Assembly (NCBI GenBank): GCA_030706145.1
Contig: JAUZPB010000001.1
Coordinates: 62,001 to 126,000, forward strand
Length of the DNA stretch: 64,000 bases
Direction: 5' to 3'
From: Bacteroidota bacterium
GTDB taxonomy: Bacteria > Bacteroidota > Ignavibacteria > Ignavibacteriales > SURF-24
Shown here: in pieces, positions 1-64,000 of the stretch
Layout: the number at the start of each line of letters is the position of its first letter
Numbering within the stretch: position 1 is the first letter of the stretch
Made by a program: the position numbers and the translations under genes
Notes under the pieces: generated by a model
Databases searched by the model: none
Seen by the model: the letters and a program-made list of their open reading frames with translations, nothing else
Told to the model about the DNA's origin: nothing

Positions 1-1287
1 GAGTTAATTGCAGTAGAAAGTGGTAATACTACAGACAGGTTTTATGGAATTGCAATCGACATAGGCACGACAACAATTGCAGCAAAACTCTTAAATTTGA
101 ACAATGGTAAAACTGAGGCTATTACATCTGCCCTAAACAGTCAGCACATATATGGAGCAGATGTCATTTCGAGAGTAAATTTCATTATTGAAAATAAAGA
201 TGGTCTTGAAAGGCTTCACGAGATCATAATAAATCAGATTAACCATCTAATTTGCATACTTTGCAATTTAGCCCAGATCGAACCCTTTGACATATATAAG
301 ATCGTCATTGCAGGCAATACGATAATGCAGCATATAACGTTAAAGCTAGATCCAAGAAATCTTGCCTTCAGCCCATATACGCCTGTGATGCAAGGGCCAT
401 TAAGTCTAGAAGCAAAATCATTAAAGATAGAACTTAATCCATCTGCAATATTATATTCGATTCCAAGCCTGGGAGGTTTTGTTGGAAGTGATATAACCTC
501 AGTTTTAACTATACTAGATCTTGATGAAAGCAATACGCCAAAACTTGTCATAGATATTGGGACAAATGGTGAAGTTGTACTTGGTTCCAAAGAAAGAATA
601 CTCTGCGCATCAGCTCCTGCCGGACCAGCTTGGGAAGGGGCTTGCATAACCTGCGGTATGCGTGCAAGCGAAGGAGCAATTGAAGCAGTATTGCTTAAAG
701 AGGGTGATATTGAGTTTAAGACAATTGGAGATGTTGCACCCAAAGGCATTTGTGGCAGCGGAATAATAGACCTGATAACAAAACTACTTCATTGTGGAAT
801 AGTAGACAATTGGGGAAGAATACTTTCATCTGAAGAGTTACCAATTAAGACCAGCAACAAACTTAAAAACCGCATAAAGAAAAGCAGTTGCAATCTTTAC
901 GAAATTGATCTTATTGAGGGCAAGATAATTCTTTCTCAGCAAGATATACGAGAGATTCAACTTGCAAAGGCTGCAATTTCATCTACTATTGAAATTCTAA
1001 TGAAGGAGTTAAATATTGGTAAAAATGAAATCTCAGAGGTATATATTGCAGGAGCCTTTGGGAATCATTTGAATAGTGAAGATGCAATAGAACTTGGCCT
1101 TATTCCCAGGATCAGTCAAGAGAAAATTAACTTTATAGGTAATGCTGCTTTATCCGGAGCAGAGGCAGTACTATTATCTTCTGCAATAAGACAAAAAGCA
1201 GAACACCTATCAAAACTAATCGAATATGTTGAACTTTCAGGAAGAGAAGATTTTCAGGAGATCTTTATTAATTCGATGTTTTTTTAA
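1..1287 (+). CDS. DUF4445/RACo-like corrinoid activator, 5'-truncated by window start
   Basis: C-terminal part of an ATP-dependent reductive activator of corrinoid proteins (RACo/RamA class). The frame is open from base 1, so the gene begins outside the window; an in-frame ATG at 97 lies inside the conserved fold and is not the true start. Visible ASKHA motifs are DIGTTT (codons 20-25), DIGTNGEV (phosphate 2), the DUF4445 signature around SAPAGPAWEG, and IAGAFGN near the C-terminus. Family members normally carry an N-terminal 2Fe-2S domain, which would lie upstream. The next two genes encode methionine synthase-type domains, so reactivation of a cob(II)alamin methyltransferase is the likely role (inference). 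Confidence 0.85.
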   Translation, partial: ELIAVESGNTTDRFYGIAIDIGTTTIAAKLLNLNNGKTEAITSALNSQHIYGADVISRVNFIIENKDGLERLHEIIINQINHLICILCNLAQIEPFDIYKIVIAGNTIMQHITLKLDPRNLAFSPYTPVMQGPLSLEAKSLKIELNPSAILYSIPSLGGFVGSDITSVLTILDLDESNTPKLVIDIGTNGEVVLGSKERILCASAPAGPAWEGACITCGMRASEGAIEAVLLKEGDIEFKTIGDVAPKGICGSGIIDLITKLLHCGIVDNWGRILSSEELPIKTSNKLKNRIKKSSCNLYEIDLIEGKIILSQQDIREIQLAKAAISSTIEILMKELNIGKNEISEVYIAGAFGNHLNSEDAIELGLIPRISQEKINFIGNAALSGAEAVLLSSAIRQKAEHLSKLIEYVELSGREDFQEIFINSMFF

Positions 1288-1366
1288 TAAGTTTGAAAGT
1301 ATAGCAAATCATCTTTCAAAATCTTGTTTTCAAGAAATTATTGTTCCCTATTAAAAATATTTATAA

Positions 1367-2017
1367 ATGCATATATTAACATACAAGCCCGAGGATATTC
1401 CATTTCATTTAAGTTCGTTTGGTAAGTTTCTACGCACAGGCAGAAATTTTGAGAACCTAGAGCCTCATCTTGGCATGTGCCAGGCATTATATAGGAAGTA
1501 CATTCACCTTATCACCCCCAGGATTATATTTACCACATGTAAAATAACAAACATAGATCATGCTCTTATGCGAATAGATCTTGCAGGTAATATTTCATTT
1601 AAGGGTAAAGGTATCTATAAGCTTTTACGAGGATCCGAAAGTGTAATTGCATATTGTTTTACCCTTGGCCCTGCATTAGATGAAGAGATCTCTAAGGTGC
1701 AGAAAAGTAGCATTTATGAAGCATTTATATTAGATGCAATAGCTTCCACAATCATATCCGGAATTCAGGACCTATTCATAGAAGAAGTTGAAAAACTCCC
1801 GGAAGCAGGAAATACGTCTGTTACAAAGAGATTCTCACCTGGTTATGCAGGTTGGGAGCTTAAAGAACAAAGGCAATTATATGAACTTTTAGAGCCAGGG
1901 ACCATAGGTGTTGTTTTGACAGAAGATCATGTTTTGCTTCCTACAAAATCTGTTACAGGCGTCTATGGTATTTACAAGTCAAATATAGACTCGCCTTGGC
2001 AGTCTTTTATTATGTGA
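1367..2017 (+). CDS. Free-standing methionine synthase activation domain protein
   Basis: 216 residues resembling the C-terminal AdoMet-binding activation domain of cobalamin-dependent methionine synthase (MetH). The hallmark is the block SPGYAGWELKEQRQLYELL followed by LTEDHVLLPTKSVTGVYG, which matches the SPGY...RKSVSGIYG pattern of the family. In full-length MetH this module is about 330 residues and fused to the cobalamin domain; here it is alone and short, as in many anaerobes. It sits 79 bp after the DUF4445 activator and 185 bp before a homocysteine methyltransferase. No SD sequence is evident before the ATG. It may serve as a docking or reactivation partner of a separate corrinoid protein rather than as a reductive methylation domain. 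Confidence 0.82.
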   Translation: MHILTYKPEDIPFHLSSFGKFLRTGRNFENLEPHLGMCQALYRKYIHLITPRIIFTTCKITNIDHALMRIDLAGNISFKGKGIYKLLRGSESVIAYCFTLGPALDEEISKVQKSSIYEAFILDAIASTIISGIQDLFIEEVEKLPEAGNTSVTKRFSPGYAGWELKEQRQLYELLEPGTIGVVLTEDHVLLPTKSVTGVYGIYKSNIDSPWQSFIM

Positions 2018-2202
2018 AGATTTTTCATAATTTATGCTTTGAATTTTAGGGAAGTAATCCTTATAATTTTTAATAAAAGTCTTTCCCGAAACATACATGA
2101 TTTTGTGCAAATAGAAGAATTGCTTATAGATAGCATAATCTATTACAAAACTTTTTCCTTAAAGGATAATCCAAGCCATTTCAAAATAAAACAAAGTATT
2201 AT

Positions 2203-3102
2203 ATGAAAACTAATATCTTACAACAGCTTAATTCAGGCATAATACTGCTTTCAGATGGAGCTATGGGCACAGAGCTACAGAAACGGGGATTCACTAGTGG
2301 TGTATGTCCCGAAGAGCTAAACTTTACAGAGCCAGAATTAATAGGATCTATACACAAAGATTATTTTGAAGCTGGAAGTGATCTTGTAGAAACGAACTCT
2401 TTCGGAGCTAACAGGATACGACTTTCACTTCATCAGATGGAAGACCGGGTTGAGGATTTTGCAAAGAGATCGGCTGAACTTGCACGCTCTGTTTGTCCAA
2501 AGGGAAAGTACGTTGCCGGATCAATTGGGCCCACAGGAGAAGTACTTGAACCTTTAGGGACACTTACACTTTCAGATGCCTATGACGCTTTTGCACAGCA
2601 GGCAAAAGCCCTCTCATTAGGAGGAGTAGACATACTGTTTATAGAAACAATGATGTCAATTGAAGAAGCCGAAACGGCAGTTAGGGCTGCAAAAGATAAA
2701 ACAAATCTTCCTGTAGCTGCAACAATGACTTTTGAGGTAAGTCCCACAGGTATAAGGACAATGTGGGGAGTTGACGTAAAAACAGCAGTGGAAAGATTAA
2801 GTCAGGCAGGAGCCGACATAATTGGATCCAACTGTGGGCGTGGCTTTGATGAAATGATCGAAGTTATAAAAGAGATGCGTCCATTAACTCAAAAGCCAAT
2901 CCTTGCACAAGCTAACGCTGGAATTCCAGAGTGGATAAATGGGCAGAGTGTTTACAATGAGACCCCAGAGGTAATTCTGCCAAAGGCTGAGACTCTACTA
3001 AAATTAGGCGTAAATATAATTGGAGGCTGCTGTGGTACAGGACCGGAACATATAAGAGCCATTCGAAAACTTGTCCTGGAGTTTAATACAAGCAAAGTCT
3101 AA
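2203..3102 (+). CDS. Homocysteine S-methyltransferase domain protein
   Basis: A 299-residue single-domain homocysteine S-methyltransferase of the MetH N-terminal / betaine-homocysteine methyltransferase family. It should transfer a methyl group to homocysteine, giving methionine, in the cytoplasm. The three zinc cysteines are visible: C211 in GSNCG and C276-C277 in GGCCGTG. The N-terminal DGAMGTEL and the segment ETNSFGANR are also typical. No folate-binding or cobalamin-binding domain is fused, and none is encoded elsewhere in the window. With the two preceding genes this suggests a methionine synthase split into separate polypeptides. The methyl donor cannot be read from this sequence. Confidence 0.88.
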   Translation: MKTNILQQLNSGIILLSDGAMGTELQKRGFTSGVCPEELNFTEPELIGSIHKDYFEAGSDLVETNSFGANRIRLSLHQMEDRVEDFAKRSAELARSVCPKGKYVAGSIGPTGEVLEPLGTLTLSDAYDAFAQQAKALSLGGVDILFIETMMSIEEAETAVRAAKDKTNLPVAATMTFEVSPTGIRTMWGVDVKTAVERLSQAGADIIGSNCGRGFDEMIEVIKEMRPLTQKPILAQANAGIPEWINGQSVYNETPEVILPKAETLLKLGVNIIGGCCGTGPEHIRAIRKLVLEFNTSKV

Positions 3103-3215
3103 GTTTTAATAGAGATACAATTTTATAGCCAAGATACAATTTTGCGCAATATCTTTTTTTTCTTCAAACTTCGTATATTGGGCTATTAAAAATTTACCTA
3201 CTTAAAGGAAATTCA

Positions 3216-3989
3216 TTGAAGACAAAACTAGATATTGCAAAGAACTGGCTTCCAAGATATACCGGAACACAAATAGATGAGTTCGGAGATTATCTTTTAC
3301 TTACAAACTTTCACAACTATGTGACCAAATTTGCCGAGGAGTTCAACTGCGAGATCAAAGGCATAGGGCGGCCTATGCAAACTGCAACGAACAACAATGG
3401 TCTAACCATTGTCAACTTCGGAATTGGTTCTCCAAATGCTGCTACAATAATGGATCTGCTGGTTGCAAGACAACCTAAAGGTGTGCTATTTCTAGGTAAA
3501 TGTGGTGGAATAAAGCATTCGACAGAAATCGGGCATTTTATTCTCCCGATTGCAGCTATAAGAGGAGAAGGAACCTCTTTAGATTATTTACCTGCTGAAG
3601 TACCGGCGCTGCCATCATTTAAGCTTCATAAATTCATTTCTGATAAAATAATTGAGCATAAGCAGGAGTATCGTACAGGAGTCATCTATACGACAAACAG
3701 GCGTGTTTGGGAATGGGATGATGATTTCAAGAACTACCTTCGTAAACTTTCTGTAATAGGAATTGACATGGAGACAGCGACAATTTTTATTACTGGTCAC
3801 GTAAATACAATTGCCCGTGGAGCGCTTCTTCTAGTCTCAGATATGCCAATGATACCAGAGGGGATCAAGACAGAAGAATCAGACAAAAGAGTAAATGAAG
3901 CATTTGTAAATCTTCATCTTCAGATCGGTATAGAAGCAATGACTGAGATAGGGATAAAAGGAGAGCAGATCAAGCACTTCCAGTACTAA
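3216..3989 (+). CDS. amn: AMP nucleosidase
   Basis: 257 residues of the nucleoside phosphorylase fold, closest in pattern to the short Bacteroidota AMP nucleosidase, which hydrolyses AMP to adenine and ribose 5-phosphate. Recognisable segments are NWLPRYTG near the N-terminus, the phosphate/ribose loop FGIGSPNAAT, GKCGGIKH, and the purine-site IDMETATIF. The start is TTG at 3216, supported by an AAAGGA Shine-Dalgarno ending 6 bases upstream; no ATG fits better. The E. coli Amn is much longer because it carries an extra regulatory domain absent here. The stop codon lies inside the first unit of a 13-bp tandem repeat. Confidence 0.85.
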   Translation: MKTKLDIAKNWLPRYTGTQIDEFGDYLLLTNFHNYVTKFAEEFNCEIKGIGRPMQTATNNNGLTIVNFGIGSPNAATIMDLLVARQPKGVLFLGKCGGIKHSTEIGHFILPIAAIRGEGTSLDYLPAEVPALPSFKLHKFISDKIIEHKQEYRTGVIYTTNRRVWEWDDDFKNYLRKLSVIGIDMETATIFITGHVNTIARGALLLVSDMPMIPEGIKTEESDKRVNEAFVNLHLQIGIEAMTEIGIKGEQIKHFQY

Positions 3990-4028
3990 CTTCCAGTACC
4001 AACTTCCAGTACTAACTTCCAGTACTAA
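3977..4028 (+). repeat. Four tandem 13-bp repeats starting inside the AMP nucleosidase stop
   Basis: The unit CTTCCAGTACTAA occurs at 3977-3989, 3990-4002 (one change, CTTCCAGTACCAA), 4003-4015 and 4016-4028. Unit 1 encodes the last residues FQY plus the TAA stop of the upstream gene. The period is not a multiple of three, so later units are not in one frame. Confidence 0.95.
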
Positions 4029-4098
4029 AGGGAAGTCCTCTTGAGAATAGCTGTGTCCCCCGCCCCTTTTATTCATGGAGACGAGGGACAAAAAGTTT

Positions 4099-4716
4099 TT
4101 AGTATCTAGACAAATAGAAGTTAATACCTGCGCGCAGTGCAAATCCCGAGGAATTAAGAGTAGTGAATCTTGTCTCAGAAACATCCTTGTCAAATGAAGC
4201 GCCATTATAGAGAGCCTCGACAATAAGCTGGCTTTTAGAGCCAAGGCCAAACATAATACCACCTCCAAGCTGCCAGACAAAGCCGTTATAAGTAAAGGAA
4301 GCAGACTGCTTCTGTTCGAGGTTTTCATAAGAAATATGTGTAAAACCATATCCTAAGCCTGCAGTAGCAAAAGGTTTAATTGCTTCCTCTTGAATTGGAA
4401 TTTCAACTCTTGCCTTAAGAGTAAAGGGAAGGTGCCACCCTATCCACTGGCTAAGATGCTGGTATTGCTCTATCTTTACACCGAGCTGTTCAGCTTCTCC
4501 ATAGCTTACATCCTCATTTATGCTCTTATAGTAAAAATCGGTACCTAACATAATAGAGACACTTTCATCAATCCTATAACCATAATCAAAGCCCAATATC
4601 ATACCGGACTTAAGATCGGCCGGGAAATAATAACCAGCCTTAATGCCAACAGTTTTAGACTGTGCAAAAGCATTAAAGGACAAAACGACTATAAATAACA
4701 ATAAAAATTTTTTCAT
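4099..4716 (-). CDS. Outer-membrane beta-barrel protein, secreted
   Basis: About 205 residues with a clear signal peptide (MKKFLLLFIVVLSFNAFA, cleavage before QSK) and alternating amphipathic strands ending in an aromatic C-terminus (FYLSRY), as expected of a small porin-like or OmpA-type beta-barrel. The ATG at 4716 is preferred: GGAGG lies 8 bases upstream. A GTG three codons earlier overlaps that site and is unlikely. The protein is alone, transcribed against AMP nucleosidase. Function is not recognisable beyond the barrel; glycine-rich segments such as GLGYGF and GGGIMFGLG are typical of OMP_b-brl proteins. Confidence 0.75.
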   Translation of the reverse strand: MKKFLLLFIVVLSFNAFAQSKTVGIKAGYYFPADLKSGMILGFDYGYRIDESVSIMLGTDFYYKSINEDVSYGEAEQLGVKIEQYQHLSQWIGWHLPFTLKARVEIPIQEEAIKPFATAGLGYGFTHISYENLEQKQSASFTYNGFVWQLGGGIMFGLGSKSQLIVEALYNGASFDKDVSETRFTTLNSSGFALRAGINFYLSRY

Positions 4717-4900
4717 GGCACACACCTCCGGGGATTTACCTATTCAAGATCAAAATAATTCCGGCATGAAATTAAATAATAATACATTGTATTTCAACTA
4801 GCTTTCAACAGTCTATATCCTAATTTCAGTGGAGTTTTAAGTTTAATTTCACCATTTTTAAAGCACTGAAAAATGTTTTATTCTTTTTTAAGGAGAATTT

Positions 4901-6136
4901 ATGGCCATCATCAGACCATTCAGGGCTTTGAGGCCCGAAGAAAGTGTTGCCCACCAGGTAGCCAGTGTTCCCTATGACGTAGTTAACCGTGAAGAAGCCG
5001 CACTATACGCAAAAGATTTTCCCTTTAGCTATTTAAGGATCACAAGAGCAGAGATTGAAATGGATGAAAAAACGAATCCCTACTCAAAAGAAGTATATTT
5101 GAAGGCAAAAGAAAATCTTGAAAAGATAAGAAAGCAAGCTCCTCTTAAGCTTGAAGAGAAGCCCTGCTTCTATATTTATAAGTTAATCATGGGCGAGCAG
5201 CAGCAGACAGGAATAGCTGCAACATTTTCTGTTGAAGACTATGATAATAATGTTATACTAAAGCACGAAAGGACAAGGAAAGAGAAAGAAGATGATAGGA
5301 CGAATCATATTATTACCACAGAAGCACAGACTGGTCCTGTCTTTTTAACTTACCGTGCAGTCAAAGCCATTGATGAGCTTGTAAATGAAACTATGAATGA
5401 AACTGAACCTATATATAATTTTACTGCCCCCGATGGAATTAAACATATAGTTTGGATACTTCCAGAGGAATTTAATGAAGTAATAATATCAGAGATTGCA
5501 AAAGTAAAATATCTCTATATTGCCGATGGGCATCACAGAGCTGCAAGTGCAAGCAGGGCACAAAAGGTAAAAAAAGAGAGTAATTCGGCGCACGCGGGCA
5601 ATGAAGAATACAATTATTTCTTAGCTGTACTTTTTCCAGCCGATCAGTTAAATATAATGCCATACAACCGAGTTGTCTTTGATTTAAATGGTCTGAAGAA
5701 AGAAGATTTTTTTGAAAAAATAAAAGATTTTTTTACTATTGAAGAGACGAATTGTGATGTCCCATCTTCAAGACGGGAAATCTCAATGTATATTGATGCA
5801 AAGTGGTATCTGCTTAAACCAAATAGTTTAGTAAAGCAGTCAAATAATGTGGGAGATAATCTTGATGTAAGCATACTTCAGAGTTATCTACTTACTCCTG
5901 TTCTTGGAATAAATGATCCGCGTACAGATAAAAGGATCGACTTTATTGGGGGCATAAGAGGTACAAAAGAACTTGAAAGGTTGGTAAACAGTGGGAAGGC
6001 TGCAGTTGCATTTTCAATGCATCCCGTCTCTGTATATGAACTGATAGATATAGCAGATGCCGGAGAGATAATGCCACCGAAATCTACATGGTTTGAACCA
6101 AAGCTTCGTGATGGATTATTAGTACACTTGATATAA
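4901..6136 (+). CDS. DUF1015 family protein
   Basis: 411 residues matching the DUF1015 family: N-terminal IIRPFRALRP, the segment ASVPYDVVNREEA, the central IADGHHRAASA, and a C-terminal FSMHPVSVYEL with GEIMPPKSTWFEPKLRDGL. The biochemical role is not established. DUF1015 genes are often found beside serine biosynthesis genes, and here serC follows 72 bp downstream on the same strand, so a role in serine or phosphoserine metabolism is an inference. A good Shine-Dalgarno (AAGGAG) precedes the ATG by 6 bases. Confidence 0.85.
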   Translation: MAIIRPFRALRPEESVAHQVASVPYDVVNREEAALYAKDFPFSYLRITRAEIEMDEKTNPYSKEVYLKAKENLEKIRKQAPLKLEEKPCFYIYKLIMGEQQQTGIAATFSVEDYDNNVILKHERTRKEKEDDRTNHIITTEAQTGPVFLTYRAVKAIDELVNETMNETEPIYNFTAPDGIKHIVWILPEEFNEVIISEIAKVKYLYIADGHHRAASASRAQKVKKESNSAHAGNEEYNYFLAVLFPADQLNIMPYNRVVFDLNGLKKEDFFEKIKDFFTIEETNCDVPSSRREISMYIDAKWYLLKPNSLVKQSNNVGDNLDVSILQSYLLTPVLGINDPRTDKRIDFIGGIRGTKELERLVNSGKAAVAFSMHPVSVYELIDIADAGEIMPPKSTWFEPKLRDGLLVHLI

Positions 6137-6208
6137 TGCCAGCAGTATTATTGAGTTGTGAGGCTCTTCAAAAAGTATTTTATTAAATAAAAAATATGAG
6201 GAAACAAG

Positions 6209-7294
6209 ATGGAGAAAAGAATTTATAATTTTAGCGCCGGTCCGGCAATCTTACCTGAAGAGGTATTGAAGGAAGCACAGGAAAATTTATTTTCTCTGCC
6301 GGGTGTTGGAATGTCAATCCTAGAGATAAGCCACCGTTCCAAAACATTTGACGAGATAATTCAGGGAGCCGATAAGAATCTAAGGCAACTTCTTGGAATA
6401 AGTGATGATTATTCAATATTGTTCTTGCAGGGCGGAGCCACATTGCAGTTTTCAATGGTACCATTAAATCTTATGCCGCCAAAGAACAAGGCAGACTATA
6501 TTTCGACGGGTGTATGGGCTAAAAAGGCAATAAAAGAAGCTAAAAGAGTCGGCACTGTAAATGTTGCTGCTTCGGGCGAAGCTGAAAACTTTACAAGAAT
6601 ACCAAAACAAGAAGAATTAAAATTAGATCCAGATGCAGCATATGTCCATTTTACTTCAAACAACACCATCTATGGAACAGAATGGAAGAAAGAGCCTGAA
6701 GTCGGAAGTGTTCCACTAGTATGTGATGCTTCCTCAGATTTTATGCATAAGAAGATCGATGTAAATAAGTATGCTCTTATTTATGCTGGGGCACAGAAGA
6801 ATCTAGGTCCTTCAGGTGTAACTGTTGTTATAGTAAGAAAGGACATGCTTGAAAGGAGTCAGGATACACTGCATACTTATCTAAACTATAAGATTCACGC
6901 AGAGAATGGTTCTATGTACAACACCCCTACAACATTTGGAATCTATATAATACACCTTGTAAGTAAATGGTTAATCAAGCTAGGTGGTTTAGATGTGATG
7001 TACAAGATGAATTGTGAAAAAGCTTCAATTCTCTATGATTATATGGACGAAAGTGACGGTTTCTATAAGGGAACGGCACAGAAAGACAGCCGTTCACTAA
7101 TGAACGTTACATTCCGTCTTCCAAATGAAGAACTTGAGAAAAAAATAATAGAAGAAGCTACAAAAGCAGGTTTTTCTGGTTTGAAGGGACATCGTTCTGT
7201 TGGTGGTCTAAGGGCATCAATATATAATGCTTTCCCAAAACAGGGAGTAGCAGATCTTGTACAATTTATGAAGGATTTTAAGTCGAGAAACTAA
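6209..7294 (+). CDS. serC: Phosphoserine aminotransferase
   Basis: 361 residues, full length for SerC, a PLP enzyme converting 3-phosphohydroxypyruvate and glutamate to phosphoserine in serine synthesis (also used in pyridoxine synthesis in some bacteria). The N-terminus YNFSAGPAILP, the substrate-binding ISHRSK, the cofactor segment GGATLQF and the Schiff-base lysine K197 in YAGAQKNLGPSG are all visible. The C-terminal KGHRSVGGLRASIYNA is diagnostic. The start has AGGA in the preceding AAAATATGAGGAAACAAG. It follows the DUF1015 gene; no serA or serB is present nearby. Confidence 0.97.
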   Translation: MEKRIYNFSAGPAILPEEVLKEAQENLFSLPGVGMSILEISHRSKTFDEIIQGADKNLRQLLGISDDYSILFLQGGATLQFSMVPLNLMPPKNKADYISTGVWAKKAIKEAKRVGTVNVAASGEAENFTRIPKQEELKLDPDAAYVHFTSNNTIYGTEWKKEPEVGSVPLVCDASSDFMHKKIDVNKYALIYAGAQKNLGPSGVTVVIVRKDMLERSQDTLHTYLNYKIHAENGSMYNTPTTFGIYIIHLVSKWLIKLGGLDVMYKMNCEKASILYDYMDESDGFYKGTAQKDSRSLMNVTFRLPNEELEKKIIEEATKAGFSGLKGHRSVGGLRASIYNAFPKQGVADLVQFMKDFKSRN

Positions 7295-7305
7295 CAGTTT
7301 ATTTT

Positions 7306-7355
7306 CCCCTCTTTCTTTAAAAAAGCAAATATTTTTAAGCACAAAGAAAGAGGGG
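7306..7355 (+). terminator. Long-stem hairpin after serC
   Basis: A perfect 13-bp stem: CCCCTCTTTCTTT at 7306-7318 pairs with AAAGAAAGAGGGG at 7343-7355, with a 24-base AT-rich loop. It follows the serC stop by 11 bases. The downstream tract is ATTACTTTTAT rather than a pure T-run, so termination efficiency is uncertain. Confidence 0.6.
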
Positions 7356-7381
7356 ATTACTTTTATGGAGAATTATATGAT

Positions 7382-7807
7382 ATGAAAAAAATTAGTCTTT
7401 TTCTTATATTGATCTTAGTAGGTTTATCTGCCTGCAAGAAGAAGCCTGAAGTAAAATTTGAGGCATTCAGCCCAGAGGCTGCGGCTTATAGTTTGGACAG
7501 TGGTTGGGAAGTTGACGCTACGGTAATGGTACGGGGCTATGAAATGAAGAATGAAAATTCTCAGAATAGTGTAAAGGTTGCCTATAGTGTTGATCTGGTC
7601 ACTCCGGATAATAAGACCCAAAAGGGACTCTTTGCAGATACACTTGCTGAAAGCAGCACAGATCCTTATAATGATCTGAAATTAGAATCTCAGATTGAGT
7701 TGAATTCGACCTATGTTCCGGGCAAATACAAGGTAGTTTTTAACATAAGGGATCTCTACTCAGGGAAACAAACCAGCACAACCAAGGAGCTTGAAGTTAC
7801 CAAATAA
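7382..7807 (+). CDS. Small putative lipoprotein, unknown function
   Basis: 141 residues. A lipoprotein signal is clear: MKKISLFLILILVGLSAC with the lipobox LSAC and the acylated cysteine at residue 18, followed by KKK. The mature part is beta-rich (for example KYKVVFNIRDLYSGK) and looks like a single immunoglobulin-like or transthyretin-like sandwich. I do not recognise a family. It follows the serC terminator and precedes an RsbRD-type sensor domain gene by 31 bp. Anchoring in a membrane facing the periplasm is predicted from the signal only. Confidence 0.6.
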   Translation: MKKISLFLILILVGLSACKKKPEVKFEAFSPEAAAYSLDSGWEVDATVMVRGYEMKNENSQNSVKVAYSVDLVTPDNKTQKGLFADTLAESSTDPYNDLKLESQIELNSTYVPGKYKVVFNIRDLYSGKQTSTTKELEVTK

Positions 7808-7838
7808 ATGGCATTTAGAATCATTAAGGGAGGGAAAA

Positions 7839-8366
7839 ATGCTACAGGACAAGTTTATAGCTGTTATAGAGAATCATGCCGAACTAATAACCCTTAACTG
7901 GATAAAAGAAGTAAAGACCAATCCGCTTACAAAAAGTTATCGTGATATAAGCGATGAAGACCTTCACTCAAGGGTCTACAGCATTTATCAAAACCTAAGC
8001 CGTTATTTAATTCATAGTGAAAATGTCTTTCGTGAAATTGCAGAGCATTATTTAAGACTCGGCAGAGCCAGGGCACACGAGGGAGTAAAGTTAAGCGAAG
8101 TGATCTATGCTTCGACGCTTTCAAGAGTTGAACTTCTAAACTATATACGTAGTCAAGGGATAATCAATGATGCGGTTGACATGTGGAGAGCCTTAGAGTT
8201 TTTCCAGAGGGTCACTTCATTTTTTGACAAGGTTGTTTATTTTATAGCCTCCGGTTATGAAAGTGCACACATGGCAGAATCGGAAGTATTTAAGGAAAGG
8301 GGTTTCTTTGACAAAGTAGTCAATTCATTTGCTCATTGGATGATCAAAGATGTGAAGTGGCAATAA
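7839..8366 (+). CDS. RsbRD N-terminal-like sensor domain protein without STAS domain
   Basis: About 175 helical residues resembling the N-terminal domain of RsbR-type co-antagonists (RsbRD_N class): an N-terminal helix with VIENHAELITLNWIKEV, then helices around RYLIHSENVFREIAEHY and LSEVIYASTLSRVELL. No C-terminal STAS domain follows. The ATG at 7839 is preferred because GGGAGGG lies 5 bases upstream; an earlier ATG at 7791 lies within the upstream gene. It may be a stand-alone sensor input to the stressosome-type operon at 32.5 kb, whose RsbR has a related N-terminal architecture. This link is inference. Confidence 0.6.
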   Translation: MLQDKFIAVIENHAELITLNWIKEVKTNPLTKSYRDISDEDLHSRVYSIYQNLSRYLIHSENVFREIAEHYLRLGRARAHEGVKLSEVIYASTLSRVELLNYIRSQGIINDAVDMWRALEFFQRVTSFFDKVVYFIASGYESAHMAESEVFKERGFFDKVVNSFAHWMIKDVKWQ

Positions 8367-8457
8367 TATTTGGGTCCGGCACATTTGGAAAAAACGATTC
8401 ACATTTTTCAATATGCCGAACCTTCAATATTTACATTGAAAATTACCGTGAAAAAAT

Positions 8458-9510
8458 TTACTCTGATAAATTACTTGTATTAACAGGCTTTGCACTCATA
8501 AGAGGCATAGGGACAACGATATATTCTTTTGCCTTCTTAAGAATTTCCTTCTTTCTTTTTATATCAGCAAGATAAGTCTCTCTTTTTTCAGTCCTTTCTT
8601 TAATAGTAGGAAGATATTTCTCCATTAAATTATCGACTTCATTTTGAGTAACACGTGCAGAATTTGAGTTTTCCAGCAAACCGCGCCAAGTTTTTCTTTT
8701 TCCCCATCTAAACTCATCAAAGACAATGACCGGTGTGCCATGAGCAACAAATCTCCCCTCCTGATCCAGTACCCACTGATCACCCCAGTAGAAAAACCAT
8801 TTTGCGTCACTTTCCCACAATCTAACACAAGCGTGACTTGCCGGGTAGCCTGGCATTTCAAACTGATGAAGAGCAACCCCTTCTTTATTGTTAAAATTAA
8901 AATAGTAAGGCAAGACCCAGTCATCATCAATTGTACTTGTAGTTTTTTTTGCCTTCCAGTTCATACTAAATAGTCCCTCTGGTGTAGGCTTTTCCCGTCT
9001 GCCTGTACTTGTAGGTCCCCAGTGGACAAGTGTACCATGTTCATAGGCAGCTATGGCTTGAAGTTTTCTTGAAATAAGAATAAGTTTTGGAATATCTCTT
9101 GCCTGTTCAATTATAAATGGGAAAGGCGAAAAAGAGAGAAGATTAGCCATGACGCTTGGAACAATCAGTGTATCAGTCTTACGAAAAAGCTTTTCGTCAA
9201 CCCTGCTAAGAGCAAGAATCAGCTTTACCCCATCTTCACCATACTTTTTTTTAAGAGATGAAAGTGATTGAACCTTTCTTGTAGGCAAAGCCTTAAAATA
9301 GACCCCTCTATTTAGCTTGTATCTTAGAATTGTATCATTATTCCGGAGCGATTCTGATTGCAAGTCCATTTTATGAACATAACACCCATCAGAGGATTTT
9401 CCTATTGTATTATTTTCCAAAGAATAAGACAAAGAAGATAGAAGGAAAAAAGTAAGTACCCCCCAAAGAACCAAACTAGCCGGATAAACAGATTTATTAA
9501 TAATATTCAT
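8458..9510 (-). CDS. L,D-transpeptidase (YkuD family), periplasmic
   Basis: 350 residues. A signal anchor occupies roughly residues 9-30. The YkuD catalytic core spans about residues 140-270, with H215 in ALHQFEMPGYP and the catalytic cysteine C228 in SHACVRL, a variant of the usual SHGC motif. The segment GRREKPTPEGLF is the typical substrate-groove TPxG motif. L,D-transpeptidases cross-link peptidoglycan stem peptides or attach proteins to them. The C-terminal 80 residues are charged and helical, beyond the usual domain. The gene converges with the RsbRD-like gene; 91 bp separates the stops. Confidence 0.88.
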   Translation of the reverse strand: MNIINKSVYPASLVLWGVLTFFLLSSLSYSLENNTIGKSSDGCYVHKMDLQSESLRNNDTILRYKLNRGVYFKALPTRKVQSLSSLKKKYGEDGVKLILALSRVDEKLFRKTDTLIVPSVMANLLSFSPFPFIIEQARDIPKLILISRKLQAIAAYEHGTLVHWGPTSTGRREKPTPEGLFSMNWKAKKTTSTIDDDWVLPYYFNFNNKEGVALHQFEMPGYPASHACVRLWESDAKWFFYWGDQWVLDQEGRFVAHGTPVIVFDEFRWGKRKTWRGLLENSNSARVTQNEVDNLMEKYLPTIKERTEKRETYLADIKRKKEILKKAKEYIVVPMPLMSAKPVNTSNLSE

Positions 9511-9593
9511 CAGAACCTAAACATAAAAAATGAAAATGAATCACCAAATTTAAGTTAATTTAATGAGAAAATCCTGTGATGATTCATTTACAG

Positions 9594-9628
9594 TTGATTT
9601 TGCCATCTTTTTGAGATGGCAAAATCAA
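9594..9628. terminator. Perfect 15-bp hairpin between HAD phosphatase and L,D-transpeptidase genes
   Basis: TTGATTTTGCCATCT at 9594-9608 is the exact reverse complement of 9614-9628, with a 5-base loop TTTTG. It lies 25 bases beyond the stop of the minus-strand HAD gene and upstream of the transpeptidase start. No T-run follows on either strand, so it may be a terminator, an mRNA-end stabiliser or an operator. Confidence 0.55.
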
Positions 9629-9653
9629 GTTACAAGAAAGGTCCAATTTAATT

Positions 9654-10271
9654 TTACTCCAGGATGTTTCTGGACCTTAGTTCAGCCTTTAGCTGTTCAG
9701 CGTTTTTGAATTGTATAGCATCCCAGCCCATTTTTCTTGCACCTTCTGCATAATCGGCAACATCATCAATAAAAATATGTTCTTCAGGCAAATGACCTGT
9801 AAAATTTTCAACAGCCCTGTAGATTTCTGCTTCAGGCTTTACCGATCCAACCTCATGAGAGAGAATAAGTTTATCGAAATACTTAAAGAATTCATAGTGT
9901 TTATAGCCATATTCTCTATGAATACCGTTAGTGTTTGAAAGAAGAACTAATTTATATTTCTTTTTTAATTCAGGCAGAAGAGATGTTACCTCTTTATTTT
10001 CAGTAAATATTTCTGAATAATATCTGCAAAATGTTTCCTTATCTACTGCTCTTTCGCAGGCACTCAGCATCAGCTCCAGAAAATCATCTTCTTTTATATC
10101 TCCACGCTCAAAGCTCCTGTGCACAGAATAGTTTGCTTTATAATCATCCATAAATCTTTTACCAAGGCCAGATTTGACCTTATCTAGTTTATTTATCATA
10201 ATCGTATAGTCAAAGGGAATAAGGACATTCCCAAGGTCAAAAACAACAACAGAATACTTTCTTTTTTCCAT
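9654..10271 (-). CDS. HAD-superfamily phosphatase, YihX-like
   Basis: 205 residues of the HAD-IA group. Motif I is FDLGNVLIPF with nucleophile D12; the usual second aspartate is glycine, as in YihX-type sugar-phosphate phosphatases. Motif II is LLSNTN, motif III the lysine in GSVKPEAEIYR, motif IV FIDDVADYAEGA. The cap is a short helical insertion (residues ~20-85). A phosphatase acting on a small sugar phosphate is the most likely role; substrate cannot be told. It is followed by a perfect 15-bp hairpin and preceded by the M16 peptidase pair on the same strand. Confidence 0.85.
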   Translation of the reverse strand: MEKRKYSVVVFDLGNVLIPFDYTIMINKLDKVKSGLGKRFMDDYKANYSVHRSFERGDIKEDDFLELMLSACERAVDKETFCRYYSEIFTENKEVTSLLPELKKKYKLVLLSNTNGIHREYGYKHYEFFKYFDKLILSHEVGSVKPEAEIYRAVENFTGHLPEEHIFIDDVADYAEGARKMGWDAIQFKNAEQLKAELRSRNILE

Positions 10272-10323
10272 ATTAACCCATTTTTTTCAAAATAAAGAAT
10301 TTCCTGGCATCAAAATTACGAAA

Positions 10324-12405
10324 TTATTTATTTTCAGGGTCAAACAAATTATCCTCAAGATTCATATTTACTTTAATAGAGCTAACTGACATATCAATTT
10401 TCTGTTGTCCGAAGGATTGCGACATTTTAAATGGGTATTTTAGCCCATTAACCACCCTGTAGTCGCTAAAGTCAATTGTCTGCATTATAGGTTGCCCGGT
10501 TGTAGAGGTGACTGTCTTAACCTGTCTTACCTTCAGGCCGCTATCTTTATCGTAATATTCAAACCACTTATTACCTAAGGGCGGGGTCATTTCGAGTTTA
10601 TAAGCATCCTTTCCATCTATTTTTTCTACGTCTACCAAAGTTACCTTAATCCTGGACTTATCAAGGTCAAGTATAGAATTCAGATTTGATTCCATTTTAA
10701 GCTGTTGAAGTTGTTCACCTGTAATATCTTGTTTGCCCATAGGAGAGATGCTAACAGCTTTTTGCCCATCAAAGATTATTTTCTGCTGCATATTACCCAC
10801 GTTAATCTCCTGATAAAATTTATTTGGCTGTTTTTGATAAATATTTATATTAACAGGTGTTCCCTGAATTTTCCCCGAAAGAATAGTAGTTCTATCTTTT
10901 ACCTGAAGCATCTTTTCCCTACCCCCCAGCTCCTGAATATAGCGGTCAATAACTGATTTTGCATCAACTCCAGAAGGTGTGGTATGTAAGATAGACGGGT
11001 CATATTTTTGACCATCAGCATCATAGAAGTCAACTTCTCCTTTCGGAGAGAACTTCTTTAGTTTATCAGCGATCTCTGAAGCATTTCCTACAACAATAAT
11101 ATAGGAGTTATCTGGCAGGATATATTTATTGGCCATTGAATATATATCATCAGAGCTTACAGAAGCTACCCTCTTCAGGTAATTAGAATAATAATCTTTA
11201 GGGAGTTTGTATCTTTCGATATTAATAGCAAAGCGAGCTATAGTTTCCGGCTTTTCAAGAGAAAGTGCAAAATTGCCGCTATTATAATTCTTTGCCTGCT
11301 GTAGTTCATTTTCCTCAGGTCTTTCATCCCTAATTCTTTTCATTTCATAAATGATTTCAGAAACAGCACTATCGGTGACAGCATTTTTTACTTCTGTTGA
11401 AGCAGTAAAGTTGCCAATAAGCTTATCTGGTGAAATAGATGAATATGCGCCATAAGTATAGGCATGTTTTTCGCGCAAATTTCTAAAAAGTCTAAATACC
11501 CCGCCGCCAAGTATTGTATTTGTAACACTTGCCTTTGTTACATCAGGAGAACCTATCTTTAAGTCTATTGGATATCCAATCCTAATAGTAGACTGGACTG
11601 CATTTGGACGATCCACAAAGGCAACTTTAGTTTCAGATGGGGCCTGTGGTTTTGCATAGCTAAAGTTTTTAATCTCCCCTTTTTGCCACTCTGAGAAATA
11701 TTTTTTTATCAAAGGTTCAGCTTCTTTTTGAGTAATATCACCAACAACAGCAAGGTAAGCTATGTTTGGTTTAAAAAAAGTATTATAGTAATTCCTGCAC
11801 ATTTCTAGTGTTATATTGCCTACAGTTTTTTCCGTTTCAAATTCCGAATATGGGTGATCAGCGCCATAATAAAGTCTTTTTTGGATCCTTTCAGCTATAG
11901 TTTCTGGTTCTTCTTTAGCTGCAGCCAGATTAGAAATTGTTTTAGTTTTAAGTTTTTCTAACTCTTCCTGCTTAAAGACTGGATGGATAACAATATCTGA
12001 CATTAGTTCGGCCAATTTGTCCAGATGTTTTTTAAGAGAAGAAGCATATACATTATTTGATGAAGTATTAATTGTTGCTCCAATAAAATCAATCTCTTCA
12101 TCCAGCTGATCCTTTGTCCTTGAAGTAGTTGATGTTCGAATAAGGTCGCCAGCCATTTCAAGATAACCAGCTGCATCTTTTTCCATAATTGGATCTCTGT
12201 CAAGTATAAGGGAAAGGGAGACTGTAGGCAACTGATGGTTTTCAACAATAAAAACCTTTAAGCCATTAGGAAGCTCAAAGCTTGCATAGTTTGATAGCTT
12301 AATCTCAGGTGCAGGACCACTTTTAGGAGGTTTTGTTCTGTCTAATTTCTGCCCATATATAAAAGAAAAACTAAACAGTATTATTAAAAAAAGTGTTCTT
12401 CTCAT
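10324..12405 (-). CDS. M16-family peptidase homologue lacking the zinc motif, with LolA-like C-terminal domain
   Basis: 693 residues with a signal peptide (MRRTLFLIILFSFSFIYG). Residues ~35-450 are two M16 half-domains, but the HxxEH zinc motif is absent; the corresponding stretch reads GYLEMAGDLI. The C-terminal half-domain keeps the RxxxxY-type segment LREKHAYTYG. This fits the non-catalytic partner of a two-subunit M16B peptidase. Residues ~475-693 form an extra beta-rich domain similar in pattern to LolA-type lipoprotein-handling folds (for example KFYQEINVG and DGKDAYKLEM). It starts two bases after the stop of the catalytic partner, so translation is probably coupled. Confidence 0.85.
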   Translation of the reverse strand: MRRTLFLIILFSFSFIYGQKLDRTKPPKSGPAPEIKLSNYASFELPNGLKVFIVENHQLPTVSLSLILDRDPIMEKDAAGYLEMAGDLIRTSTTSRTKDQLDEEIDFIGATINTSSNNVYASSLKKHLDKLAELMSDIVIHPVFKQEELEKLKTKTISNLAAAKEEPETIAERIQKRLYYGADHPYSEFETEKTVGNITLEMCRNYYNTFFKPNIAYLAVVGDITQKEAEPLIKKYFSEWQKGEIKNFSYAKPQAPSETKVAFVDRPNAVQSTIRIGYPIDLKIGSPDVTKASVTNTILGGGVFRLFRNLREKHAYTYGAYSSISPDKLIGNFTASTEVKNAVTDSAVSEIIYEMKRIRDERPEENELQQAKNYNSGNFALSLEKPETIARFAINIERYKLPKDYYSNYLKRVASVSSDDIYSMANKYILPDNSYIIVVGNASEIADKLKKFSPKGEVDFYDADGQKYDPSILHTTPSGVDAKSVIDRYIQELGGREKMLQVKDRTTILSGKIQGTPVNINIYQKQPNKFYQEINVGNMQQKIIFDGQKAVSISPMGKQDITGEQLQQLKMESNLNSILDLDKSRIKVTLVDVEKIDGKDAYKLEMTPPLGNKWFEYYDKDSGLKVRQVKTVTSTTGQPIMQTIDFSDYRVVNGLKYPFKMSQSFGQQKIDMSVSSIKVNMNLEDNLFDPENK

Positions 12406-12407
12406 TT

Positions 12408-13748
12408 TTATTTTTCCTCCCTTGCAACTTTTGCAGATTTGGGCAAGTAGTATAGAAGTGTCTCATTGCGATCAGTCAAATATTCATTTGCCACTCTCTT
12501 TATATCTTCCCTTGTAACTTTCATATATCTTTCAAGTTCAGTATTAATAAGGTTTGTATTTCCCTTAAAGAACAAATAATAATTAGCAAGGCTTGTAGCA
12601 ATTCCAAGGTTAGTTTCCTTATTACTTACAAAGTCATTTTCCACCTGATTACGAAGTTTTTCAAATTCCTTTTGATCAATAAGATCACTTTGAACTTTTT
12701 GTATTTCCTTATTAATAAGAGAATCGACCTGATTTGCACTAACGCCCACGTTACAAATTGAGTAAACAAGAAATAGTCCTGGATCTTCAAGTGAAAATGG
12801 GAAGGAGCCGACAAAAAGAGCTTTTTGTTGTTTGTCTACTATCTGTTTGTAAAATCGTGAACTCTGGCCAGAGGACAGTAAAGTAGTTAACATATTCAGG
12901 GCATAATAATCATCTGTGCCCTGCGCAGGGATATGGAAAGCCTTTATTGCAGCAGGAAGCTGAATATTATCATAGACGGTATCTTTAACAAGAGAGGTTT
13001 GTTTTGGTTCAATAATACTAGGGCGAAAGATAGGTTTTGTGCCTTTAGGTATATCAGAAAAATATTTTTTAATAATCTCTTTCATCTTTCCCGTTTCGAA
13101 ATCTCCTGATATTGAAAGAACGGCATTATTTGGGACATAGAAAGTTTTATAGAACTCCATGAACTCAGAAAGCTTAGCTTTGTCTATATATTGCACAGAG
13201 CCAATGGGCGTCCACCTGTAGGGATGCTGTTTGTAAGCGTGGGAGAAAGTTTGTTCAAGAATAGATCCATATGGCTGATTTTCGAGTCTTTGTTTTCTTT
13301 CCTCTTTTACCACTCCCCTTTGTGTTTCAACACCAATGCTGTCAATCTTCAAGTGAAGCATTCTTTCACTTTCAAGCCAGAGTCCAAGTTCAATTTGATT
13401 TGATGGGAGTTCCTCATAGTATACTGTCTGGTCAAAAGAGGTCGATGCATTCAACTCACCGCCTGCATTTTGGACCAATTGAAAATACTCTCCCCTTTTT
13501 ATGTTATCAGAGCCCTCAAACATCAGGTGTTCAAAAAAATGAGCAAACCCGGTTCTATCGAGCTGTTCATTTTTAGAACCCACATGATAAGTTACGGTAA
13601 TTGCAACTATTGGTGTTGAGTTATTTTGGTGCAGGATAACATGGAGACCATTCTCGAGATCATATTCAGTAAAAACAATTTTACGATCCTGTGGGATAAT
13701 TATTGAACTAAAACTTATAATAATAATGATAAAGAGAATTTTTTTCAT
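12408..13748 (-). CDS. M16 zinc peptidase, catalytic subunit
   Basis: 446 residues with an N-terminal signal peptide (ends near IIIPQ). The inverted zinc motif HxxEH is intact: H70, E73 and H74 in AHFFEHLMFEG, with the distal glutamate in the GVVKEERKQR region. The length fits an M16B subunit that pairs with a second protein, here the downstream zinc-less homologue. The pair is probably secreted to the periplasm and degrades peptides. AGAGG precedes the ATG by 4 bases. No function more specific than processing or degradation of peptides can be assigned. Confidence 0.92.
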   Translation of the reverse strand: MKKILFIIIIISFSSIIIPQDRKIVFTEYDLENGLHVILHQNNSTPIVAITVTYHVGSKNEQLDRTGFAHFFEHLMFEGSDNIKRGEYFQLVQNAGGELNASTSFDQTVYYEELPSNQIELGLWLESERMLHLKIDSIGVETQRGVVKEERKQRLENQPYGSILEQTFSHAYKQHPYRWTPIGSVQYIDKAKLSEFMEFYKTFYVPNNAVLSISGDFETGKMKEIIKKYFSDIPKGTKPIFRPSIIEPKQTSLVKDTVYDNIQLPAAIKAFHIPAQGTDDYYALNMLTTLLSSGQSSRFYKQIVDKQQKALFVGSFPFSLEDPGLFLVYSICNVGVSANQVDSLINKEIQKVQSDLIDQKEFEKLRNQVENDFVSNKETNLGIATSLANYYLFFKGNTNLINTELERYMKVTREDIKRVANEYLTDRNETLLYYLPKSAKVAREEK

Positions 13749-13972
13749 AAAACCTCTATAGGTTGAATTGTAGTTCTTTATACTTAAAGTTTGAAATAGC
13801 TAAAGCTTTAATAATCTATAATAATAATATTGTCTCTAGCAATCAAATGGGAAATAAGGAAGCAAAAGTAAAAGAAGAAATTTTATAAAAGAAGAAATTA
13901 AAGTGCACAAGATATTAAAGCAAGCAAGAAAACATATTTAGGAAAAGTGAAGATGAAAAAAAACATAAATAA

Positions 13973-14021
13973 AAGAGCATTAGAGAACCTTTTTATAAAA
14001 GGAAATTTCTTTAATGCTCTT
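13973..14021. other. Nested hairpin in the 405-bp gap before the M16 operon
   Basis: The region 13749-14153 has no credible gene. It contains an outer 10-bp stem (AAGAGCATTA at 13973-13982 with TAATGCTCTT at 14012-14021) enclosing a 6-bp hairpin (CCTTTT at 13988-13993 with AAAAGG at 13997-14002), and the tandem repeat at 14082-14161. The structure lies downstream of the minus-strand SEC-C gene and upstream of the M16 operon, so it could end one transcript or act as a leader of the other. Confidence 0.45.
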
Positions 14022-14081
14022 AATTTTTCTATTAGGAAAGATTCTCACTTAAATCAAGAATTCCACAAATCCAGGATGGAC

Positions 14082-14161
14082 CCTCGGGTTTATTTTCCTT
14101 CGGGTTTATTTACCTTCAGGATTATTTTCCTTCGGGATTATTTACCTTTCTTTTTATTTAC
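14082..14161 (-). repeat. Five tandem 16-bp repeats at the end of the SEC-C protein gene
   Basis: Units on the plus strand are at 14082-14097, 14098-14113, 14114-14129, 14130-14145 and 14146-14161, with consensus CTTCGGGTTTATTTAC and a few substitutions each. The last unit covers the final lysine codon and the TAA stop of the minus-strand gene ending at 14154. Read from that gene, the array runs downstream from the stop. Confidence 0.9.
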
Positions 14162-14639
14162 CGCAACAGTTCTTAAATTTCTTACCACTTCCACAAGTAC
14201 ATGGATCATTACGGCCTATCTTTTCACCTATTCTTACAATAGGTTTTTGCGATACAAGTTTGCCATCATAAAAATACCAGGTATCATCCAATTTCTTAAA
14301 TGTAGAGAGCTCATGATGATCCTGTTTAATTGATTTTTGAATATATGAAGCAACAAACTCAATTTCTCCTTCAGTATCTTCAGGTTCCCCTTTTGAGCAA
14401 TTCAGTATTTTGAAGCCAAGCCATTCGGATTCATTTGACCATTTTGTAACAGATTCCCTGTCAACTTCATCACTTTTTTCAGGATGGTTAGTATCCAAAA
14501 TATAGTCAATCTCATGCATTGCATAAGCAGAATAACGCGCACGCATAAGTTCTTCAGCTTTTTGAACGGTTTTCTGGCCTTTAATAAATGGTTCACAGCA
14601 TTCTGAATAATTTTTGCCTGATCCACATGGACAATTCAT
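14154..14639 (-). CDS. SEC-C motif protein, YchJ/UPF0225-like
   Basis: 161 residues with a SEC-C zinc motif at each end: CPCGSG...CC at the N-terminus and [15 protein letters not shown] at the C-terminus. The middle is the NTF2-like YchJ fold, with the typical MRARYSAYA segment and an aromatic-rich strand DDTWYFYDG. The architecture matches YchJ (UPF0225) proteins of about 150-160 residues. The role is not established; SEC-C motifs bind zinc and are known from SecA, where they contact SecB and ribosomes. The gene ends inside a 16-bp tandem array. Confidence 0.85.
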
Positions 14640-14864
14640 TTAATAAACTCCGCTTTTTCTTCAAAATTCATTTTTTTAGTTTCATAGGTCAGCATACTGA
14701 CAAAATCACATTTCTGCAAAATAACAGAGATGCAAATATAAATATAAATTAAGAATTATATATACATAGGTTTTTATTTCATTTGGATTTACAAAAGAGA
14801 GAGAGTGTGTGTAAAAACAGAGGGAGACATATAACAAAACAAGAGACACAAAATCTGAGTACTC

Positions 14865-15083
14865 TTATTTTTCTTCTTCATCCTTTTCTTTTTTTAGCAT
14901 ATCCAGAATATATTTAATTGCACCTGCTAAATCACCCAGGCTGCCAGTAATTCTATAGCATGCAATAGCAGCATTGCATATCTTGACCAAATTTCTTGAA
15001 TTTTCATTTAATCCGTCCTCTGATGTTCTGGCATGTCCTGCCATGTAATCACGAATTAAAGTGTAATTATCTAATTTGCTCAT
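14865..15083 (-). CDS. Small hypothetical protein
   Basis: 72 residues, mostly helical (YTLIRDYMAGHAR, ICNAAIACYRITGSLGDLAGAIKYILDML) with a highly charged tail KKEKDEEEK. No family is recognised. Support for being real comes from an ATG with AGGA about 10 bases upstream and amino-acid composition that looks protein-like; the opposite strands and other frames are closed. The 225-bp interval before the SEC-C gene holds a purine-rich GA/GT simple-sequence stretch (about 14797-14850) and no other gene. Confidence 0.5.
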   Translation of the reverse strand: MSKLDNYTLIRDYMAGHARTSEDGLNENSRNLVKICNAAIACYRITGSLGDLAGAIKYILDMLKKEKDEEEK

Positions 15084-15343
15084 ACCGGTATCCTGATTTA
15101 GTGTTATTTATTCTTCTCTGATGATTTTAGACTTTGTCATATTATCGGTGGCTAAAAACATTACTTTAGCCCTTTTAATTAAAATTGTTGACCAATAATA
15201 GAGTAAATATTATGGGATAGAGAATTATTGGAGGCAAGATAGTCTGATTTTATTTGAAAATCAAACTTCTTTTTTCGGAATAAAGATAACACATTGATAG
15301 GAAGGTGCACTTCAAATAAGAAATTTCCTGAATATAAAAGAGC

Positions 15344-15366
15344 CTTCTTATAAAGTAAGTAAGAAG
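15344..15366 (-). terminator. Short hairpin after TPM-domain gene
   Basis: CTTCTTA at 15344-15350 pairs with TAAGAAG at 15360-15366, directly after the minus-strand stop at 15367. On the minus strand it is followed by GGCTCTTTTAT, so it is a moderate candidate for an intrinsic terminator. Confidence 0.45.
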
Positions 15367-15822
15367 TTAAAAGACTACTGTATCTGGCAATTCATTTGTA
15401 TCATCTTCTTTAACGGGGAAATACTTCTGCAATGTCAAGCCAACTGTTTCAACTCCATGGATAACACCATCGCAAAACAGACCTTTTCTAAACATTTGCT
15501 GCATCTCATCTTTTATTTTATGCCAGCTTTCCTCGCCTATTTTCTCATTAATACCTGTATCGCCCAGGATATGGAATTCCCTTTCTTTTAGGATAATAAA
15601 GATGAGTGTACCTGTCTTATCCCTCGTTTTGTCCATTTTAAGCCTGAAAAACTCACGTTTTGCAAGTTCATCAATAGTTTTATTTCTAAATAAGAAAGGC
15701 TTTTTTTCTTTAATACTTACGCGGATCTCACCACTTGTATTTTTCTCCATCTGACCAATCTTATTGGAAATCCTTAAGAAATCATCATCACTAAAGAAGT
15801 GATATAAAAGATCATGTTTCAT
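15367..15822 (-). CDS. TPM-domain protein (cytoplasmic type)
   Basis: About 151 residues from the ATG at 15822; a TTG nine codons earlier is possible but has no better signal. It resembles the TPM (YgcG/Psb32-like) domain: an N-terminal helix with IGQMEKNTSGEIRVSI, then FFRLKMDKTRDKTGTLIFIILKEREFHILGDTGI, then a helix ending VGLTLQKYFP. Unlike most TPM proteins it lacks a signal peptide and a transmembrane segment. Its function is unknown. No operon partners: the 283-bp interval on one side and the gpmI promoter region on the other isolate it. Confidence 0.7.
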   Translation of the reverse strand: MKHDLLYHFFSDDDFLRISNKIGQMEKNTSGEIRVSIKEKKPFLFRNKTIDELAKREFFRLKMDKTRDKTGTLIFIILKEREFHILGDTGINEKIGEESWHKIKDEMQQMFRKGLFCDGVIHGVETVGLTLQKYFPVKEDDTNELPDTVVF

Positions 15823-15936
15823 AAAATATAATAAGTTTATATTAAACAAGAGAAGAAGTGTTAAAAGACAGTTTATTTTTTAACATACTTTGTTAAAATA
15901 AATAACGAAATTATGTAATACAACTATTTACTTTTG

Positions 15937-15998
15937 AAAGGGCCTTAACTTAAGGTTCCCCACTCTAAAAAATGGGCAAGTGAAGTAAGAAAGCCCTT
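15937..15998. promoter_or_regulatory. Structured leader candidate upstream of gpmI
   Basis: In the 286-bp divergent region before gpmI, AAGGGC (15938-15943) can pair with GCCCTT (15993-15998). Inside are the near-palindrome CCTTAACTTAAGG (15943-15955) and CCC/GGG and CACT/AGTG complementarities around 15958-15982. This could be a folded RNA leader or an operator; I cannot match it to a known class. Confidence 0.3.
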
Positions 15999-16108
15999 AG
16001 AATTTTGACTCCTCAGAAATGGCGGAACATGTTATTTTAGCTTGATTTATCTATATTGTATAGTAACTTTAAAAAGATTATTATTTTGAAAATAAAGAAG
16101 GGAGAAAG

Positions 16109-17737
16109 ATGTCTCTAAGATTAGAAAAACTAAAGACTTTTCATGGTAGAAAAGGTCCGTTATTATTGATTATAATGGATGGAGTTGGAATCGGCAAGGA
16201 ATCTGACAATAATGCTGTATATCTGGCAAAAAAGCCAGTTTTAGATAAACTTATGTCGTCAGAACTAAAGACTAAGCTAAAAGCACACGGCCCAGCTGTA
16301 GGAATGCCTTCAGAGGATGACATGGGTAACAGTGAAGTTGGGCATAATGCTTTAGGTGCAGGAAGAGTTTTTGCTCAGGGAGCTGCACTTGTTAATATAG
16401 CGATTGAAAGTGGATCACTTTTTAAGTCAAAGACGTGGAAGACTGTACTTGGAATAGGAAAGAGTGGCAAAACAGTACACTTGATTGGTCTTCTTTCAGA
16501 TGGCAATGTGCACTCAAACATAAAGCATCTTTTTGCAATGATACAAAATTGTGCAGATGAAGGTGTTGAACATGTAAGATTGCATATACTTTTAGATGGA
16601 AGAGATGTAGGTGAGAAATCAGCATTGAATTATGTTTATCCAACAGAGGAATTACTGCGCAAGATATCGGAAGAAAAAGGATATGACTATAAAATAGCTT
16701 CTGGCGGCGGAAGAATGAATGTTACTATGGATAGATATAATGCTGACTGGAGTATTGTAAAGCGTGGCTGGGATGCACATGTACTTGGAATCGGAAGAAA
16801 ATTCGCATCAGCAACAGAAGCAGTAACGACATTTTACAATGAAGACCCAAAGATGACAGATCAGTATATGGATTCATTTGTCATTGTAAATAACGATAAA
16901 GAGCCTATAGGAAAGATAGTCGATGGGGATGCCGTAATATTCTATAATTTCCGTGGAGACAGAGCAATTGAGATTTCAAGGGCTTTTGAAGAGAAGAACC
17001 TTGAAATGTTTGACCGACAAAGAGTACCTGATGTATTCTTCTGTGGTATGATGGAATATGACGGGGATCTTCACATTCCAAAGAATTACCTTGTTACTCC
17101 ACCGGAAATAGATTGCACAGTTAGTGAATACCTTTGTTCTGAAAAGGTCCCAAGTTTTGCAATCTCCGAGACACAGAAATTTGGACATGTAACTTATTTT
17201 TGGAATGGCAACCGTTCAGGCTATATAGATGAATCTCTTGAGACATATATAGAGATACCCTCAGATAAAATTACCTTTGATAAAGCCCCGAAGATGAAGG
17301 CATATGAAATTACAGAAGAGGCCATTAAGCTTCTAAAGACTGGTAAATATAAGTTCGGCAGACTAAATTTTGCAAATGGTGATATGGTAGGACATACAGG
17401 TGATATGCAGGCAGCAATAACTGCCATAGAAACCGTTGATGAATGTGTAGGCAAGCTGCTCGAAGTAATAAAAGAACTTGATGGAATTGCACTTGTAACA
17501 GCGGACCATGGGAATGCCGATGAGATGTTTACAGTCAAAGGTGGAGTAAAATCGCCAAAGACATCACACACACTTAATCCTGTACCATTTATTATTTACG
17601 ATCCTAGTTATAAAGGTGAATATAAGATGGCAGAGGTAAAGAATGCAGGTCTATCAAATGTTGCTTCGACAATTCTGAATCTTTTAGGATATAAAAAAGT
17701 CGATGATTATGATGAATCGCTAGTAAACGCAGAATAA
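16109..17737 (+). CDS. gpmI: 2,3-bisphosphoglycerate-independent phosphoglycerate mutase
   Basis: 542 residues, slightly longer than the usual ~510, of the alkaline-phosphatase-fold phosphoglycerate mutase that interconverts 3- and 2-phosphoglycerate in glycolysis. The metal motif LLLIIMDGVGIG, the nucleophile S75 in DMGNSEVGHNALGAGRV, HILLDGRDV, and the C-terminal metal site ALVTADHGNADEM with HTLNPVPFI are all present. GGGAG precedes the ATG by 6 bases. It is a single-gene unit, ended by a strong terminator hairpin. Confidence 0.97.
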   Translation: MSLRLEKLKTFHGRKGPLLLIIMDGVGIGKESDNNAVYLAKKPVLDKLMSSELKTKLKAHGPAVGMPSEDDMGNSEVGHNALGAGRVFAQGAALVNIAIESGSLFKSKTWKTVLGIGKSGKTVHLIGLLSDGNVHSNIKHLFAMIQNCADEGVEHVRLHILLDGRDVGEKSALNYVYPTEELLRKISEEKGYDYKIASGGGRMNVTMDRYNADWSIVKRGWDAHVLGIGRKFASATEAVTTFYNEDPKMTDQYMDSFVIVNNDKEPIGKIVDGDAVIFYNFRGDRAIEISRAFEEKNLEMFDRQRVPDVFFCGMMEYDGDLHIPKNYLVTPPEIDCTVSEYLCSEKVPSFAISETQKFGHVTYFWNGNRSGYIDESLETYIEIPSDKITFDKAPKMKAYEITEEAIKLLKTGKYKFGRLNFANGDMVGHTGDMQAAITAIETVDECVGKLLEVIKELDGIALVTADHGNADEMFTVKGGVKSPKTSHTLNPVPFIIYDPSYKGEYKMAEVKNAGLSNVASTILNLLGYKKVDDYDESLVNAE

Positions 17738-17749
17738 AAAAATATGTTA

Positions 17750-17797
17750 GCCACCATTTCCCAAAAAAAAGTTTGGGATATGGTGGCATTTTGTTTT
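17750..17797 (+). terminator. Intrinsic terminator after gpmI
   Basis: GCCACCATTTCCCAAA (17750-17765) pairs, with one mismatch, with TTTGGGATATGGTGGC (17772-17787), followed by ATTTTGTTTT. Stem of about 16 bp with a 6-base loop; strong candidate. Confidence 0.85.
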
Positions 17798-17900
17798 GTA
17801 GTTTCACTTTCCCCTTGATTTTATCCATTATTTTGTCAATTTTTTCGTTTTAATTCGGTTGATTTTACACTTAGCGCCATCTAACTGGAGTTAGTCAGAA

Positions 17901-18962
17901 ATGTTAAAAAATTTAATTTTCATTATCTCTGCCATAATACTTTTCCAAACGACCAATGCAAAAGCCCAAAGCAACAGCAGTTCGAAGACAGGAGTTGCAA
18001 AATATGCAGGTGAATTTTTAGCAATAGGTGTTGGAGGAAGGGCAAATGGAATGGGTGGTGCTTATGCAGCTGTTGCAAATGATGTAACTGCCGGATACTG
18101 GAATCCTGCGGCATTATCAAGACTTGATTACCCTCAGATAGCGCTTATGTACTCTCAGAACTTTGGTAATCTAGTTAATTACAATTATGCTGCTGTTGGA
18201 ATTCCATATGGCAGTGATATGAGTTTTGGCTTAAGTGTAATACGTCTGAGTGTAGATGGAATACCAGATACAAGAGAGGCACTTGTTGATATACAGGGAA
18301 ACGTAATATATGATATTACAAACCCTTCGGCAAGGCAGATTGATCCTTCAAAAGTAAAGGAGTTCAGCAACACTGACTGGGCGTTTTATTTTACATTTGC
18401 CAAAAGGCATAGTGAAAAATTAAGCTACGGAGCTAACGTAAAAATCATTCGCCGAGATATTGCTGAATATGGAGCAACAGGCATCGGCTTTGATGTCGGA
18501 GCAATGTATAACCCAACAGAGAGGCTCTTTTTAGGCGCAAATATACAGGATATAACCACGACTCTAGTAGCATGGAATACAGGTCAAAACGAACTGATCT
18601 CACCAACGGCAAAACTTGGTGCAGCTTACGCTCTTGACCTACTTGCAGGAAAACTTATGCCTGCGGCCGATATAGATATCCGCTTTGAAAACAGAAGATA
18701 TGCATCTGAATTTCATGTAGGTCCAGTCAGCTTTGATGCACATTTGGGAATGGAGTACAGCTATAAAGATTTATTTGCTGTTCGCATGGGTTATAATGAT
18801 GTTAAGAACTTTACTATAGGAGCAGGCGTAAAGCTTCCCAAGCTCAACATAGACTACTCATATGCCCGTTATGCTGTCAAAGAAAACAGCTTGGGTGATT
18901 CGCACAAGATATCCTTATCACTTACACTCGAAGAAGCTAAATATAAAAGAAAAAGTGAGTAA
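17901..18962 (+). CDS. PorV/PorQ-like outer-membrane barrel protein
   Basis: 353 residues with a signal peptide (MLKNLIFIISAIILFQTTNAKA, cleavage before QSN). The mature N-terminus has the PorV/PorQ (UPF0164) signature: FLAIGVGGRANGMGGAYAAV followed by AGYWNPAAL, then alternating beta strands to the end. PorV-type proteins are shuttle or attachment components of type IX secretion in Bacteroidota, and many paralogues exist in Ignavibacteria. A T9SS cargo protein lies at the far end of the window. GGAG precedes the ATG by 9 bases. The exact partner is unknown. Confidence 0.85.
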   Translation: MLKNLIFIISAIILFQTTNAKAQSNSSSKTGVAKYAGEFLAIGVGGRANGMGGAYAAVANDVTAGYWNPAALSRLDYPQIALMYSQNFGNLVNYNYAAVGIPYGSDMSFGLSVIRLSVDGIPDTREALVDIQGNVIYDITNPSARQIDPSKVKEFSNTDWAFYFTFAKRHSEKLSYGANVKIIRRDIAEYGATGIGFDVGAMYNPTERLFLGANIQDITTTLVAWNTGQNELISPTAKLGAAYALDLLAGKLMPAADIDIRFENRRYASEFHVGPVSFDAHLGMEYSYKDLFAVRMGYNDVKNFTIGAGVKLPKLNIDYSYARYAVKENSLGDSHKISLSLTLEEAKYKRKSE

Positions 18963-19026
18963 TGGACTTTTGAAGGTAAAAGGAGGAAGCAATTTTCAGG
19001 TATGTAGTTCCTTCTGTGGTGAAAAT

Positions 19027-19674
19027 ATGAAGAGTAAGTCAGTAAAACAAATGAGGAGAAACTTGAACTTAAATGGGGTTATACGCAATCTAAAAAGCAA
19101 AGGGATAATGTTTTTTTCTTTTATTATCTTTTCCTTTCTGCTTTCTTCGTGCGCCCATACAAAAGGAAGCAAGCTTTATCCTGAAACAGATTACCCACTT
19201 ACAAGAGATTCCGCCTATTCAGCCTCAACCTCATTATCACTTAGGGTTCCCAAGGGATGGACATCAGCAGAAGACAAAGATTGTAAATGCATTGACTTAT
19301 GGCTTATTCGGGGAGATTTCTCAGCTACAATAAATTTATTCACATTAGAGAATGTATCTGCTGCTCTTGAGCAGCATCCTGAAGAGGACACACTTAAAAC
19401 AGTTCTTGAATTTAGCAAAGGACTAAAAAAAGCGCACTTGAAAGATAAGTTCAAGCAAGTGCAGCAAGACGAATTTTTTGCACTCAACAAAAGGAATTTT
19501 GGTGCATATGAATATGAAGGAGACGAGGGTTTACCTGTAAGAGTAGTTGTTTTCCTATACAAAGGTAAATTTTTTGAATTAGCCGCACTTCCAACTTCGA
19601 GTGTTGGCAAAAGAGCAGTAGAGCCAAAAGAACTTTTCAAGGTACAGCAGTCCATTTTAACTTCTATAAATTAA
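19027..19674 (+). CDS. Putative lipoprotein, unknown function
   Basis: About 215 residues. A hydrophobic stretch MFFSFIIFSFLLSSC with a lipobox-like LLSSC predicts acylation. The start is uncertain: ATG at 19027 or 19051 gives an extended basic N-region; ATG at 19108, with AAAGGGA just upstream, gives a minimal signal lacking basic residues. The frame remains open back into the preceding gene, but that overlap is not coding. The mature part contains SLRVPKGWTSAEDKDCKCIDLW and a C-terminal strand FFELAALPTSS, resembling a small PsbP-like or DUF1795-type alpha/beta domain (weak). It follows the PorV-like gene. Confidence 0.55.
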   Translation: MKSKSVKQMRRNLNLNGVIRNLKSKGIMFFSFIIFSFLLSSCAHTKGSKLYPETDYPLTRDSAYSASTSLSLRVPKGWTSAEDKDCKCIDLWLIRGDFSATINLFTLENVSAALEQHPEEDTLKTVLEFSKGLKKAHLKDKFKQVQQDEFFALNKRNFGAYEYEGDEGLPVRVVVFLYKGKFFELAALPTSSVGKRAVEPKELFKVQQSILTSIN

Positions 19675-19806
19675 ATTACCCTACTTCCCTTTTTTAGTAT
19701 TTCATCAAAAAAAAAGGATAAGTCCAGCTGATTCCAGCACATTTTTTTTAATAAGAGCAACTTTTTCTGATTTGATCCATCTATAAGTAAAACAGCCGGG
19801 AACATT

Positions 19807-20319
19807 TTGGATAAACTCTCAAACAATCTCATCGAGTTCACTCTTGTATACAACAGGCATAAATCCGCACTTTATTATTATATCTATAAGATGCTGAACG
19901 AGAAGATGGTTGCAGAAGATATACTTCAGAATGTTTTCCTCAAGTTCTTTCAAAATATGGAAGCGATTAAAAATAAAGATGCAATTGCAGCATGGATATA
20001 TAGGACCGCAAGAAATGAGATCTATGAACATTTAAGGAAGAAAAGGAGCAGGCCTGAATTTCCGGAAGAAGATTTATCATATATTGATGCAAATGATTAT
20101 CTGGACGGATTGATAGAAAGAAAAGAATTAAAGGCGCTTATAATCTCAGAGCTAAAGACGATGCCACCTGAACAGCGGGAGGTATATCTCTTAAAGGAGT
20201 ATGCAGATTTAAGTTATAGAGAGATCTCAGCTATTTTGGAGATAGAAGAAGAACTTGTAAAGAGCAGGCTTTTTAAGGCCAGAAAGAAACTAATCGAGAG
20301 AATTTCAAAACTAATTTAA
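19807..20319 (+). CDS. ECF-type RNA polymerase sigma factor
   Basis: 170 residues with sigma-70 region 2 (residues ~12-80, including MVAEDILQNVFLKFFQN and IAAWIYRTARNEIYEHLRK) and region 4 (residues ~110-165, PPEQREVYLLKEYADLSYREISAIL...VKSRLFKARKKL). There is no sigma region 3, so it is an extracytoplasmic function sigma factor. Start TTG at 19807 with GGGA 5 bases upstream. The next gene encodes a zinc-finger anti-sigma factor, then a TonB-type protein and a TPR protein; the set probably forms one envelope-signalling operon. Confidence 0.92.
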   Translation: MDKLSNNLIEFTLVYNRHKSALYYYIYKMLNEKMVAEDILQNVFLKFFQNMEAIKNKDAIAAWIYRTARNEIYEHLRKKRSRPEFPEEDLSYIDANDYLDGLIERKELKALIISELKTMPPEQREVYLLKEYADLSYREISAILEIEEELVKSRLFKARKKLIERISKLI

Positions 20320-20406
20320 TATCTCGCCGCTACAAATATTGTTTTGTCACCAAGACAAATATATAGATGGGTGAGAGGAAATAAAGAGAGAGAGAAGGCA
20401 AATTAA

Positions 20407-20886
20407 ATGAACTGTGAATTATACAATGAAATGATGCAGCAATTCCATGATGGTGAATTAGAAAAGGCAAAAGAGCCTTTTATATTTACACATCTTGCAG
20501 AATGTGAGGAGTGCAGAGAATTTTTTAAGTCAATGAGTTTTATCTCATCTTCAATTCAGATGGAAGTCAAGGATTTTCCTCAGAGGATTGATGAAAAAGT
20601 ATTCGGTAAAATAAGAACTATTTCAGATAAGAATAGCCTTCTATTTTCACCAAGAAAAATTCCCACCTTAGTGTCTTGTGCCTTAGGTATAATTATAATC
20701 ATAATGTCTGTATTTATTTTTGATTCAGAAACGGAGTACAAACAGGAGATGCATCTAGCGCTTAAACAGATCAGGTATCAGAATGAAAAAATCAATTTAC
20801 TTATGAATACAATGCCCGAAGTACGTGTCCGGTCTAAATTAAGCGATGCAACAATTATTCAGGGAAACAGGCAGGTAACGCAATGA
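20407..20886 (+). CDS. Membrane-anchored anti-sigma factor with ZAS zinc finger
   Basis: 159 residues. The cytoplasmic N-terminus carries the anti-sigma zinc motif H29xxxC33xxC36 (HLAECEEC). One transmembrane segment follows (residues ~85-105, TLVSCALGIIIIIMSVFIF) and a short outer domain of about 50 residues with a coiled-coil-like helix. It should sequester the ECF sigma encoded 87 bp upstream. Its stop codon overlaps the ATG of the downstream TonB-like gene (ATGA), indicating translational coupling. The outer domain is too short to hold a protease-sensing module of known type. Confidence 0.85.
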   Translation: MNCELYNEMMQQFHDGELEKAKEPFIFTHLAECEECREFFKSMSFISSSIQMEVKDFPQRIDEKVFGKIRTISDKNSLLFSPRKIPTLVSCALGIIIIIMSVFIFDSETEYKQEMHLALKQIRYQNEKINLLMNTMPEVRVRSKLSDATIIQGNRQVTQ

Positions 20887-21773
20887 ACAAGAAGTATTTG
20901 GTACCGCTTGGAATCTTTTTAGGGAGCTTCGTGCTAATCCGTCTTGTAGATTACACTTACGAACAAGTATTCAGGCCAAATGTAATGCTTGACAAACAGT
21001 ACCATGCTATAATTGATGGGGTTTACCTGAATCCCGATCTTGTTGATGAAAAACCGGAGATGGTTATTGATAAGCAAAAATTTCTTTTGGAGCTAGATCA
21101 AATACTTCCACCGAAAGCAATATATTCAAAATTCGGAGGAGGCTATCATGAATTCTGTTTTGAACTAGGCATAAGTAATGCAGGGAAACTAGGATCAATA
21201 AAAATGACAGCAGATTCCGACATTCCCTTATCATCGACCATAGGAGACTATTTAGGAAGCCAAAGATTTGTTCAAACATTAAGTGAAATAAAATATAAAC
21301 CTGCAAAACTAGATGGGAAATATGTAGCAAGTATAATGACAATAACCTTAATAATATCACTTGATCAGAAAGGGAATGTACTTTTCCCATGGTATATGAC
21401 GATACCTTCATCTTCAACAGGACACATTGAGTTTTTTGACAGATCAATTCGCTATAATGAATCAGATATATATAATAATGTCGAAGAGATGCCTGAAATG
21501 ATTGGTGGAATAGATGCCCTTTCACATATGATCACTTATCCTGCACTTGCAAGAAGAGCTGGAATTGAGGGTAAGCTTATAATTGCAGCTGTAATTGATG
21601 AAAAGGGTGATGTAATAGGCTTTCAGATAATAAAAGGATTAGGTGTAGGCATAGAAGAAGAAGCCATTAGTGCATTAAAGAAAACAAAATTCCGTCCAGG
21701 AACCATAAAGGGAAGACCAGTTAAAGTAAAAATAGTATTTCCAATAGTATTTAAACTAGATCATAGTAATTGA
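20883..21773 (+). CDS. TonB-like protein with two tandem TonB C-terminal-type domains
   Basis: 296 residues: a transmembrane segment at residues ~5-24, then about 180 residues, then a canonical TonB C-terminal domain (residues ~208-296; ARRAGIEGKLIIAAVIDEKG, ALKKTKFRPGTIKGRPVKV). The middle region ends in LSEIKYKPAKLDGKYVASIM, which aligns with the end of the canonical domain (LKKTKFRPGTIKGRPVKVKI), so it is probably a degenerate second copy. The usual proline-rich spacer is missing. TonB proteins pass proton-motive energy to outer-membrane receptors. It overlaps the anti-sigma gene by 4 bp, and a TonB-dependent receptor is convergent 1.6 kb away. Confidence 0.8.
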   Translation: MNKKYLVPLGIFLGSFVLIRLVDYTYEQVFRPNVMLDKQYHAIIDGVYLNPDLVDEKPEMVIDKQKFLLELDQILPPKAIYSKFGGGYHEFCFELGISNAGKLGSIKMTADSDIPLSSTIGDYLGSQRFVQTLSEIKYKPAKLDGKYVASIMTITLIISLDQKGNVLFPWYMTIPSSSTGHIEFFDRSIRYNESDIYNNVEEMPEMIGGIDALSHMITYPALARRAGIEGKLIIAAVIDEKGDVIGFQIIKGLGVGIEEEAISALKKTKFRPGTIKGRPVKVKIVFPIVFKLDHSN

Positions 21774-21807
21774 ACTAAATAGCTATCTTTTTTTTGGGAG
21801 TTCATAA

Positions 21808-23220
21808 ATGGAACCGATTACAATGCTTAAAAACAGAAAACAAAATCGTAGACTACAATATGCAGGAATTAGGATTGCAGTAATTATATTTTTTCTCTAT
21901 AGTTCACCATTTGCACAGAACCTTTCTATTTCCGAGAAAGCAGATAAAATGCTTTTAATGGAAAACTATGAAGGTATAGTTACAATGCTTGATTCTGTCA
22001 TACAAAAAGACTCCTCAAATTTTGATGCTCACTATAAAATATCTCTTGCGTATCAGAGCCTATATATTCATGATAAAGCCATAATGCATTTGAACAGGGC
22101 AAAAGCCCTTAGCGATAATAATTCCAAGGTGCTTTCAGCTCTTGGCAGGAGCTATAGCAACATAGGAGCCTATGACAAAGCTGAAGAAGCCTACCTTGAG
22201 GCTTTGAAAACCGACAGTACAAATAAGAATATTTCTTTAAGTCTTGCAAGATTATATGTAGATCAGCAGTACTATTCAAAGGCAGACAAAATTTACAAAC
22301 AGCTTCTTACTTTAGATCAATCAAACAGCTACATATATAAGCAGCTTGGTTTCTGCTCGATGAAACAAAATGATTTTAAGAGTTCAACAGAGTTTTATAA
22401 AAAAGCATATGAGTTTAATAAGACAGACCTAACTACGGTTTTACAGCTATCTATCAATTACATAAAAATGAATCAGCTCGATAGTGCTGAGGCTCTTGTT
22501 GATAAATACCTTACAATTTATCCTGAAGATGCAAGGTTTGAAAGGTTAAAGGGAGATATACTTTTCCGCCATAAAGACTATAAAAATGCGCACAATTATT
22601 TTTCAGATGTTATTTCAAAAGGCGACAGCTCAGCTTACATTTTACAGAAGCTTGGTTTTTGTCTTTATTTTTATGCAATGAATAACGATTCTCTTAATGC
22701 AAATATGAAGCTAGTATATTATATAAGAGCAAGATCAGCCTTTACAGGTGCTGCTGAACAGGATACAGCTAATCCAATTACCTTAATGTACCTTGCAATA
22801 ACAGATAGTAAAACAGGTGAATTTCAGAAGGCCATAGAAACGATGCAGAAAGCAAGAGATTATTCAGTCTCCGATATAGCACCGGACATTTGTGTATATC
22901 TGGGAGATTATTATAAGGAAAGTAAACAGTATGACAAAGCAATTGAATCATATAAAGATGCACTTCACTTTGCCCCTGAACAGATAAAGCTAATATTTAA
23001 TATAGCTGAGATATACCGTTTCAATCTAAAAGATAAAAAGACAGCAAGTGAATATTATGAGCTGTTTTTAAGTCAGGGAAGCAAACTAGTTGAGAACTTT
23101 GAAAGTACACATGAATGCGTGGCTGCAAAATTTATGTTAAAGTCATTTAAGGCAGATCAGGCAAAAGATAAAACACAAACAAAAAAAGATTCGGTATCAA
23201 ACAAAGTTATTTTGCATTGA
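21808..23220 (+). CDS. TPR-repeat protein, secreted or periplasmic
   Basis: 470 residues: an N-terminal signal segment (about residues 22-38, IRIAVIIFFLYSSPFAQ) followed by about ten tetratricopeptide repeats, e.g. VLSALGRSYSNIGAYDKAEE and ICVYLGDYYKESKQYDKAIE. TPRs mediate protein interactions. It is last in the sigma/anti-sigma/TonB operon (34 bp after the TonB-like gene, GGGAG Shine-Dalgarno), so it may be a scaffold or sensor for the same envelope process. The last 20 residues are lysine-rich. Confidence 0.85.
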   Translation: MEPITMLKNRKQNRRLQYAGIRIAVIIFFLYSSPFAQNLSISEKADKMLLMENYEGIVTMLDSVIQKDSSNFDAHYKISLAYQSLYIHDKAIMHLNRAKALSDNNSKVLSALGRSYSNIGAYDKAEEAYLEALKTDSTNKNISLSLARLYVDQQYYSKADKIYKQLLTLDQSNSYIYKQLGFCSMKQNDFKSSTEFYKKAYEFNKTDLTTVLQLSINYIKMNQLDSAEALVDKYLTIYPEDARFERLKGDILFRHKDYKNAHNYFSDVISKGDSSAYILQKLGFCLYFYAMNNDSLNANMKLVYYIRARSAFTGAAEQDTANPITLMYLAITDSKTGEFQKAIETMQKARDYSVSDIAPDICVYLGDYYKESKQYDKAIESYKDALHFAPEQIKLIFNIAEIYRFNLKDKKTASEYYELFLSQGSKLVENFESTHECVAAKFMLKSFKADQAKDKTQTKKDSVSNKVILH

Positions 23221-23261
23221 TTGATTAAAAGCAGCGAAAGTAAAGTAATGAGAAATAAAAA

Positions 23262-23314
23262 AGTCTCCCAGAGAAAGTTCTATTTCTTCTAAGAGGGAGA
23301 CTAATTTTCTTTTT
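23262..23314 (+). terminator. Intrinsic terminator after the TPR gene
   Basis: AGTCTCCC (23262-23269) pairs with GGGAGACT (23295-23302), with additional AGAAA/TTTCT pairing inside, followed by AATTTTCTTTTTT. It separates the plus-strand operon from the convergent receptor gene. Confidence 0.8.
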
Positions 23315-23419
23315 TGTGATGGCTTGATACTTTTCTTCAGAGAAAGCACGCAAAAATCAGTAGAAAACCTCAATTGCACTCTGAACAGTTAGCTTTTTTA
23401 AATGATTACTTTGAGAAAA

Positions 23420-25273
23420 TTATAATGCTGTTCTGAATTTAATTCCACCAATTATCCACCGTCCCGGCATAGGTATACCGCTAAAATCCATATAATATTT
23501 ATTCAAAAGATTAGTTGCTTCAAGAAAGAATTCATAATTGCTTAAACTGTATAAAATTTTTGTATCAACGATAAAATATTCCTGTTGGCTTAGCCTATCT
23601 TCATAGCGGAAGGCCCAATTAGCTTTAATATCAAAAATCAGTGGATGCATGACTTCTGCCGTAAACTGATGTTTAAGATGGTCCATAATATATCTGGACT
23701 GATAGTTTCCAAGTTTTAAGTCAGAATTAAGGTATGTATAACCGAATTTAATTTTCTCAATTGGCAGCTGTAGAATTTCTATTGGGTTTACGGAAAAAGA
23801 AGCTTCCAAACCTGTGGTATTAATCTTTGTTATATTCTCAGCCATCCAGGGTTTATCAGATGAATACCTTATCCAGTCAATAAGGCTACTTCCCTGTCTT
23901 GAAAAAATGTTAAAATTTCCAAAAAATTCATCGGTAGAATAGCTTAGACCAGCTTCCATTGAAAAAGCTTCTTCTGGCCTCAGAAGAGGATTCCCTATTT
24001 GTGCAGGGCTATTATAATAAAGCTCAGTAAAAGTAGGGATACGGAAAGACTTGCCAATAGAAGAAGTAAGATTAAGTCCTTTTACGAGCTGGTATTCAAG
24101 ATCAACTCCCGGCCAATATTTCCATCCAAAGTTATCATAGTTATAAACAAAACCACCTGCCGCAATTTTTAGCCTATCGAAAGGAGTAAAGATTGCAGCA
24201 AGGGAGATACCTCCTTTTTGCCTGTCGTGATTTCCAAGATTTGAGCTCTGAATATCATCATAGCTAAGTTCACCTCCAAAGGAAAGTCTAAGAAATCCAA
24301 GAGAGAATGAACTCTGCAGTTCAATGCCATATGAATTTGTTTTGTGCTCATTTTTATAAAAATATGGTCTTAAATAATCGAGTAAATAATTATCCTTGTT
24401 ATTTCGCAAATAAAGCTTAGGTGAGATGGAAAAATTACCAACTCCAAGATTAAGTACAAAAGAAGAATATAAAGTTTTTAAGCCTTCCCACTGGTTCGGG
24501 TACCTATCGGAATAAAATCCATTTGCCCCAAATTTCTTATCTGTGTAACCAACCGAAAATCCAGCACTTCCCAAATCAAACCTTAAAGATGAATTATAAG
24601 AAGTTGTAATAATGTCAAAGTCAGTATTATGCCTATAACCATTAGAATTTTCTTTTGAAAAAGAGATACTATTTGACAGTTTCCCCAGGCCATATGAAAG
24701 GAAGAGGCCTCCTTTATAGAAACCATTTTCACCTGCAGATGCATTCAAGAGAAGTTCATCGTTTTTAGTTTTTTTTGTAATTATGTTTATAACTCCTGAG
24801 AGTGCATTTGAACCATAAATATTGGATGCTTGTCCCTTTAATACTTCAATTCTTTCAATATCTTCCATATTAATCGGGAGGTTGAGGTTGTTATGTCCTG
24901 TTTGCGGGTCACTAAGCTTTACTCCATCAATTAGTATTAGAGTTTGTTCGAAAGATCCACCGCGGATACTAATATCAGCCTGAACTCCCCCAGGGCCACG
25001 TTTTTTTACATCAATCCCTGAGTAATAACCTAAAATATCCTGGATATTCTCAGCAGGTAGATTTTGTAATTCTTCGGAAGAGATGACAAGAACATTTTTA
25101 ACAGACTCAAGTGTAAGCACAGGAATCTTCTTAGCTGTAACAATTACATCATCTGTAATAATTGTTTCTTCATCGGGTTCCTGAGCCCGGAGAAAATTGG
25201 GGAATAAAGATAAAAGTGAAAAAGAGAAAAAGAGCAACACTAAAGAAGACGATAATCTATAAAATATTTTCAT
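23420..25273 (-). CDS. TonB-dependent outer-membrane receptor, BtuB-like
   Basis: 617 residues. Signal peptide to about residue 30, a TonB-box-like DDVIVTAKK near residue 43, a plug domain (residues ~55-170; LQNLPAENIQDILGYYSGID, IRGGSFEQTLILIDGVKL, GSNALSGVINIIT) and a 22-strand barrel ending in aromatic-rich strands. The length and plug resemble BtuB-type receptors, but the ligand cannot be inferred. I looked for a cobalamin riboswitch upstream and saw none. A TonB-like gene lies convergently nearby. Confidence 0.85.
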   Translation of the reverse strand: MKIFYRLSSSLVLLFFSFSLLSLFPNFLRAQEPDEETIITDDVIVTAKKIPVLTLESVKNVLVISSEELQNLPAENIQDILGYYSGIDVKKRGPGGVQADISIRGGSFEQTLILIDGVKLSDPQTGHNNLNLPINMEDIERIEVLKGQASNIYGSNALSGVINIITKKTKNDELLLNASAGENGFYKGGLFLSYGLGKLSNSISFSKENSNGYRHNTDFDIITTSYNSSLRFDLGSAGFSVGYTDKKFGANGFYSDRYPNQWEGLKTLYSSFVLNLGVGNFSISPKLYLRNNKDNYLLDYLRPYFYKNEHKTNSYGIELQSSFSLGFLRLSFGGELSYDDIQSSNLGNHDRQKGGISLAAIFTPFDRLKIAAGGFVYNYDNFGWKYWPGVDLEYQLVKGLNLTSSIGKSFRIPTFTELYYNSPAQIGNPLLRPEEAFSMEAGLSYSTDEFFGNFNIFSRQGSSLIDWIRYSSDKPWMAENITKINTTGLEASFSVNPIEILQLPIEKIKFGYTYLNSDLKLGNYQSRYIMDHLKHQFTAEVMHPLIFDIKANWAFRYEDRLSQQEYFIVDTKILYSLSNYEFFLEATNLLNKYYMDFSGIPMPGRWIIGGIKFRTAL

Positions 25274-25848
25274 ATATCCCTAAAAAGTCAAAAAACAAAT
25301 ATAGTCATGAAATATTTGATCTGGTAATTAATAAAAGAAGTTTACCTGATGCTGAGATTGAAATCAGATACATTGTTACATGTCAGAAAATTTTTCTGAT
25401 ATACAAGTAATGATCCACTAAAGAAGTTACATAACATGGTGAATAAAGAAGCTTATAATGTAAGAATCTTTCAATAGTAAAAATATTTCAGAAGAAAGAT
25501 ACTTAAAAAAGTAAAGGATACAGGCCCTCTCCCATCATTTTACTTTTTCCCATAAAAAGCTCATGGGAAAAGAAAGATAGAGAATAGTAATTGGTCTTAT
25601 ATTTTTGCTTTCTCATCAAAGGACATGAAATAAAAGAAAATATAAGGCCAAGGCTATTACAAATAGAACCGCAAGATTCATTACCCACACTTGTTTTGAT
25701 TCAGAATTCCCCAATGTTTCTCCATGCAGTTATACTATATATATAGCAAGAAATTCTGCACTGTCGGAAAATTATTTTTAATTTATAAAAAAAAAGGCAC
25801 CCCCTAAATGAGAATGCCTTTTTGACGACTAAACATTAAAATATTCTT
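25274..25848. other. 575-bp intergenic region with two hairpins, no gene
   Basis: No credible coding sequence on either strand. At 25543-25572, CTTTTTCCCAT and ATGGGAAAAG form an imperfect 10-bp hairpin. The rest is AT-rich and includes the receptor's upstream region (25274-25400). The rseP terminator occupies 25791-25823. Confidence 0.6.
25791..25823 (-). terminator. Intrinsic terminator after rseP
   Basis: AAAAAGGCA (25791-25799) pairs with TGCCTTTTT (25815-25823). On the minus strand the stem is followed by a run of nine or more T, 26 bases beyond the rseP stop. It also has T's on the plus strand, so it could act bidirectionally. Confidence 0.85.
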
Positions 25849-27207
25849 TTATAGACTTATCAGATCATTATAGATCACAAAAGCCATAAAAAGCAGCAAA
25901 ATTACAAATCCAGCGTTCTGAATAGCGACCTTTACCTTAACTGGTATTTCGCGTTTAATAATTCCCTCAATAAGAATAATAACAAAGTGTCCCCCGTCAA
26001 GAACCGGGAAAGGCAAAATGTTCAAAATTGCAAGGCTTAAGCTCAGCGTAGCAAGGAAAAGAATAAAGGTTGTAAGTCCGCTGTGAGCTGTTTTAGCGGC
26101 ATACTGCGCAATTTTAACTGGACCACCGAAGGCGGAAGAAAATTCGACATTTCCCTTAATTACATTAGAAATCATTGAAAATGTAAGAACAGTATATTTC
26201 CCAATATCGGCAACGCCACTATAAATTGATTCACCTAAGCCAGAAGATTTATAGTCAATTTTTCCAGTAAACTCAGGTTTCATGAGTATACCAATTTTCC
26301 CATCCTTACTTGGAGTTACAGCAAACTGAAGAGTATCGTTTCCTCTTAAGACAGAAACAGGGAGCTGTTTACCTTTATTAGAGGAAATGATCTGTGTAGT
26401 TTGTTCCTGGGTAAGTATTTTTTGTCCATTGATCTTAAGGAGTAAATCTCCACTCTTAAGGCCCGCCTTTTCAGCAGGAAATCCCTTTATTATACTATCG
26501 GCATAAACCCTGAATCCAGCAGGAAGAAAGATCATACCTCCCTTTGTAGCTTCTTTAGTAAAGGTTCTCCTTGGTATAAGCAGATTTTCAATCCTACCAT
26601 TTCTTTCGATCTTCAACTTCAGGTCCTTGTCCATATTATCCAGAACTATCGGGTTCCAGACATCGTCCCAATAGGTTGCATTCTTGCCATTAACCGAAAG
26701 AATTTTATCATTTTCCTTAAGTCCGACTTTTTCAGCCGGGCTCATAGGTGCGACAAAGCCAATAGTTGTAGTCTTAAAGAACTGTTTCTCTTGGAAATAA
26801 TTAATTCCTGCGAAAATAAGGAAAGCCAAGAGCAGGTTCATCAACACACCAGCAGTTATAACAAAGAGCTTCAGTCCAGTTGGTTTAGCTCTAAATTCAT
26901 AGGGCTGAGGTTCTTTATCTGCAAACTTAACGTCAAAACTTTCATCAACCATACCAGCTATTTTAACATAGCCGCCGAGGGGCAAAAGGCAAAGCCTGTA
27001 ATCAGTATTACCCTGACCGTCAAAATCCTCGGGGAGGTCACCGAAAGAAAAGCCAGTGAGTTTGTTCCATCCGAAAAGTCTTTTTCCAAAGCCTATTGCA
27101 AAAGTATCGACTCTCATTTTAGAGATTTTCGCGGCAATAAAATGCCCGAATTCATGTACGAATACAAGTATAGCAATAGTTATCAGGAAGTATATAACAT
27201 AGCTCAT
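25849..27207 (-). CDS. rseP: Site-2 zinc metalloprotease RseP
   Basis: 452 residues, normal length. First membrane helix contains the zinc motif H18EFGH22; the second zinc/active-site motif is NILPFPVLDGGH in a later helix. Two PDZ domains lie between (residues ~145-215 with GFVAPMSPAEKVGLKENDKIL, and ~225-305 with GFPAEKAGLKSGDLLLKING). RseP cuts transmembrane anti-sigma factors and signal peptide remnants in the inner membrane, so the anti-sigma factor at 20.4 kb is a possible substrate (inference). It follows dxr by 18 bp, a common pairing. Confidence 0.95.
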   Translation of the reverse strand: MSYVIYFLITIAILVFVHEFGHFIAAKISKMRVDTFAIGFGKRLFGWNKLTGFSFGDLPEDFDGQGNTDYRLCLLPLGGYVKIAGMVDESFDVKFADKEPQPYEFRAKPTGLKLFVITAGVLMNLLLAFLIFAGINYFQEKQFFKTTTIGFVAPMSPAEKVGLKENDKILSVNGKNATYWDDVWNPIVLDNMDKDLKLKIERNGRIENLLIPRRTFTKEATKGGMIFLPAGFRVYADSIIKGFPAEKAGLKSGDLLLKINGQKILTQEQTTQIISSNKGKQLPVSVLRGNDTLQFAVTPSKDGKIGILMKPEFTGKIDYKSSGLGESIYSGVADIGKYTVLTFSMISNVIKGNVEFSSAFGGPVKIAQYAAKTAHSGLTTFILFLATLSLSLAILNILPFPVLDGGHFVIILIEGIIKREIPVKVKVAIQNAGFVILLLFMAFVIYNDLISL

Positions 27208-27225
27208 TAAATAATATTCTCCTTT

Positions 27226-28368
27226 TTAAGATAATTTTGAAGCAAATTCACGAGTTTGCCTGTCACAGTCGAAAATTGTATTAATATCAGGTCCTCTGTG
27301 ATTTTCAATAGCATTTAAGGCTTTCTTAATAATCTCAGGTATTTGCAAGAACCTAATGCTACCCTCGAGAAATTTGCCCACAGCAATTTCATTTGCTGCA
27401 TTTAAGATACAAGGGGCTGTACCACCACATTCAATAGCTTGATAGGCTAATTTAAGGCACTCGAATTTTTTATAATCAGGTTCAAAAAAAGAAAGGTCCC
27501 TGATTTCCGGAAGCTTTGTCTGTGGCAAATAACCGCATAGCCTCTCAGGATAGGAAAGTGCATATTGAATAGGCAGTCTCATATCCGGCAGTCCCATTTG
27601 TGCTTTAATAGAGCCATCAATAAATTCAACCATTGAATGAACAATGGACTGAGGATGAACTACAACTTCGATCTTCTCCTTTTCGATGCCAAAAAGCCAC
27701 TGAGCCTCTATCACCTCAAGTCCTTTATTCATCATCGAAGCAGAGTCAATTGTAACTTTACTCCCCATTTTCCAGTTTGGATGGTTTAACGCCTCTGCAA
27801 CAGAGACATTTTTAAGAGATTCACTAGAATGGTGTAGAAAAGGTCCCCCGGAAGCAGTAAGTATCAATTTTTTGACTTCAGGTGATTTTTCCCCCACAAG
27901 ACATTGAAAAATAGCACTATGTTCAGAGTCTACGGGCACGAGTTCCGAATTACACTCTTTACATAGAGCAGTAATCAGTTCACCGGCGACGACAAGAGTT
28001 TCTTTATTAGCAAGGGCTATTCTTTTTGAAAGCTTAATACCCTCAATTGTTGGGGCCAGTCCAGCAAATCCAACCAAAGCGCTTACAAGTATATCATAAT
28101 TATTTCGTCTTGTAGCTTCAATAAGTCCTTTATCCCCACTTAAGACTTCAATTGAATTTCCTAAGCTACGTTTTAGCTGTTCTGCAGATTTTTCATTTCG
28201 AACGACTACAAGCGAAGGGTTAAACTCTTTTATCTGTTTTTCGAGCAATTCTATGTTAGAATTGACCGTCAGGGTTTCAACTTTGAACCTATCGGGGTAA
28301 TTTCTTATCACATCCAGTGTATTTGTACCAATAGAACCAGTAGAACCCAGAATAAAAATTTTTTTCAT
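27226..28368 (-). CDS. dxr: 1-deoxy-D-xylulose 5-phosphate reductoisomerase
   Basis: 380 residues, full length. Dxr makes 2-C-methyl-D-erythritol 4-phosphate in the MEP isoprenoid pathway, using NADPH and a divalent metal. The NADPH loop GSTGSIGTNTLDVI, metal/substrate motifs VDSEHSAIFQ and SGGPFL, WKMGSKVTIDSASMMNKGLE and a C-terminal NAANEIAVGKFL are evident. It is co-directional with rseP, 18 bp apart. No Shine-Dalgarno is visible before the ATG. Confidence 0.97.
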   Translation of the reverse strand: MKKIFILGSTGSIGTNTLDVIRNYPDRFKVETLTVNSNIELLEKQIKEFNPSLVVVRNEKSAEQLKRSLGNSIEVLSGDKGLIEATRRNNYDILVSALVGFAGLAPTIEGIKLSKRIALANKETLVVAGELITALCKECNSELVPVDSEHSAIFQCLVGEKSPEVKKLILTASGGPFLHHSSESLKNVSVAEALNHPNWKMGSKVTIDSASMMNKGLEVIEAQWLFGIEKEKIEVVVHPQSIVHSMVEFIDGSIKAQMGLPDMRLPIQYALSYPERLCGYLPQTKLPEIRDLSFFEPDYKKFECLKLAYQAIECGGTAPCILNAANEIAVGKFLEGSIRFLQIPEIIKKALNAIENHRGPDINTIFDCDRQTREFASKLS

Positions 28369-28471
28369 ATATCAGCAATAATTAAGTCATGAAAGTTATA
28401 AAAGTCACCCCTCAATTTCAATCTATTAATACTACAACCCTCAGTAGTCTATTTATATAAATTCAAATCAT

Positions 28472-28963
28472 TCAGGTCAAAAACCTATGTGTAACAGCAA
28501 AAAGAAAGTTAAGTAATACTAAAACATCAATTATGCTAATAATTGTTTCCAAATTTTTAAGATCTCTATGCGCCTGATCACTTAAGGGCATTTTGCTCAG
28601 CTTTTCATTATTCAGAGTAGTTCTCAGTTTTTTTGCCTTAGGGATCAGGAAAGCAAAGACCAGAATAATAAGTACCACCATTATAACCTGTTTTGCAGCC
28701 AACCAGTGATTAGACGCAAAATTAAAGAAAAAGTAGTAAGGGATCACACTAACAAGAATAATTCCTGTAAAAAGCAATCCGGACATACCAATTATGCCTG
28801 CAACATTAGTAAGGATAAGATAGCTTGATATAAGATTTTTTTCACCTGATGTTCCTCTGCTATTGTTAATTTGGCGTCTAAGAACAATATCCGAAGGAAC
28901 ATATCCAAGCCATACTACAGCTGAAAGAATATGTATAACAGTAATAACAGCCTGAAAGAACAT
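28472..28963 (-). CDS. Four-helix integral membrane protein, unknown function
   Basis: 163 residues with four hydrophobic helices (about residues 2-22, 47-80, 88-110 and 138-160). The first helix contains HILSAVVWLGYVP, resembling the HxxxAxxWxG pattern of CopD- or DUF2269-like membrane proteins that may bind haem, but the match is loose. It stands 103 bp upstream of dxr on the same strand and 71 bp downstream of the large M16 gene. A role cannot be assigned. Confidence 0.65.
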   Translation of the reverse strand: MFFQAVITVIHILSAVVWLGYVPSDIVLRRQINNSRGTSGEKNLISSYLILTNVAGIIGMSGLLFTGIILVSVIPYYFFFNFASNHWLAAKQVIMVVLIILVFAFLIPKAKKLRTTLNNEKLSKMPLSDQAHRDLKNLETIISIIDVLVLLNFLFAVTHRFLT

Positions 28964-29034
28964 CTATGGGGCCCCCTTTAATAGTTGTGTATTTATACAA
29001 TATAAAAGTTTTTGTATAAAATAGGGGCAAAATT

Positions 29035-31869
29035 CTATATTCCGTTGTAATTTTCGGGATATAAGATCACTTTAACATAATTATTTTCATTTAGATATTG
29101 CTGTGCAGACTCTTGTATATCTTTTGCAGAAAGTTTGCTAACTAATTGGTCAAAATTAAGTATCTGCTTAGGATCGATATCGTTAAAATAATAGCTTGAA
29201 AGATTGTTCAGCCAGAATTCATTTCTTCTAAGTTCAGTTTCCCTTGTCCTAATCTGAATTTCTTTTATTTTATTGACATAAATTTCACTTATGCCAAATT
29301 TCTTTATGCTATCAATTTGTGAGAAAACAGCTTTAGTAAGTTCTTCTGCATTCTTAGGATCACAACCAAAGGATATACTAAAGATATAATTTTCCCTGGG
29401 GAAACGTGAATAATTTCTTGAGACACTAACGCCATATGTTCCCCCCTTATCTTCCCGAATGACTTCCCGAAGTTTTATATCAAGAGCTCCTGAAAGAGCG
29501 CTAAGGTTATATATATTTTGTGAATTCCAGTTAAAAGGTCCCGTAAAGCCAAGTACGACCTGACTTTGTGGCTCTTGTCCTTTTTTTACGACTTTCTTGA
29601 TTACACCAGTGGGATATTTTCTGCCAATATCAGCAAAGTTTTCTTTTCGACCTGTTGAGGGCAGACTACCAAGGTAAGTCTGAACAAAAGATTTTATTTG
29701 AGGCAGCTCAAAGTTTCCCACAAAAATAAATGTAAAGTCACCAGCATCTGAGAATCTATCCTTAAAGAATGTATAAGCATCATCAAGATCAATTTTCTTT
29801 AATGTCTCAACTGTCCAAGGTTTATACCTAAAGTGATAATTTGATAAAGTCACAGTAATTGTATCTTGAAGAGCTGACCGTGGTGAGGCACTTCTATTTT
29901 CAAAATAAGCCTTCATTTTTGACAAGTAAGACTTAAAAGCACTGCTATCTTTCCTTGGAGAAGTGAAATAGAGGTTCACGAGCTTAAAAAGAGATTCGAT
30001 ATCCTTTGTACTAGAAGAGCCGCTAAAGCCCTCCTGAATATCAGAAATCCAGGGGTTAACATTCACAATTTTTCCGGCGAGCATCTTCTGCAGATCGACC
30101 TGTGAAAATTTTCCAACTCCAGATTCACTTACAATTGAAGTGGCAGTTGCAGCTGAAATGAACTTATCATCACTTGCAAGGGAGTTTCCCCCGCGGGAAA
30201 AAGCTGTAAACTGAATTTCATCGTTTTTAAAATCCGTTGGTTTTAGAACTACTCTTATTCCATTAGAAAGCTTAAGTTCAGTTATGCCCAATTCCCTTAT
30301 TTCGTTTTCCGAGACTATTTTCCCCTCTAAGTGGGCAGGTTTAAGAAGGTCCTCATTTTTTAGAGTGTCTACATAAGCTAGAATATTTTCTTTCATTACA
30401 GTTTCGAATATAGAAGAAAGTTCTTTTTCTGTTGGTACTTTTATCCCCTCTTTCTCAGGAGAATTTACAACTATAACGCGATTTTTTTTAGAGATTGACT
30501 CCTCATCTTGAGCAATTTTGTTTATCTCTTCAAGGCTAACACCCGGGATAAGTTTGTTATAGAGATAGTATTCGTTTTCAATTCCAGAAGAAGTTTCATT
30601 CCAAAGATAGCTATAGACATAATCACCAGCCAAGTTTTCACTCTCGGTTTTATTTCTTTCATTATAGGATTGTTCGATCTGGCTTAAGAGATCTTTCTTC
30701 ACCCTATCTAGTTCACCTGAAGTAAAGCCAAAACGTTTAACTCTTTCGACTTCCCTGAGAATAGATTCTAAGCCTTGAAGAATTCCATTATCTTTTACAG
30801 CAGCACTGACTGAATGTGCAGACTTAGTACGGCATATATCAAAATGATCAGAGCCAGCGCCAAGAAAAGGAGGATCGGCCTTTTGGGAAAGTTCATAAAA
30901 TCTTTCATTTAGCATCTGGTCATAAAGATCCTCAATTAATTTTTTGCGAAGGTCCCCAATTGTCGTTTCTTTTTCTATTTTTCGCATAAAATACACAGAT
31001 ACACTAGAGCGAGAGGCTTCTTTATCTGAGGCAATAGCAAAGAGGTCTTCTTTCTGATCTGGTACTGGGAAAAAATTGCGTTCAGTAGAAGAAGCAGGTG
31101 ATTTTGGGATTTGGGAAAACTCCTTTCTAATCATATCTTCAACTTTTCTAACGTCAAAATCCCCTACAGCCACAACAGCCATTAGCTCAGGGCGATACCA
31201 TTCGTGGTAAAATCTCTTAACTTTATCATAGTCAAATTTCTCAATAATATCTTTTTTTCCTATAGGAAGTCTTTGGGCATATTTTGAATCCTTGAAAATT
31301 ACTGGTAGTTGTTTATCCCTCATTCTAGCTTCGGCACCTCTACCCTGTCGCCATTCTTCAATTACAACTCCACGTTCTTTATCGATCTCACTATTTTCAT
31401 AACTAACGTTATGTGCCCAGTCCTCAAGAATATTAAAGCCCTTTTCAAGAACTCCCGCAGTATCTGTCGGCAGCTGCAACATATAGACAGTCTCATCAAA
31501 GCTTGTATATGCATTTAGTTCAGGGCCAAAACGCATACCAACAGATTCAAGGAAGTTCACAATTTCCTGTTTTTTAAAGTTCTTTGTGCCATTAAATGCC
31601 ATATGCTCGGCAAAGTGAGCTAGACCCTGCTGATCATCGTTTTCCAGGATAGATCCAACATTAACAGCAAGACGAAGTTCAGCTCGCTTTTCTGGCTTAC
31701 TGTTTTTTCTAATATAATAGGTCAATCCATTTTCAAGATGTCCAATTATGACAGAGGTATCCTGAGGGATCTTAGAAGTTAAGTCGATAGATGAATCCTT
31801 CGTCTGTGCTATTAAAGTTAAATTAAGCAAAAAGAGTAGGATTATTATGATATACGAAAAAGACTTCAT
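29035..31869 (-). CDS. Full-length M16 (pitrilysin/PqqL-like) zinc peptidase
   Basis: 944 residues with a signal peptide (ends near TLIAQ). The zinc motif HFAEH is present (H85, E88, H89, in GLAHFAEHMAFNG), with the distal glutamate in RGVVIEEWRQG. Four M16 half-domains are fused in one chain, unlike the split pair at 10.3-13.7 kb; the C-terminal half has REDKGGTYGVSVSRN. Probably a periplasmic oligopeptide-degrading enzyme, comparable to PqqL. It stands alone, divergent from the stressosome operon. Confidence 0.92.
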   Translation of the reverse strand: MKSFSYIIIILLFLLNLTLIAQTKDSSIDLTSKIPQDTSVIIGHLENGLTYYIRKNSKPEKRAELRLAVNVGSILENDDQQGLAHFAEHMAFNGTKNFKKQEIVNFLESVGMRFGPELNAYTSFDETVYMLQLPTDTAGVLEKGFNILEDWAHNVSYENSEIDKERGVVIEEWRQGRGAEARMRDKQLPVIFKDSKYAQRLPIGKKDIIEKFDYDKVKRFYHEWYRPELMAVVAVGDFDVRKVEDMIRKEFSQIPKSPASSTERNFFPVPDQKEDLFAIASDKEASRSSVSVYFMRKIEKETTIGDLRKKLIEDLYDQMLNERFYELSQKADPPFLGAGSDHFDICRTKSAHSVSAAVKDNGILQGLESILREVERVKRFGFTSGELDRVKKDLLSQIEQSYNERNKTESENLAGDYVYSYLWNETSSGIENEYYLYNKLIPGVSLEEINKIAQDEESISKKNRVIVVNSPEKEGIKVPTEKELSSIFETVMKENILAYVDTLKNEDLLKPAHLEGKIVSENEIRELGITELKLSNGIRVVLKPTDFKNDEIQFTAFSRGGNSLASDDKFISAATATSIVSESGVGKFSQVDLQKMLAGKIVNVNPWISDIQEGFSGSSSTKDIESLFKLVNLYFTSPRKDSSAFKSYLSKMKAYFENRSASPRSALQDTITVTLSNYHFRYKPWTVETLKKIDLDDAYTFFKDRFSDAGDFTFIFVGNFELPQIKSFVQTYLGSLPSTGRKENFADIGRKYPTGVIKKVVKKGQEPQSQVVLGFTGPFNWNSQNIYNLSALSGALDIKLREVIREDKGGTYGVSVSRNYSRFPRENYIFSISFGCDPKNAEELTKAVFSQIDSIKKFGISEIYVNKIKEIQIRTRETELRRNEFWLNNLSSYYFNDIDPKQILNFDQLVSKLSAKDIQESAQQYLNENNYVKVILYPENYNGI

Positions 31870-32518
31870 TTACATTTCCTTTGCAAATATTTCTTTGGAA
31901 TTGTTGCTGAGTTGTTCAAATTTGCCCAGAAGAGCTAGAGACGACAAAAGCAAAAAGGCAGATAAGATTTACAGTATCTGCATTCTCTTAAAAAATTACA
32001 GGAAGATAAAGTTCCCACTTCATCTAATAAATACATCTATAAAAGCTCAGTTGGATGCGAAATTAAGGAAAAAATCATGAGAGTTCACTACTTCTTTTTA
32101 TCCCTATAGGAAAGTTAATCTTTATTATTAACACGAAAAAATATTCACTAATTATTAAAGAGGACTAATAATTGGGCTTTATTTTCTTCACCCCAAAGGA
32201 ATAAGCTTGTAGCTAAGCAGACATTAGAATAAAGCAGTCATTAGATCAGATAAAGAAATTGGATTTATTTTCTATCTATATTATATTATTCTAATATATG
32301 AGCCAAAGAGAAATTGGCCCTACAAAAGGAAAGATCAATAAGTTTAACTTGATCTTTGATTCTCGATGTAATTTCTCTAGTTCAATAAAAGCAAAAATAA
32401 TTACCTAACGCCGGCAAAAAGGCTCGAACTCATTTCTTTGTAGCAGAGGGAGCAAATTCTTCAAATAAATTTTCGTTTCCCAAACGCCTGATCAAAATAC
32501 AGAAAAAAGGGAGGAATA
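31870..32518. other. 649-bp divergent intergenic region
   Basis: No convincing gene. Between the M16 gene and the rsbR-like gene I see AT-rich sequence with an inverted repeat AATTATTA/TAATAATT (32150-32157, 32166-32173) and the nested hairpin at 32307-32378. Promoters for both genes must be here, but I cannot assign their boxes. Confidence 0.6.
32307..32378 (+). promoter_or_regulatory. Nested double-stem structure upstream of the stressosome operon
   Basis: Outer stem AGAGAAATT (32307-32315) with AATTTCTCT (32370-32378), 9 perfect bp; inner stem AAAGATCAA (32330-32338) with TTGATCTTT (32349-32357), 9 perfect bp and a 10-base loop. It lies about 140 bp before the rsbR-like ATG, consistent with an RNA leader or an upstream terminator; no known riboswitch is recognised. 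Confidence 0.45.
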
Positions 32519-33376
32519 ATGACCGACAAATCCAAAGTGCGAATCTTTGATATCGTAAACAGTACTGAGAATGAAATCCTTGAGAATTGGTTAAAGCTAC
32601 AGATATCTTCGACTGCTTTAAGAATGGATTTACTTTCCGAAAGAGAACTGAGGCAGCAATCAGCAGAATTTTTATCTCTTTTCAAAGAAGCCACATCAAC
32701 AGGTAACTGGGACATTAATGATTCTGGATGGTCAAGAGTCCTTGAATTTCTAGATAGCATATCGCGTTCAAGGGCAATTCGCGGGTTCACTCCGACTGAA
32801 ACAGCCACATTTATTTTCTCACTTAAACAATCTCTCTTTACAACATTACAGAAAACAAGTAAAAATGGCACGGCAGATCTGATTCAGGATTTATGTGATA
32901 TTACTTTACTGATAGACAGTCTTGGTCTATTTACAACTGAAGTATACTTAAAGAGCAAAGAAGAGATTATAGTAAGGCAACAGACGGAGATGATCGAGCT
33001 TTCAACACCAGTAGTACAGCTTTGGAATGGGATACTAGCCTTACCATTAATTGGAACATTAGATAGCGCCCGCACACAGGTTGTTATGGAAAGCCTTCTT
33101 TCAAGAATTGTTGAAACTGGATCAAATATTGCCATAATTGATATAACAGGTGTTCCTACAGTTGACACACTTGTAGCGCAGCATTTACTGAAGACTGTAG
33201 CAGCTGCAAGATTGATGGGAGCAGATTGTGTAATCAGCGGAATCAGGCCACAAATAGCACAGACAATTGTACACCTTGGAGTTGATCTTTCAGAGGTAAC
33301 TACAAAAGCAACAATGGCCGATGCATTCAAGCACGCACTAAATTTAACAGGCGCAATAGTTAAAAAAAAGCAATAA
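32519..33376 (+). CDS. rsbR: RsbR-type stressosome protein (sensor domain plus STAS)
   Basis: 285 residues. N-terminal helical domain (~1-155) of the RsbRD type (ENEILENWLKLQI, LRQQSAEFLSLFKEA), then a STAS domain (~165-280). The STAS carries two likely phospho-threonine sites equivalent to RsbR T171 and T205: the T in GVPTVDTLVAQ and in RPQIAQTIVHLG. RsbR and RsbS build the stressosome core that holds RsbT until stress triggers phosphorylation. A GGGAGGAATA Shine-Dalgarno supports the ATG. First gene of a six-gene operon. Confidence 0.9.
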   Translation: MTDKSKVRIFDIVNSTENEILENWLKLQISSTALRMDLLSERELRQQSAEFLSLFKEATSTGNWDINDSGWSRVLEFLDSISRSRAIRGFTPTETATFIFSLKQSLFTTLQKTSKNGTADLIQDLCDITLLIDSLGLFTTEVYLKSKEEIIVRQQTEMIELSTPVVQLWNGILALPLIGTLDSARTQVVMESLLSRIVETGSNIAIIDITGVPTVDTLVAQHLLKTVAAARLMGADCVISGIRPQIAQTIVHLGVDLSEVTTKATMADAFKHALNLTGAIVKKKQ

Positions 33377-33403
33377 AGGTCATACACTAACCGGAGAATT
33401 TTT

Positions 33404-33802
33404 ATGGAAAAGATACCCATATTAAAAATGGGGAAGTATCTCCTGGTTACCATTCAGGTAGATATGCATGATCGTCTTGCAATGTCATTACAGGACGATC
33501 TAACGGAAAAGATAGTCTTATACAATGCACGAGGTGTCCTTATTGATATATCTTCACTTGAGATTGTTGATTCTTTTATAGGAAGAATGTTAAGCAATAT
33601 AGCCTCTATGTCCCGCATTCTTGATGCAGAAACAGTTGTTGTAGGTATGCGTCCAGCAGTAGCCATAACAATGGTTGAACTAGGACTTGACATGAAAGGT
33701 GTAAAGACTGCTCTAAATGTAGATATGGGGATGAAAATGCTAGATATCTTTACCGGAAAGAATGATGAGCAGGAGAAGCTAAATGACCATTCTGAAGAAT
33801 GA
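33404..33802 (+). CDS. rsbS: RsbS-type STAS scaffold protein
   Basis: 132 residues, essentially a single STAS domain. The phospho-acceptor serine lies in LEIVDSFIGRML, equivalent to RsbS S59, and VVVGMRPAVAITMVELG matches the RsbS signature closely. RsbS is the shared core subunit of stressosomes and inhibits RsbT. The C-terminus is a short acidic tail. It overlaps the downstream rsbT by 20 bp. Confidence 0.92.
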   Translation: MEKIPILKMGKYLLVTIQVDMHDRLAMSLQDDLTEKIVLYNARGVLIDISSLEIVDSFIGRMLSNIASMSRILDAETVVVGMRPAVAITMVELGLDMKGVKTALNVDMGMKMLDIFTGKNDEQEKLNDHSEE

Positions 33803-34187
33803 TATGCGCTATATCCGGAATTCAGATGACATAGTCCTAATAAGGCAAGTAGTAAGAGAATGGGCACTAATGATACAATTTAGTCTTGTAGATCAGACAA
33901 AGATAGTAACAGCTTCAAGTGAACTGGCAAGAAATGCAGTTGAATATGGCGGTGGTGGTGTTTTATATCTGCAAATTGTGTCTGATGGTATTAGAAAAGG
34001 GCTCAAGCTAATATTTGAGGACAAGGGTCCTGGAATTGCCGATATAGGATTAGCCTTAAAGGATGGTTACACAACTGGAGAAGGAATGGGGCTAGGTCTA
34101 GGGGGAGCAAGAAGGCTAGTTAACGAATTTAATATTGAATCTAGTGTCGGGCAGGGCACCAAAATAACAATTATAAGATGGAAATAA
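33783..34187 (+). CDS. rsbT: RsbT-type serine/threonine kinase
   Basis: 134 residues of the GHKL ATPase fold: N-box SSELARNAVEYGGGG, G1 box EDKGPGIADI, and G2 GEGMGLGLGGARRL. RsbT phosphorylates RsbR and RsbS and, when released, activates a downstream effector (in Bacillus the RsbU phosphatase). The ATG is preceded by AGGAG at 7-8 bases. It overlaps rsbS upstream and the ATPase-phosphatase gene by 10 bp downstream. Confidence 0.93.
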   Translation: MTILKNDMRYIRNSDDIVLIRQVVREWALMIQFSLVDQTKIVTASSELARNAVEYGGGGVLYLQIVSDGIRKGLKLIFEDKGPGIADIGLALKDGYTTGEGMGLGLGGARRLVNEFNIESSVGQGTKITIIRWK

Positions 34188-35218
34188 AGACGTTATTATC
34201 TGTAAAAATCCAGGACAGGAGTAATATTTCTGAGGCCAGAAGGCTTAGCGCTTCGATTGCTTCTGAGATGGGGTTTAACGAAACCGCCACAGGGAAAATT
34301 GCAGTAATTGTATCAGAGATGGCGACAAATATAATTAAACATTGTACAGATGAAAAAGGAGAGTTGCTTGTACAGAAAATATGTTTAAAAGACCGTTGTG
34401 GTATTGAACTAATTGCCATAGATAAAGGTCCGGGAATGAGAAATGTAACACAGTGCTTGACAGATGGCTATTCAACTGCAGGAAGTCAGGGTACCGGGCT
34501 CGGTGCAATAAAGCGCATGTCAGATAAATTTGACATCTATTCATCCTTTGGTAATGGGACCATAATCATTTCGAGTATATGGCTTGATGATAAGGGAGGG
34601 TATTCGCCCACTGCCCTGCTTGATATTGGAGGTATAAGTCTCCCGAAAAAGGGCGAGAGAGTTAATGGAGATAAGTGGGCATTTCGCAAAGAAGAGCAAT
34701 CATTAAGTATAATTCTTTCTGATGGTTTAGGTCATGGTGTAGATGCTTCGGCAGCTTCTTTGGAAGCTATAAAATGTTTTAATATGCATAAAAGTTCATC
34801 CTTATCTGCGCTCATGGGATCTATACATGATTCACTCCGACATACAAGAGGAGCTGCTGTAGCTCTTGCTGAGATAAATTATGGTAATAAAATACTTAGT
34901 TTCTGCGGAATAGGAAATATTAACTGCGTTGTACAGACTTCAGAAAAGTCAAAGACAATGATATCTCATAATGGAATTGCAGGTCATGAGATAAGAAAGA
35001 TACAGACATTTGAAACTCAATGGATAGAAAATTCAACTTTAATAATGCACTCAGATGGGCTCTCTTCCAGATGGAACCTAGAGAAGAATACCGTTGGATT
35101 ACAAAACAAAGCTGCTTCAATTACAGCAGCGATACTTTATAGAGATTATTCCAGAGGAAATGATGATTTGACTGTAGTGGTTACACGCGAGAATATTGAC
35201 ATGGAGAAAAACAAATGA
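34178..35218 (+). CDS. RsbT-like ATPase fused to PP2C phosphatase (RsbX-like)
   Basis: 346 residues. An N-terminal GHKL ATPase (~1-130; VSEMATNIIKH, AIDKGPGM, GSQGTGLGAIKRM) is followed by a small PP2C/SpoIIE-type domain (~145-340) with metal-site segments SDGLGHG, MHSDGLSS and GNDDLTVVV. The phosphatase half resembles RsbX, which resets phosphorylated RsbR/RsbS; the fused ATPase resembles RsbT. This fusion occurs in stressosome loci of other Gram-negative bacteria. It overlaps rsbT by 10 bp and the next gene by 4 bp. Confidence 0.88.
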   Translation: MEIKTLLSVKIQDRSNISEARRLSASIASEMGFNETATGKIAVIVSEMATNIIKHCTDEKGELLVQKICLKDRCGIELIAIDKGPGMRNVTQCLTDGYSTAGSQGTGLGAIKRMSDKFDIYSSFGNGTIIISSIWLDDKGGYSPTALLDIGGISLPKKGERVNGDKWAFRKEEQSLSIILSDGLGHGVDASAASLEAIKCFNMHKSSSLSALMGSIHDSLRHTRGAAVALAEINYGNKILSFCGIGNINCVVQTSEKSKTMISHNGIAGHEIRKIQTFETQWIENSTLIMHSDGLSSRWNLEKNTVGLQNKAASITAAILYRDYSRGNDDLTVVVTRENIDMEKNK

Positions 35219-37008
35219 GTATAAATATACTCACATTAAGGATTCAGTATGAGCAGGACATTGTTTTTTCGAGGCAAAGGGCAAGGCAAATTTCCGAATT
35301 AATTGGTTTTGATCTCAGGGAGCAAACTTCAATAGCAACAGCTGTATCCGAAATTACAAGGAACGCATTTTCTTATGCAGGTAAAAGCGATGTTTATTTT
35401 CTTTTTGATGACAAATCCTCGCCACCAATGTTTATTATCAAAGTTAGTGATCATGGTCCAGGTATAAAAGATGTGGATAGTATTCTAAGTGGCAGGTATT
35501 CATCAAAGACTGGATTGGGAATGGGGATAGTTGGGTCACGGAGACTCATGGATTACTTTAAGATAGAAAGCGCGCCTGGTTTGGGAACAACTGTAATACT
35601 GGGAAAGATACTGCCTAAGGAACGGAAGCTTGACCTAAAGGAAGAAGCTGCAAGGATATCCAAGGAATTAGTAAAGAAGAATCCACAAGATCTTTATGAA
35701 GAAATGAGGCAACAAAATCAGGAACTCTTAAGATCACTTGATGAAATCAAAAAACGCCAAGAAGATCTTGTAAGTTTAAATAAAGAGTTAGAAGAGACCA
35801 ATCGTGGTGTTGTTGCTTTGTATGCAGAGCTTGATGAAAGGGCTGAACACCTTAAGACAATAAATGAAATAAAGACGAAATTCTTATCCAACATGAGTCA
35901 TGAGTTTAAGACTCCGTTAAACTCAATACTTGCTTTGTCAAACCTACTCATACAGGAAGCTGATGGTAAGCTTAACGATGAGCAGGAAAAACAGGTAAAA
36001 TATATAAGAAAGTCGACTGAGGATCTTTATGAGCTTGTAAATGATCTTTTGGATATAGCCAAGGTCGAGGCAGGAAAGCTAACTGTAAAACCAAGCAGTT
36101 TCTCTATTGAACAATTATTTTCGACACTGAAGGTAATGTTCAAACCTTTAATTATCACACAAACTGTAAATCTTGTTTTTCAGGAGCCCAAAGGACTGCC
36201 CAACCTTTATACAGATGAAATCAAGGTTTCACAGATCTTAAGGAATCTAATTTCAAACGCCATAAAGTTTACAGAAAATGGGGAAATTAGAATAACCAGT
36301 CAATATGAAGATAATACAGAAAGGATAATTTTCAGTGTAAAGGACACAGGAATCGGGATTGAAGAGAAGTATAAAACAATTATTTTTGAAGAGTTTGCGC
36401 AGATCGATAGTGATCTTCAAAGAAAAGCTAAAGGGACCGGACTAGGGCTCCCATTATCAAAACGGCTTGCAGAACTTTTAGGTGGAAGCTTATGGGTAGA
36501 TAGTATTTATGGAAAAGGCTCAGTATTTTATTTAAATATTCCAATAATATATAAAGGACCGGGTTCAGGAACTCTTCAGGAGAGCAGTATATTTTCAAAG
36601 GGTGATAGATCAAGTGAAGCAGGGAAATTCTCTGAACATAATATTCTGATAATAGACGACCAGGAAATATCTCGTTATATATTACAAGGGGTCTTAAATG
36701 ATCTTTTTCCAGACTATAGTGTTATTCAAGCTAAGGATGGGAAAGATGGGCTGGAAAAAACAGAAGTGATAAGGCCTGAAGTAATTTTTCTGGATCTGAT
36801 TATGCCTGGTCTCAACGGTTTTGATGTATTGGAAAAATTAAAGGGCAACAGTTATACTAGTAATATCCCTGTCTATATTGTAACATCAAAAGATCTTTCT
36901 GCAAAGGATAAGGATCGATTGGGAAATGGTCCTGCAGGAATTATTTCGAAGAATATCCTCTCAAGCAGTAATGCGCTTGAAACGTTAAGGGTTCTAATAA
37001 GAATATGA
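35215..37008 (+). CDS. RsbT-like ATPase fused to hybrid histidine kinase with receiver
   Basis: 597 residues, no transmembrane segment. Order: RsbT-like GHKL domain (~1-135; ATAVSEITRNAFSYAG, SDHGPGIKD, GLGMGIVGSRR), a coiled-coil linker (~140-215), HisKA with phospho-histidine H229 (SNMSHEFKTPLNS), HATPase (~335-455, DTGIGIEE, GTGLGLPLSKRL) and a receiver (~475-597; IIDDQE, FLDLIMPG, TSK). So it may receive a partner-switch input and feed a phosphorelay. It overlaps the previous gene by the sequence ATGA. The domain order is the notable feature. Confidence 0.9.
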   Translation: MSINILTLRIQYEQDIVFSRQRARQISELIGFDLREQTSIATAVSEITRNAFSYAGKSDVYFLFDDKSSPPMFIIKVSDHGPGIKDVDSILSGRYSSKTGLGMGIVGSRRLMDYFKIESAPGLGTTVILGKILPKERKLDLKEEAARISKELVKKNPQDLYEEMRQQNQELLRSLDEIKKRQEDLVSLNKELEETNRGVVALYAELDERAEHLKTINEIKTKFLSNMSHEFKTPLNSILALSNLLIQEADGKLNDEQEKQVKYIRKSTEDLYELVNDLLDIAKVEAGKLTVKPSSFSIEQLFSTLKVMFKPLIITQTVNLVFQEPKGLPNLYTDEIKVSQILRNLISNAIKFTENGEIRITSQYEDNTERIIFSVKDTGIGIEEKYKTIIFEEFAQIDSDLQRKAKGTGLGLPLSKRLAELLGGSLWVDSIYGKGSVFYLNIPIIYKGPGSGTLQESSIFSKGDRSSEAGKFSEHNILIIDDQEISRYILQGVLNDLFPDYSVIQAKDGKDGLEKTEVIRPEVIFLDLIMPGLNGFDVLEKLKGNSYTSNIPVYIVTSKDLSAKDKDRLGNGPAGIISKNILSSSNALETLRVLIRI

Positions 37009-37033
37009 ATAGAAACATTAGGAATTAATAGAA

Positions 37034-38542
37034 ATGGATGATGCAATAAATTTTATTTCTACTACAACAACGGCATCTCCGGTTATTTTGTTAGTAGATG
37101 ATAATGAATCCGGATTATATGTTAATTCGAGAACATTACGTGCAAATGGATATAATGTAATCGAGGCAAAAAGTGGGAGAGAAACCTTAATCAAATTAAA
37201 AGATAAGCCGGATGTAATAATACTTGATGTCAACCTGCCTGATATAAGTGGATTTGAAATATGCAGAATGATCAAGTCAGATCCTGAGACGAATTCAATA
37301 CCTGTGATACATCTTTCTGCCACATACAAAGATGACAGATCAAAGGCATATGGTTTAGATATCGGGGCTGATGCTTACCTGACACAGCCAATTGACCCAA
37401 TGGTTATGTTTGCGACTATCAAGGCTGTTTTGCGGATACGAAATGCAGAGCAGCGATTCCAGGAAATGGCGCTGGAATGGAAAACGACTTTTGATTCAAT
37501 TGAGGATGCCATTTGCCTTGTAGATAATAGTGGAATGATCAGGCGCTGCAATAAAGCCTTTTGCAGCATCTCAGGACTCACAAAGGATTTTCTTCTTGGA
37601 AGCGAATTTGAAAGTTGTTTTAAAGATATAATAGACAACAAACTGGAAAACTATTCAGGGCAAATTGAACAAATACCTAAAAGTGGAGATAAAGCCGAAA
37701 TACAGATAGGAAATAAATGGTATCTGATAGCAAAAGACCAGATAATGAGCGATGCAAAAATAGAAGAAAAGAATTCTGGTTTTATATTCAGGATGACAGA
37801 TATTACAAGGCTCAAGTCCGCCGAGGATGAATTAAAGCGTTCAAATAAAGCACTTGAGCAGTTTGCCTATGTTGCCTCGCATGATCTTCAAGAGCCGCTA
37901 CGAATGGTTTCAAACTACAGCAGTCTCATCTTAAAAAAATACAAAGAGATATTTAGCATAGAAGTAGAGAAATACTTTAGTTTTATTCTTGAAGGTACGA
38001 CCAGGATGCAATCTTTGATCAAGGATCTTTTGAACTATTCACGGACAATAACAAAGGAAAGGAATTTCACGACAATAGACCTTAACAAAATAATTGAGAT
38101 TGTAAAGAATAATTTGAGCTTACTTATAAAAGAAACCGATGCAAAGCTTACAATAGATAAACTTCCTGAAGTATATGGCGATGAAACACAGCTCATACAA
38201 CTCTATCAGAACCTAATAAGCAATGCAATAAAATTCAGAAGTGAAAGGAAGCCTGAGATAAAAATAGGTATTCGGGAAAGTAGCAGCACTGTACCTTCTA
38301 ATGTCTACACAAGTGTTTGCCCAATATTTTATGTTAATGATAATGGTATTGGGATAGAGACAGAATACTTCAACAGGATATTTATAATATTTCAGAGATT
38401 ACACGAAAGAGAAAAATATCCAGGAACAGGTATTGGGCTTTCCATATGCCAAAAAATTGTAGAAAGACATGGCGGAAAGATCTGGGTAGAATCTGAACCC
38501 GGGAATGGATCAACTTTTTATTTTACTCTTTCTTCGAAATAA
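37034..38542 (+). CDS. Receiver-PAS-histidine kinase
   Basis: 502 residues. An N-terminal receiver (~17-135; VDDNES, phospho-acceptor D65 in IILDVNLPD) in which the conserved lysine is replaced by glutamine (LTQP, Q118), a PAS domain (~145-260), then a phytochrome-type HisKA (H283 in ASHDLQEPLRMVSNYSS) and HATPase (NAIKFRSE, DNGIGIE, GTGIGLSICQKIVERH). No membrane segment. It is the last gene of the stressosome operon, 25 bp after the hybrid kinase, and could be the receiver of its phosphate or a separate kinase. The Lys-to-Gln variant is common in this receiver subgroup. Confidence 0.9.
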   Translation: MDDAINFISTTTTASPVILLVDDNESGLYVNSRTLRANGYNVIEAKSGRETLIKLKDKPDVIILDVNLPDISGFEICRMIKSDPETNSIPVIHLSATYKDDRSKAYGLDIGADAYLTQPIDPMVMFATIKAVLRIRNAEQRFQEMALEWKTTFDSIEDAICLVDNSGMIRRCNKAFCSISGLTKDFLLGSEFESCFKDIIDNKLENYSGQIEQIPKSGDKAEIQIGNKWYLIAKDQIMSDAKIEEKNSGFIFRMTDITRLKSAEDELKRSNKALEQFAYVASHDLQEPLRMVSNYSSLILKKYKEIFSIEVEKYFSFILEGTTRMQSLIKDLLNYSRTITKERNFTTIDLNKIIEIVKNNLSLLIKETDAKLTIDKLPEVYGDETQLIQLYQNLISNAIKFRSERKPEIKIGIRESSSTVPSNVYTSVCPIFYVNDNGIGIETEYFNRIFIIFQRLHEREKYPGTGIGLSICQKIVERHGGKIWVESEPGNGSTFYFTLSSK

Positions 38543-38620
38543 ATATTTTAGGCCTGATAAATTGATTTAATTTATTAAAAAGTTAAGATCCGCCAATAGC
38601 AGACTTCTTTGCCAAGTATT

Positions 38621-38652
38621 AAGAATACTAATGATCAAGAATGCTAATGATT
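38621..38652. repeat. Two tandem 16-bp repeats in the convergent gap after the kinase
   Basis: AAGAATACTAATGATC (38621-38636) and AAGAATGCTAATGATT (38637-38652), differing at two positions; a degraded third copy may follow up to 38670. They lie between the stops of the kinase and the MacB-like gene. Confidence 0.7.
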
Positions 38653-38681
38653 AAAAAAAAGCTAATTATTAAGCTTAACAA

Positions 38682-39899
38682 CTAGTCATATCTTAAAGCA
38701 TCAATTATCACAAGGGACGAAGCTTTTCTTGCTGGATAAAAGCCGAAGAATACACCGACAAATCCAGCAAAGCCAAAAGACATAAAAATCGTATATGGAA
38801 CAATAACAGTATTCCACCCGCTAAAATAGCTGACGATTCTGGATGCAAGGAATCCGAAGATAACTCCTATTATTCCACCTGTCATGCTTAATACAACAGC
38901 TTCAAAGAGAAATTGAGTAAGAATATCCCTTCCTTTTGCCCCAATAGCTCTACGTATTCCGATTTCTCTGGTTCTTTCAGTTACCGAAACAAGCATAATA
39001 TTCATAATCCCAATTCCCCCGACTATCATAGAAACACTTGCAATTGAAGCCAGAAGAAGAGTAAGCACCTTTGTAGTTTCCTGAGCTGTACTAGCAATGT
39101 CTGTTTGATTCCTAACTGTAAAATCATCGTCATCGCCTGGAGCTATTTTATGAGATTCTCTCATTAAAGTTTCAATTTCCTGTTGAGCCTCGGTCATAGA
39201 ATTTTCAGAGATTGCACTGCAAAGGATTTGTTGAATATTTCGAAAACCACTTAAGCGGTTCTGAACAGTTGTATAAGGAGCTAAAATGACGTCGTCCTGA
39301 TCATTACCCATAGCACCCTGCCCTTTTTCACTCAATACGCCAATAATCTTAAATGGAACATTTCGAATTCTTATTTCCTGACCAACAGGGTCACCGTCAG
39401 GAAAAAGGTTTTGCGCAACTGTTTTACCAAGGACACAAACCTTGTTCATGCTTCTAACATCTGCAGTTGTAAAAAACTCGCCGTTTGAAAGGGGCCACTG
39501 CCTAATATCCAGATAATCTGTTGATACGCCATAGGTAGAAGTATTCCAGTTACCAGAGCCCCCAATGACTTGCCCCCCAGCTCTTATTACAGGTGATACG
39601 CCTGCAAGAAGAGTGGATTCCTTTGTCAGTTTATCTACATCATCAAGTGTAAGCCTGGTATTACTCCCCATTCCCATACTAACGCCACCTTGTCTTGTAG
39701 ATCCAGGGAATACTATGATCAGGTTAGATCCAAGTGAAGATATTTGGTTTTGTATTTGTGCTTGGGCGCCTTCACCAATTGCTACCATAACAATTACGGC
39801 CGCAACTCCAATAATAATACCAAGGATCGTCAAAAGGCTGCGCATTTTATTCTTCATGATAGAAGCAAGCGCTACCTGAATGAAATCACTCCACTTCAT
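38682..39899 (-). CDS. MacB-like ABC transporter permease (FtsX fold, no ATPase domain)
   Basis: About 405 residues from the ATG at 39899, which follows the adaptor gene's TAA by one base and has GGGGG upstream. Layout: one N-terminal helix (MKNKMRSLLTILGIIIGVAAVIVMVAI), the periplasmic MacB_PCD domain (~55-280), then three C-terminal helices with the FtsX signature RTREIGIRRAIGAKGRDILTQ. MacB normally has an N-terminal ATPase; here none is fused, and none is encoded next to the pair. Confidence 0.88.
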   Translation of the reverse strand: MKWSDFIQVALASIMKNKMRSLLTILGIIIGVAAVIVMVAIGEGAQAQIQNQISSLGSNLIIVFPGSTRQGGVSMGMGSNTRLTLDDVDKLTKESTLLAGVSPVIRAGGQVIGGSGNWNTSTYGVSTDYLDIRQWPLSNGEFFTTADVRSMNKVCVLGKTVAQNLFPDGDPVGQEIRIRNVPFKIIGVLSEKGQGAMGNDQDDVILAPYTTVQNRLSGFRNIQQILCSAISENSMTEAQQEIETLMRESHKIAPGDDDDFTVRNQTDIASTAQETTKVLTLLLASIASVSMIVGGIGIMNIMLVSVTERTREIGIRRAIGAKGRDILTQFLFEAVVLSMTGGIIGVIFGFLASRIVSYFSGWNTVIVPYTIFMSFGFAGFVGVFFGFYPARKASSLVIIDALRYD

Positions 39900-39900
39900 A

Positions 39901-41265
39901 TTAGAGCCCCCTTCTTCCGCCACCCATACCTGGAGCAGGCTGAGTCTGTAGTGGGCTTCCAGAAGTCGGCTTCTGATCACTGCTTAATATACCAGAAATA
40001 ACTTCAAGTCCCTCCTGAATGCTATTGGATTTAATTTCTGTATACTGCCCGTCTGTAAGTCCAATGCTTACTCTTTTTATTGCAAGTTTTCCATTTTGGT
40101 CAATATAGAATAGCTGGCCACTGTTGCGGCGTGTCTTATTGCCATTTTGCTGGATGCCACCAGCAGATGAAGGGCCATAGTAAGATCCGTTTAGCAAGTT
40201 ATTTGTTTGTCCATTAGTTTCATTTCCCTGCTGCTGTCTGTGGTTTTCACCAGGTCTTGAAGCAAACTCTCCTGAGGAGTCTTTCTGACCTTTAAGTTTA
40301 TTTTGCATATTTGTTTTAGCCTCAGCAAGCATTTCAGGAGTTGGGCGGAACCTAAGGGCTGCATTGGCAATTTTAAGTACATTATCTGCCTGAGCAATAT
40401 TGAATTGAATTGTCGCAGTCATTCCAGGCAGTAGAAGGCCATTAAAATTATTAACGTTTATTACAACCGAATAATTAACAACATTCTGAATTGTTGTAGG
40501 TTGTAGTCTTATTTGCTGGACTATACCCTCAAAAGTTTTATCAGGATAAGCCTGGACAGTGAAAGTAACTGACTGTCCTTCCTGGATTTGGCCAATATCG
40601 CTTTCATCTACATTTGCAATTATCTGCATTTTCGACAGGTCATTTGCTATAAGAAAGAGAGTTGGTGCCGAAAGACTTGCAGCAACAGTCTGTCCTACAT
40701 CGACATTTCTTGCGATAACGGTTCCATCAATTGGAGCAGTAATTTTGGCATATTTTAGGTTGATCTTTGCCCTGTCTAATCCGGCTTGTGCCGAGCGCAG
40801 CGAAGCTCTTGCAACATCGGTATTATACTGGGCTGTTTCCAAATCTGTCTGGGCTGCAAGATTTTTCTCGACCATTGCTTTAACTCTAGTTAAATCTCTT
40901 TGTGATTGGGCATATTGTGCCTGTGCCTTTTCAAGGCTACTTTGAGCATCGCGAACCGAGGCAGCAAGGAAAGTAGTATCTATCAGAGCTACAAGTTCCC
41001 CTTTTTTTACCTTTTGGTTGTAATCTGTAAAAATTTTGGCGAGCGTTCCCGAAACCTGGCTACCGACCTGTACAGTAACAACAGGGTTAAGCACTCCAGT
41101 GCTGGAGACGATAGATTCAATATTTCCCCTCTCAATTTTTACAAATTTATAATTTCTTGCTTCATCCTTTGGAGAAGCGGCAATATATAGGAAAGCTGCA
41201 ACAGCTATAACAATAGCAGTAATTCCTATAATTAAGGTTTTGCGGTATTTTCTTATATCAGCCAT
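39901..41265 (-). CDS. MacA-like periplasmic adaptor (RND/HlyD family)
   Basis: 454 residues with an N-terminal signal anchor (LIIGITAIVIAVAAFLYIA). The membrane-fusion layout is clear: barrel-sandwich halves VQVGSQVSGTLAKIF and ITAPIDGTVIARNVDVGQTV, a helical hairpin (~100-160), and a beta-barrel. Between ~335 and 405 is an unusual low-complexity linker rich in N, Q, G and S, followed by a membrane-proximal domain. MacA-type adaptors connect MacB to TolC. It lies directly upstream of the permease (one base gap); a TolC gene is not in the window. Confidence 0.9.
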   Translation of the reverse strand: MADIRKYRKTLIIGITAIVIAVAAFLYIAASPKDEARNYKFVKIERGNIESIVSSTGVLNPVVTVQVGSQVSGTLAKIFTDYNQKVKKGELVALIDTTFLAASVRDAQSSLEKAQAQYAQSQRDLTRVKAMVEKNLAAQTDLETAQYNTDVARASLRSAQAGLDRAKINLKYAKITAPIDGTVIARNVDVGQTVAASLSAPTLFLIANDLSKMQIIANVDESDIGQIQEGQSVTFTVQAYPDKTFEGIVQQIRLQPTTIQNVVNYSVVINVNNFNGLLLPGMTATIQFNIAQADNVLKIANAALRFRPTPEMLAEAKTNMQNKLKGQKDSSGEFASRPGENHRQQQGNETNGQTNNLLNGSYYGPSSAGGIQQNGNKTRRNSGQLFYIDQNGKLAIKRVSIGLTDGQYTEIKSNSIQEGLEVISGILSSDQKPTSGSPLQTQPAPGMGGGRRGL

Positions 41266-41475
41266 TGTCTTCCATGAATTAAGAGTTTTACATATCCATT
41301 ACTATCTTTTTGACATCAGAATCCTTTTTTTAGTTTAATTCAAGATAATGGAAAAAGAAAGTGATTTAATTATTAAGGTCAGAGAAAATAAAAATTCTTT
41401 GACTTTTCAGAAGGTGTGATATATGTTTAAGTATCCACGTTTGAATTATTTCACAAATATTCCGGAACTCATTAA

Positions 41476-41826
41476 ATGCATTCTCTAGACAGGCATCTGG
41501 TCATAATAAAGCCAAAAGAACCATTTCTTAACTGGCTTAAGTCGCAGTATGAAGGTAATAGTGCTTTGACACTTGATGACATAAGAGAAGATGTAACAGC
41601 TTTCATGATTCCGCAAGCAGATCATCCAGAACAGGATAAGGAGTATATAAGAAGCATTTTCCCGGATCTTTTCGACATGCTTCTTGAGGAATGGCATCTT
41701 GATGAAAACATTTGGCCAAGGAATAGGGATCATGAACTTTTCAAGGAATGGTTTGAAGTTGAAATACATACTATAGTAATAGATACTGTTGAAAGTTCAA
41801 TTCGGAAAGATAGGTTCTTATCTTGA
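41476..41826 (+). CDS. Conserved-looking hypothetical protein
   Basis: 116 residues with an N-terminal strand HLVIIKPKEPFLNWL, a helix-rich middle and aromatic-acidic C-terminal half (DMLLEEWHLDENIWP, LFKEWFEVEIH). I recognise no domain. Composition and the regular secondary-structure pattern suggest it is real; a weak GGAA precedes the ATG. It is divergent from the MacA-like gene and 64 bp upstream of a methyltransferase gene. No function is proposed. Confidence 0.6.
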   Translation: MHSLDRHLVIIKPKEPFLNWLKSQYEGNSALTLDDIREDVTAFMIPQADHPEQDKEYIRSIFPDLFDMLLEEWHLDENIWPRNRDHELFKEWFEVEIHTIVIDTVESSIRKDRFLS

Positions 41827-41890
41827 TAACAAGAAGTTAATCGGTAAAAAATGATAAGCGCCATAGACAATAAAATATATTTCGTATAAA

Positions 41891-42460
41891 ATGAATGAGA
41901 AAGGAAAAATGAAATTAAATCTGGGCTGCGGCAAAGATATAAAAGAAGGATATATAAATCTTGATATTGTTGACTATGGCGGCAATATAATTCACGATAT
42001 TAATTCATTTCCATATCCTTTTCAGGACAATACCTTTGATGAAATTTACGCTTCGCATGTACTTGAGCACTTGGACAGTTTTCACAAAACGGTAACCGAA
42101 TTATACAGAATAGCTAAACCTGATGCCATAATAATTGTATATGCCCCATTTTTTCTTAATACAAAATATTTTGGAGAACCAGATCACAAGATACCTTTTT
42201 CGATCAGAACTTTTGATAATTACGAATATATAGCTAATCGCAAGCTAAAATTCTATGAAAAGTGGAAATTAAATCACCGTACAAACTATGAGGGCAAGGC
42301 TCAGTTTGAAATCCTGGAGAAAAAATTTATCACTTCCCATTTTGCGGCCTTAAAATGGATGGATTCTATAGTGAATATAGAACCTGTCATCTATGAAAGA
42401 TTTTTTGCCGGGATCTTTTCCCCTGAAGAAGTGTACTTCAAATTACGAGTTGTCAAATAG
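41891..42460 (+). CDS. SAM-dependent methyltransferase
   Basis: 189 residues of the class I methyltransferase fold: SAM motif LNLGCGKDIKEGYINLD, then DNTFDEIYASHVLEHL and IAKPDAIIIVYAPFF. A second start at 41909 (MKLNLGCG), with AAGGA close upstream, would match the usual N-terminus and cannot be excluded. The C-terminal part (residues ~95-190) has HKIPFSIRTFDNYE, typical of small-molecule or glycan methyltransferases. The substrate is unknown. Neighbours give no firm clue. Confidence 0.8.
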   Translation: MNEKGKMKLNLGCGKDIKEGYINLDIVDYGGNIIHDINSFPYPFQDNTFDEIYASHVLEHLDSFHKTVTELYRIAKPDAIIIVYAPFFLNTKYFGEPDHKIPFSIRTFDNYEYIANRKLKFYEKWKLNHRTNYEGKAQFEILEKKFITSHFAALKWMDSIVNIEPVIYERFFAGIFSPEEVYFKLRVVK

Positions 42461-42494
42461 ATGGATTTATAGATGGGACATAGGGGGAATAAAC

Positions 42495-42857
42495 TTACCT
42501 GAGAGCATAATAAACAATAAGAGCCCATCCAATTAGAAAGCAGATGCCGCCAAATGGTGTTATGATTGCCAAAAATCTAATCTGAAAAATTGAGTAAGCA
42601 TATAAAGAAAAAGAAAAGAGGATAATTCCAAAGAGGAAAAACCAGCATACAGGAGTGAACCTGTAATTTCCAAAGAAAGCCAAACTTAGAAGGGCCAGGC
42701 TATGAATAAGATGATACATTACTCCCGTTCTATAGGTTTCCATCATTTTTACTGAAAGATGAGATTCCAAGCCATGGGCTCCAAAAGCTCCTAAAGCAAC
42801 GCCCAAAAACCCCATCACTCCAGAGACAACTATCCAGAGATTTTGTTTATCTGACAT
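42495..42857 (-). CDS. DUF423 family membrane protein
   Basis: 120 residues with four transmembrane helices, matching the DUF423/YwdK family: GVALGAFGAHGLE in the first loop, then TGVMYHLIHSLALL and a C-terminal FGGICFLIGWALIVYYALR. The role is unestablished. It is monocistronic and convergent with the methyltransferase gene, 34 bp between the ends. No other operon partner is seen. Confidence 0.9.
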   Translation of the reverse strand: MSDKQNLWIVVSGVMGFLGVALGAFGAHGLESHLSVKMMETYRTGVMYHLIHSLALLSLAFFGNYRFTPVCWFFLFGIILFSFSLYAYSIFQIRFLAIITPFGGICFLIGWALIVYYALR

Positions 42858-43122
42858 AAATTTCCCCTTTTTTCACTTAGCATTGTTGTTCCTATATAAT
42901 ATCAAATTTTAATTGAAGTTTAAATAATTTTCTTTATAAAGCTAGAGCAAATAGCTCAATTGCAAGTTACTGTCCCTGGCGTTCTAGTTTCCAAATATTA
43001 TTCAGCTTTTTGCTAAATATGGTTGATAATATTTGCATATTACAATAATATACCGTATTTTATCAACAGATTTATAGAATTTTGTTAATTATCAAATAAA
43101 TTTTCATTTAGATATAGATACA

Positions 43123-43605
43123 ATGAAACTGGACGATACTGACAAAAAAGTTCTGGATATATTGCAGACAAATGCAAACATAACAAATGCGCAGTTAGCC
43201 TCAGAGTTAGGAATATCACCAGCTGCAATGCTAGAGAGAGTAAAGAGGCTTGAAAATTCAGGTATAATTAAGCGTTATGTTGCATTAGTGGATCCTGAGA
43301 AGGTTGGGAAAAGGACCATGGCCTTTATTGCAATATCACTTGCCGTACATCACTTAAACTCAATAGATACAATAAGAGAAGAGATCTCGAAGCTAAGCGA
43401 GGTTCTAGAATGTTATCATGTAGCAGGTGAAGAGGATTTTATGCTCAAGGTTGCAATAAGAGATATCCAGGAATACGAACATTTTATGTTTGGAAAGCTT
43501 ACAAAGATAAACGGAATAAATAAGATCAAGACTACCTTTATCGTATCGACAGTTAAATATGATACCAAGTTCAACATTGACAACGGATCATTAAATGGGG
43601 AATAG
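43123..43605 (+). CDS. Lrp/AsnC family transcriptional regulator
   Basis: 160 residues. An N-terminal winged helix-turn-helix (~5-60; KVLDILQTNANITNAQLASELGIS) and a C-terminal RAM ligand-binding domain (~70-145; GEEDFMLKVAIRDIQEYEHF). The family senses amino acids and regulates amino-acid metabolism. The 265-bp upstream region is AT-rich and may hold its own operator. A terminator lies 45 bp beyond the stop. The nearby aldehyde dehydrogenase gene is a possible target, but nothing in the sequence proves it. Confidence 0.92.
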   Translation: MKLDDTDKKVLDILQTNANITNAQLASELGISPAAMLERVKRLENSGIIKRYVALVDPEKVGKRTMAFIAISLAVHHLNSIDTIREEISKLSEVLECYHVAGEEDFMLKVAIRDIQEYEHFMFGKLTKINGINKIKTTFIVSTVKYDTKFNIDNGSLNGE

Positions 43606-43649
43606 GCCCCAAAACAGATTTTCACGCATACTTTCTCCTAATAATAAAT

Positions 43650-43684
43650 CCCCTAATTACTAAAAAGTAGTTAGGGGTTTTTTA
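43650..43684 (+). terminator. Intrinsic terminator after the Lrp-type gene
   Basis: CCCCTAATTACT (43650-43661) pairs with AGTAGTTAGGGG (43666-43677), one G-T pair, 4-base loop AAAA, followed by a run of six T and TATT. Strong candidate. Confidence 0.9.
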
Positions 43685-43773
43685 TTATCAAAATATTTTA
43701 TAAAATATATGAGGGCTAGAAAAAGCAGAAAAATAAAATTTAAATCCATAACTTTCTCCGAGAGACAAAAAAA

Positions 43774-45138
43774 ATGCCAATTAAGTCCATTAACCCTGCC
43801 ACTGGCGAGGTCATAAAAGTCCTCGATGAACTCACAGAAGATCAGGTCTATCAAGAGATAGACAAAGCCTACAGCACATTTCAGAGCTGGAAAAAGACAA
43901 GTTACAAAGAGCGAAGGGCTCATCTGAAGAAGGCTTCTACAATACTGAAAGATGAGAAATACAACTATGCCAAGATACTGACGCTTGAGATGGGAAAACC
44001 AATAAGGCAAGCTGTATCTGAAGTAGAAAAATGCGCCTGGGTTTGCGAATATTATGCAGATAATATAGAGAAAATACTAAAAAAAGAAGTAATACAGACA
44101 GATGCATCCGAAAGCTATGTGGAATTTGATCCTCTTGGTGTAGTTTTAGCTATCATGCCCTGGAATTTTCCATATTGGCAAGTCTTTCGCTTTGCCGCGC
44201 CAGCACTAGTAGCAGGAAATGTAGGCCTTCTGAAGCATTCTTCAAACGTACCTATGAGTGCACTTGCAATTGAAGAAATTTTTATGAAAGCAGGATTTCC
44301 CTCAGGGACATTTAAGACACTTTTGGTAGGTTCTTCACGAATGGAAGATATAATAAATCATCCAAAGGTCAGCGCAGTAACGCTAACAGGGAGTGAAGGT
44401 GCAGGCAAGAAAGTAGCTTCTGCAGCAGGAAAGAACCTAAAGAAAACAGTACTTGAGTTAGGTGGAAGTGACCCATTTATTGTGCTAGCTGATGCCGATA
44501 TTGAGGCTGCATCTAATATGGCCGTAAAGTCAAGGATAATAAACAATGGACAAAGCTGCATTGCTGCCAAAAGATTTATTGTAGTAAAAGAAATAGCAAA
44601 GCAGTTCGAAGAAAGGTTTGTTGAGATAGTAAATGATCTAAAGATAGGCGATCCAATGGATGAGCGTAATGATCTTGGTCCAATTGCCCGTGAAGATCTT
44701 CTTCTTACAATTGATGAGCAGGTAAAGCAATCGGTAAAGATGGGAGCCAAGTTACTAAGTGGAGGCAAAAGGCTTGAAGTGCACGGTTACTATTACCCTG
44801 CTACTGTTTTATCAGATGTAAAGAAGGGGATGCCGGTCTATGAGCAGGAGACATTTGGCCCAATAGCAGCAATAATAGTAGCTGAAGATCAGGATGATGC
44901 CATAAGAATAGCAAATGATAGCCCCTACGGTTTAGGTGCAAGTCTATGGACAAGAAATCTTTCCAATGCAAAGGAGCTGGCAAGCAGAATTGAATCAGGA
45001 TCAGTTTTTATAAATGGCATGGTAAAATCCGATCCAAGGCTACCATTTGGGGGGATAAAGATTTCCGGATATGGAAGAGAGCTCTCACACTATGGAATAA
45101 AGGAATTTATCAATATAAAAACTGTTTGGATCGCCTAG
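43774..45138 (+). CDS. NAD(P)-dependent aldehyde dehydrogenase (succinate-semialdehyde type)
   Basis: 454 residues, full length. Catalytic C262 in NNGQSCIAAKRF and general base E228 in VLELGGSDPF are present, with the cofactor loop AIMPWNFPYWQ and LTGSEGAGK. The pattern resembles succinate-semialdehyde dehydrogenases of the GabD/SSADH-like group (KISGYGRELSHYGIKEF near the C-terminus). The true substrate is uncertain. No Shine-Dalgarno is obvious at the ATG. It follows the Lrp gene and terminator and precedes a small membrane protein. Confidence 0.92.
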   Translation: MPIKSINPATGEVIKVLDELTEDQVYQEIDKAYSTFQSWKKTSYKERRAHLKKASTILKDEKYNYAKILTLEMGKPIRQAVSEVEKCAWVCEYYADNIEKILKKEVIQTDASESYVEFDPLGVVLAIMPWNFPYWQVFRFAAPALVAGNVGLLKHSSNVPMSALAIEEIFMKAGFPSGTFKTLLVGSSRMEDIINHPKVSAVTLTGSEGAGKKVASAAGKNLKKTVLELGGSDPFIVLADADIEAASNMAVKSRIINNGQSCIAAKRFIVVKEIAKQFEERFVEIVNDLKIGDPMDERNDLGPIAREDLLLTIDEQVKQSVKMGAKLLSGGKRLEVHGYYYPATVLSDVKKGMPVYEQETFGPIAAIIVAEDQDDAIRIANDSPYGLGASLWTRNLSNAKELASRIESGSVFINGMVKSDPRLPFGGIKISGYGRELSHYGIKEFINIKTVWIA

Positions 45139-45186
45139 AAGTGTTATAAAACTAAAGGTAATATAACAACAGGAGGGATGCTCGGT

Positions 45187-45585
45187 ATGTGGAAACTAAA
45201 GATTTTTGCAATAGTTACTGTAATACTTGGGATTATTTCCTTAGGATGGGTAATCTATGATTACCTGGCATTGACAGATATTTCATATAATATAGGCAAT
45301 GATCTAATGTTTAAGCGCAGGACAGTAACAATGGGATTTATTCCTATACTGTTATTTCACTTTTTTTTCTTTGGAACAATGTACTTGCTTTTTGATTTCC
45401 TAAAAGGTCAAAAGATACTGATAAAAGAGCACAAACAACTGATAACCGAAATGGAGAACCAAAAAACAGAAAAAGATATTAAAGATAAAGGTGTAAAAGA
45501 AAAGGATATAAAAATTTCAGATACAGACAAACCCACAACTTCCTCAGGAGGAGAGGTCAAGAAACAGGAAACTGACAACTGGTAG
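45187..45585 (+). CDS. Small membrane protein with charged C-terminal tail
   Basis: 132 residues from the ATG at 45187, which has GGAGG 10 bases upstream; an ATG three codons earlier directly abuts that site. Two hydrophobic helices (about residues 5-26 and 50-75) are followed by a lysine/aspartate-rich, probably cytoplasmic tail (EKDIKDKGVKEKDIKISD). No family is recognised. It lies 48 bp after the aldehyde dehydrogenase gene on the same strand. Confidence 0.55.
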   Translation: MWKLKIFAIVTVILGIISLGWVIYDYLALTDISYNIGNDLMFKRRTVTMGFIPILLFHFFFFGTMYLLFDFLKGQKILIKEHKQLITEMENQKTEKDIKDKGVKEKDIKISDTDKPTTSSGGEVKKQETDNW

Positions 45586-45599
45586 AGCTAAATTCTTAG

Positions 45600-45632
45600 A
45601 ATTTTCTTTTTAGAAAATTTTACTTTTTTAGA
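45600..45632 (+). terminator. Weak AT-rich hairpin after the small membrane protein gene
   Basis: AATTTTC (45600-45606) pairs with GAAAATT (45613-45619), followed by TTACTTTTTTA. The stem is only 7 bp and AT-rich. Confidence 0.4.
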
Positions 45633-45729
45633 TAAAATAAATTCAAAAAGAAACTGCTGAATTTTATCCAAGAATAATTATCTTTACATCCTGAAATTTT
45701 GATTTGTTTATTAATACCAGGAGTGTTAA

Positions 45730-46245
45730 GTGGATCAGAAAGAGGAGAACAAAAACAACAAGGTACCTTTTAAGGCAAAGAGGATAAAAAGGACTTACAC
45801 ACAGAAAATCAATTCAACTCCCGATAAGATCTTTCCATTATTATGCCCGCAGAGGGAAAAAGACTGGCTCGACGGCTGGAATTATGAAATGATATATTCA
45901 GAATCCCGACTTGCTGAAGATGGAGCTATATTTAAGACAAAACATGAAAGTGACGTAGATACTATATGGGTTGTTACAAAACACGATAAGGAGAATCTTT
46001 GTGTTGAATTTGTAAGAATGACCTGGGAAGTATTGGTTACAAAAATAAACATGCAATTAGAGCCTGTTTCAGAAGAATTAACCAACCTACACGTAGAATA
46101 CGTATTTACTTCTATAACCGAAAAAGGAAATGAGTTCATAGAAGGGAATTCTGCAAGACAATTTCTAGAAATGATGAAATGGTGGGAAAAATCACTAAAT
46201 TATTATCTTGAAACCGGGAATAAACTTCTTGCATTAAAACTATAA
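45730..46245 (+). CDS. SRPBCC-like domain protein
   Basis: 171 residues. A lysine-rich N-terminus precedes a START/Bet v1-like pattern: IKRTYTQKINSTPDKIFPLLCPQREKDWLDGW, then a strand-rich middle with TKHESDVDTIWVVTKHD, and a long C-terminal helix (RQFLEMMKWWEKSLNYYLE). Such domains bind small hydrophobic ligands. Start GTG at 45730 with AGGAG 6-7 bases upstream. It may form an operon with tag, 11 bp downstream. Confidence 0.7.
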   Translation: MDQKEENKNNKVPFKAKRIKRTYTQKINSTPDKIFPLLCPQREKDWLDGWNYEMIYSESRLAEDGAIFKTKHESDVDTIWVVTKHDKENLCVEFVRMTWEVLVTKINMQLEPVSEELTNLHVEYVFTSITEKGNEFIEGNSARQFLEMMKWWEKSLNYYLETGNKLLALKL

Positions 46246-46256
46246 GAAAATCTCTA

Positions 46257-46850
46257 ATGGAAAATAATGAAATAGTCCGCTGCGGATGGTCAAGCACTGA
46301 CCCCATTTACACAGAGTATCACGACAAAGAGTGGGGTCTTCCCATACACGAAGACAATTTACTTTTTGAATTTCTCATATTAGAAGGCGCGCAAGCTGGC
46401 TTAAGCTGGTTAACTGTCCTAAAAAAAAGGGACAACTACAGAAAAGCATTTGATGGTTTTTCTGCCGAAAAGATAGCCCAATATGGACAAGGTAAGATTC
46501 AGGAATTATTGAATAATCCGGGTATCATCCGCAATAGACTAAAAATTAGTGCAACTATAGAGAACGCAAAGGCCTACCTGAGAGTAGTTGAGGAATTCGG
46601 AAGCTTTGATAAATATATATGGCAGTTTGTTTCCGGCCGGCCAATAAACAACTCCTGGAACGCACTGAAGGAAATCCCTGTTAAAACAATAGAAGCTGAA
46701 AAAATGAGCAAAGATCTCTTAAAGAGAGGTTTTAAGTTTGTGGGGCCTACAATCTGTTATGCTTTTATGCAGGCAGTAGGGATGGTAAATGATCACCTTG
46801 TTTGCTGTTTCAGGCATGAGGAAGTAAAAAAGCCTCAGAGTGTTCTTTAG
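46257..46850 (+). CDS. tag: DNA-3-methyladenine glycosylase I
   Basis: 197 residues, full length for Tag, which removes 3-methyladenine from alkylated DNA. The zinc-site residues are visible: C9 in RCGW, H22 in EYHDKEWG, and the C-terminal NDHLVCCFRH. The family signature ILEGAQAGLSWLTVLKKR and VGPTICYAFMQAVGMVNDH are conserved. It follows the SRPBCC-type gene by 11 bp, and tandem TTTCATTTTAAT-type repeats separate it from the next gene. Confidence 0.95.
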   Translation: MENNEIVRCGWSSTDPIYTEYHDKEWGLPIHEDNLLFEFLILEGAQAGLSWLTVLKKRDNYRKAFDGFSAEKIAQYGQGKIQELLNNPGIIRNRLKISATIENAKAYLRVVEEFGSFDKYIWQFVSGRPINNSWNALKEIPVKTIEAEKMSKDLLKRGFKFVGPTICYAFMQAVGMVNDHLVCCFRHEEVKKPQSVL

Positions 46851-46890
46851 GTTTTCAGCTATTGCAAAAAGAAATTCATTTTCATGGTCT

Positions 46891-46946
46891 TCATTTTAAT
46901 GATTTCATTTTAATAATTTCCATTTTAATGAGTTTCATTTTAATCT
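46891..46946. repeat. Four imperfect tandem repeats upstream of the hydrolase gene
   Basis: Units at 46891-46904 (TCATTTTAATGATT), 46905-46918 (TCATTTTAATAATT), 46919-46934 (TCCATTTTAATGAGTT) and 46935-46946 (TCATTTTAATCT, partial). The period is 14-16 bp. The array ends 9 bases before the ATG of the hydrolase gene, next to its Shine-Dalgarno. Confidence 0.8.
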
Positions 46947-46955
46947 AGAGGGATC

Positions 46956-47810
46956 ATGTTACATAGGGAATTCAGCTGGATAAGCAGCAGAGACATAAAA
47001 ATTTATGGTCAGACGTGGATGCCATCAAAAGAAGATGGGGAAATTAAAGCGGTGGTTTGCCTGGTTCATGGTTTAGGGGAACACAGCACGCGTTACAAGA
47101 TACTGCCGCGCGTTCTGATAAAAAACGGATATGCCTTAATAGCATTTGACCAGCCCGGGCATGGCAAGTCAGGAGGCAAGCGGGGGCATACACCTGACTA
47201 TGAAGCTTACATGGACAATATAACTGCTCTTCTAGATAAAGCTGCAAAGTTATATCCGGGCAAAGATCGTTTCTTGTATGGGCATAGCCTTGGAGGAAAT
47301 CTAGTAGTAAATTATTCCTTACGCCATAAACCTGATATAAAGGGAGTAATAGCTACGGGGCCTTGGTTTCGCCTTACTCACCCCCCAGGAAAGTTTATTC
47401 AAAAGTTTGCCAGATGGTTAGATAAATTCTGGCCAAGCTTCCGTACTTTTAATGGAATTAAACCGGTCTACCTTTCGAGTAACGGAGTAAAAAACGTCAC
47501 ACGTGAACGTGACAAATATCTGCATCCATGGATATCTGTTAGGACATATCTAACGGCTGAAGAGACAGGGCGCTGGGCTTTGGAGCATGCAGGAGAGCTT
47601 CAATATCCAATACTAATACTTCATGGTGGAGAAGACCATGTGACCTCAGCTGAAAGTTCAAAGCAGTTTGCTTCAAAAGTTAATACTAATTGCACAATAC
47701 AAGTCTATGAAGGACTTTTCCATGAAATCCACAATGAACCGCGCAACCAGGAAATATTTGCAAAAATAATTGGCTGGTTAAACTCACAGGTTAACCAATC
47801 TGTAATTTAA
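46956..47810 (+). CDS. Alpha/beta hydrolase, lysophospholipase/monoacylglycerol lipase-like
   Basis: 284 residues. Oxyanion motif LVHGLGEHSTRY, nucleophile S111 in YGHSLGGNL, acid D in LILHGGEDHVTS and H in GLFHEIHNEP. The pattern, including AFDQPGHGKSGGKRGH, matches the PldB/monoacylglycerol lipase group (hydrolase_4). No signal peptide, so cytoplasmic. It follows tag after a tandem-repeat spacer and has GAGGGATC before the ATG. Its stop codon lies in the first unit of a 16-bp direct duplication. Confidence 0.88.
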   Translation: MLHREFSWISSRDIKIYGQTWMPSKEDGEIKAVVCLVHGLGEHSTRYKILPRVLIKNGYALIAFDQPGHGKSGGKRGHTPDYEAYMDNITALLDKAAKLYPGKDRFLYGHSLGGNLVVNYSLRHKPDIKGVIATGPWFRLTHPPGKFIQKFARWLDKFWPSFRTFNGIKPVYLSSNGVKNVTRERDKYLHPWISVRTYLTAEETGRWALEHAGELQYPILILHGGEDHVTSAESSKQFASKVNTNCTIQVYEGLFHEIHNEPRNQEIFAKIIGWLNSQVNQSVI

Positions 47811-47827
47811 TCAATCTGTAGTTTAAT
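47796..47827 (+). repeat. 16-bp duplication spanning the hydrolase stop codon
   Basis: CAATCTGTAATTTAAT (47796-47811) and CAATCTGTAGTTTAAT (47812-47827), one difference. The first copy carries the last codons and the TAA stop of the hydrolase gene. Confidence 0.9.
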
Positions 47828-47882
47828 TCGTTTTTTCTGCTTAAATTCCAAGCCATTGAATTCTTAGATTTTCAGGGGTCCT

Positions 47883-49466
47883 ATGCAGTATTTAAGCAGA
47901 AAAATATTCTTTTTCTTATCTCTTCTACTGATTTTTTCAGGCTGTAGTTCATCTAGCAAAGATTTTTTCAATGCAGTTGACCAGATAAAGCCAGAGGAAA
48001 TAAAAAAGCACGTTGTATTTCTATCTTCAGACTCACTAAAGGGCAGAGCTACACCAAGTCCGGAACTTGATAGCGCTGCGAACTATATTGCCCGTGAATT
48101 TAGTTCTTATGGACTAACCTCTTTAAATAAAAATTTCCTGCAGAAGATCAGTTTCGGTAAAGTTGATCTAGCCTTAGATAATCATTTTAGAATAAAGAGA
48201 AATGGGAAAGGAAAGGACTTTAAGATCAAAAGTGATTTTATGCCTTTTGAGATGACAGCAAATAAAGAAGTTGAAGCTCCGGTTGTCTTTGCAGGTTATG
48301 GTATAACAGCGCCAGAATACAAATACGATGATTACAGTAACATTGATGTAAAAGGGAAAATTGTCTTTATTTTGCGCCATGAGCCACAAGAAAATGAGGA
48401 CTCATCTATTTTCAACGGTTCACTGCCATCGGTCTATTCACAAATCGAAGAGAAGGTTAATAATGCCAGGCGCCATGGAGCCATAGCTTTAATAGTTGCA
48501 ACTGATCCGTTAAACCATACCTCACTTAAACCTCAGGGATTTCCCTGGCCTTCACTTTCAAGTTTTATCCCCAAAGAGACCCTTCCAATTACACTTATTG
48601 GGCCGGAGGATAAAAAAATCCCAGTAATTCAGGTTGGAGAGGATGCCGTTTTAGAACTTTTCGGTTCAGTTGATTCGCTGATAAATCTTCAAAAGCAGAT
48701 AGACAGCTCACTTTCGGCAAAATCATTTGAACTAACAGATTGCAAGGCTTCCATAAAAACCTCGACCGAAATCATGCAATGGCCCTCTTACAACGTAGCC
48801 GGATTCCTTGAAGGAAGTGATCCTGTGTTAAAGAATGAAGTGATCATTGTTGGAGCACATTATGACCATATTGGTTTTAAGAAGAACCATCGTCCAGGAA
48901 GCGACTACATTTTCAATGGAGCAGACGACAATGCCTCTGGAACCTCCGGCATGCTTTCACTTGCAAAAGCATTTTCCAGTATGTCACAAAAACCCAAAAG
49001 GAGCATTCTTTTTATTGGCTTTGCAGGTGAAGAGATTGGACTTTTAGGCTCCAAATATTACACTGAAAATCCTCTTATTCCACTTGAAAAGACGTGTGCA
49101 ATGCTTAACATGGATATGATAGGAAGAAACAGTCCAGACACACTTTATGTCATTGGCAACTCTTGTTGTCCTGACCTTATAGAGATAAACAAGCTTGAAA
49201 ATGAAAAGACAGGGTTTATACTAAACTATTCACAAGAAAAATATCTTCCCTACAGTGATCAGGCAAGCTTTCTTAAGATGAATATACCTATAATTTTTCT
49301 ACATACGGGAGAGCACATAGATTACCATAAAGTAAGCGATGAAGCACCATTGCTCGATTATAATAAAGCTGCAAAAGTAACCAAACTTGCTTTTTATACC
49401 ATACTTCACCTGGCAAATGACAATAAGCATTATAAGATTGTAAACAATAAGGTCACATTTTTTTAA
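47883..49466 (+). CDS. M28-family zinc aminopeptidase lipoprotein with PA domain
   Basis: 527 residues. A lipoprotein signal with lipobox IFSGC (cysteine at residue 21). After an N-terminal strand-helix part comes a protease-associated (PA) domain insertion (~110-260), then the M28 catalytic core: VGAHYDHIG, NGADDNASGTSG, AGEEIGLLGS, MLNMDMIGRN and HTGEHIDYHK provide the two-zinc site and base. Probably an envelope-attached aminopeptidase that uses external peptides. AGGGG lies 4 bases before the ATG. It is 26 bp upstream of a DUF6263-like gene. Confidence 0.9.
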   Translation: MQYLSRKIFFFLSLLLIFSGCSSSSKDFFNAVDQIKPEEIKKHVVFLSSDSLKGRATPSPELDSAANYIAREFSSYGLTSLNKNFLQKISFGKVDLALDNHFRIKRNGKGKDFKIKSDFMPFEMTANKEVEAPVVFAGYGITAPEYKYDDYSNIDVKGKIVFILRHEPQENEDSSIFNGSLPSVYSQIEEKVNNARRHGAIALIVATDPLNHTSLKPQGFPWPSLSSFIPKETLPITLIGPEDKKIPVIQVGEDAVLELFGSVDSLINLQKQIDSSLSAKSFELTDCKASIKTSTEIMQWPSYNVAGFLEGSDPVLKNEVIIVGAHYDHIGFKKNHRPGSDYIFNGADDNASGTSGMLSLAKAFSSMSQKPKRSILFIGFAGEEIGLLGSKYYTENPLIPLEKTCAMLNMDMIGRNSPDTLYVIGNSCCPDLIEINKLENEKTGFILNYSQEKYLPYSDQASFLKMNIPIIFLHTGEHIDYHKVSDEAPLLDYNKAAKVTKLAFYTILHLANDNKHYKIVNNKVTFF

Positions 49467-49492
49467 CAAACACTCTCTGGAGAATATATAAT

Positions 49493-50335
49493 ATGAGAAA
49501 ACCCTCTGGTAAACTAATCTTGTTGCCTCTTATTGCTCTTTTAATGAGCTTTAACCTACAGGCACAAAGCTACAAATTAAAATATAACCTTGAAAAAGGA
49601 AAAACCTATAGATACAGCAGCGAACTTAGCGGCGACTTCACTCAGCAGATAATGGGTCAAGAGTTAAAGATTGAGAATTCCACAAAAATCACATCAAGGT
49701 TTCTGGTAGACAGTATTGATAAAGATGGCAATATGGTTTTAGTAGCTTCCATAGATTCAGGAGAGGTCATTAGCAAGATGCCGACAAAAGACACATCAGT
49801 AGTTTCGCTGGATAAATTTGTAAATAAAAAGGTTAGGACTTGCCTTAATCCTTATGGAAAAATACTAAGCAAATCACCTTCTGATACGACAAGCGAGGGA
49901 TTTGAGTCTTTAGGTATAACACAAAACAACCTTTTACAGTTTGTAAGACTGCCTGAAAAAGAAGTAAAGGCGGGTGAAAGCTGGACAATAACTACAGATG
50001 ATACACTAGAGATGATGGGAGGCAAAGTCTTAAACAGTGTAAACATGACATACAAGTTAGCAGGAAAAGCAGTTTTTCAGGGGCATAACTGTTTAAAGTT
50101 AGATTTTACAGGTGATGTAAAAAATAGCGGTAAAGCTCAAGTTATGGGAATGGAGGTTTATATTGAAGGAAACGGAAAAACCTCAGGTTCTACATATTTT
50201 GACAATGAAAAAGGAATTGTTGTTGCTGTTGATGGTTTAATAAACAACGATATGACAATGGCAACAAAGGGAGAGCAAAACATGATAATTCCGATTAACC
50301 AGTCAATGAAGATGAAGCAAATTTTAATAAACTAA
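49493..50335 (+). CDS. DUF6263-like secreted protein
   Basis: 280 residues with a signal peptide (LILLPLIALLMSFNLQA, cleavage before QSY). The mature part is beta-rich, beginning LKYNLEKGKTYRYSSELSG and containing LPEKEVKAGESWTITTDD, which fits the DUF6263 pattern seen in Bacteroidota. Function unknown. It probably belongs to the M28 peptidase transcription unit (26 bp gap) and is ended by an intrinsic terminator. Confidence 0.75.
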   Translation: MRKPSGKLILLPLIALLMSFNLQAQSYKLKYNLEKGKTYRYSSELSGDFTQQIMGQELKIENSTKITSRFLVDSIDKDGNMVLVASIDSGEVISKMPTKDTSVVSLDKFVNKKVRTCLNPYGKILSKSPSDTTSEGFESLGITQNNLLQFVRLPEKEVKAGESWTITTDDTLEMMGGKVLNSVNMTYKLAGKAVFQGHNCLKLDFTGDVKNSGKAQVMGMEVYIEGNGKTSGSTYFDNEKGIVVAVDGLINNDMTMATKGEQNMIIPINQSMKMKQILIN

Positions 50336-50380
50336 GCAAGATCGCAGCGGCATTACATTTTAGGATAGTTTTAATAGAAG

Positions 50381-50420
50381 AAAACCTGCCTTTTCTAAAA
50401 AAAGTGCAGGTTTTTAGTTT
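50381..50420 (+). terminator. Intrinsic terminator after the DUF6263-like gene
   Basis: AAAACCTGC (50381-50389) pairs with GCAGGTTTT (50406-50414), inner CTTTT/AAAAG pairing, followed by T-rich TAGTTTTTTTC. It lies between convergent genes. Confidence 0.85.
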
Positions 50421-50453
50421 TTTTCTCTCTCACAGAAGAAAAGAGAGGGACTA

Positions 50454-50978
50454 TTAATAATTAAGTGCTAAGAGAGGTCTGTTTTCATCGGCCAAAGCAA
50501 CTTCTTCCACCTTCAGTTTAATAATGCCCTTTTTAAGTATTCCCAAGGCAAGAGCTGCCCCTTTAGATAGATCAAGTTGCCTACCACCAATATATGGGCC
50601 TCTGTCATTGATCCTTACGATAACAGAATTACCATTTTTAGGGTTGGTCAGCTTAAGCAAAGTCCCGAACTTAATTGATTTGTGAGCTGCAGTAAAAGCC
50701 ATCTGGTTGTATACTTCACCATTGGCAGTTAATTTACCATGAAATCTGGGTCCATACCAGGAGGCCGTCATTTTGCCCTTATCAAGGAATTTAATAAATG
50801 ATTTTTCATCATTTTGTGCAGAGGGCTTTTCGTCCTTAACATATCCTCCTACTTCGGACGCTTTCATTTCAGCTTTCTTTTCTGTACCTTTCTCATCCCT
50901 AGATTCTTCGCGTAAAATTGTAAATCCAACCAAAAGTATCATGGTAAGCAATACTAATGCTTTTGTTATAGATTTCAA
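50454..50978 (-). CDS. rlpA: RlpA-like double-psi beta-barrel protein
   Basis: 174 residues. Signal-type N-terminus (ALVLLTMILLVGFTIL), a charged low-complexity spacer, and a C-terminal DPBB domain with the RlpA signature: ASWYGPRFHGKLTANGE, FGTLLKLTNPKNG, VRINDRGPYIGGRQLDLSKGAA. RlpA proteins act on septal glycan in some bacteria; no SPOR domain is present here, as in many short homologues. The start is TTG at 50978 with GAGG 5 bases upstream. Confidence 0.9.
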   Translation of the reverse strand: MKSITKALVLLTMILLVGFTILREESRDEKGTEKKAEMKASEVGGYVKDEKPSAQNDEKSFIKFLDKGKMTASWYGPRFHGKLTANGEVYNQMAFTAAHKSIKFGTLLKLTNPKNGNSVIVRINDRGPYIGGRQLDLSKGAALALGILKKGIIKLKVEEVALADENRPLLALNY

Positions 50979-51512
50979 ATTTACCTCGCCTTTTTGTTTA
51001 TATTTAATGACTGATTTACTAATTTAATACTATCCTTTTTAGGGAAGGGCAGTTTTTTAGTTCCTCAGTTTAACATCTACTTTAAATATTCCCCTTTCGG
51101 CAAAACTTTTCAAACTTTTATGGCAATTTTCTTTGGTTATCCGGGTTCCCGGAATATTCGACCTTTTTCGGCAATTATTCGTATTTTGTAATTTTTTTTA
51201 CTTTTTTTTCGAAGATTTCTTTCTTTTTAAAAAAGTAATTTATAATATTTTAGGTTATAGGCATCACGACAAAAGCTAATTTTGGCACAGATCAGACCTG
51301 TGTTTTTGATTGGGCAAACAAAAACATCGTGTTTAGAACAAAGCTGGTTGTGCTCTAGAAGTCAAAGGAAACTTCTTTCATGGAATTTCCCCTTTTGAGA
51401 AAATCTCCTTCTATAAATATCTACTTCAGATGGGATATTTGAATATTTTTATTTAAATTTGTCCGCGTAAACAAATCATTTTTGGAGTGTTACAAATCAA
51501 TTTTGGAGTGTT
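50979..51512. other. 534-bp divergent intergenic region
   Basis: No gene is supported. I note a short inverted repeat TCCGGG/CCCGGA (51140-51145, 51148-51153), a small hairpin CACAG/CTGTG followed by T's (51286-51307), T-rich tracts around 51185-51245, and the direct 21-bp duplication at 51471-51512 that carries the Shine-Dalgarno of the following gene. Confidence 0.6.
51471..51512 (+). repeat. 21-bp tandem duplication abutting the glycosyltransferase start
   Basis: Copies at 51471-51491 and 51492-51512, identical except for one base. Each ends TTGGAGTGTT, so the GGAG Shine-Dalgarno is duplicated and the second copy is directly followed by the ATG at 51513. Confidence 0.92.
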
Positions 51513-52979
51513 ATGAGAAGGAAAATTACCGCTTTTATTCCATATAGCGGCCAGGAGTTTACCGAAAGAACAGTAAAGGAACTACGCAAATCCCCGCTGA
51601 TCGAGAAGGTATTCTTATTAGTAAACAGTGATTTTGACAAACAAATTGAAGGTTGCGAAAAGATTAAAGCCGAAACACTTTTCGGCAGTCAAGCAATTAA
51701 TCTGATACGTGAAAAGTCCACTTTGGATTACACATTATTCATAGTTCAGGATAACCTAATTGAATTTGGTCAATATGGAGTCGAAAGATTCCAGCAGGTA
51801 TGTGAAGATACAGGAGCCGGAATAGTATATTCTGACTACTATGAATTAAAGGATGAGATAAGAACACCTCATCCTGTTATAGACTATCAGACAGGCAGCA
51901 TTAGAGATGACTTCAACTTTGGGTATATTTATTTCTTCGATTCAAAAGTTTTAGCCGAAACTAAAACTGAAGATGAGAACTACCAATTTGCAGGTCTTTA
52001 TGACCTCAGACTTAAAGTCTCACAAAAAAATCCAGTTGTCAGAATCCCTGAGTATCTTTATACTACTATAGAAACCGATACACGCAAATCTGGTGAAAAA
52101 CAGTTTGACTATGTAAATCCAAGGAACAGAACTGTTCAGATCGAGATGGAAGCTGCAGCAACAAATCATCTTAAGGCAGTTGGTGCTTATCTGAGCCCTG
52201 AATTTAAGAAGATAGACCTTACTGAGGGGTCATTTGAGTTTGAAGCATCAGTAATCATTCCAGTTCGGAATAGGGTTAAGACAATTTCTGATGCTGTTCA
52301 ATCAGTACTGAAGCAGAAGGCAGATTTTCCATTTAATCTAATTGTAATTGACAATCATTCAACCGATGGGACTACAGAAGTTTTAGCTTCGATTGCAAAA
52401 GAAAACAAGTGCTTAATACACCTCATTCCTGAAAGGTCTGATCTAGGTATAGGCGGCTGCTGGACCGAAGGCATACATCACCCCAAATGTGGGCGTTTTG
52501 CAATTCAGCTAGACAGTGACGATTTATACAAAGATGAAAGCACCGTACAGAAGGTAGTTGACACCTTCAGGGCAGAAAAATGTGCAATGGTCATTGGAAC
52601 TTACCAGATGACAAACTTTAAGCTTGAAGAGATTGCACCAGGAATCATTGACCATAAGGAATGGACCCCGGATAACGGCAGGAACAATGCACTCAGGATA
52701 AACGGCCTTGGAGCTCCAAGAGCATTTTATACGCCTCTTTTGAGAGAAATCAAGGTACCTAATGTCAGCTATGGAGAGGATTATGCCTTAGGTCTATCAA
52801 TTTCACGTAATTATCAGATCGGAAGGATTTACGAGCCTATATATCTCTGCCGCAGATGGGAAGGTAATTCAGATGCAGCATTAGACATAGCAAAGCAGAA
52901 CACATATAATGTATACAAAGACAGAATCAGGACTTTTGAATTAATAGCAAGACAGAGAAAAAATGCATATGGTGGATAA
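51513..52979 (+). CDS. Family 2 glycosyltransferase with extra N-terminal GT-like half
   Basis: 488 residues. Residues ~245-470 are a GT2 domain: [36 protein letters not shown] and the DxD-type metal motif LDSDDLYKD, with YGEDYAL later. Residues 1-235 look like a second, degenerate GT-A fold ([36 protein letters not shown]) without a clear DxD. The gene overlaps the DUF4922 gene by 17 bp, a pairing known in Bacteroidota. Sugar donor and acceptor are unknown. Confidence 0.85.
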
Positions 52980-53991
52980 TACTTTAATTTCAGATACAGT
53001 TCTAGAACCATTTTTGAGAGAAGATAATACTGCAGCAAGCAAAGCAAAAGCTTTGCTTGCTCAGCAAAAGACAGTTTGGGAATTATTAAGAAAAGGTTAT
53101 GAGAGCCTGGATTCGGTTGAAATAAGGACCTTTGACTTTGGGAATTACAAAATAAAGGTACAATTTAACCCAGGTAGAATAGTTTCATCATCGGCAAAGG
53201 TTGATGCAAAATCGATAAAGGAAAGGAAATGCTTCCTATGCTATAAGAACCTCCCTGCAGAGCAAAGAGGTTTTCAGGCAGAAGAAGATTTTTTAGTACT
53301 ATGTAATCCGTTTCCGATCTTTACTGAACACTTTACAATACCTCATGTTGAACACAGGCCACAGCAGATCAGAAGTTCATTTGACAAGTTCCTCTCATTT
53401 GCCAGACATTTAGGAAAGTATTACACAATTTTCTATAATGGGCCAAAATGTGGGGCTTCAGCCCCTGACCATTTACATTTCCAGGCCGGGAACAAGTTCT
53501 TTATGCCTATAGATTCGGAATATGAAGCTATAAAAGGCAGTCTTGGTGAAAAGATAATTGAGGATGAAAAGCTAAAAATCTATGCCGTGGAGAAATACCC
53601 GGCTAAGTTCTTCTCTTTCGAATCTTCTGAGGAAGATAGTCTGAAGAAAGCTTTTGACCAATTATATGTGTTATTAAAGGAAGTCATGGGCTCCTCAGAA
53701 GAAGAAGAACCAATGATGAATATTCTATCAAGTTATGAAGATAATAAGTGGAGAGTCATCGTTTTCCCAAGGGCAAAGCATCGCCCCAGTTATTATTTTG
53801 CAGAAGGTGATGAAAATATTCTCTTAAGTCCAGCTTCAGTGGATATGGGGGGTATACTTATTACACCACTTGAAAAGGATTTTAGAAAGATTACAAAGGA
53901 AAATATAATAGATATATTTGACCAGGTCACACTTCCAAAAGAACAATTCAACCTGATCAGTAAGAAGTTAGTAAAAGCAATTAACTTTTAG
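52963..53991 (+). CDS. DUF4922 HIT-superfamily nucleotidyltransferase-like protein
   Basis: 342 residues of DUF4922. The HIT-like active-site motif is H170-L-H172-F-Q174 in PDHLHFQAG, preceded by C90xxC93 (a possible zinc pair) and [20 protein letters not shown]. This resembles GDP-sugar or ATP phosphorylase folds, so nucleotide-sugar phosphorolysis is plausible. It overlaps the glycosyltransferase by 17 bp, suggesting coordinated synthesis and supply or recycling of the sugar nucleotide. The start ATG at 52963 lies inside the upstream gene. Confidence 0.85.
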
Positions 53992-54022
53992 CTATTATAA
54001 TATTTTTTAATAGATCTTTATT

Positions 54023-54069
54023 AGGTTGAGATTGGAGAAAAGGAATTCTTCAGTTTCAACCTTTTTATT
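54023..54069 (+). terminator. Terminator candidate after the DUF4922 gene
   Basis: AGGTTGA (54023-54029) pairs with TCAACCT (54056-54062), followed by TTTTATTTTT. The loop is long (26 bases). It lies between the convergent DUF4922 and phosphatase genes. Confidence 0.55.
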
Positions 54070-54094
54070 TTTCAAAAAAGTCTAACCACATTTG

Positions 54095-55663
54095 TTATTC
54101 AGCTTTTATAGAAATAAGGCTAATATCATCATCAAATCTTCCATTAGAGAAGCTATTTAGTTCCTTCTTGATCTCATTTAGTTCCTCTTGCTCAGGCAGA
54201 ATACGACCAATCAGCCTGGCAAATCTATCAATTCCATATAGTTCCCCCTCCAGGTTTCTGGCCTCGGCTATACCATCTGTAGCCACAAATATTGAGTCTC
54301 CTGAATTAAGGTTCATAGAAATATCCTTATAGCACCCATCAGGTGAAAAACCAAGAAGAAGTCCTTCGGAAGACTTCAGTTCAACCGAATACTTATTAAT
54401 ACCATCGGCGGGAGATTTCTTCTTAAAAAAGACGGGCAAATCCCCTGCCCCGGCATATTTGGCGATATTATTCTTTCTGTCTATAATAATTATAGATAGA
54501 GTAACAAAAACTTCAGAGATTTTGGCATCTTTATATATTGCCTCATTAATATTCTGCAGCAACTTAGAGGGAGAAAAATCGTTAGTAGCCGACTGAAGCA
54601 CTACTCTTAAAGCACTTCGGACATAGCCAGCAAAAGCAAAGGCAAAATACCAGGCTCCCCACTTTTTACCCATCACATCGCCCAGGATCACGGCAAGGTT
54701 GTCTTCATCGAGAGGGAAATAGTCTAAAAAGTCACCTCCCGGAACACCTTTGTATGGAAGGTGCCATTGATCAATCTTAAAGCCCTGAAAGTATGGAGAG
54801 GCATCAGGAACAACTTTTGCTCTCAAAGAATTAGCGGCCTGGCTAATTTCGCCAACAACTTTACGTCTTTGCTTTTCCTGGCCCTTTAGAATTGCCAGAA
54901 TTTTTGCAATTATGATCTTTGGGCTGCTTGTTTTTACTATATAATCTTCAATCTCCAAGCCGTAGCCGCTTAGAATATCCTCGTCCTCTCCTTTTGCAGT
55001 CAGAAAAACGAAGGGCACAGTTTTCAGTAAAGGATCTTGAAGCACCATTTTACGGAACTGATAACCATCAACCTTAGGCATCATTATATCTGAAATTATG
55101 ACATCCGGGTCAAATTCTTTTGCCTGCTTAAATCCTTCAGAACCATCGAGAGCTGTTTTTACGACAAAGCCAGCTTTTTGGAAGTTATAGGAAAAAAGTT
55201 TCAGAATATAGGCATCATCATCAACAATTAGAACCTTGATTGATTTATTAACCAAGTCTGTTTCCAAGTCAGTTTGACTCCCATATAGCTTAAGTATATC
55301 AGAGCGCTTAAGGAGAGAATTAACTTTTGAAGAAAGTTCTAAAGAGTCAACCGGATGTTTTATGAAGTCAACGGCATGCTGCTTTAGCTCGATTTCGCTT
55401 ATTTTTTCAATTTCATTTTGAGTAGCATCTTCTGATGTCAAATAGAGCACAGGTATTTCATTTTCTGTGTCGGTACTCTTGCTGTCGTTAGAATTTTGGT
55501 CATTACCTATTATCACTAAGTCAGGAGATTTACCAGAGGAATCTGTATGGAAGTATTTATCCAGCACTTCGTAGCTACAAGTATCAAATGTCTTTTCAAT
55601 AGTTTTTTTGAATTCTTCAGAGACATTTAACAATAGAATTCTTTTTTTTGTATTGCTATCCAT
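54095..55663 (-). CDS. Pseudoreceiver-receiver-PP2C phosphatase (RsbU/SpoIIE type)
   Basis: 522 residues. Residues ~1-120 have a receiver-like pattern but glycine at the phospho-acceptor position (PDLVIIGND), so a pseudoreceiver. Residues ~142-260 are a normal receiver (LIVDDD, phospho-acceptor D192 in IISDIMMPK, TAK). Residues ~295-520 are a PP2C/SpoIIE phosphatase (GVPGGDFLDYF, AVILGDVMGKKW, FVATDGIAEARN, FDDDISLISI). A receiver-gated phosphatase should dephosphorylate a STAS antagonist, and one is encoded 75 bp upstream. Confidence 0.92.
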   Translation of the reverse strand: MDSNTKKRILLLNVSEEFKKTIEKTFDTCSYEVLDKYFHTDSSGKSPDLVIIGNDQNSNDSKSTDTENEIPVLYLTSEDATQNEIEKISEIELKQHAVDFIKHPVDSLELSSKVNSLLKRSDILKLYGSQTDLETDLVNKSIKVLIVDDDAYILKLFSYNFQKAGFVVKTALDGSEGFKQAKEFDPDVIISDIMMPKVDGYQFRKMVLQDPLLKTVPFVFLTAKGEDEDILSGYGLEIEDYIVKTSSPKIIIAKILAILKGQEKQRRKVVGEISQAANSLRAKVVPDASPYFQGFKIDQWHLPYKGVPGGDFLDYFPLDEDNLAVILGDVMGKKWGAWYFAFAFAGYVRSALRVVLQSATNDFSPSKLLQNINEAIYKDAKISEVFVTLSIIIIDRKNNIAKYAGAGDLPVFFKKKSPADGINKYSVELKSSEGLLLGFSPDGCYKDISMNLNSGDSIFVATDGIAEARNLEGELYGIDRFARLIGRILPEQEELNEIKKELNSFSNGRFDDDISLISIKAE

Positions 55664-55738
55664 AATCAGGCATTTTGAATATAATTAAAAAATGAAGGAT
55701 CTTTTTGCAAAGTTAAAAGATCAGGTAGCAGCTAGTTT

Positions 55739-56083
55739 TTAGGAATCCTTAAAGCTTGCAACTGCCTGATCGACGGAAGGAAAAGTTTCAAAGACTCTGA
55801 ACATCCTTGTCAAGTTAAACATATCATGAACAGCAGGCTTAAAGCCAATCAATTTCATATCACCCCCAGCAGTTGTGATTTTTTTTAGACAGGCCACTAT
55901 TGCGCCAAGGAATGTTGAATCAATAAATTCGCACTTGCTCAGGTCAACAATCATCGATTTGCAGCCCTGTTCTATGTCGTGCTGTAAAATATTCTTAAAC
56001 TTATCGGCTTCCTTTAATGTAGCTCTTTCTAAATTCACCCGTTCAATCCAGATTCCATCGGACATTTCCCGTGTAAAATGCAT
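55739..56083 (-). CDS. STAS-domain anti-sigma factor antagonist
   Basis: 114 residues, a single STAS domain. The phosphorylatable serine lies in SKCEFIDSTFLGAIVACLKKI, the usual DSxxLG motif. In partner-switch circuits the unphosphorylated form binds a kinase of RsbW type and frees its target. It sits between the phosphatase and the NtrC-type regulator on the same strand (69-75 bp spacers). GGAG precedes the ATG by 8 bases. A cognate RsbW-type kinase is not in the window near it. Confidence 0.93.
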   Translation of the reverse strand: MHFTREMSDGIWIERVNLERATLKEADKFKNILQHDIEQGCKSMIVDLSKCEFIDSTFLGAIVACLKKITTAGGDMKLIGFKPAVHDMFNLTRMFRVFETFPSVDQAVASFKDS

Positions 56084-56152
56084 TTCTACTTCTCCAGTCT
56101 TTTAGAAAAAGATTTCAAGCAGGAAATCAAGCGCTCTGGTCTAAAACTTATC

Positions 56153-57535
56153 TTAGAACTCATTGGTAGTTATCTTATATTTTTCCAAAAATCTATAAAA
56201 TGTAGCTCTTCCAATCTGAAGTTTTTTTGATGCTTCAACTATATTTCCATTAGTAACCTTCAGGGCATGTCTAATAGCTTCTTCTTTTAATTTATCAAAC
56301 GGAATTATCTGAGCATCATCGCTAAAAATAGGTCCATTAATAGAAATTGAAGGATTGCCTGCCGTCATTTTAATATGAGTCGGCAATTCCTCAATATCAA
56401 TCATGTTAGATTCAGAGAGAATAATGCAACGTTCTATTGTATTTTCAAGTTCTCTTATATTTCCAGGCCAGTCATATTCATAAATAAGTTTTAAGGCTCT
56501 TTTAGTAAATCCCTTAATATTCTTATTTAGTTTATTATTAAAGACCTCGACGAAATGATCGACAAGGACTAGTATATCAGATCGTCTTTCTCTTAAAGGA
56601 GGTAAAGTTATTGGGAAAGAATTCAGTCTATAGAACAGATCCTCTCTAAATTCTTTTTTTTCAACGGCATTTTTAAGGTCCACGTTAGTAGCCGAAATAA
56701 TTCTGACGTCAGTCTTAATTGTTTCAGATCCACCAACTCTTTCGAGCTCTTTTTGTTGTATAACCCTTAGAATTTTAGCCTGCAAAGACATTTGCAGATC
56801 GCCTATTTCATCGAGAAAAATAGTACCATCTTTAGCTAGTTCAAACTTACCTATCTTTCTCTGATAGGCCCCTGTAAAGGCTCCCTTCTCATGGCCAAAG
56901 AGTTCACTTTCAAGGAGTTCCCTAGGGATTGAGGCGCAGTTAACAATTACAAATGGTTTTTCTTTTCTAATTCCATTATAATGAATAGCTCTTGCGATAA
57001 GCTCTTTTCCAGTTCCACTTTCGCCATGAATGAGGACTGTAATATCATTGTCGAGAACTTTAGTTACGAGCTTAAAGACATCCTGCATCTTCTTATCGGC
57101 AGAAATAATATTATCAAAACTGAACTCCTTTTTTGCATTTTCCTTCATGAGTCGAAGTTCTTTATGGAGGTCATAGTTCTTAATTGCATTTTTAATAGCA
57201 GGTTCAAGTCTTTGAGTATCTATTGGTTTTGGGAAATAATCGAAAGCTCCCTGACGAATTGCCTCAATTGCAACCTCTACGCTTCCTTGAGCCGAGAGCA
57301 TAATGACAGGAATATTCTCATCAAATTGTTTAATCTTCTTAAGTACCTCGACCCCATTAATATCAGGAAGCATAATATCCAGCAGAACAATATCTGGTCC
57401 TGCAGAGAGTCTTCTTAGAACGTCATCTCCTTTATCAAAGACCTCTACCCTATACTTCCATTTATCCTTAACCCAGTAGGTCAAAAGTTTAGAAATAGCT
57501 TTTTCATCATCAACTATGAAAACCAGTTTTTCCAA
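56153..57535 (-). CDS. NtrC-family sigma-54-dependent response regulator
   Basis: 460 residues. Receiver (1-115; phospho-acceptor D53 in IVLLDIMLPD), AAA+ domain (~140-375) with Walker A GESGTGKE at 171-178, the sigma-54 contact GAFTGA at 218-223 and REDLFYRLN, and a Fis-type helix-turn-helix C-terminus (IVEASKKLQIGRATFYRFLEKY). The start is TTG at 57535, with GAGGGA just upstream. It lies 12 bp after the histidine kinase gene, its probable partner. Target promoters need sigma-54; I did not locate convincing ones here. Confidence 0.95.
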   Translation of the reverse strand: MEKLVFIVDDEKAISKLLTYWVKDKWKYRVEVFDKGDDVLRRLSAGPDIVLLDIMLPDINGVEVLKKIKQFDENIPVIMLSAQGSVEVAIEAIRQGAFDYFPKPIDTQRLEPAIKNAIKNYDLHKELRLMKENAKKEFSFDNIISADKKMQDVFKLVTKVLDNDITVLIHGESGTGKELIARAIHYNGIRKEKPFVIVNCASIPRELLESELFGHEKGAFTGAYQRKIGKFELAKDGTIFLDEIGDLQMSLQAKILRVIQQKELERVGGSETIKTDVRIISATNVDLKNAVEKKEFREDLFYRLNSFPITLPPLRERRSDILVLVDHFVEVFNNKLNKNIKGFTKRALKLIYEYDWPGNIRELENTIERCIILSESNMIDIEELPTHIKMTAGNPSISINGPIFSDDAQIIPFDKLKEEAIRHALKVTNGNIVEASKKLQIGRATFYRFLEKYKITTNEF

Positions 57536-57547
57536 ATTTCCCTCAAC

Positions 57548-59869
57548 TTATATTATAGAATTGAACTTAGGAAGTTTAACAATAAATGTAGTACCCTTAT
57601 TTAATTCGCTCTGAACAGTAATCATCCCCTTATGCAAATCAATTATTTGCTTAACCAGGCCAAGGCCTATACCAGTACCGGGGATCTGGGTACCAGGTCT
57701 TGAAGCCTTAAAGAATTTCTGAAAAATATTGGGCAAGTCTCTTTCTGGGATACCCATACCTGTATCACTGACTATTACTTCAAATTCTTTCATGAAGTTC
57801 TGAGCGATAACCGTAATTCGTCCGCCGCGGTTTGTAAATTTGATAGCATTGCTTATCAGGTGTTGGAATACTTGCGTAATCCTCTCCTTATCTGCATTTA
57901 TCAGAAGCTGTATAGAAGGGATATCAGAAGTAAGAATAATTCCCTTTTCAGTAGCCTGAGGTTTGAAACTATCAATAATTTCATTAAGCAGCAGAACTAT
58001 ATCCATTTCAGACTTAAAGACTGCAAGTTCACCGGCCTCCATTTTCGCAAAATCGAGCACATCGTTGATCAATTTTGCCAATCTTTTTCCCTCTGAGAGG
58101 ATAATGTTACTAAATTCAAGAACCATATCCCTTGGCATTTCGGGGTCCGAAGTAATAGTCTCTGAAAAACCAACAATGGAAGCCAAAGGTGTCCTGAGTT
58201 CATGAGAGATGTTAGATATAAATTCATTTTTCAAGCTATTAAGTTCTTCAAGAACAGAGACCTGTTGTTTTGCTCTATCGCGTTCAATTGAGACAAGTCT
58301 GTTTGCCTCGATAAGCTTTGAATTTAGTTCTTTTAACTTTTCTTCATCTTTGCGTCTTTCTGTAATATCTCTTGCAATTCCAAGCAAACCAGAGACTTTA
58401 TCTTTATTCTTTGTAGGCCTTCCTTGTACTTCGAAGATGATCTTTTTACCGAATTTATCAATAAAAGCAGCTTCAAATGAGACAACTTTATCACTTTTTA
58501 AGATCTGTTGAAATGCCATTGCAATTTCGGATTTATTTTCATCGTCAACGAATTCCAGAAAGTGCCTTGTTATCATTTCCTCGGGCTTATAACCAAGAGC
58601 AAGTGCTCCATAGTTGTTAACTGTAACAAAGTAACCATAGCTATCGAGATTAAATATTAAGTCATTAGCTGTCTCAATTAGCAGGCGAAATCTTTCTTCC
58701 GAGCGTTCAAGTTCCAGAAGTATCTTCTTTTCATCTGTAATATCGACAATGACTCCATCTATTCTAACGACTTCTCCTGCTTGTAAGATCGGGAATCCCG
58801 AATTCCTAAGGTAACGTTCTCTCCCCCACCTGTCCTTGATGCGGTACTCAACAACTGAAGTCCTTCCAGATTGTAGATTTCTGACAAATTTCCTGAATAA
58901 CGGGAAATCCTCAATATTAATGCTCCGAAGAATTCTTTTATAGTGTTGGATTATTTCATCGGGATTATAACCAAGGACCTTCTTGACAGCATCAGTTATG
59001 AAGAAATAATTTGTTCCCTTCAGATCAGAAGAATATAAGATAGATTCAATTGTACTTGCAGTATTTTTAATATATTCCTCAATATTTCTATACTGAGTAA
59101 CATCATTAATTGTACTGAGAACTTCAGTGATTTTGGAGTTCTCATCTTTTATAAGAATTGAATTAATACGGAACCAGGATTGGTTTCCATCCCTATCAAT
59201 ATATTTAATGTTTTTATCAATTATGTTCTTTTTAAGTCTAAGTGCCTTAAAAGGAGGATATTCATCCTTAGTTAGGGCAACTCCATCATCATTAAAAAAA
59301 TTGAGCTTGAAATTTCCCTCAGAGAATGAGCTGAATTCCTCGGGGGTAATCCTTACCAATTCTATTCCTTTCCGGTTAACAAAGACAATTTTGCCATCTG
59401 CATTATTAAGCATGATGCCCATATCAGCCTTAGCAAAAATTCTTTCAAGGTCAAGGTTCTGCTGAAACCAATTTTTTTCAATAAGGAAATCCTTCAGGAA
59501 GATTTCTAATGTTCTTATAGTATTTTGCAGATGAATATTGAACTTGTCATTTTCATCTGAAAGAAGAAGAAGAAGAACTAAAGATGTCTTTTTTTCTTTC
59601 TGAGAGAATATATCATTAATGTATAGTGAGTTAAATCCAAACTGGGAAGATAGCTTATTAAAGGAAGGCAAACTTCTGAACTCACCTCTTTTTTCCTTTG
59701 GCATAAAAATAATATCGGGCAGGAGCCCATTAAGAGATTCCAAAGGAACGGCGCCGAAATAGGCAACCACATGATATTCCCCGCCTGCATTTAGGCGCAG
59801 AAGACAACTTGACAGACTGCCTGTTAATTCATGAATAAGCTTTAAGATATTTGATAATGAGCTTTGCAT
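57548..59869 (-). CDS. Multi-PAS soluble histidine kinase
   Basis: 773 residues without transmembrane segments. Residues 1-130 are GAF-like in predicted pattern. Three PAS domains follow (~140-260, 265-385, 390-505; ends with ITERRKDEEKL), then a coiled linker, HisKA with H556 in ISNISHELRTPLAS, and an HATPase (NAIKFTNRGG, DTGMGIPE, GTGIGLGLVKQI). First gene of a four-gene minus-strand operon with the NtrC regulator, STAS protein and phosphatase. The signal perceived by the PAS domains is unknown. Confidence 0.93.
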   Translation of the reverse strand: MQSSLSNILKLIHELTGSLSSCLLRLNAGGEYHVVAYFGAVPLESLNGLLPDIIFMPKEKRGEFRSLPSFNKLSSQFGFNSLYINDIFSQKEKKTSLVLLLLLSDENDKFNIHLQNTIRTLEIFLKDFLIEKNWFQQNLDLERIFAKADMGIMLNNADGKIVFVNRKGIELVRITPEEFSSFSEGNFKLNFFNDDGVALTKDEYPPFKALRLKKNIIDKNIKYIDRDGNQSWFRINSILIKDENSKITEVLSTINDVTQYRNIEEYIKNTASTIESILYSSDLKGTNYFFITDAVKKVLGYNPDEIIQHYKRILRSINIEDFPLFRKFVRNLQSGRTSVVEYRIKDRWGRERYLRNSGFPILQAGEVVRIDGVIVDITDEKKILLELERSEERFRLLIETANDLIFNLDSYGYFVTVNNYGALALGYKPEEMITRHFLEFVDDENKSEIAMAFQQILKSDKVVSFEAAFIDKFGKKIIFEVQGRPTKNKDKVSGLLGIARDITERRKDEEKLKELNSKLIEANRLVSIERDRAKQQVSVLEELNSLKNEFISNISHELRTPLASIVGFSETITSDPEMPRDMVLEFSNIILSEGKRLAKLINDVLDFAKMEAGELAVFKSEMDIVLLLNEIIDSFKPQATEKGIILTSDIPSIQLLINADKERITQVFQHLISNAIKFTNRGGRITVIAQNFMKEFEVIVSDTGMGIPERDLPNIFQKFFKASRPGTQIPGTGIGLGLVKQIIDLHKGMITVQSELNKGTTFIVKLPKFNSII

Positions 59870-60112
59870 CAGATATTAATAAAAAAAACGAATTTATTGC
59901 CTTTTTCTAATAAATTCAAATCATTAAAAAACTCTCTCTGAATTTCCTTTAATTAAGTACCTAAAATAGAGAGAATCGGATAAAATTGCTCGGATTTTTC
60001 GCTTATTATTTTAAATAATACTTAGAGGCAAGAAGCTAAAAGGCCAGGCATCCTTATTTCTTTAGCTTTTGTGGTTAAATGTGAAGGCTTGCAAGAGTAT
60101 TAATTTTGGGGA

Positions 60113-60337
60113 TCACTCTTTAAAGTTACCTATTTCCCCAAGCATCTCGTTATATAATTGCTGATCCTCAGAACTGATCTTTAAGCGATGTTCAAGGACA
60201 TTCAGCTCCTTTTCCAATGCTTCCTCTACAAGGTCATCTATAGACATAGAGAGCTGTCCTGCATGGAAGAGTAGTTTTCTAAACATTCCAAAGGGCAAAG
60301 TTATATTTATATTCTCTTGTTTTTCTAATTTTGACAT
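60113..60337 (-). CDS. Small ribbon-helix-helix-like protein
   Basis: 74 residues. The N-terminal EKQENINITLPFGMFRKLLFHAG and the following SMSIDDLVEEALEKEL suggest a ribbon-helix-helix DNA-binding fold (Arc/CopG-like), with a C-terminal acidic helix. GAGGAATAAATAG precedes the ATG. No toxin gene is adjacent on either side, so it is not obviously an antitoxin. It lies upstream of the kinase operon on the same strand with a 243-bp gap. Confidence 0.6.
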   Translation of the reverse strand: MSKLEKQENINITLPFGMFRKLLFHAGQLSMSIDDLVEEALEKELNVLEHRLKISSEDQQLYNEMLGEIGNFKE

Positions 60338-60696
60338 CTATTTATTCCTCAATAATTTATGACTCATTATTAACAAGAACAGCCCCAGCTAATAGCTTTA
60401 TCATTATAAACATCACGTATTTATATACTTTTTATATTAATAAATATCGCTCTCAATATCAATCGCTATAATGAGATTTAATTATTCACTTCTGGCCGCT
60501 CAGTATTTATAAATTCACAGGATTTCAATTTACAAGTTAAATCAGAGCTCTAATGACAAATAAAGATTTAATTAAATGTAAGAGATGCCTAATATTCTTG
60601 AAATATGTATTCTATTTGTTCATTATAATTATATAAGTAAAAAACACCATTAGAAATAGAAAGGCACCTATTGTTTTTAGGCAGAGCGGAGCTTAC
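60338..60696. other. 359-bp divergent intergenic region
   Basis: AT-rich, no gene or clear hairpin seen. It must contain promoters for the RHH-like gene (minus) and the hydrolase-like gene (plus), but I cannot assign them. Confidence 0.5.
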
Positions 60697-61776
60697 ATGA
60701 ATATCTATAGATCAATGATATTTAAGTATTCAACTATTTCGGTTGTATGTCTATTTTTTCTTTCCTCTATCACATTCTCACAAGATGAGAATAAAGAAAA
60801 TGGGGCAATCTTTGAGATGAATATTAATAGAAAACCCATGAGTAATAACGGTAATTACATGAGCTATAGCCAGATGTCTGATTACGCGAAAGAAAATATA
60901 ATTAGAGCCGGAGTAAATAAATCAGAGGACGCAATACGAAAGGACACTGACCAATGGCAGCATTGGCTGACAGAAAATGAGTATAATGCATTCATAGAAC
61001 AAGAAGATTTTGAGATTGTTAATCTAAAATATATGAGTGATGGCAACATAGTCAGGGGATACATTCTTAAACCTGTGAAAATTGACGAGAAGAAACTTCC
61101 TGTGATTATCTATAACAGAGAAGGCGGATATTTTGATAGTAGTTGTCTAACTTTGGGTGAAGTTGTAAAATGGTATGAGTTAGCCCAGAAAGGATATTTA
61201 ATAGCATCGGCAGATTACAGGGGTAGTTGCGACAGCCAGGAGATAGGTGAACAAAAAAGCTATGATATAAAGGACATACTAAATCTATTAAAGGCCCTTC
61301 AGTCATTCAGCTATGCAGATATGCAAAACATCTTTATGGTTGGATTTGGATTAGGAGGAATGATGACCTATGAGGTTATCAAATCAGGTCTAAGCATTAA
61401 GGCTGCAGCTGTTATTCATGGTTATAGCGATCTAGAGAAGATTACAAAAGAAAATGCACATATACAAAAACTATTCAGAGCAGAAGGACAAACAAATGGT
61501 ATGGAAGAAACCGGTAGACTTAGTTTCTCTAATATTTATGTAAATCGTTCTGCTATTTACTGGCCAGAGCAGATAAATGTTCCTGTATTAATACTGCAGG
61601 GAGGCGATGATCCAAAATCAATAAGGGAAAGTAACATACAACTTGCTGAAAAGTTAAAAAAGGCGGGAAAGAAATCCGAGTTAGTAGTTTATTTAACTGA
61701 CAGCGGCTATCTTCCATATAATCAGAAAGACAGCTGGAACAAAATAACAGCCTGGTTTGACAAATACAAAAAATAA
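60697..61776 (+). CDS. S9-type alpha/beta hydrolase homologue, probably catalytically dead
   Basis: 359 residues with a signal peptide (ISVVCLFFLSSITFS). The C-terminal half is a prolyl-oligopeptidase-like fold: SADYRGSCDSQEIG, MVGFGLGGMMTYEVI, VPVLILQGGDD. At the nucleophile position of the usual GxSxGG motif there is glycine (G218, codon GGA at 61348), and the catalytic histidine position (DDHG in relatives) is serine S336; the aspartate D305 remains. It is thus probably a binding or regulatory protein, not an enzyme. A GGAG lies 5 bases before the ATG, and a terminator follows. Confidence 0.8.
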   Translation: MNIYRSMIFKYSTISVVCLFFLSSITFSQDENKENGAIFEMNINRKPMSNNGNYMSYSQMSDYAKENIIRAGVNKSEDAIRKDTDQWQHWLTENEYNAFIEQEDFEIVNLKYMSDGNIVRGYILKPVKIDEKKLPVIIYNREGGYFDSSCLTLGEVVKWYELAQKGYLIASADYRGSCDSQEIGEQKSYDIKDILNLLKALQSFSYADMQNIFMVGFGLGGMMTYEVIKSGLSIKAAAVIHGYSDLEKITKENAHIQKLFRAEGQTNGMEETGRLSFSNIYVNRSAIYWPEQINVPVLILQGGDDPKSIRESNIQLAEKLKKAGKKSELVVYLTDSGYLPYNQKDSWNKITAWFDKYKK

Positions 61777-61781
61777 AAAAA

Positions 61782-61830
61782 AAATCCCCACACTTAAAAA
61801 AAAGTCTGTGTGGGGATTTCTTCGAAGAAA
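61782..61830 (+). terminator. Intrinsic terminator and adjacent palindrome after the hydrolase-like gene
   Basis: AAATCCCCACAC (61782-61793) pairs with GTGTGGGGATTT (61808-61819), 12 perfect bp, with poly-A and T-rich flanks. Directly beyond is a 14-bp palindrome TTTCTTCGAAGAAA (61817-61830). The stem sits between convergent genes. Confidence 0.85.
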
Positions 61831-61886
61831 ACACTCAATAGAGAATATTTTAGATCAAAAGATCTTTTCCTATTTAGCTCATTTAC

Positions 61887-61908
61887 AATAGTGCCAAATG
61901 GCACTATT
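61887..61908. terminator. Perfect inverted repeat at the stop of the T9SS protein gene
   Basis: AATAGTGCCA (61887-61896) and TGGCACTATT (61899-61908) form a 10-bp inverted repeat with a 2-base spacer, overlapping the TAG stop at 61904-61906 of the minus-strand gene. No T-run follows, so a transcript-end stabiliser or protein-binding site is as possible as a terminator. Confidence 0.45.
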
Positions 61909-64000
61909 TCATCAATATCATTTTAGAGCTGATATTTACATTATTGCCAGTAAGCCTATAGATATAGATTCCGCTTGGCAAGTTCCAAGCATTAAAGTTC
62001 ACTTTATAAACTCCAGAGGACAAATATTCATTAACAAGTGTACTAAGCTCTTGTCCAAGAATGTTATATACCTTTAGAGAATACTTTCCAGCGGCCGGGA
62101 GAGCAAATTCAATTGTAGTTGATGGATTAAATGGATTAGGATAATTTTGAGATAAGCTATAATTAACGATTACATTATTATCCTTTCTAACCTTAGTAGT
62201 CTCAGTATCTTTAATCATGAAAATCTTTCCATCTTTTGTACCAATGAGTATCTCTTTTGAATCCGGATTAACCATAAGGCTGCTGACGCCTTGACCACCC
62301 ATTCCCATTGAAAGTGGATTATTTCCATTCGAATCGAGCGTATAAACTCCACCAGACCATGAGCTTAAGTAAACTTTTCCATTCAGATCTACTGTAATTG
62401 AGTAAACAAATGGAAGGTTAAGCTCCTGAACTTTCTGCCAGTTAGCCCCATGATCTATACTTCTATAGAGACCATCGTTGTAAAGGCCTGCATAGATTGT
62501 ATTTCCAGAGGAGCAGAGTGACCAGACAATGTTATTACCCACATCATGCTTAAGCCATTTATTTTCTCCAGAAGGCAACTTAAAGATCCCCCCTCCAAAG
62601 CTGCCAGCAAGAATATTTCCGTTTGTTTCAGAGGTAAGTGATTGTATAGCTAAAAAGTCGCCAAGTCCATCATTTATTTGTATCCAGTTTTCTCCCTCAT
62701 CGCTTGACCTATAAACACCATAGCCCCAAGTTCCAGCGTAAAGGGAACCGTTTGCAGAGCAAAGAGCATGGACATCTTTATTTTTGAGATTTGTAAGAGT
62801 CCAGGATGATCCGCTAAATTTATATACACCCTTTTCAGTAGCAGCAAAAAGTTTTCCATTATGAAAGCAAAGAGACCAAATCCATCCTGTATTCATATCC
62901 TGGTTAATTCTTAACCAGTTAATGCCTCCATCAGTTGAAGAATAAATACTTCCACCAATAGTTCCGGTAAAGATCGCATTATCATGGTATGTCATCGAAT
63001 AAATTATCTCATTCTGTGAGAAAGTGCTTACCTGCTTCCATTGCCCATTAGTCTCACCAATATTTTCAGTATTTGAAGAAGAGATTACAAAATCAGCACT
63101 TGAAGAATTATTACTTGCAACCGGATCATTAGTAAGCGACCCGGAAAGTGAAGCGATATTGGTGACTTTTTTATCGTATGGAATATTTCCAAGGAAAAGG
63201 GAATAATTAAATTGTCCCTGTCCCGAAAGTGACCTGCATATCATCTGTCCGTTCTGAACGCCGCTAATAAAATTAACTGCAGCCAAAGGAGCCAGAACTG
63301 AACCTCGCACGTCAATACCTTGAATTGTAAGCTCATTTGCCTGATAGAAGTTATATAGAACATTTGTCAGTGCGGTACCATTAACAGTCAAGCCGCCTGT
63401 CCAGTTGACCTTTAAGCCATCAATATTGACCAGAACCACTGCAGCATTAGGTACATCAATAACGAAGTTATTTGCCTTTGAAAGATCATCTCCATTTACA
63501 TGAAATACATTAAGGAAAGGATCAGTTCCTTTTAGGTTAAGGCATCCCCACTGAAAAGTTAAATTTGCATTAGTCGTGTATGTGCTTAATGTTGCAGAAA
63601 GATTCTCCAGGTAGGTCTTAGCGCTTTGGAAATTAACGGGGCTATCGTGCTTCAAATTTCCATCTATAGAGACCTGCGTCAAAGGCAGATTAGTAGAATT
63701 TCCATAGGCTACATCGCCATTATAAACTCTTCCACTATTAAAGTTAAGATTTCTTCCGACTACAAGGACATAATCACTATTACTTCTTAGCTTATCACCA
63801 ATACTGTAGTTACCAAATGAAGCATCGTGTCCAACTGCAACTTTACCTTCAGTATCAGAAGATGGCTGAGTAGCATCCTGAATAACAAATAAATTAAAGT
63901 CCTTTGCAATTCCAAGATCAAAGGCTGTGTTATTGATCTGCTGGCAATCGACCTTAACTGAAACAGTCAGTTGTGCAGAAGCTCCATTGTCAAGATTACC
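61904..64000 (-). CDS. Large secreted protein with choice-of-anchor-A, beta-propeller and T9SS signal (5'-truncated)
   Basis: The frame is open to the window edge (base 64000), so the N-terminus lies outside; a TTG at 63682 is inside a domain and is not the start. Reading inward: the tail of a DUF11-type repeat (NLDNGASAQLTVSVKV), a choice-of-anchor-A region (FNLFVIQDATQPSSDTEGKV to ~residue 250 of the fragment), a BNR/YCF48-like beta-propeller (repeats with SSTDGGINW, RSSDEGENWIQI, RSIDHGANWQKV), and a C-terminal type IX sorting domain (NYPNPFNPSTTIEF, KVYNILGQE, LPSGIYIYRL). Predicted to be exported and attached to the cell surface. Confidence 0.9.
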   Translation of the reverse strand, partial: GNLDNGASAQLTVSVKVDCQQINNTAFDLGIAKDFNLFVIQDATQPSSDTEGKVAVGHDASFGNYSIGDKLRSNSDYVLVVGRNLNFNSGRVYNGDVAYGNSTNLPLTQVSIDGNLKHDSPVNFQSAKTYLENLSATLSTYTTNANLTFQWGCLNLKGTDPFLNVFHVNGDDLSKANNFVIDVPNAAVVLVNIDGLKVNWTGGLTVNGTALTNVLYNFYQANELTIQGIDVRGSVLAPLAAVNFISGVQNGQMICRSLSGQGQFNYSLFLGNIPYDKKVTNIASLSGSLTNDPVASNNSSSADFVISSSNTENIGETNGQWKQVSTFSQNEIIYSMTYHDNAIFTGTIGGSIYSSTDGGINWLRINQDMNTGWIWSLCFHNGKLFAATEKGVYKFSGSSWTLTNLKNKDVHALCSANGSLYAGTWGYGVYRSSDEGENWIQINDGLGDFLAIQSLTSETNGNILAGSFGGGIFKLPSGENKWLKHDVGNNIVWSLCSSGNTIYAGLYNDGLYRSIDHGANWQKVQELNLPFVYSITVDLNGKVYLSSWSGGVYTLDSNGNNPLSMGMGGQGVSSLMVNPDSKEILIGTKDGKIFMIKDTETTKVRKDNNVIVNYSLSQNYPNPFNPSTTIEFALPAAGKYSLKVYNILGQELSTLVNEYLSSGVYKVNFNAWNLPSGIYIYRLTGNNVNISSKMILMK

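Follow-up and report, generated by a model that had tools for sequence, protein, structure and literature searches.

Why would a bacterium keep, side by side, a RACo-type reductive activator of corrinoid proteins, a stand-alone activation domain of the methionine synthase (MetH) type (ACT) and a stand-alone homocysteine S-methyltransferase (HMT), and which corrinoid protein and methyl donor would they serve? These three genes open the window, by which we mean the whole stretch of 64,000 nucleotides that was analysed (G000:C1:62001-126000), taken from a draft genome of 5.3 Mb in the order Ignavibacteriales. Our answer, held with moderate confidence, is a folate-independent corrinoid methyl-transfer system of which the trio forms the accepting and repairing half; a UroD-family methyltransferase and a free corrinoid protein (CORR) encoded on another contig, C131, would supply it with the methyl group.

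Three single-domain proteins at the window edge

The three genes are open frames on the plus strand where the sequence-only reading had placed them, and its view of them as a RACo-type activator, a stand-alone activation domain and a stand-alone homocysteine methyltransferase was borne out by Pfam and by matches to the structures 3zyy, 1j6r and 1q7m (Table 1). The linker, middle and C-terminal domains of RACo were all matched in Pfam (PF14574 at 264 bits), and the whole gene adds an N-terminal CxxxxxCxxC ferredoxin motif (CGGIGKCGKC) that marks a 2Fe-2S domain. The protein aligns with the solved RACo 3zyy over residues 9-631 (E 6.9e-100). With the 2Fe-2S N terminus and the linker, middle and C-terminal ASKHA domains all present, it falls within the RACo/RACE family, and by family it would be ATP-dependent.

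Table 1. Positions of the genes discussed, in window numbering unless a contig is named
Feature	Position	Strand	Basis or remark
RACo-type corrinoid reductive activator, 3' part (last 428 aa)	1..1287	+	open frame, Pfam
Whole RACo gene, 632 aa	G000:C1:61389-63287	+	start 612 bases upstream of window edge
ACT, stand-alone MetH-type activation (AdoMet-binding) domain protein, 216 aa	1367..2017	+	Pfam, AlphaFold, RxxxGY
HMT, stand-alone homocysteine S-methyltransferase, 299 aa	2203..3102	+	PF02574, zinc-site motifs
AMP nucleosidase	3216..3989	+	PRK07115, 379 bits vs cut-off 264
UroD-family methyltransferase	C131:764-1804
CORR, free corrinoid protein	C131:1858-2544
Complete MetH, 1251 aa	C317:7962-11717		2160 bits vs equivalog cut-off 1497

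ACT matches PF02965 only partially, at 26 bits against a cut-off of 25. The best PDB match of its AlphaFold model (pLDDT 91) is TM0269 (1j6r; E 1.7e-14, TM 0.79/0.85), followed by MetH activation domains, and judged by this model the weak Pfam match is genuine. The protein retains the RxxxGY motif, which binds AdoMet in MetH, and fold and motif together place it with the TM0269-type proteins; it lacks the cysteine set of its relatives. The AMP nucleosidase gene that follows HMT also adjoins RACo-ACT-HMT in two other RACo genomes of the same family, and is probably a mere neighbour of the trio.

HMT is covered by PF02574 over the full domain (252 bits) and carries the zinc-site motifs GSNCG and GGCCG, which align with the zinc ligands of Thermotoga maritima MetH (1q7m); Pfam and NCBIfam detected no folate, cobalamin or activation domain in it. 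It is PRK07534-like and reaches the cut-off of none of the named NCBIfam families, so that both acceptor and corrinoid dependence are predictions. One of those families offers a different explanation of the protein, namely, that HMT is a cobalamin-independent betaine:homocysteine methyltransferase whose position beside RACo and ACT is incidental. This family (NF005718) is the second-best NCBIfam match and human BHMT matches HMT as well, but the score of 274 bits lies under the family cut-off of 338, the closest solved relative is the homocysteine domain of T. maritima MetH, and HMT stays linked to ACT and CORR in different families and also in distant Bacteroidota. We consider the betaine explanation unlikely.

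A corrinoid protein and a UroD-family enzyme on a second contig

The corrinoid protein of the proposed transfer system lies on C131, a 5.8-kb contig on which CORR adjoins the UroD gene and which resembles the window in GC and tetranucleotide composition (0.968 versus a median of 0.972). No second free corrinoid protein of the methyltransferase type was found in the window genome, where the remaining B12-binding matches belong to MetH, two MerR/CarH-type regulators and frames that are larger or of the mutase type. Across the order, CORR (at least 190 bits) was present in 24 of 24 genomes with ACT and in none of the 14 ACT-less genomes tested, a co-occurrence without exception over 38 genomes (Fisher p 1e-10, uncorrected for kinship). 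MetH is present in 13 of the same 14 ACT-less relatives. Since these relatives lack CORR yet mostly have MetH, we conclude that ACT goes with the free corrinoid protein.

Gene order points the same way. CORR, ACT, HMT and UroD genes cluster in same-order relatives, where CORR lies within two genes of ACT in 23 of 34 loci and HMT does so in 20 of 34, and the recurrent neighbours are UroD enzymes, not pterin proteins. Orthologs with 62-64% identity to the C131 UroD adjoin CORR-ACT-HMT in three genomes (G020, G006 and G054). Farther away, a distant member of the Bacteroidota (G144, locus L138) has RACo, ACT, CORR and HMT consecutively on one strand, and a Bacteroidetes metagenome-assembled genome (L065) has UroD followed by RACo, ACT, CORR and HMT within about 11 kb, interspersed with other genes. 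Two further loci, L145 and L147, hold an ortholog of the C131 UroD with CORR and a gene for a PhyH-family dioxygenase, and L147 also has a ROK-family gene.

In the window genome itself, RACo-ACT-HMT and CORR-UroD stand on different contigs. RACo is present in 3 of 38 members of the order, all three among the 24 ACT genomes, and always beside ACT, HMT and AMP nucleosidase. The HMTs of RACo operons with a short ACT form one clade (100/100). In the tree of corrinoid proteins, the CORR of the window genome groups with RACo-less Ignavibacteriales clusters and not with the CORRs of RACo operons. Because the clades of HMT and CORR differ, the window genome seems to join the RACo-ACT-HMT of one lineage with the CORR-UroD of another, and because its CORR belongs to a RACo-less clade, the evidence for their partnership there is indirect; we infer that the two loci likely work together. 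G003 (L142) shows the same combination. In G004, RACo-ACT-HMT is present and a C131-type CORR is absent, the only CORR being a more distant one in a sugar locus. This second type of corrinoid protein occurs in a sugar locus of both G003 (L143:7652-8326) and G004 (L144:8220-8894), next to a 402-aa protein without a Pfam match. Both loci include an aldo/keto reductase; in the G004 locus, genes for GH2, a nucleoside hydrolase and a solute-binding protein were checked as well.

The C131 UroD has HTDG where MtaA-type thiol enzymes have an HxC zinc motif, and it scores 48 bits against a cut-off of 235 for the MtaA/CmuA thiol methyltransferases. We therefore rejected its assignment to that family, which has HxC...C; because HTDG replaces HxC, a thiol is not a likely substrate. 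The motif varies among relatives (HxDG, HxCG and HNDA). These observations bear on another possible role, the one proposed for type 1 mlp clusters, in which methylthio or methylseleno compounds are demethylated or salvaged; HMT would then methylate another thiol or run in reverse. In the sections of Kountz and Balskus (2023; PMC10418091) used here, a type 1 cluster has by definition at least Mlp2 and Mlp3 together, and the mlp core resembles our set in having a UroD-family methyltransferase, a corrinoid protein and a RACo/RACE activator and no folate methyltransferase. Here, however, a single UroD without the MtaA-type HxC stands beside CORR on a contig other than that of RACo, on which ground we rejected membership in the type 1 clusters as those sections define them. 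Our set also includes ACT and HMT, whereas those sections list neither an activation-domain gene nor an HMT among the core genes, and the clusters of several relatives sit in sugar-degradation loci. A salvage function of the mlp kind is thus similarly unlikely in our estimate.

An intact methionine synthase elsewhere in the genome

The sequence-only reading had proposed a methionine synthase taken apart into single-domain genes and served by an activator, with the corrinoid and folate genes perhaps upstream of the first base of the window. A corrinoid methyl-transfer system with a RACo-type activator and an HMT survives from that proposal, in line with the conserved linkage to CORR, but the dismantled MetH does not. 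Upstream of the first base we found no corrinoid gene and no pterin gene; the genes before RACo include one for PEPCK and two that were named by eye, for a rhomboid-type protein and a permease. A DUF5020 gene (L009:9167-9841) next to the permease has no relation to the trio. A complete MetH, the very finding that was to count against a split synthase, lies on C317, with homocysteine, pterin, B12 and its own activation domains in one chain. The window genes were accordingly rejected as MetH proper, being single-domain proteins in a genome whose true MetH is on C317. MetH is likewise present in G006, G011, G020, G054 and G002, and 36 of 37 other genomes of the order tested gave a match to the activation domain of the full-length MetH type. 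MetE was absent from the window genome and from all 24 genomes searched, as was the PF01717 domain of the MesA-D type. No stand-alone pterin-binding methyltransferase was found in the window genome, where PF00809 occurs only in dihydropteroate synthase (DHPS, C124) and MetH, and in 10 relatives the pterin-binding domain is likewise confined to DHPS and MetH. Because MetH is intact and pterin domains are limited to these two proteins, the trio does not represent a MetH taken apart, nor is folate its evident methyl donor.

The same results weigh on a split synthase in the proper sense, in which methyltetrahydrofolate would be used as in Phaeobacter inhibens, with the folate step drawn from elsewhere, for instance, the pterin domain of MetH. 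Mutant fitness data from that bacterium showed that a stand-alone HMT, a free corrinoid protein and a DUF4445 activator serve methionine synthesis (Price 2018, PMC5764234). The HMT (PRK07534-like here), the MtbC-like corrinoid protein and the DUF4445/RACo (RamA-like) activator are of the same kind in both. Phaeobacter, however, has a stand-alone pterin-binding protein and neither an intact methionine synthase nor a PF02965 protein (PMC5764234), whereas the window genome has no such pterin protein and does have MetH, a PF02965 protein and a UroD. Given also that UroD enzymes and not pterin proteins recur beside these genes, we regard a folate-fed system as quite improbable. It is still less credible that RACo and ACT mainly reactivate the resident MetH as a backup while HMT is a separate methionine-salvage enzyme: RACo, ACT and HMT lie together and MetH cobalt is known to slip to Co(II), but this MetH carries its own activation domain, and ACT-less relatives without CORR mostly keep a MetH.

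A proposed route from UroD to methionine

We return to the folate-independent transfer system, for which we propose the following course. The C131 UroD would demethylate a methylated compound and place the methyl group on the Co(I) of CORR, from which HMT would pass it to zinc-bound homocysteine, yielding methionine. When the cobalt has slipped to Co(II), RACo would reduce it at the expense of ATP, its 2Fe-2S domain providing the electron, while ACT would dock on CORR and expose the cobalt, possibly also methylating it from AdoMet as in MetH. Homocysteine is the likely acceptor and methionine the likely product; which way the methyl moves and how RACo and ACT share the work are likewise proposals. 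Since MetH is intact, a need for methionine is not by itself a sufficient reason for retaining the set.

TM0269 reactivates the MetH of T. maritima, according to the title of Huang 2007 as cited in PMC7857596, and in the TM0268/TM0269 pair it serves a MetH that lacks an activation domain; ACT of the window has the same fold and RxxxGY but goes with a free corrinoid protein in a genome whose MetH is complete. The published folate-independent (core) methionine synthases MesA-D also draw on a non-folate methyl carrier, with a corrinoid protein in MesA-C (PMC7857596), but they are MetE-type enzymes (COG0620/PF01717), in contrast to the MetH-type PF02574 of HMT. A literature search that reached a minority of subscription journals returned no paper on the combination of RACo, ACT, HMT, CORR and UroD and none on corrinoid-based anaerobic demethylation of O-methyl sugars.

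Cysteines of ACT and the presence of RACo

The cysteines that ACT of the window lacks may bear on the role of RACo. Four of them (in SPGYC and a C-terminal CxxCx4C) are kept in 25 of 25 aligned ACTs, none of which neighbors RACo, and a fifth, in FCG, is kept in at least 90% of those 25; in six short ACTs linked to RACo, all four are missing. We had predicted beforehand that RACo would be found in G144, whose ACT is cysteine-free, and in none of six genomes with the cysteine type. RACo was found in G144 and was missing from five of the six, the remaining one (G277) having it elsewhere in the genome. A perfect split was dropped, as two long ACTs next to RACo keep the CxxCx4C tail and have lost the SPGYC cysteine (SPGYP). 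These two (L140:7662-8921 and L141:8320-9573) are activation-domain proteins of about 420 aa with an extra C-terminal part and an adjoining divergent RACo. The short RACo-linked ACTs form one clade (100/98), and the cysteine pattern amounts to one or two changes on the tree; because so few evolutionary events underlie it, it is a lead and not a statistical test. It may be that a metal- or Fe-S-bearing reductant, the cysteine-type ACT, was exchanged for RACo.

Methyl donors and sugar loci of relatives

The surroundings of ACT in relatives offer candidates for the methyl donor. Five glucuronoxylan loci of same-order relatives (L048, L051, L052, L056 and L149) combine CORR, ACT, in part HMT, and a UroD of the HNDA type with GH115, amid GH10, GH43, UxuA or esterase genes. 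GH115 is present in five of nine HNDA loci and in none of 25 other ACT loci (Fisher p 4.5e-4, uncorrected for kinship). Enzymes of family GH115 release (4-O-methyl)glucuronate from xylan, which makes 4-O-methylglucuronate a sensible donor in these five loci and suggests a candidate corrinoid O-demethylation there. In three other loci (L042, L043 and L044), CORR-ACT and several different UroD genes lie beside GH31; L042 also has RbsD/FucU and PfkB genes, and L044 a gene resembling that of D-lyxose isomerase. These loci possibly serve the demethylation of another O-methyl sugar. Further ACT loci contain GH42 and rhamnosidase genes. The pattern fits a modular design in which a constant CORR-ACT-HMT core is combined with exchangeable donor enzymes.

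A wider proposal, which we put forward tentatively and think rather unlikely to hold in full, is that Ignavibacteriales and their relatives have a modular folate-independent route in which different UroDs demethylate methyl ethers of sugars from plants or algae (in the GH115 loci, 4-O-methylglucuronate) and load a single CORR, from which HMT makes methionine, the window lineage having swapped the cysteine-type ACT for a cysteine-free ACT and an ATP-driven RACo. If the system is as proposed, a MetH-type (PF02574) branch would join the folate-independent methionine-forming systems, which have so far been MetE-type. The loci of the relatives would provide candidate enzymes for demethylating O-methyl sugars under anaerobic conditions, and the ACT family would offer a natural comparison of how an oxidized corrinoid is rescued, by an ACT with four conserved cysteines or by the same fold without them beside RACo.

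Follow-up and report, generated by a model that had tools for sequence, protein, structure and literature searches.

A 13-bp tandem array across the stop codon of an AMP nucleosidase gene in an Ignavibacteriales genome

The AMP nucleosidase gene end and its array

The window (the whole stretch of DNA that was analysed, 64,000 nucleotides) contains an AMP nucleosidase gene, identified by a match to NCBIfam NF005500 (379.2 bits; cut-off, 264 bits), and a convergent gene for an outer-membrane beta-barrel protein, the two being separated by 109 bp. A 13-bp tandem array begins within the first of these genes, crosses its stop codon and runs on into the gap. The features of the locus are as follows.

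3216–3989, forward strand: AMP nucleosidase gene (NCBIfam NF005500, PF01048), 257 aa from a TTG start to the TAA stop at 3987–3989
3976–4028, forward strand: 13-bp tandem array, 4.1 copies (TRF score 99, 95% matches, period 13)
3977–3989, forward strand: unit 1, CTTCCAGTACTAA, within the AMP nucleosidase gene, carrying its last codons and stop
3990–4002, forward strand: unit 2, CTTCCAGTACCAA, with a single substitution (TAA to CAA)
4003–4015, forward strand: unit 3, CTTCCAGTACTAA
4016–4028, forward strand: unit 4, CTTCCAGTACTAA, whose TAA is the next in-frame stop, 12 sense codons past the first
3970–4044, forward strand: predicted RNA hairpin (−19.6 kcal/mol, z −2.62; 2 of 200 shuffles equally stable)
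4099–4725, reverse strand: outer-membrane beta-barrel protein gene, convergent (ORF and PF13505)

The initial annotation had described four nearly perfect 13-bp units, the first of them holding the final codons and the stop, and this description was confirmed. Positions 3977–4028 consist of exactly four 13-bp units of CTTCCAGTACTAA with one mismatch in total, that in unit 2, and unit 1 encodes the last bases of ...IKHFQY together with the TAA stop. The flanks do not extend the unit (of its 13 letters, 3 are matched on the left side and 5 on the right). When a 1.03-Mb sample of the same genome was copied with a first-order Markov model and scanned for arrays with a TRF score of at least 50 and a period of 7–60, only 5 arrays were returned (109 in the real sample) and the highest score was 63, so that the 13-bp array, with its score of 99, lies far above chance. 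When at most 2 mismatches were allowed, the unit had six matches in the window versus 1.97 expected by chance; four of the six are the array units themselves and two stand alone. Head-to-tail, near-identical and repeated beyond chance, the units are those of a minisatellite. A further suggestion, that copy number could vary while the protein stays the same, holds as a matter of logic, since the duplicated unit includes the stop codon: in silico translation of versions with 1 to 8 units gave the identical 257-aa protein each time.

Comparison of the gene end with relatives

AMP nucleosidase matches were present in 56 of 59 genomes, and 30 of these loci were compared. The C-terminal end was exactly IKHFxY followed by the stop in 23 of the 29 other loci, while the remaining six had closely similar residues in that place (IRHYRY, IKHLRY, IKHYQY and, three times, IKHFTF). 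In a more varied set of loci, I[K/R]HFx[Y/F] plus stop was seen at 25 of 32 ends, the others being variants or at least one codon longer. Among the loci that could be named, those nearest in protein sequence include Ignavibacteria-type bacteria.

The same-family comparison comprised five genomes in four genera, this genome being the only one of its genus. In the four other same-family loci (L085–L088, with the second G002 copy left out) the protein was 84–87% identical and the gene end was alike, and no array was found at the 3' ends of their AMP nucleosidase genes; the array motif was not found anywhere else in these four genomes either. A two-unit motif searched with up to 3 mismatches had its sole site in the 5.34-Mb genome at the array itself. 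Of 58 relatives only two, G012 and G055, contained a match to the same motif, once per genome and with 3 mismatches, and a reversed-pattern control was matched in 3 of the 58. A dispersed family of the MIRU-like or TAACTGA-like kind was therefore rejected, the two-unit motif occupying one site only in the genome and its matches in relatives being no more frequent than those of the control.

These data support the proposal that the array is a duplication of the gene's own 3' end. Because IKHFxY plus stop, or a close variant of it, is common to relatives that lack the array, unit 1 is, as judged from this comparison, the ancestral gene end, and units 2–4 are additions in this lineage. In addition, every one of the four units carries CAG, the glutamine codon of HFQY, at a place where the four same-family loci encode arginine, so that the copies probably arose after this arginine/glutamine difference and the array is probably young.

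Arrays with a TRF score of at least 30 that cross the end of the stop were found at 5 of 110 AMP nucleosidase loci (80 plus 30, with the own copy, L084, counted and two loci, L004 and L095, apparently from one species). Next to the score of 99 seen here, the other four were weaker (L109, 54; L075, 47; L064, 46; L102, 39) and their units were unrelated. Two of them, L064 and L075, are from Larkinella genomes, where the weak repeats GAATTAA and AATAATGAACAATT, unrelated in sequence to the 13-bp unit, lie across the AMP nucleosidase stop.

Short arrays at stops and starts in the genome

Short arrays were surveyed in 61 stretches covering 1,028,663 of the 5,335,520 bases of the genome, window included, with a TRF score of at least 50 and periods of 7–60; the ORFs used were not curated genes but the longest open frames, with a minimum length of 90 or 150 aa. 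This gave 109 arrays, of which 15 lay over a stop, 2 over a start, 48 between genes and 44 inside ORFs. The view that the AMP nucleosidase array is notable is weakened by this count, the array being one of 15 with such a position. The 15 had 15 different units.

Whether stops are enriched depended on where arrays were allowed to fall. With uniform placement over whole stretches, 3.7 stop overlaps were expected versus the 15 seen (0 of 200 resamples reached 15), and 3.0 start overlaps were expected versus 2 (83 of 200 were as low), so that starts are not depleted by this measure. The fourfold stop excess (15 versus 3.7), taken alone, would allow a positive cause. With placement restricted to positions outside ORF interiors, for the 65 arrays not wholly inside ORFs, 11.7 stop overlaps were expected and 50 of 300 resamples reached 15, while the 2 start overlaps compared with an expectation of 10.3, and none of 300 resamples was as low; by this measure stops agree with expectation and starts are depleted. 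Under two ATG-only gene calls there were 4 start overlaps, a count as low as that coming up in 5 and in 20 of the 300 resamples, and 15 (90 aa) or 13 (150 aa) stop overlaps. Depending on the gene-calling rule, stop overlaps in the own-genome sample thus ranged from 13 to 15 and start overlaps from 2 to 4.

With one and the same gene call, the period of the arrays was a multiple of three in 34 of the 44 inside ORFs versus 4 of the 15 at stops and 17 of the 48 intergenic ones, and stop-straddling arrays therefore look free of coding constraint. Where tandem duplication is concerned, gene ends thus resemble intergenic DNA, which is what would be expected were a duplicated stop harmless. A tandem duplication across the stop codon leaves the protein as it was, however many copies there are, so that arrays of this kind can persist at the ends of genes, in line with the 15 stops versus 2 starts in 1.03 Mb. 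In two relatives the excess at stops was weak (G020, 3 of 27 arrays with 1.1 expected; G004, 2 of 18 with 0.6 expected), and at 80 AMP nucleosidase loci of other genomes there was no excess, none of their 31 arrays lying over a stop (1.2 expected).

Origin of the array and its relation to known repeats

We consider it highly probable that the array is a neutral, lineage-specific minisatellite produced by tandem duplication and slippage at the end of the AMP nucleosidase gene. It would have begun with a local 13-bp tandem duplication at the extreme end of the gene, and later slippage would have raised the number of copies to four. With the stop codon inside the duplicated unit, the first stop and all that lies upstream of it would be kept at any copy number; the additional copies would land in the 109-bp gap between the convergent genes, and the array may have persisted since it is harmless at a gene end. 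According to Yi et al. (2014, PMC4169377), the formation of new tandem repeats involves direct repeats 3 to 8 bp long or other paired sequences. In a one-unit version of the locus no direct repeats of 4–7 letters spaced 12–14 bp apart were present, leaving the usual slippage seed out of view, and slippage between bracketing direct repeats of this kind was set aside. The one-unit version does have the two halves of a 6-bp inverted pair, ACTTCC and GGAAGT, on either side of the unit.

The number of copies might be an error of assembly, and the genome is indeed a draft in 345 contigs. Against this, the array spans 53 bp, which is below ordinary short-read length, the substitution in unit 2 sets that unit apart from the others, and the array lies well within a contig of 159,754 bp, all of which makes a wrong copy number very improbable. 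It could also be proposed that the copies of the stop are retained to catch read-through ribosomes. The next in-frame stop is 12 sense codons on, in unit 4, versus 26 with a single unit, and frame +2 runs into the TAA of unit 3. However, two units would place the next in-frame stop 28 codons on, which is no gain over one unit, the TAA has already been lost from unit 2, and 11 of the 15 stop arrays have a period that three does not divide, near the two thirds expected without selection. Moreover, Ho and Hurst (2019, PMC6764699) report that in eubacteria they see no compelling sign that extra stops are selected for. We therefore give a back-up role for these stops hardly any credence.

An effect at the level of RNA was also considered. 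Here the array would alter a 3' hairpin, whose arms are the gene end and the downstream GGAAGT/CTTGA, and so tune transcript stability or shield the transcript from convergent transcription. The predicted pairs are 3970–3974 with 4040–4044, 3976–3981 with 4031–4036 and 3982–3987 with 4021–4026. Computed on 81 nt, the fold has a z of −2.62 and beats 198 of 200 shuffles; in constructs built from perfect units, the downstream GGGAAGT is paired with an upstream partner with a probability of 0.94–0.99 over the whole range from 1 to 8 units, and the best fold includes the outer stem TCAAG/CTTGA at 1, 2, 4, 6 and 8 units and lacks it at 3, 5 and 7, so that copy number could in principle switch it. 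Yet the full stem already forms with one unit, which makes the array unnecessary for it, and the wider 161-nt stretch (3950–4110) is ordinary, with a fold z of only −0.93. Shuffling also breaks the repeat, and the self-complementary AGTACT in tandem may by itself add stability to the unshuffled fold. An intrinsic terminator, which consists of a GC-rich stem and a T run after it, was rejected: the hairpin at 3970–4044 is not followed by a T run, and a terminator scan of 3000–5000, which covers loops of 3–8, gave no site at the array. No Rfam family was matched at the array, the two matches elsewhere (4837–4922 and 4343–4414) falling far below the gathering score. An RNA-level role is accordingly considered unlikely. 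A broader version, in which the lineage would gather short tandem duplications preferentially at stops as adjustable 3' RNA hairpins, with even and odd numbers of AMP nucleosidase units switching the outer stem and thereby tuning the transcript, strikes us as a very long shot.

A neutral minisatellite, the reading preferred here, has counterparts among known repeats. Like bacterial minisatellites and VNTR-type repeats, the array is made of short head-to-tail units, is lineage-specific, lies outside coding constraint and plausibly arose by duplication and slippage. VNTRs are defined by copy number that differs between strains, whereas the genus is represented here by a single genome. MIRUs overlap the stop and start codons of neighbouring genes. 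The mycobacterial MIRU-VNTR loci are, like the array, tandem repeats between genes, although their repeats measure 40–100 bp and occupy 41 places on the M. tuberculosis chromosome (PMC2734929), as against 13 bp and one site here. The TAACTGA heptamer repeats of Beggiatoaceae, Cyanobacteria and some Bacteroidetes (PMC4679880) are likewise tandem and carry stop triplets, and in the Beggiatoaceae genome 13 sets of them are described as overlapping the stop of the upstream gene. According to the same source, however, TAACTGA is one dispersed 7-bp sequence, which in the Beggiatoaceae genome lies for the most part immediately before start codons, whereas the 13-bp unit is confined to a single site and would have been copied from the gene's own end. 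Repeats that overlap stop codons are thus already in print, and the array is a real but ordinary instance of them. By itself it is of little importance; stop-straddling arrays could help to tell strains apart when several genomes of the genus become available.

Other short arrays of this genome were seen alongside. Another of the 15 stop-straddling arrays also belongs to the window: 16 bp in period and 2.3 copies long (47791–47827), it lies over the stop of an alpha/beta hydrolase gene (46956–47810). A 16-bp array of 3.9 copies over the TGA stop of a 265-aa ORF (L166, positions 7371–7432, on contig C282 of G000) is the nearest parallel in copy number among the 15 stop-straddling arrays. A link between it and the AMP nucleosidase array through the common word CCAGTACT was considered and discarded, as its 19 occurrences in 1.03 Mb fall inside the range of five letter-shuffled control words (11 to 53 occurrences each), with no enrichment. 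Two other arrays in the window, both intergenic (14080–14148 and 46875–46944), have basic units of ~15–16 bp and, with scores of 110 and 98, respectively, are roughly level with the AMP nucleosidase array.
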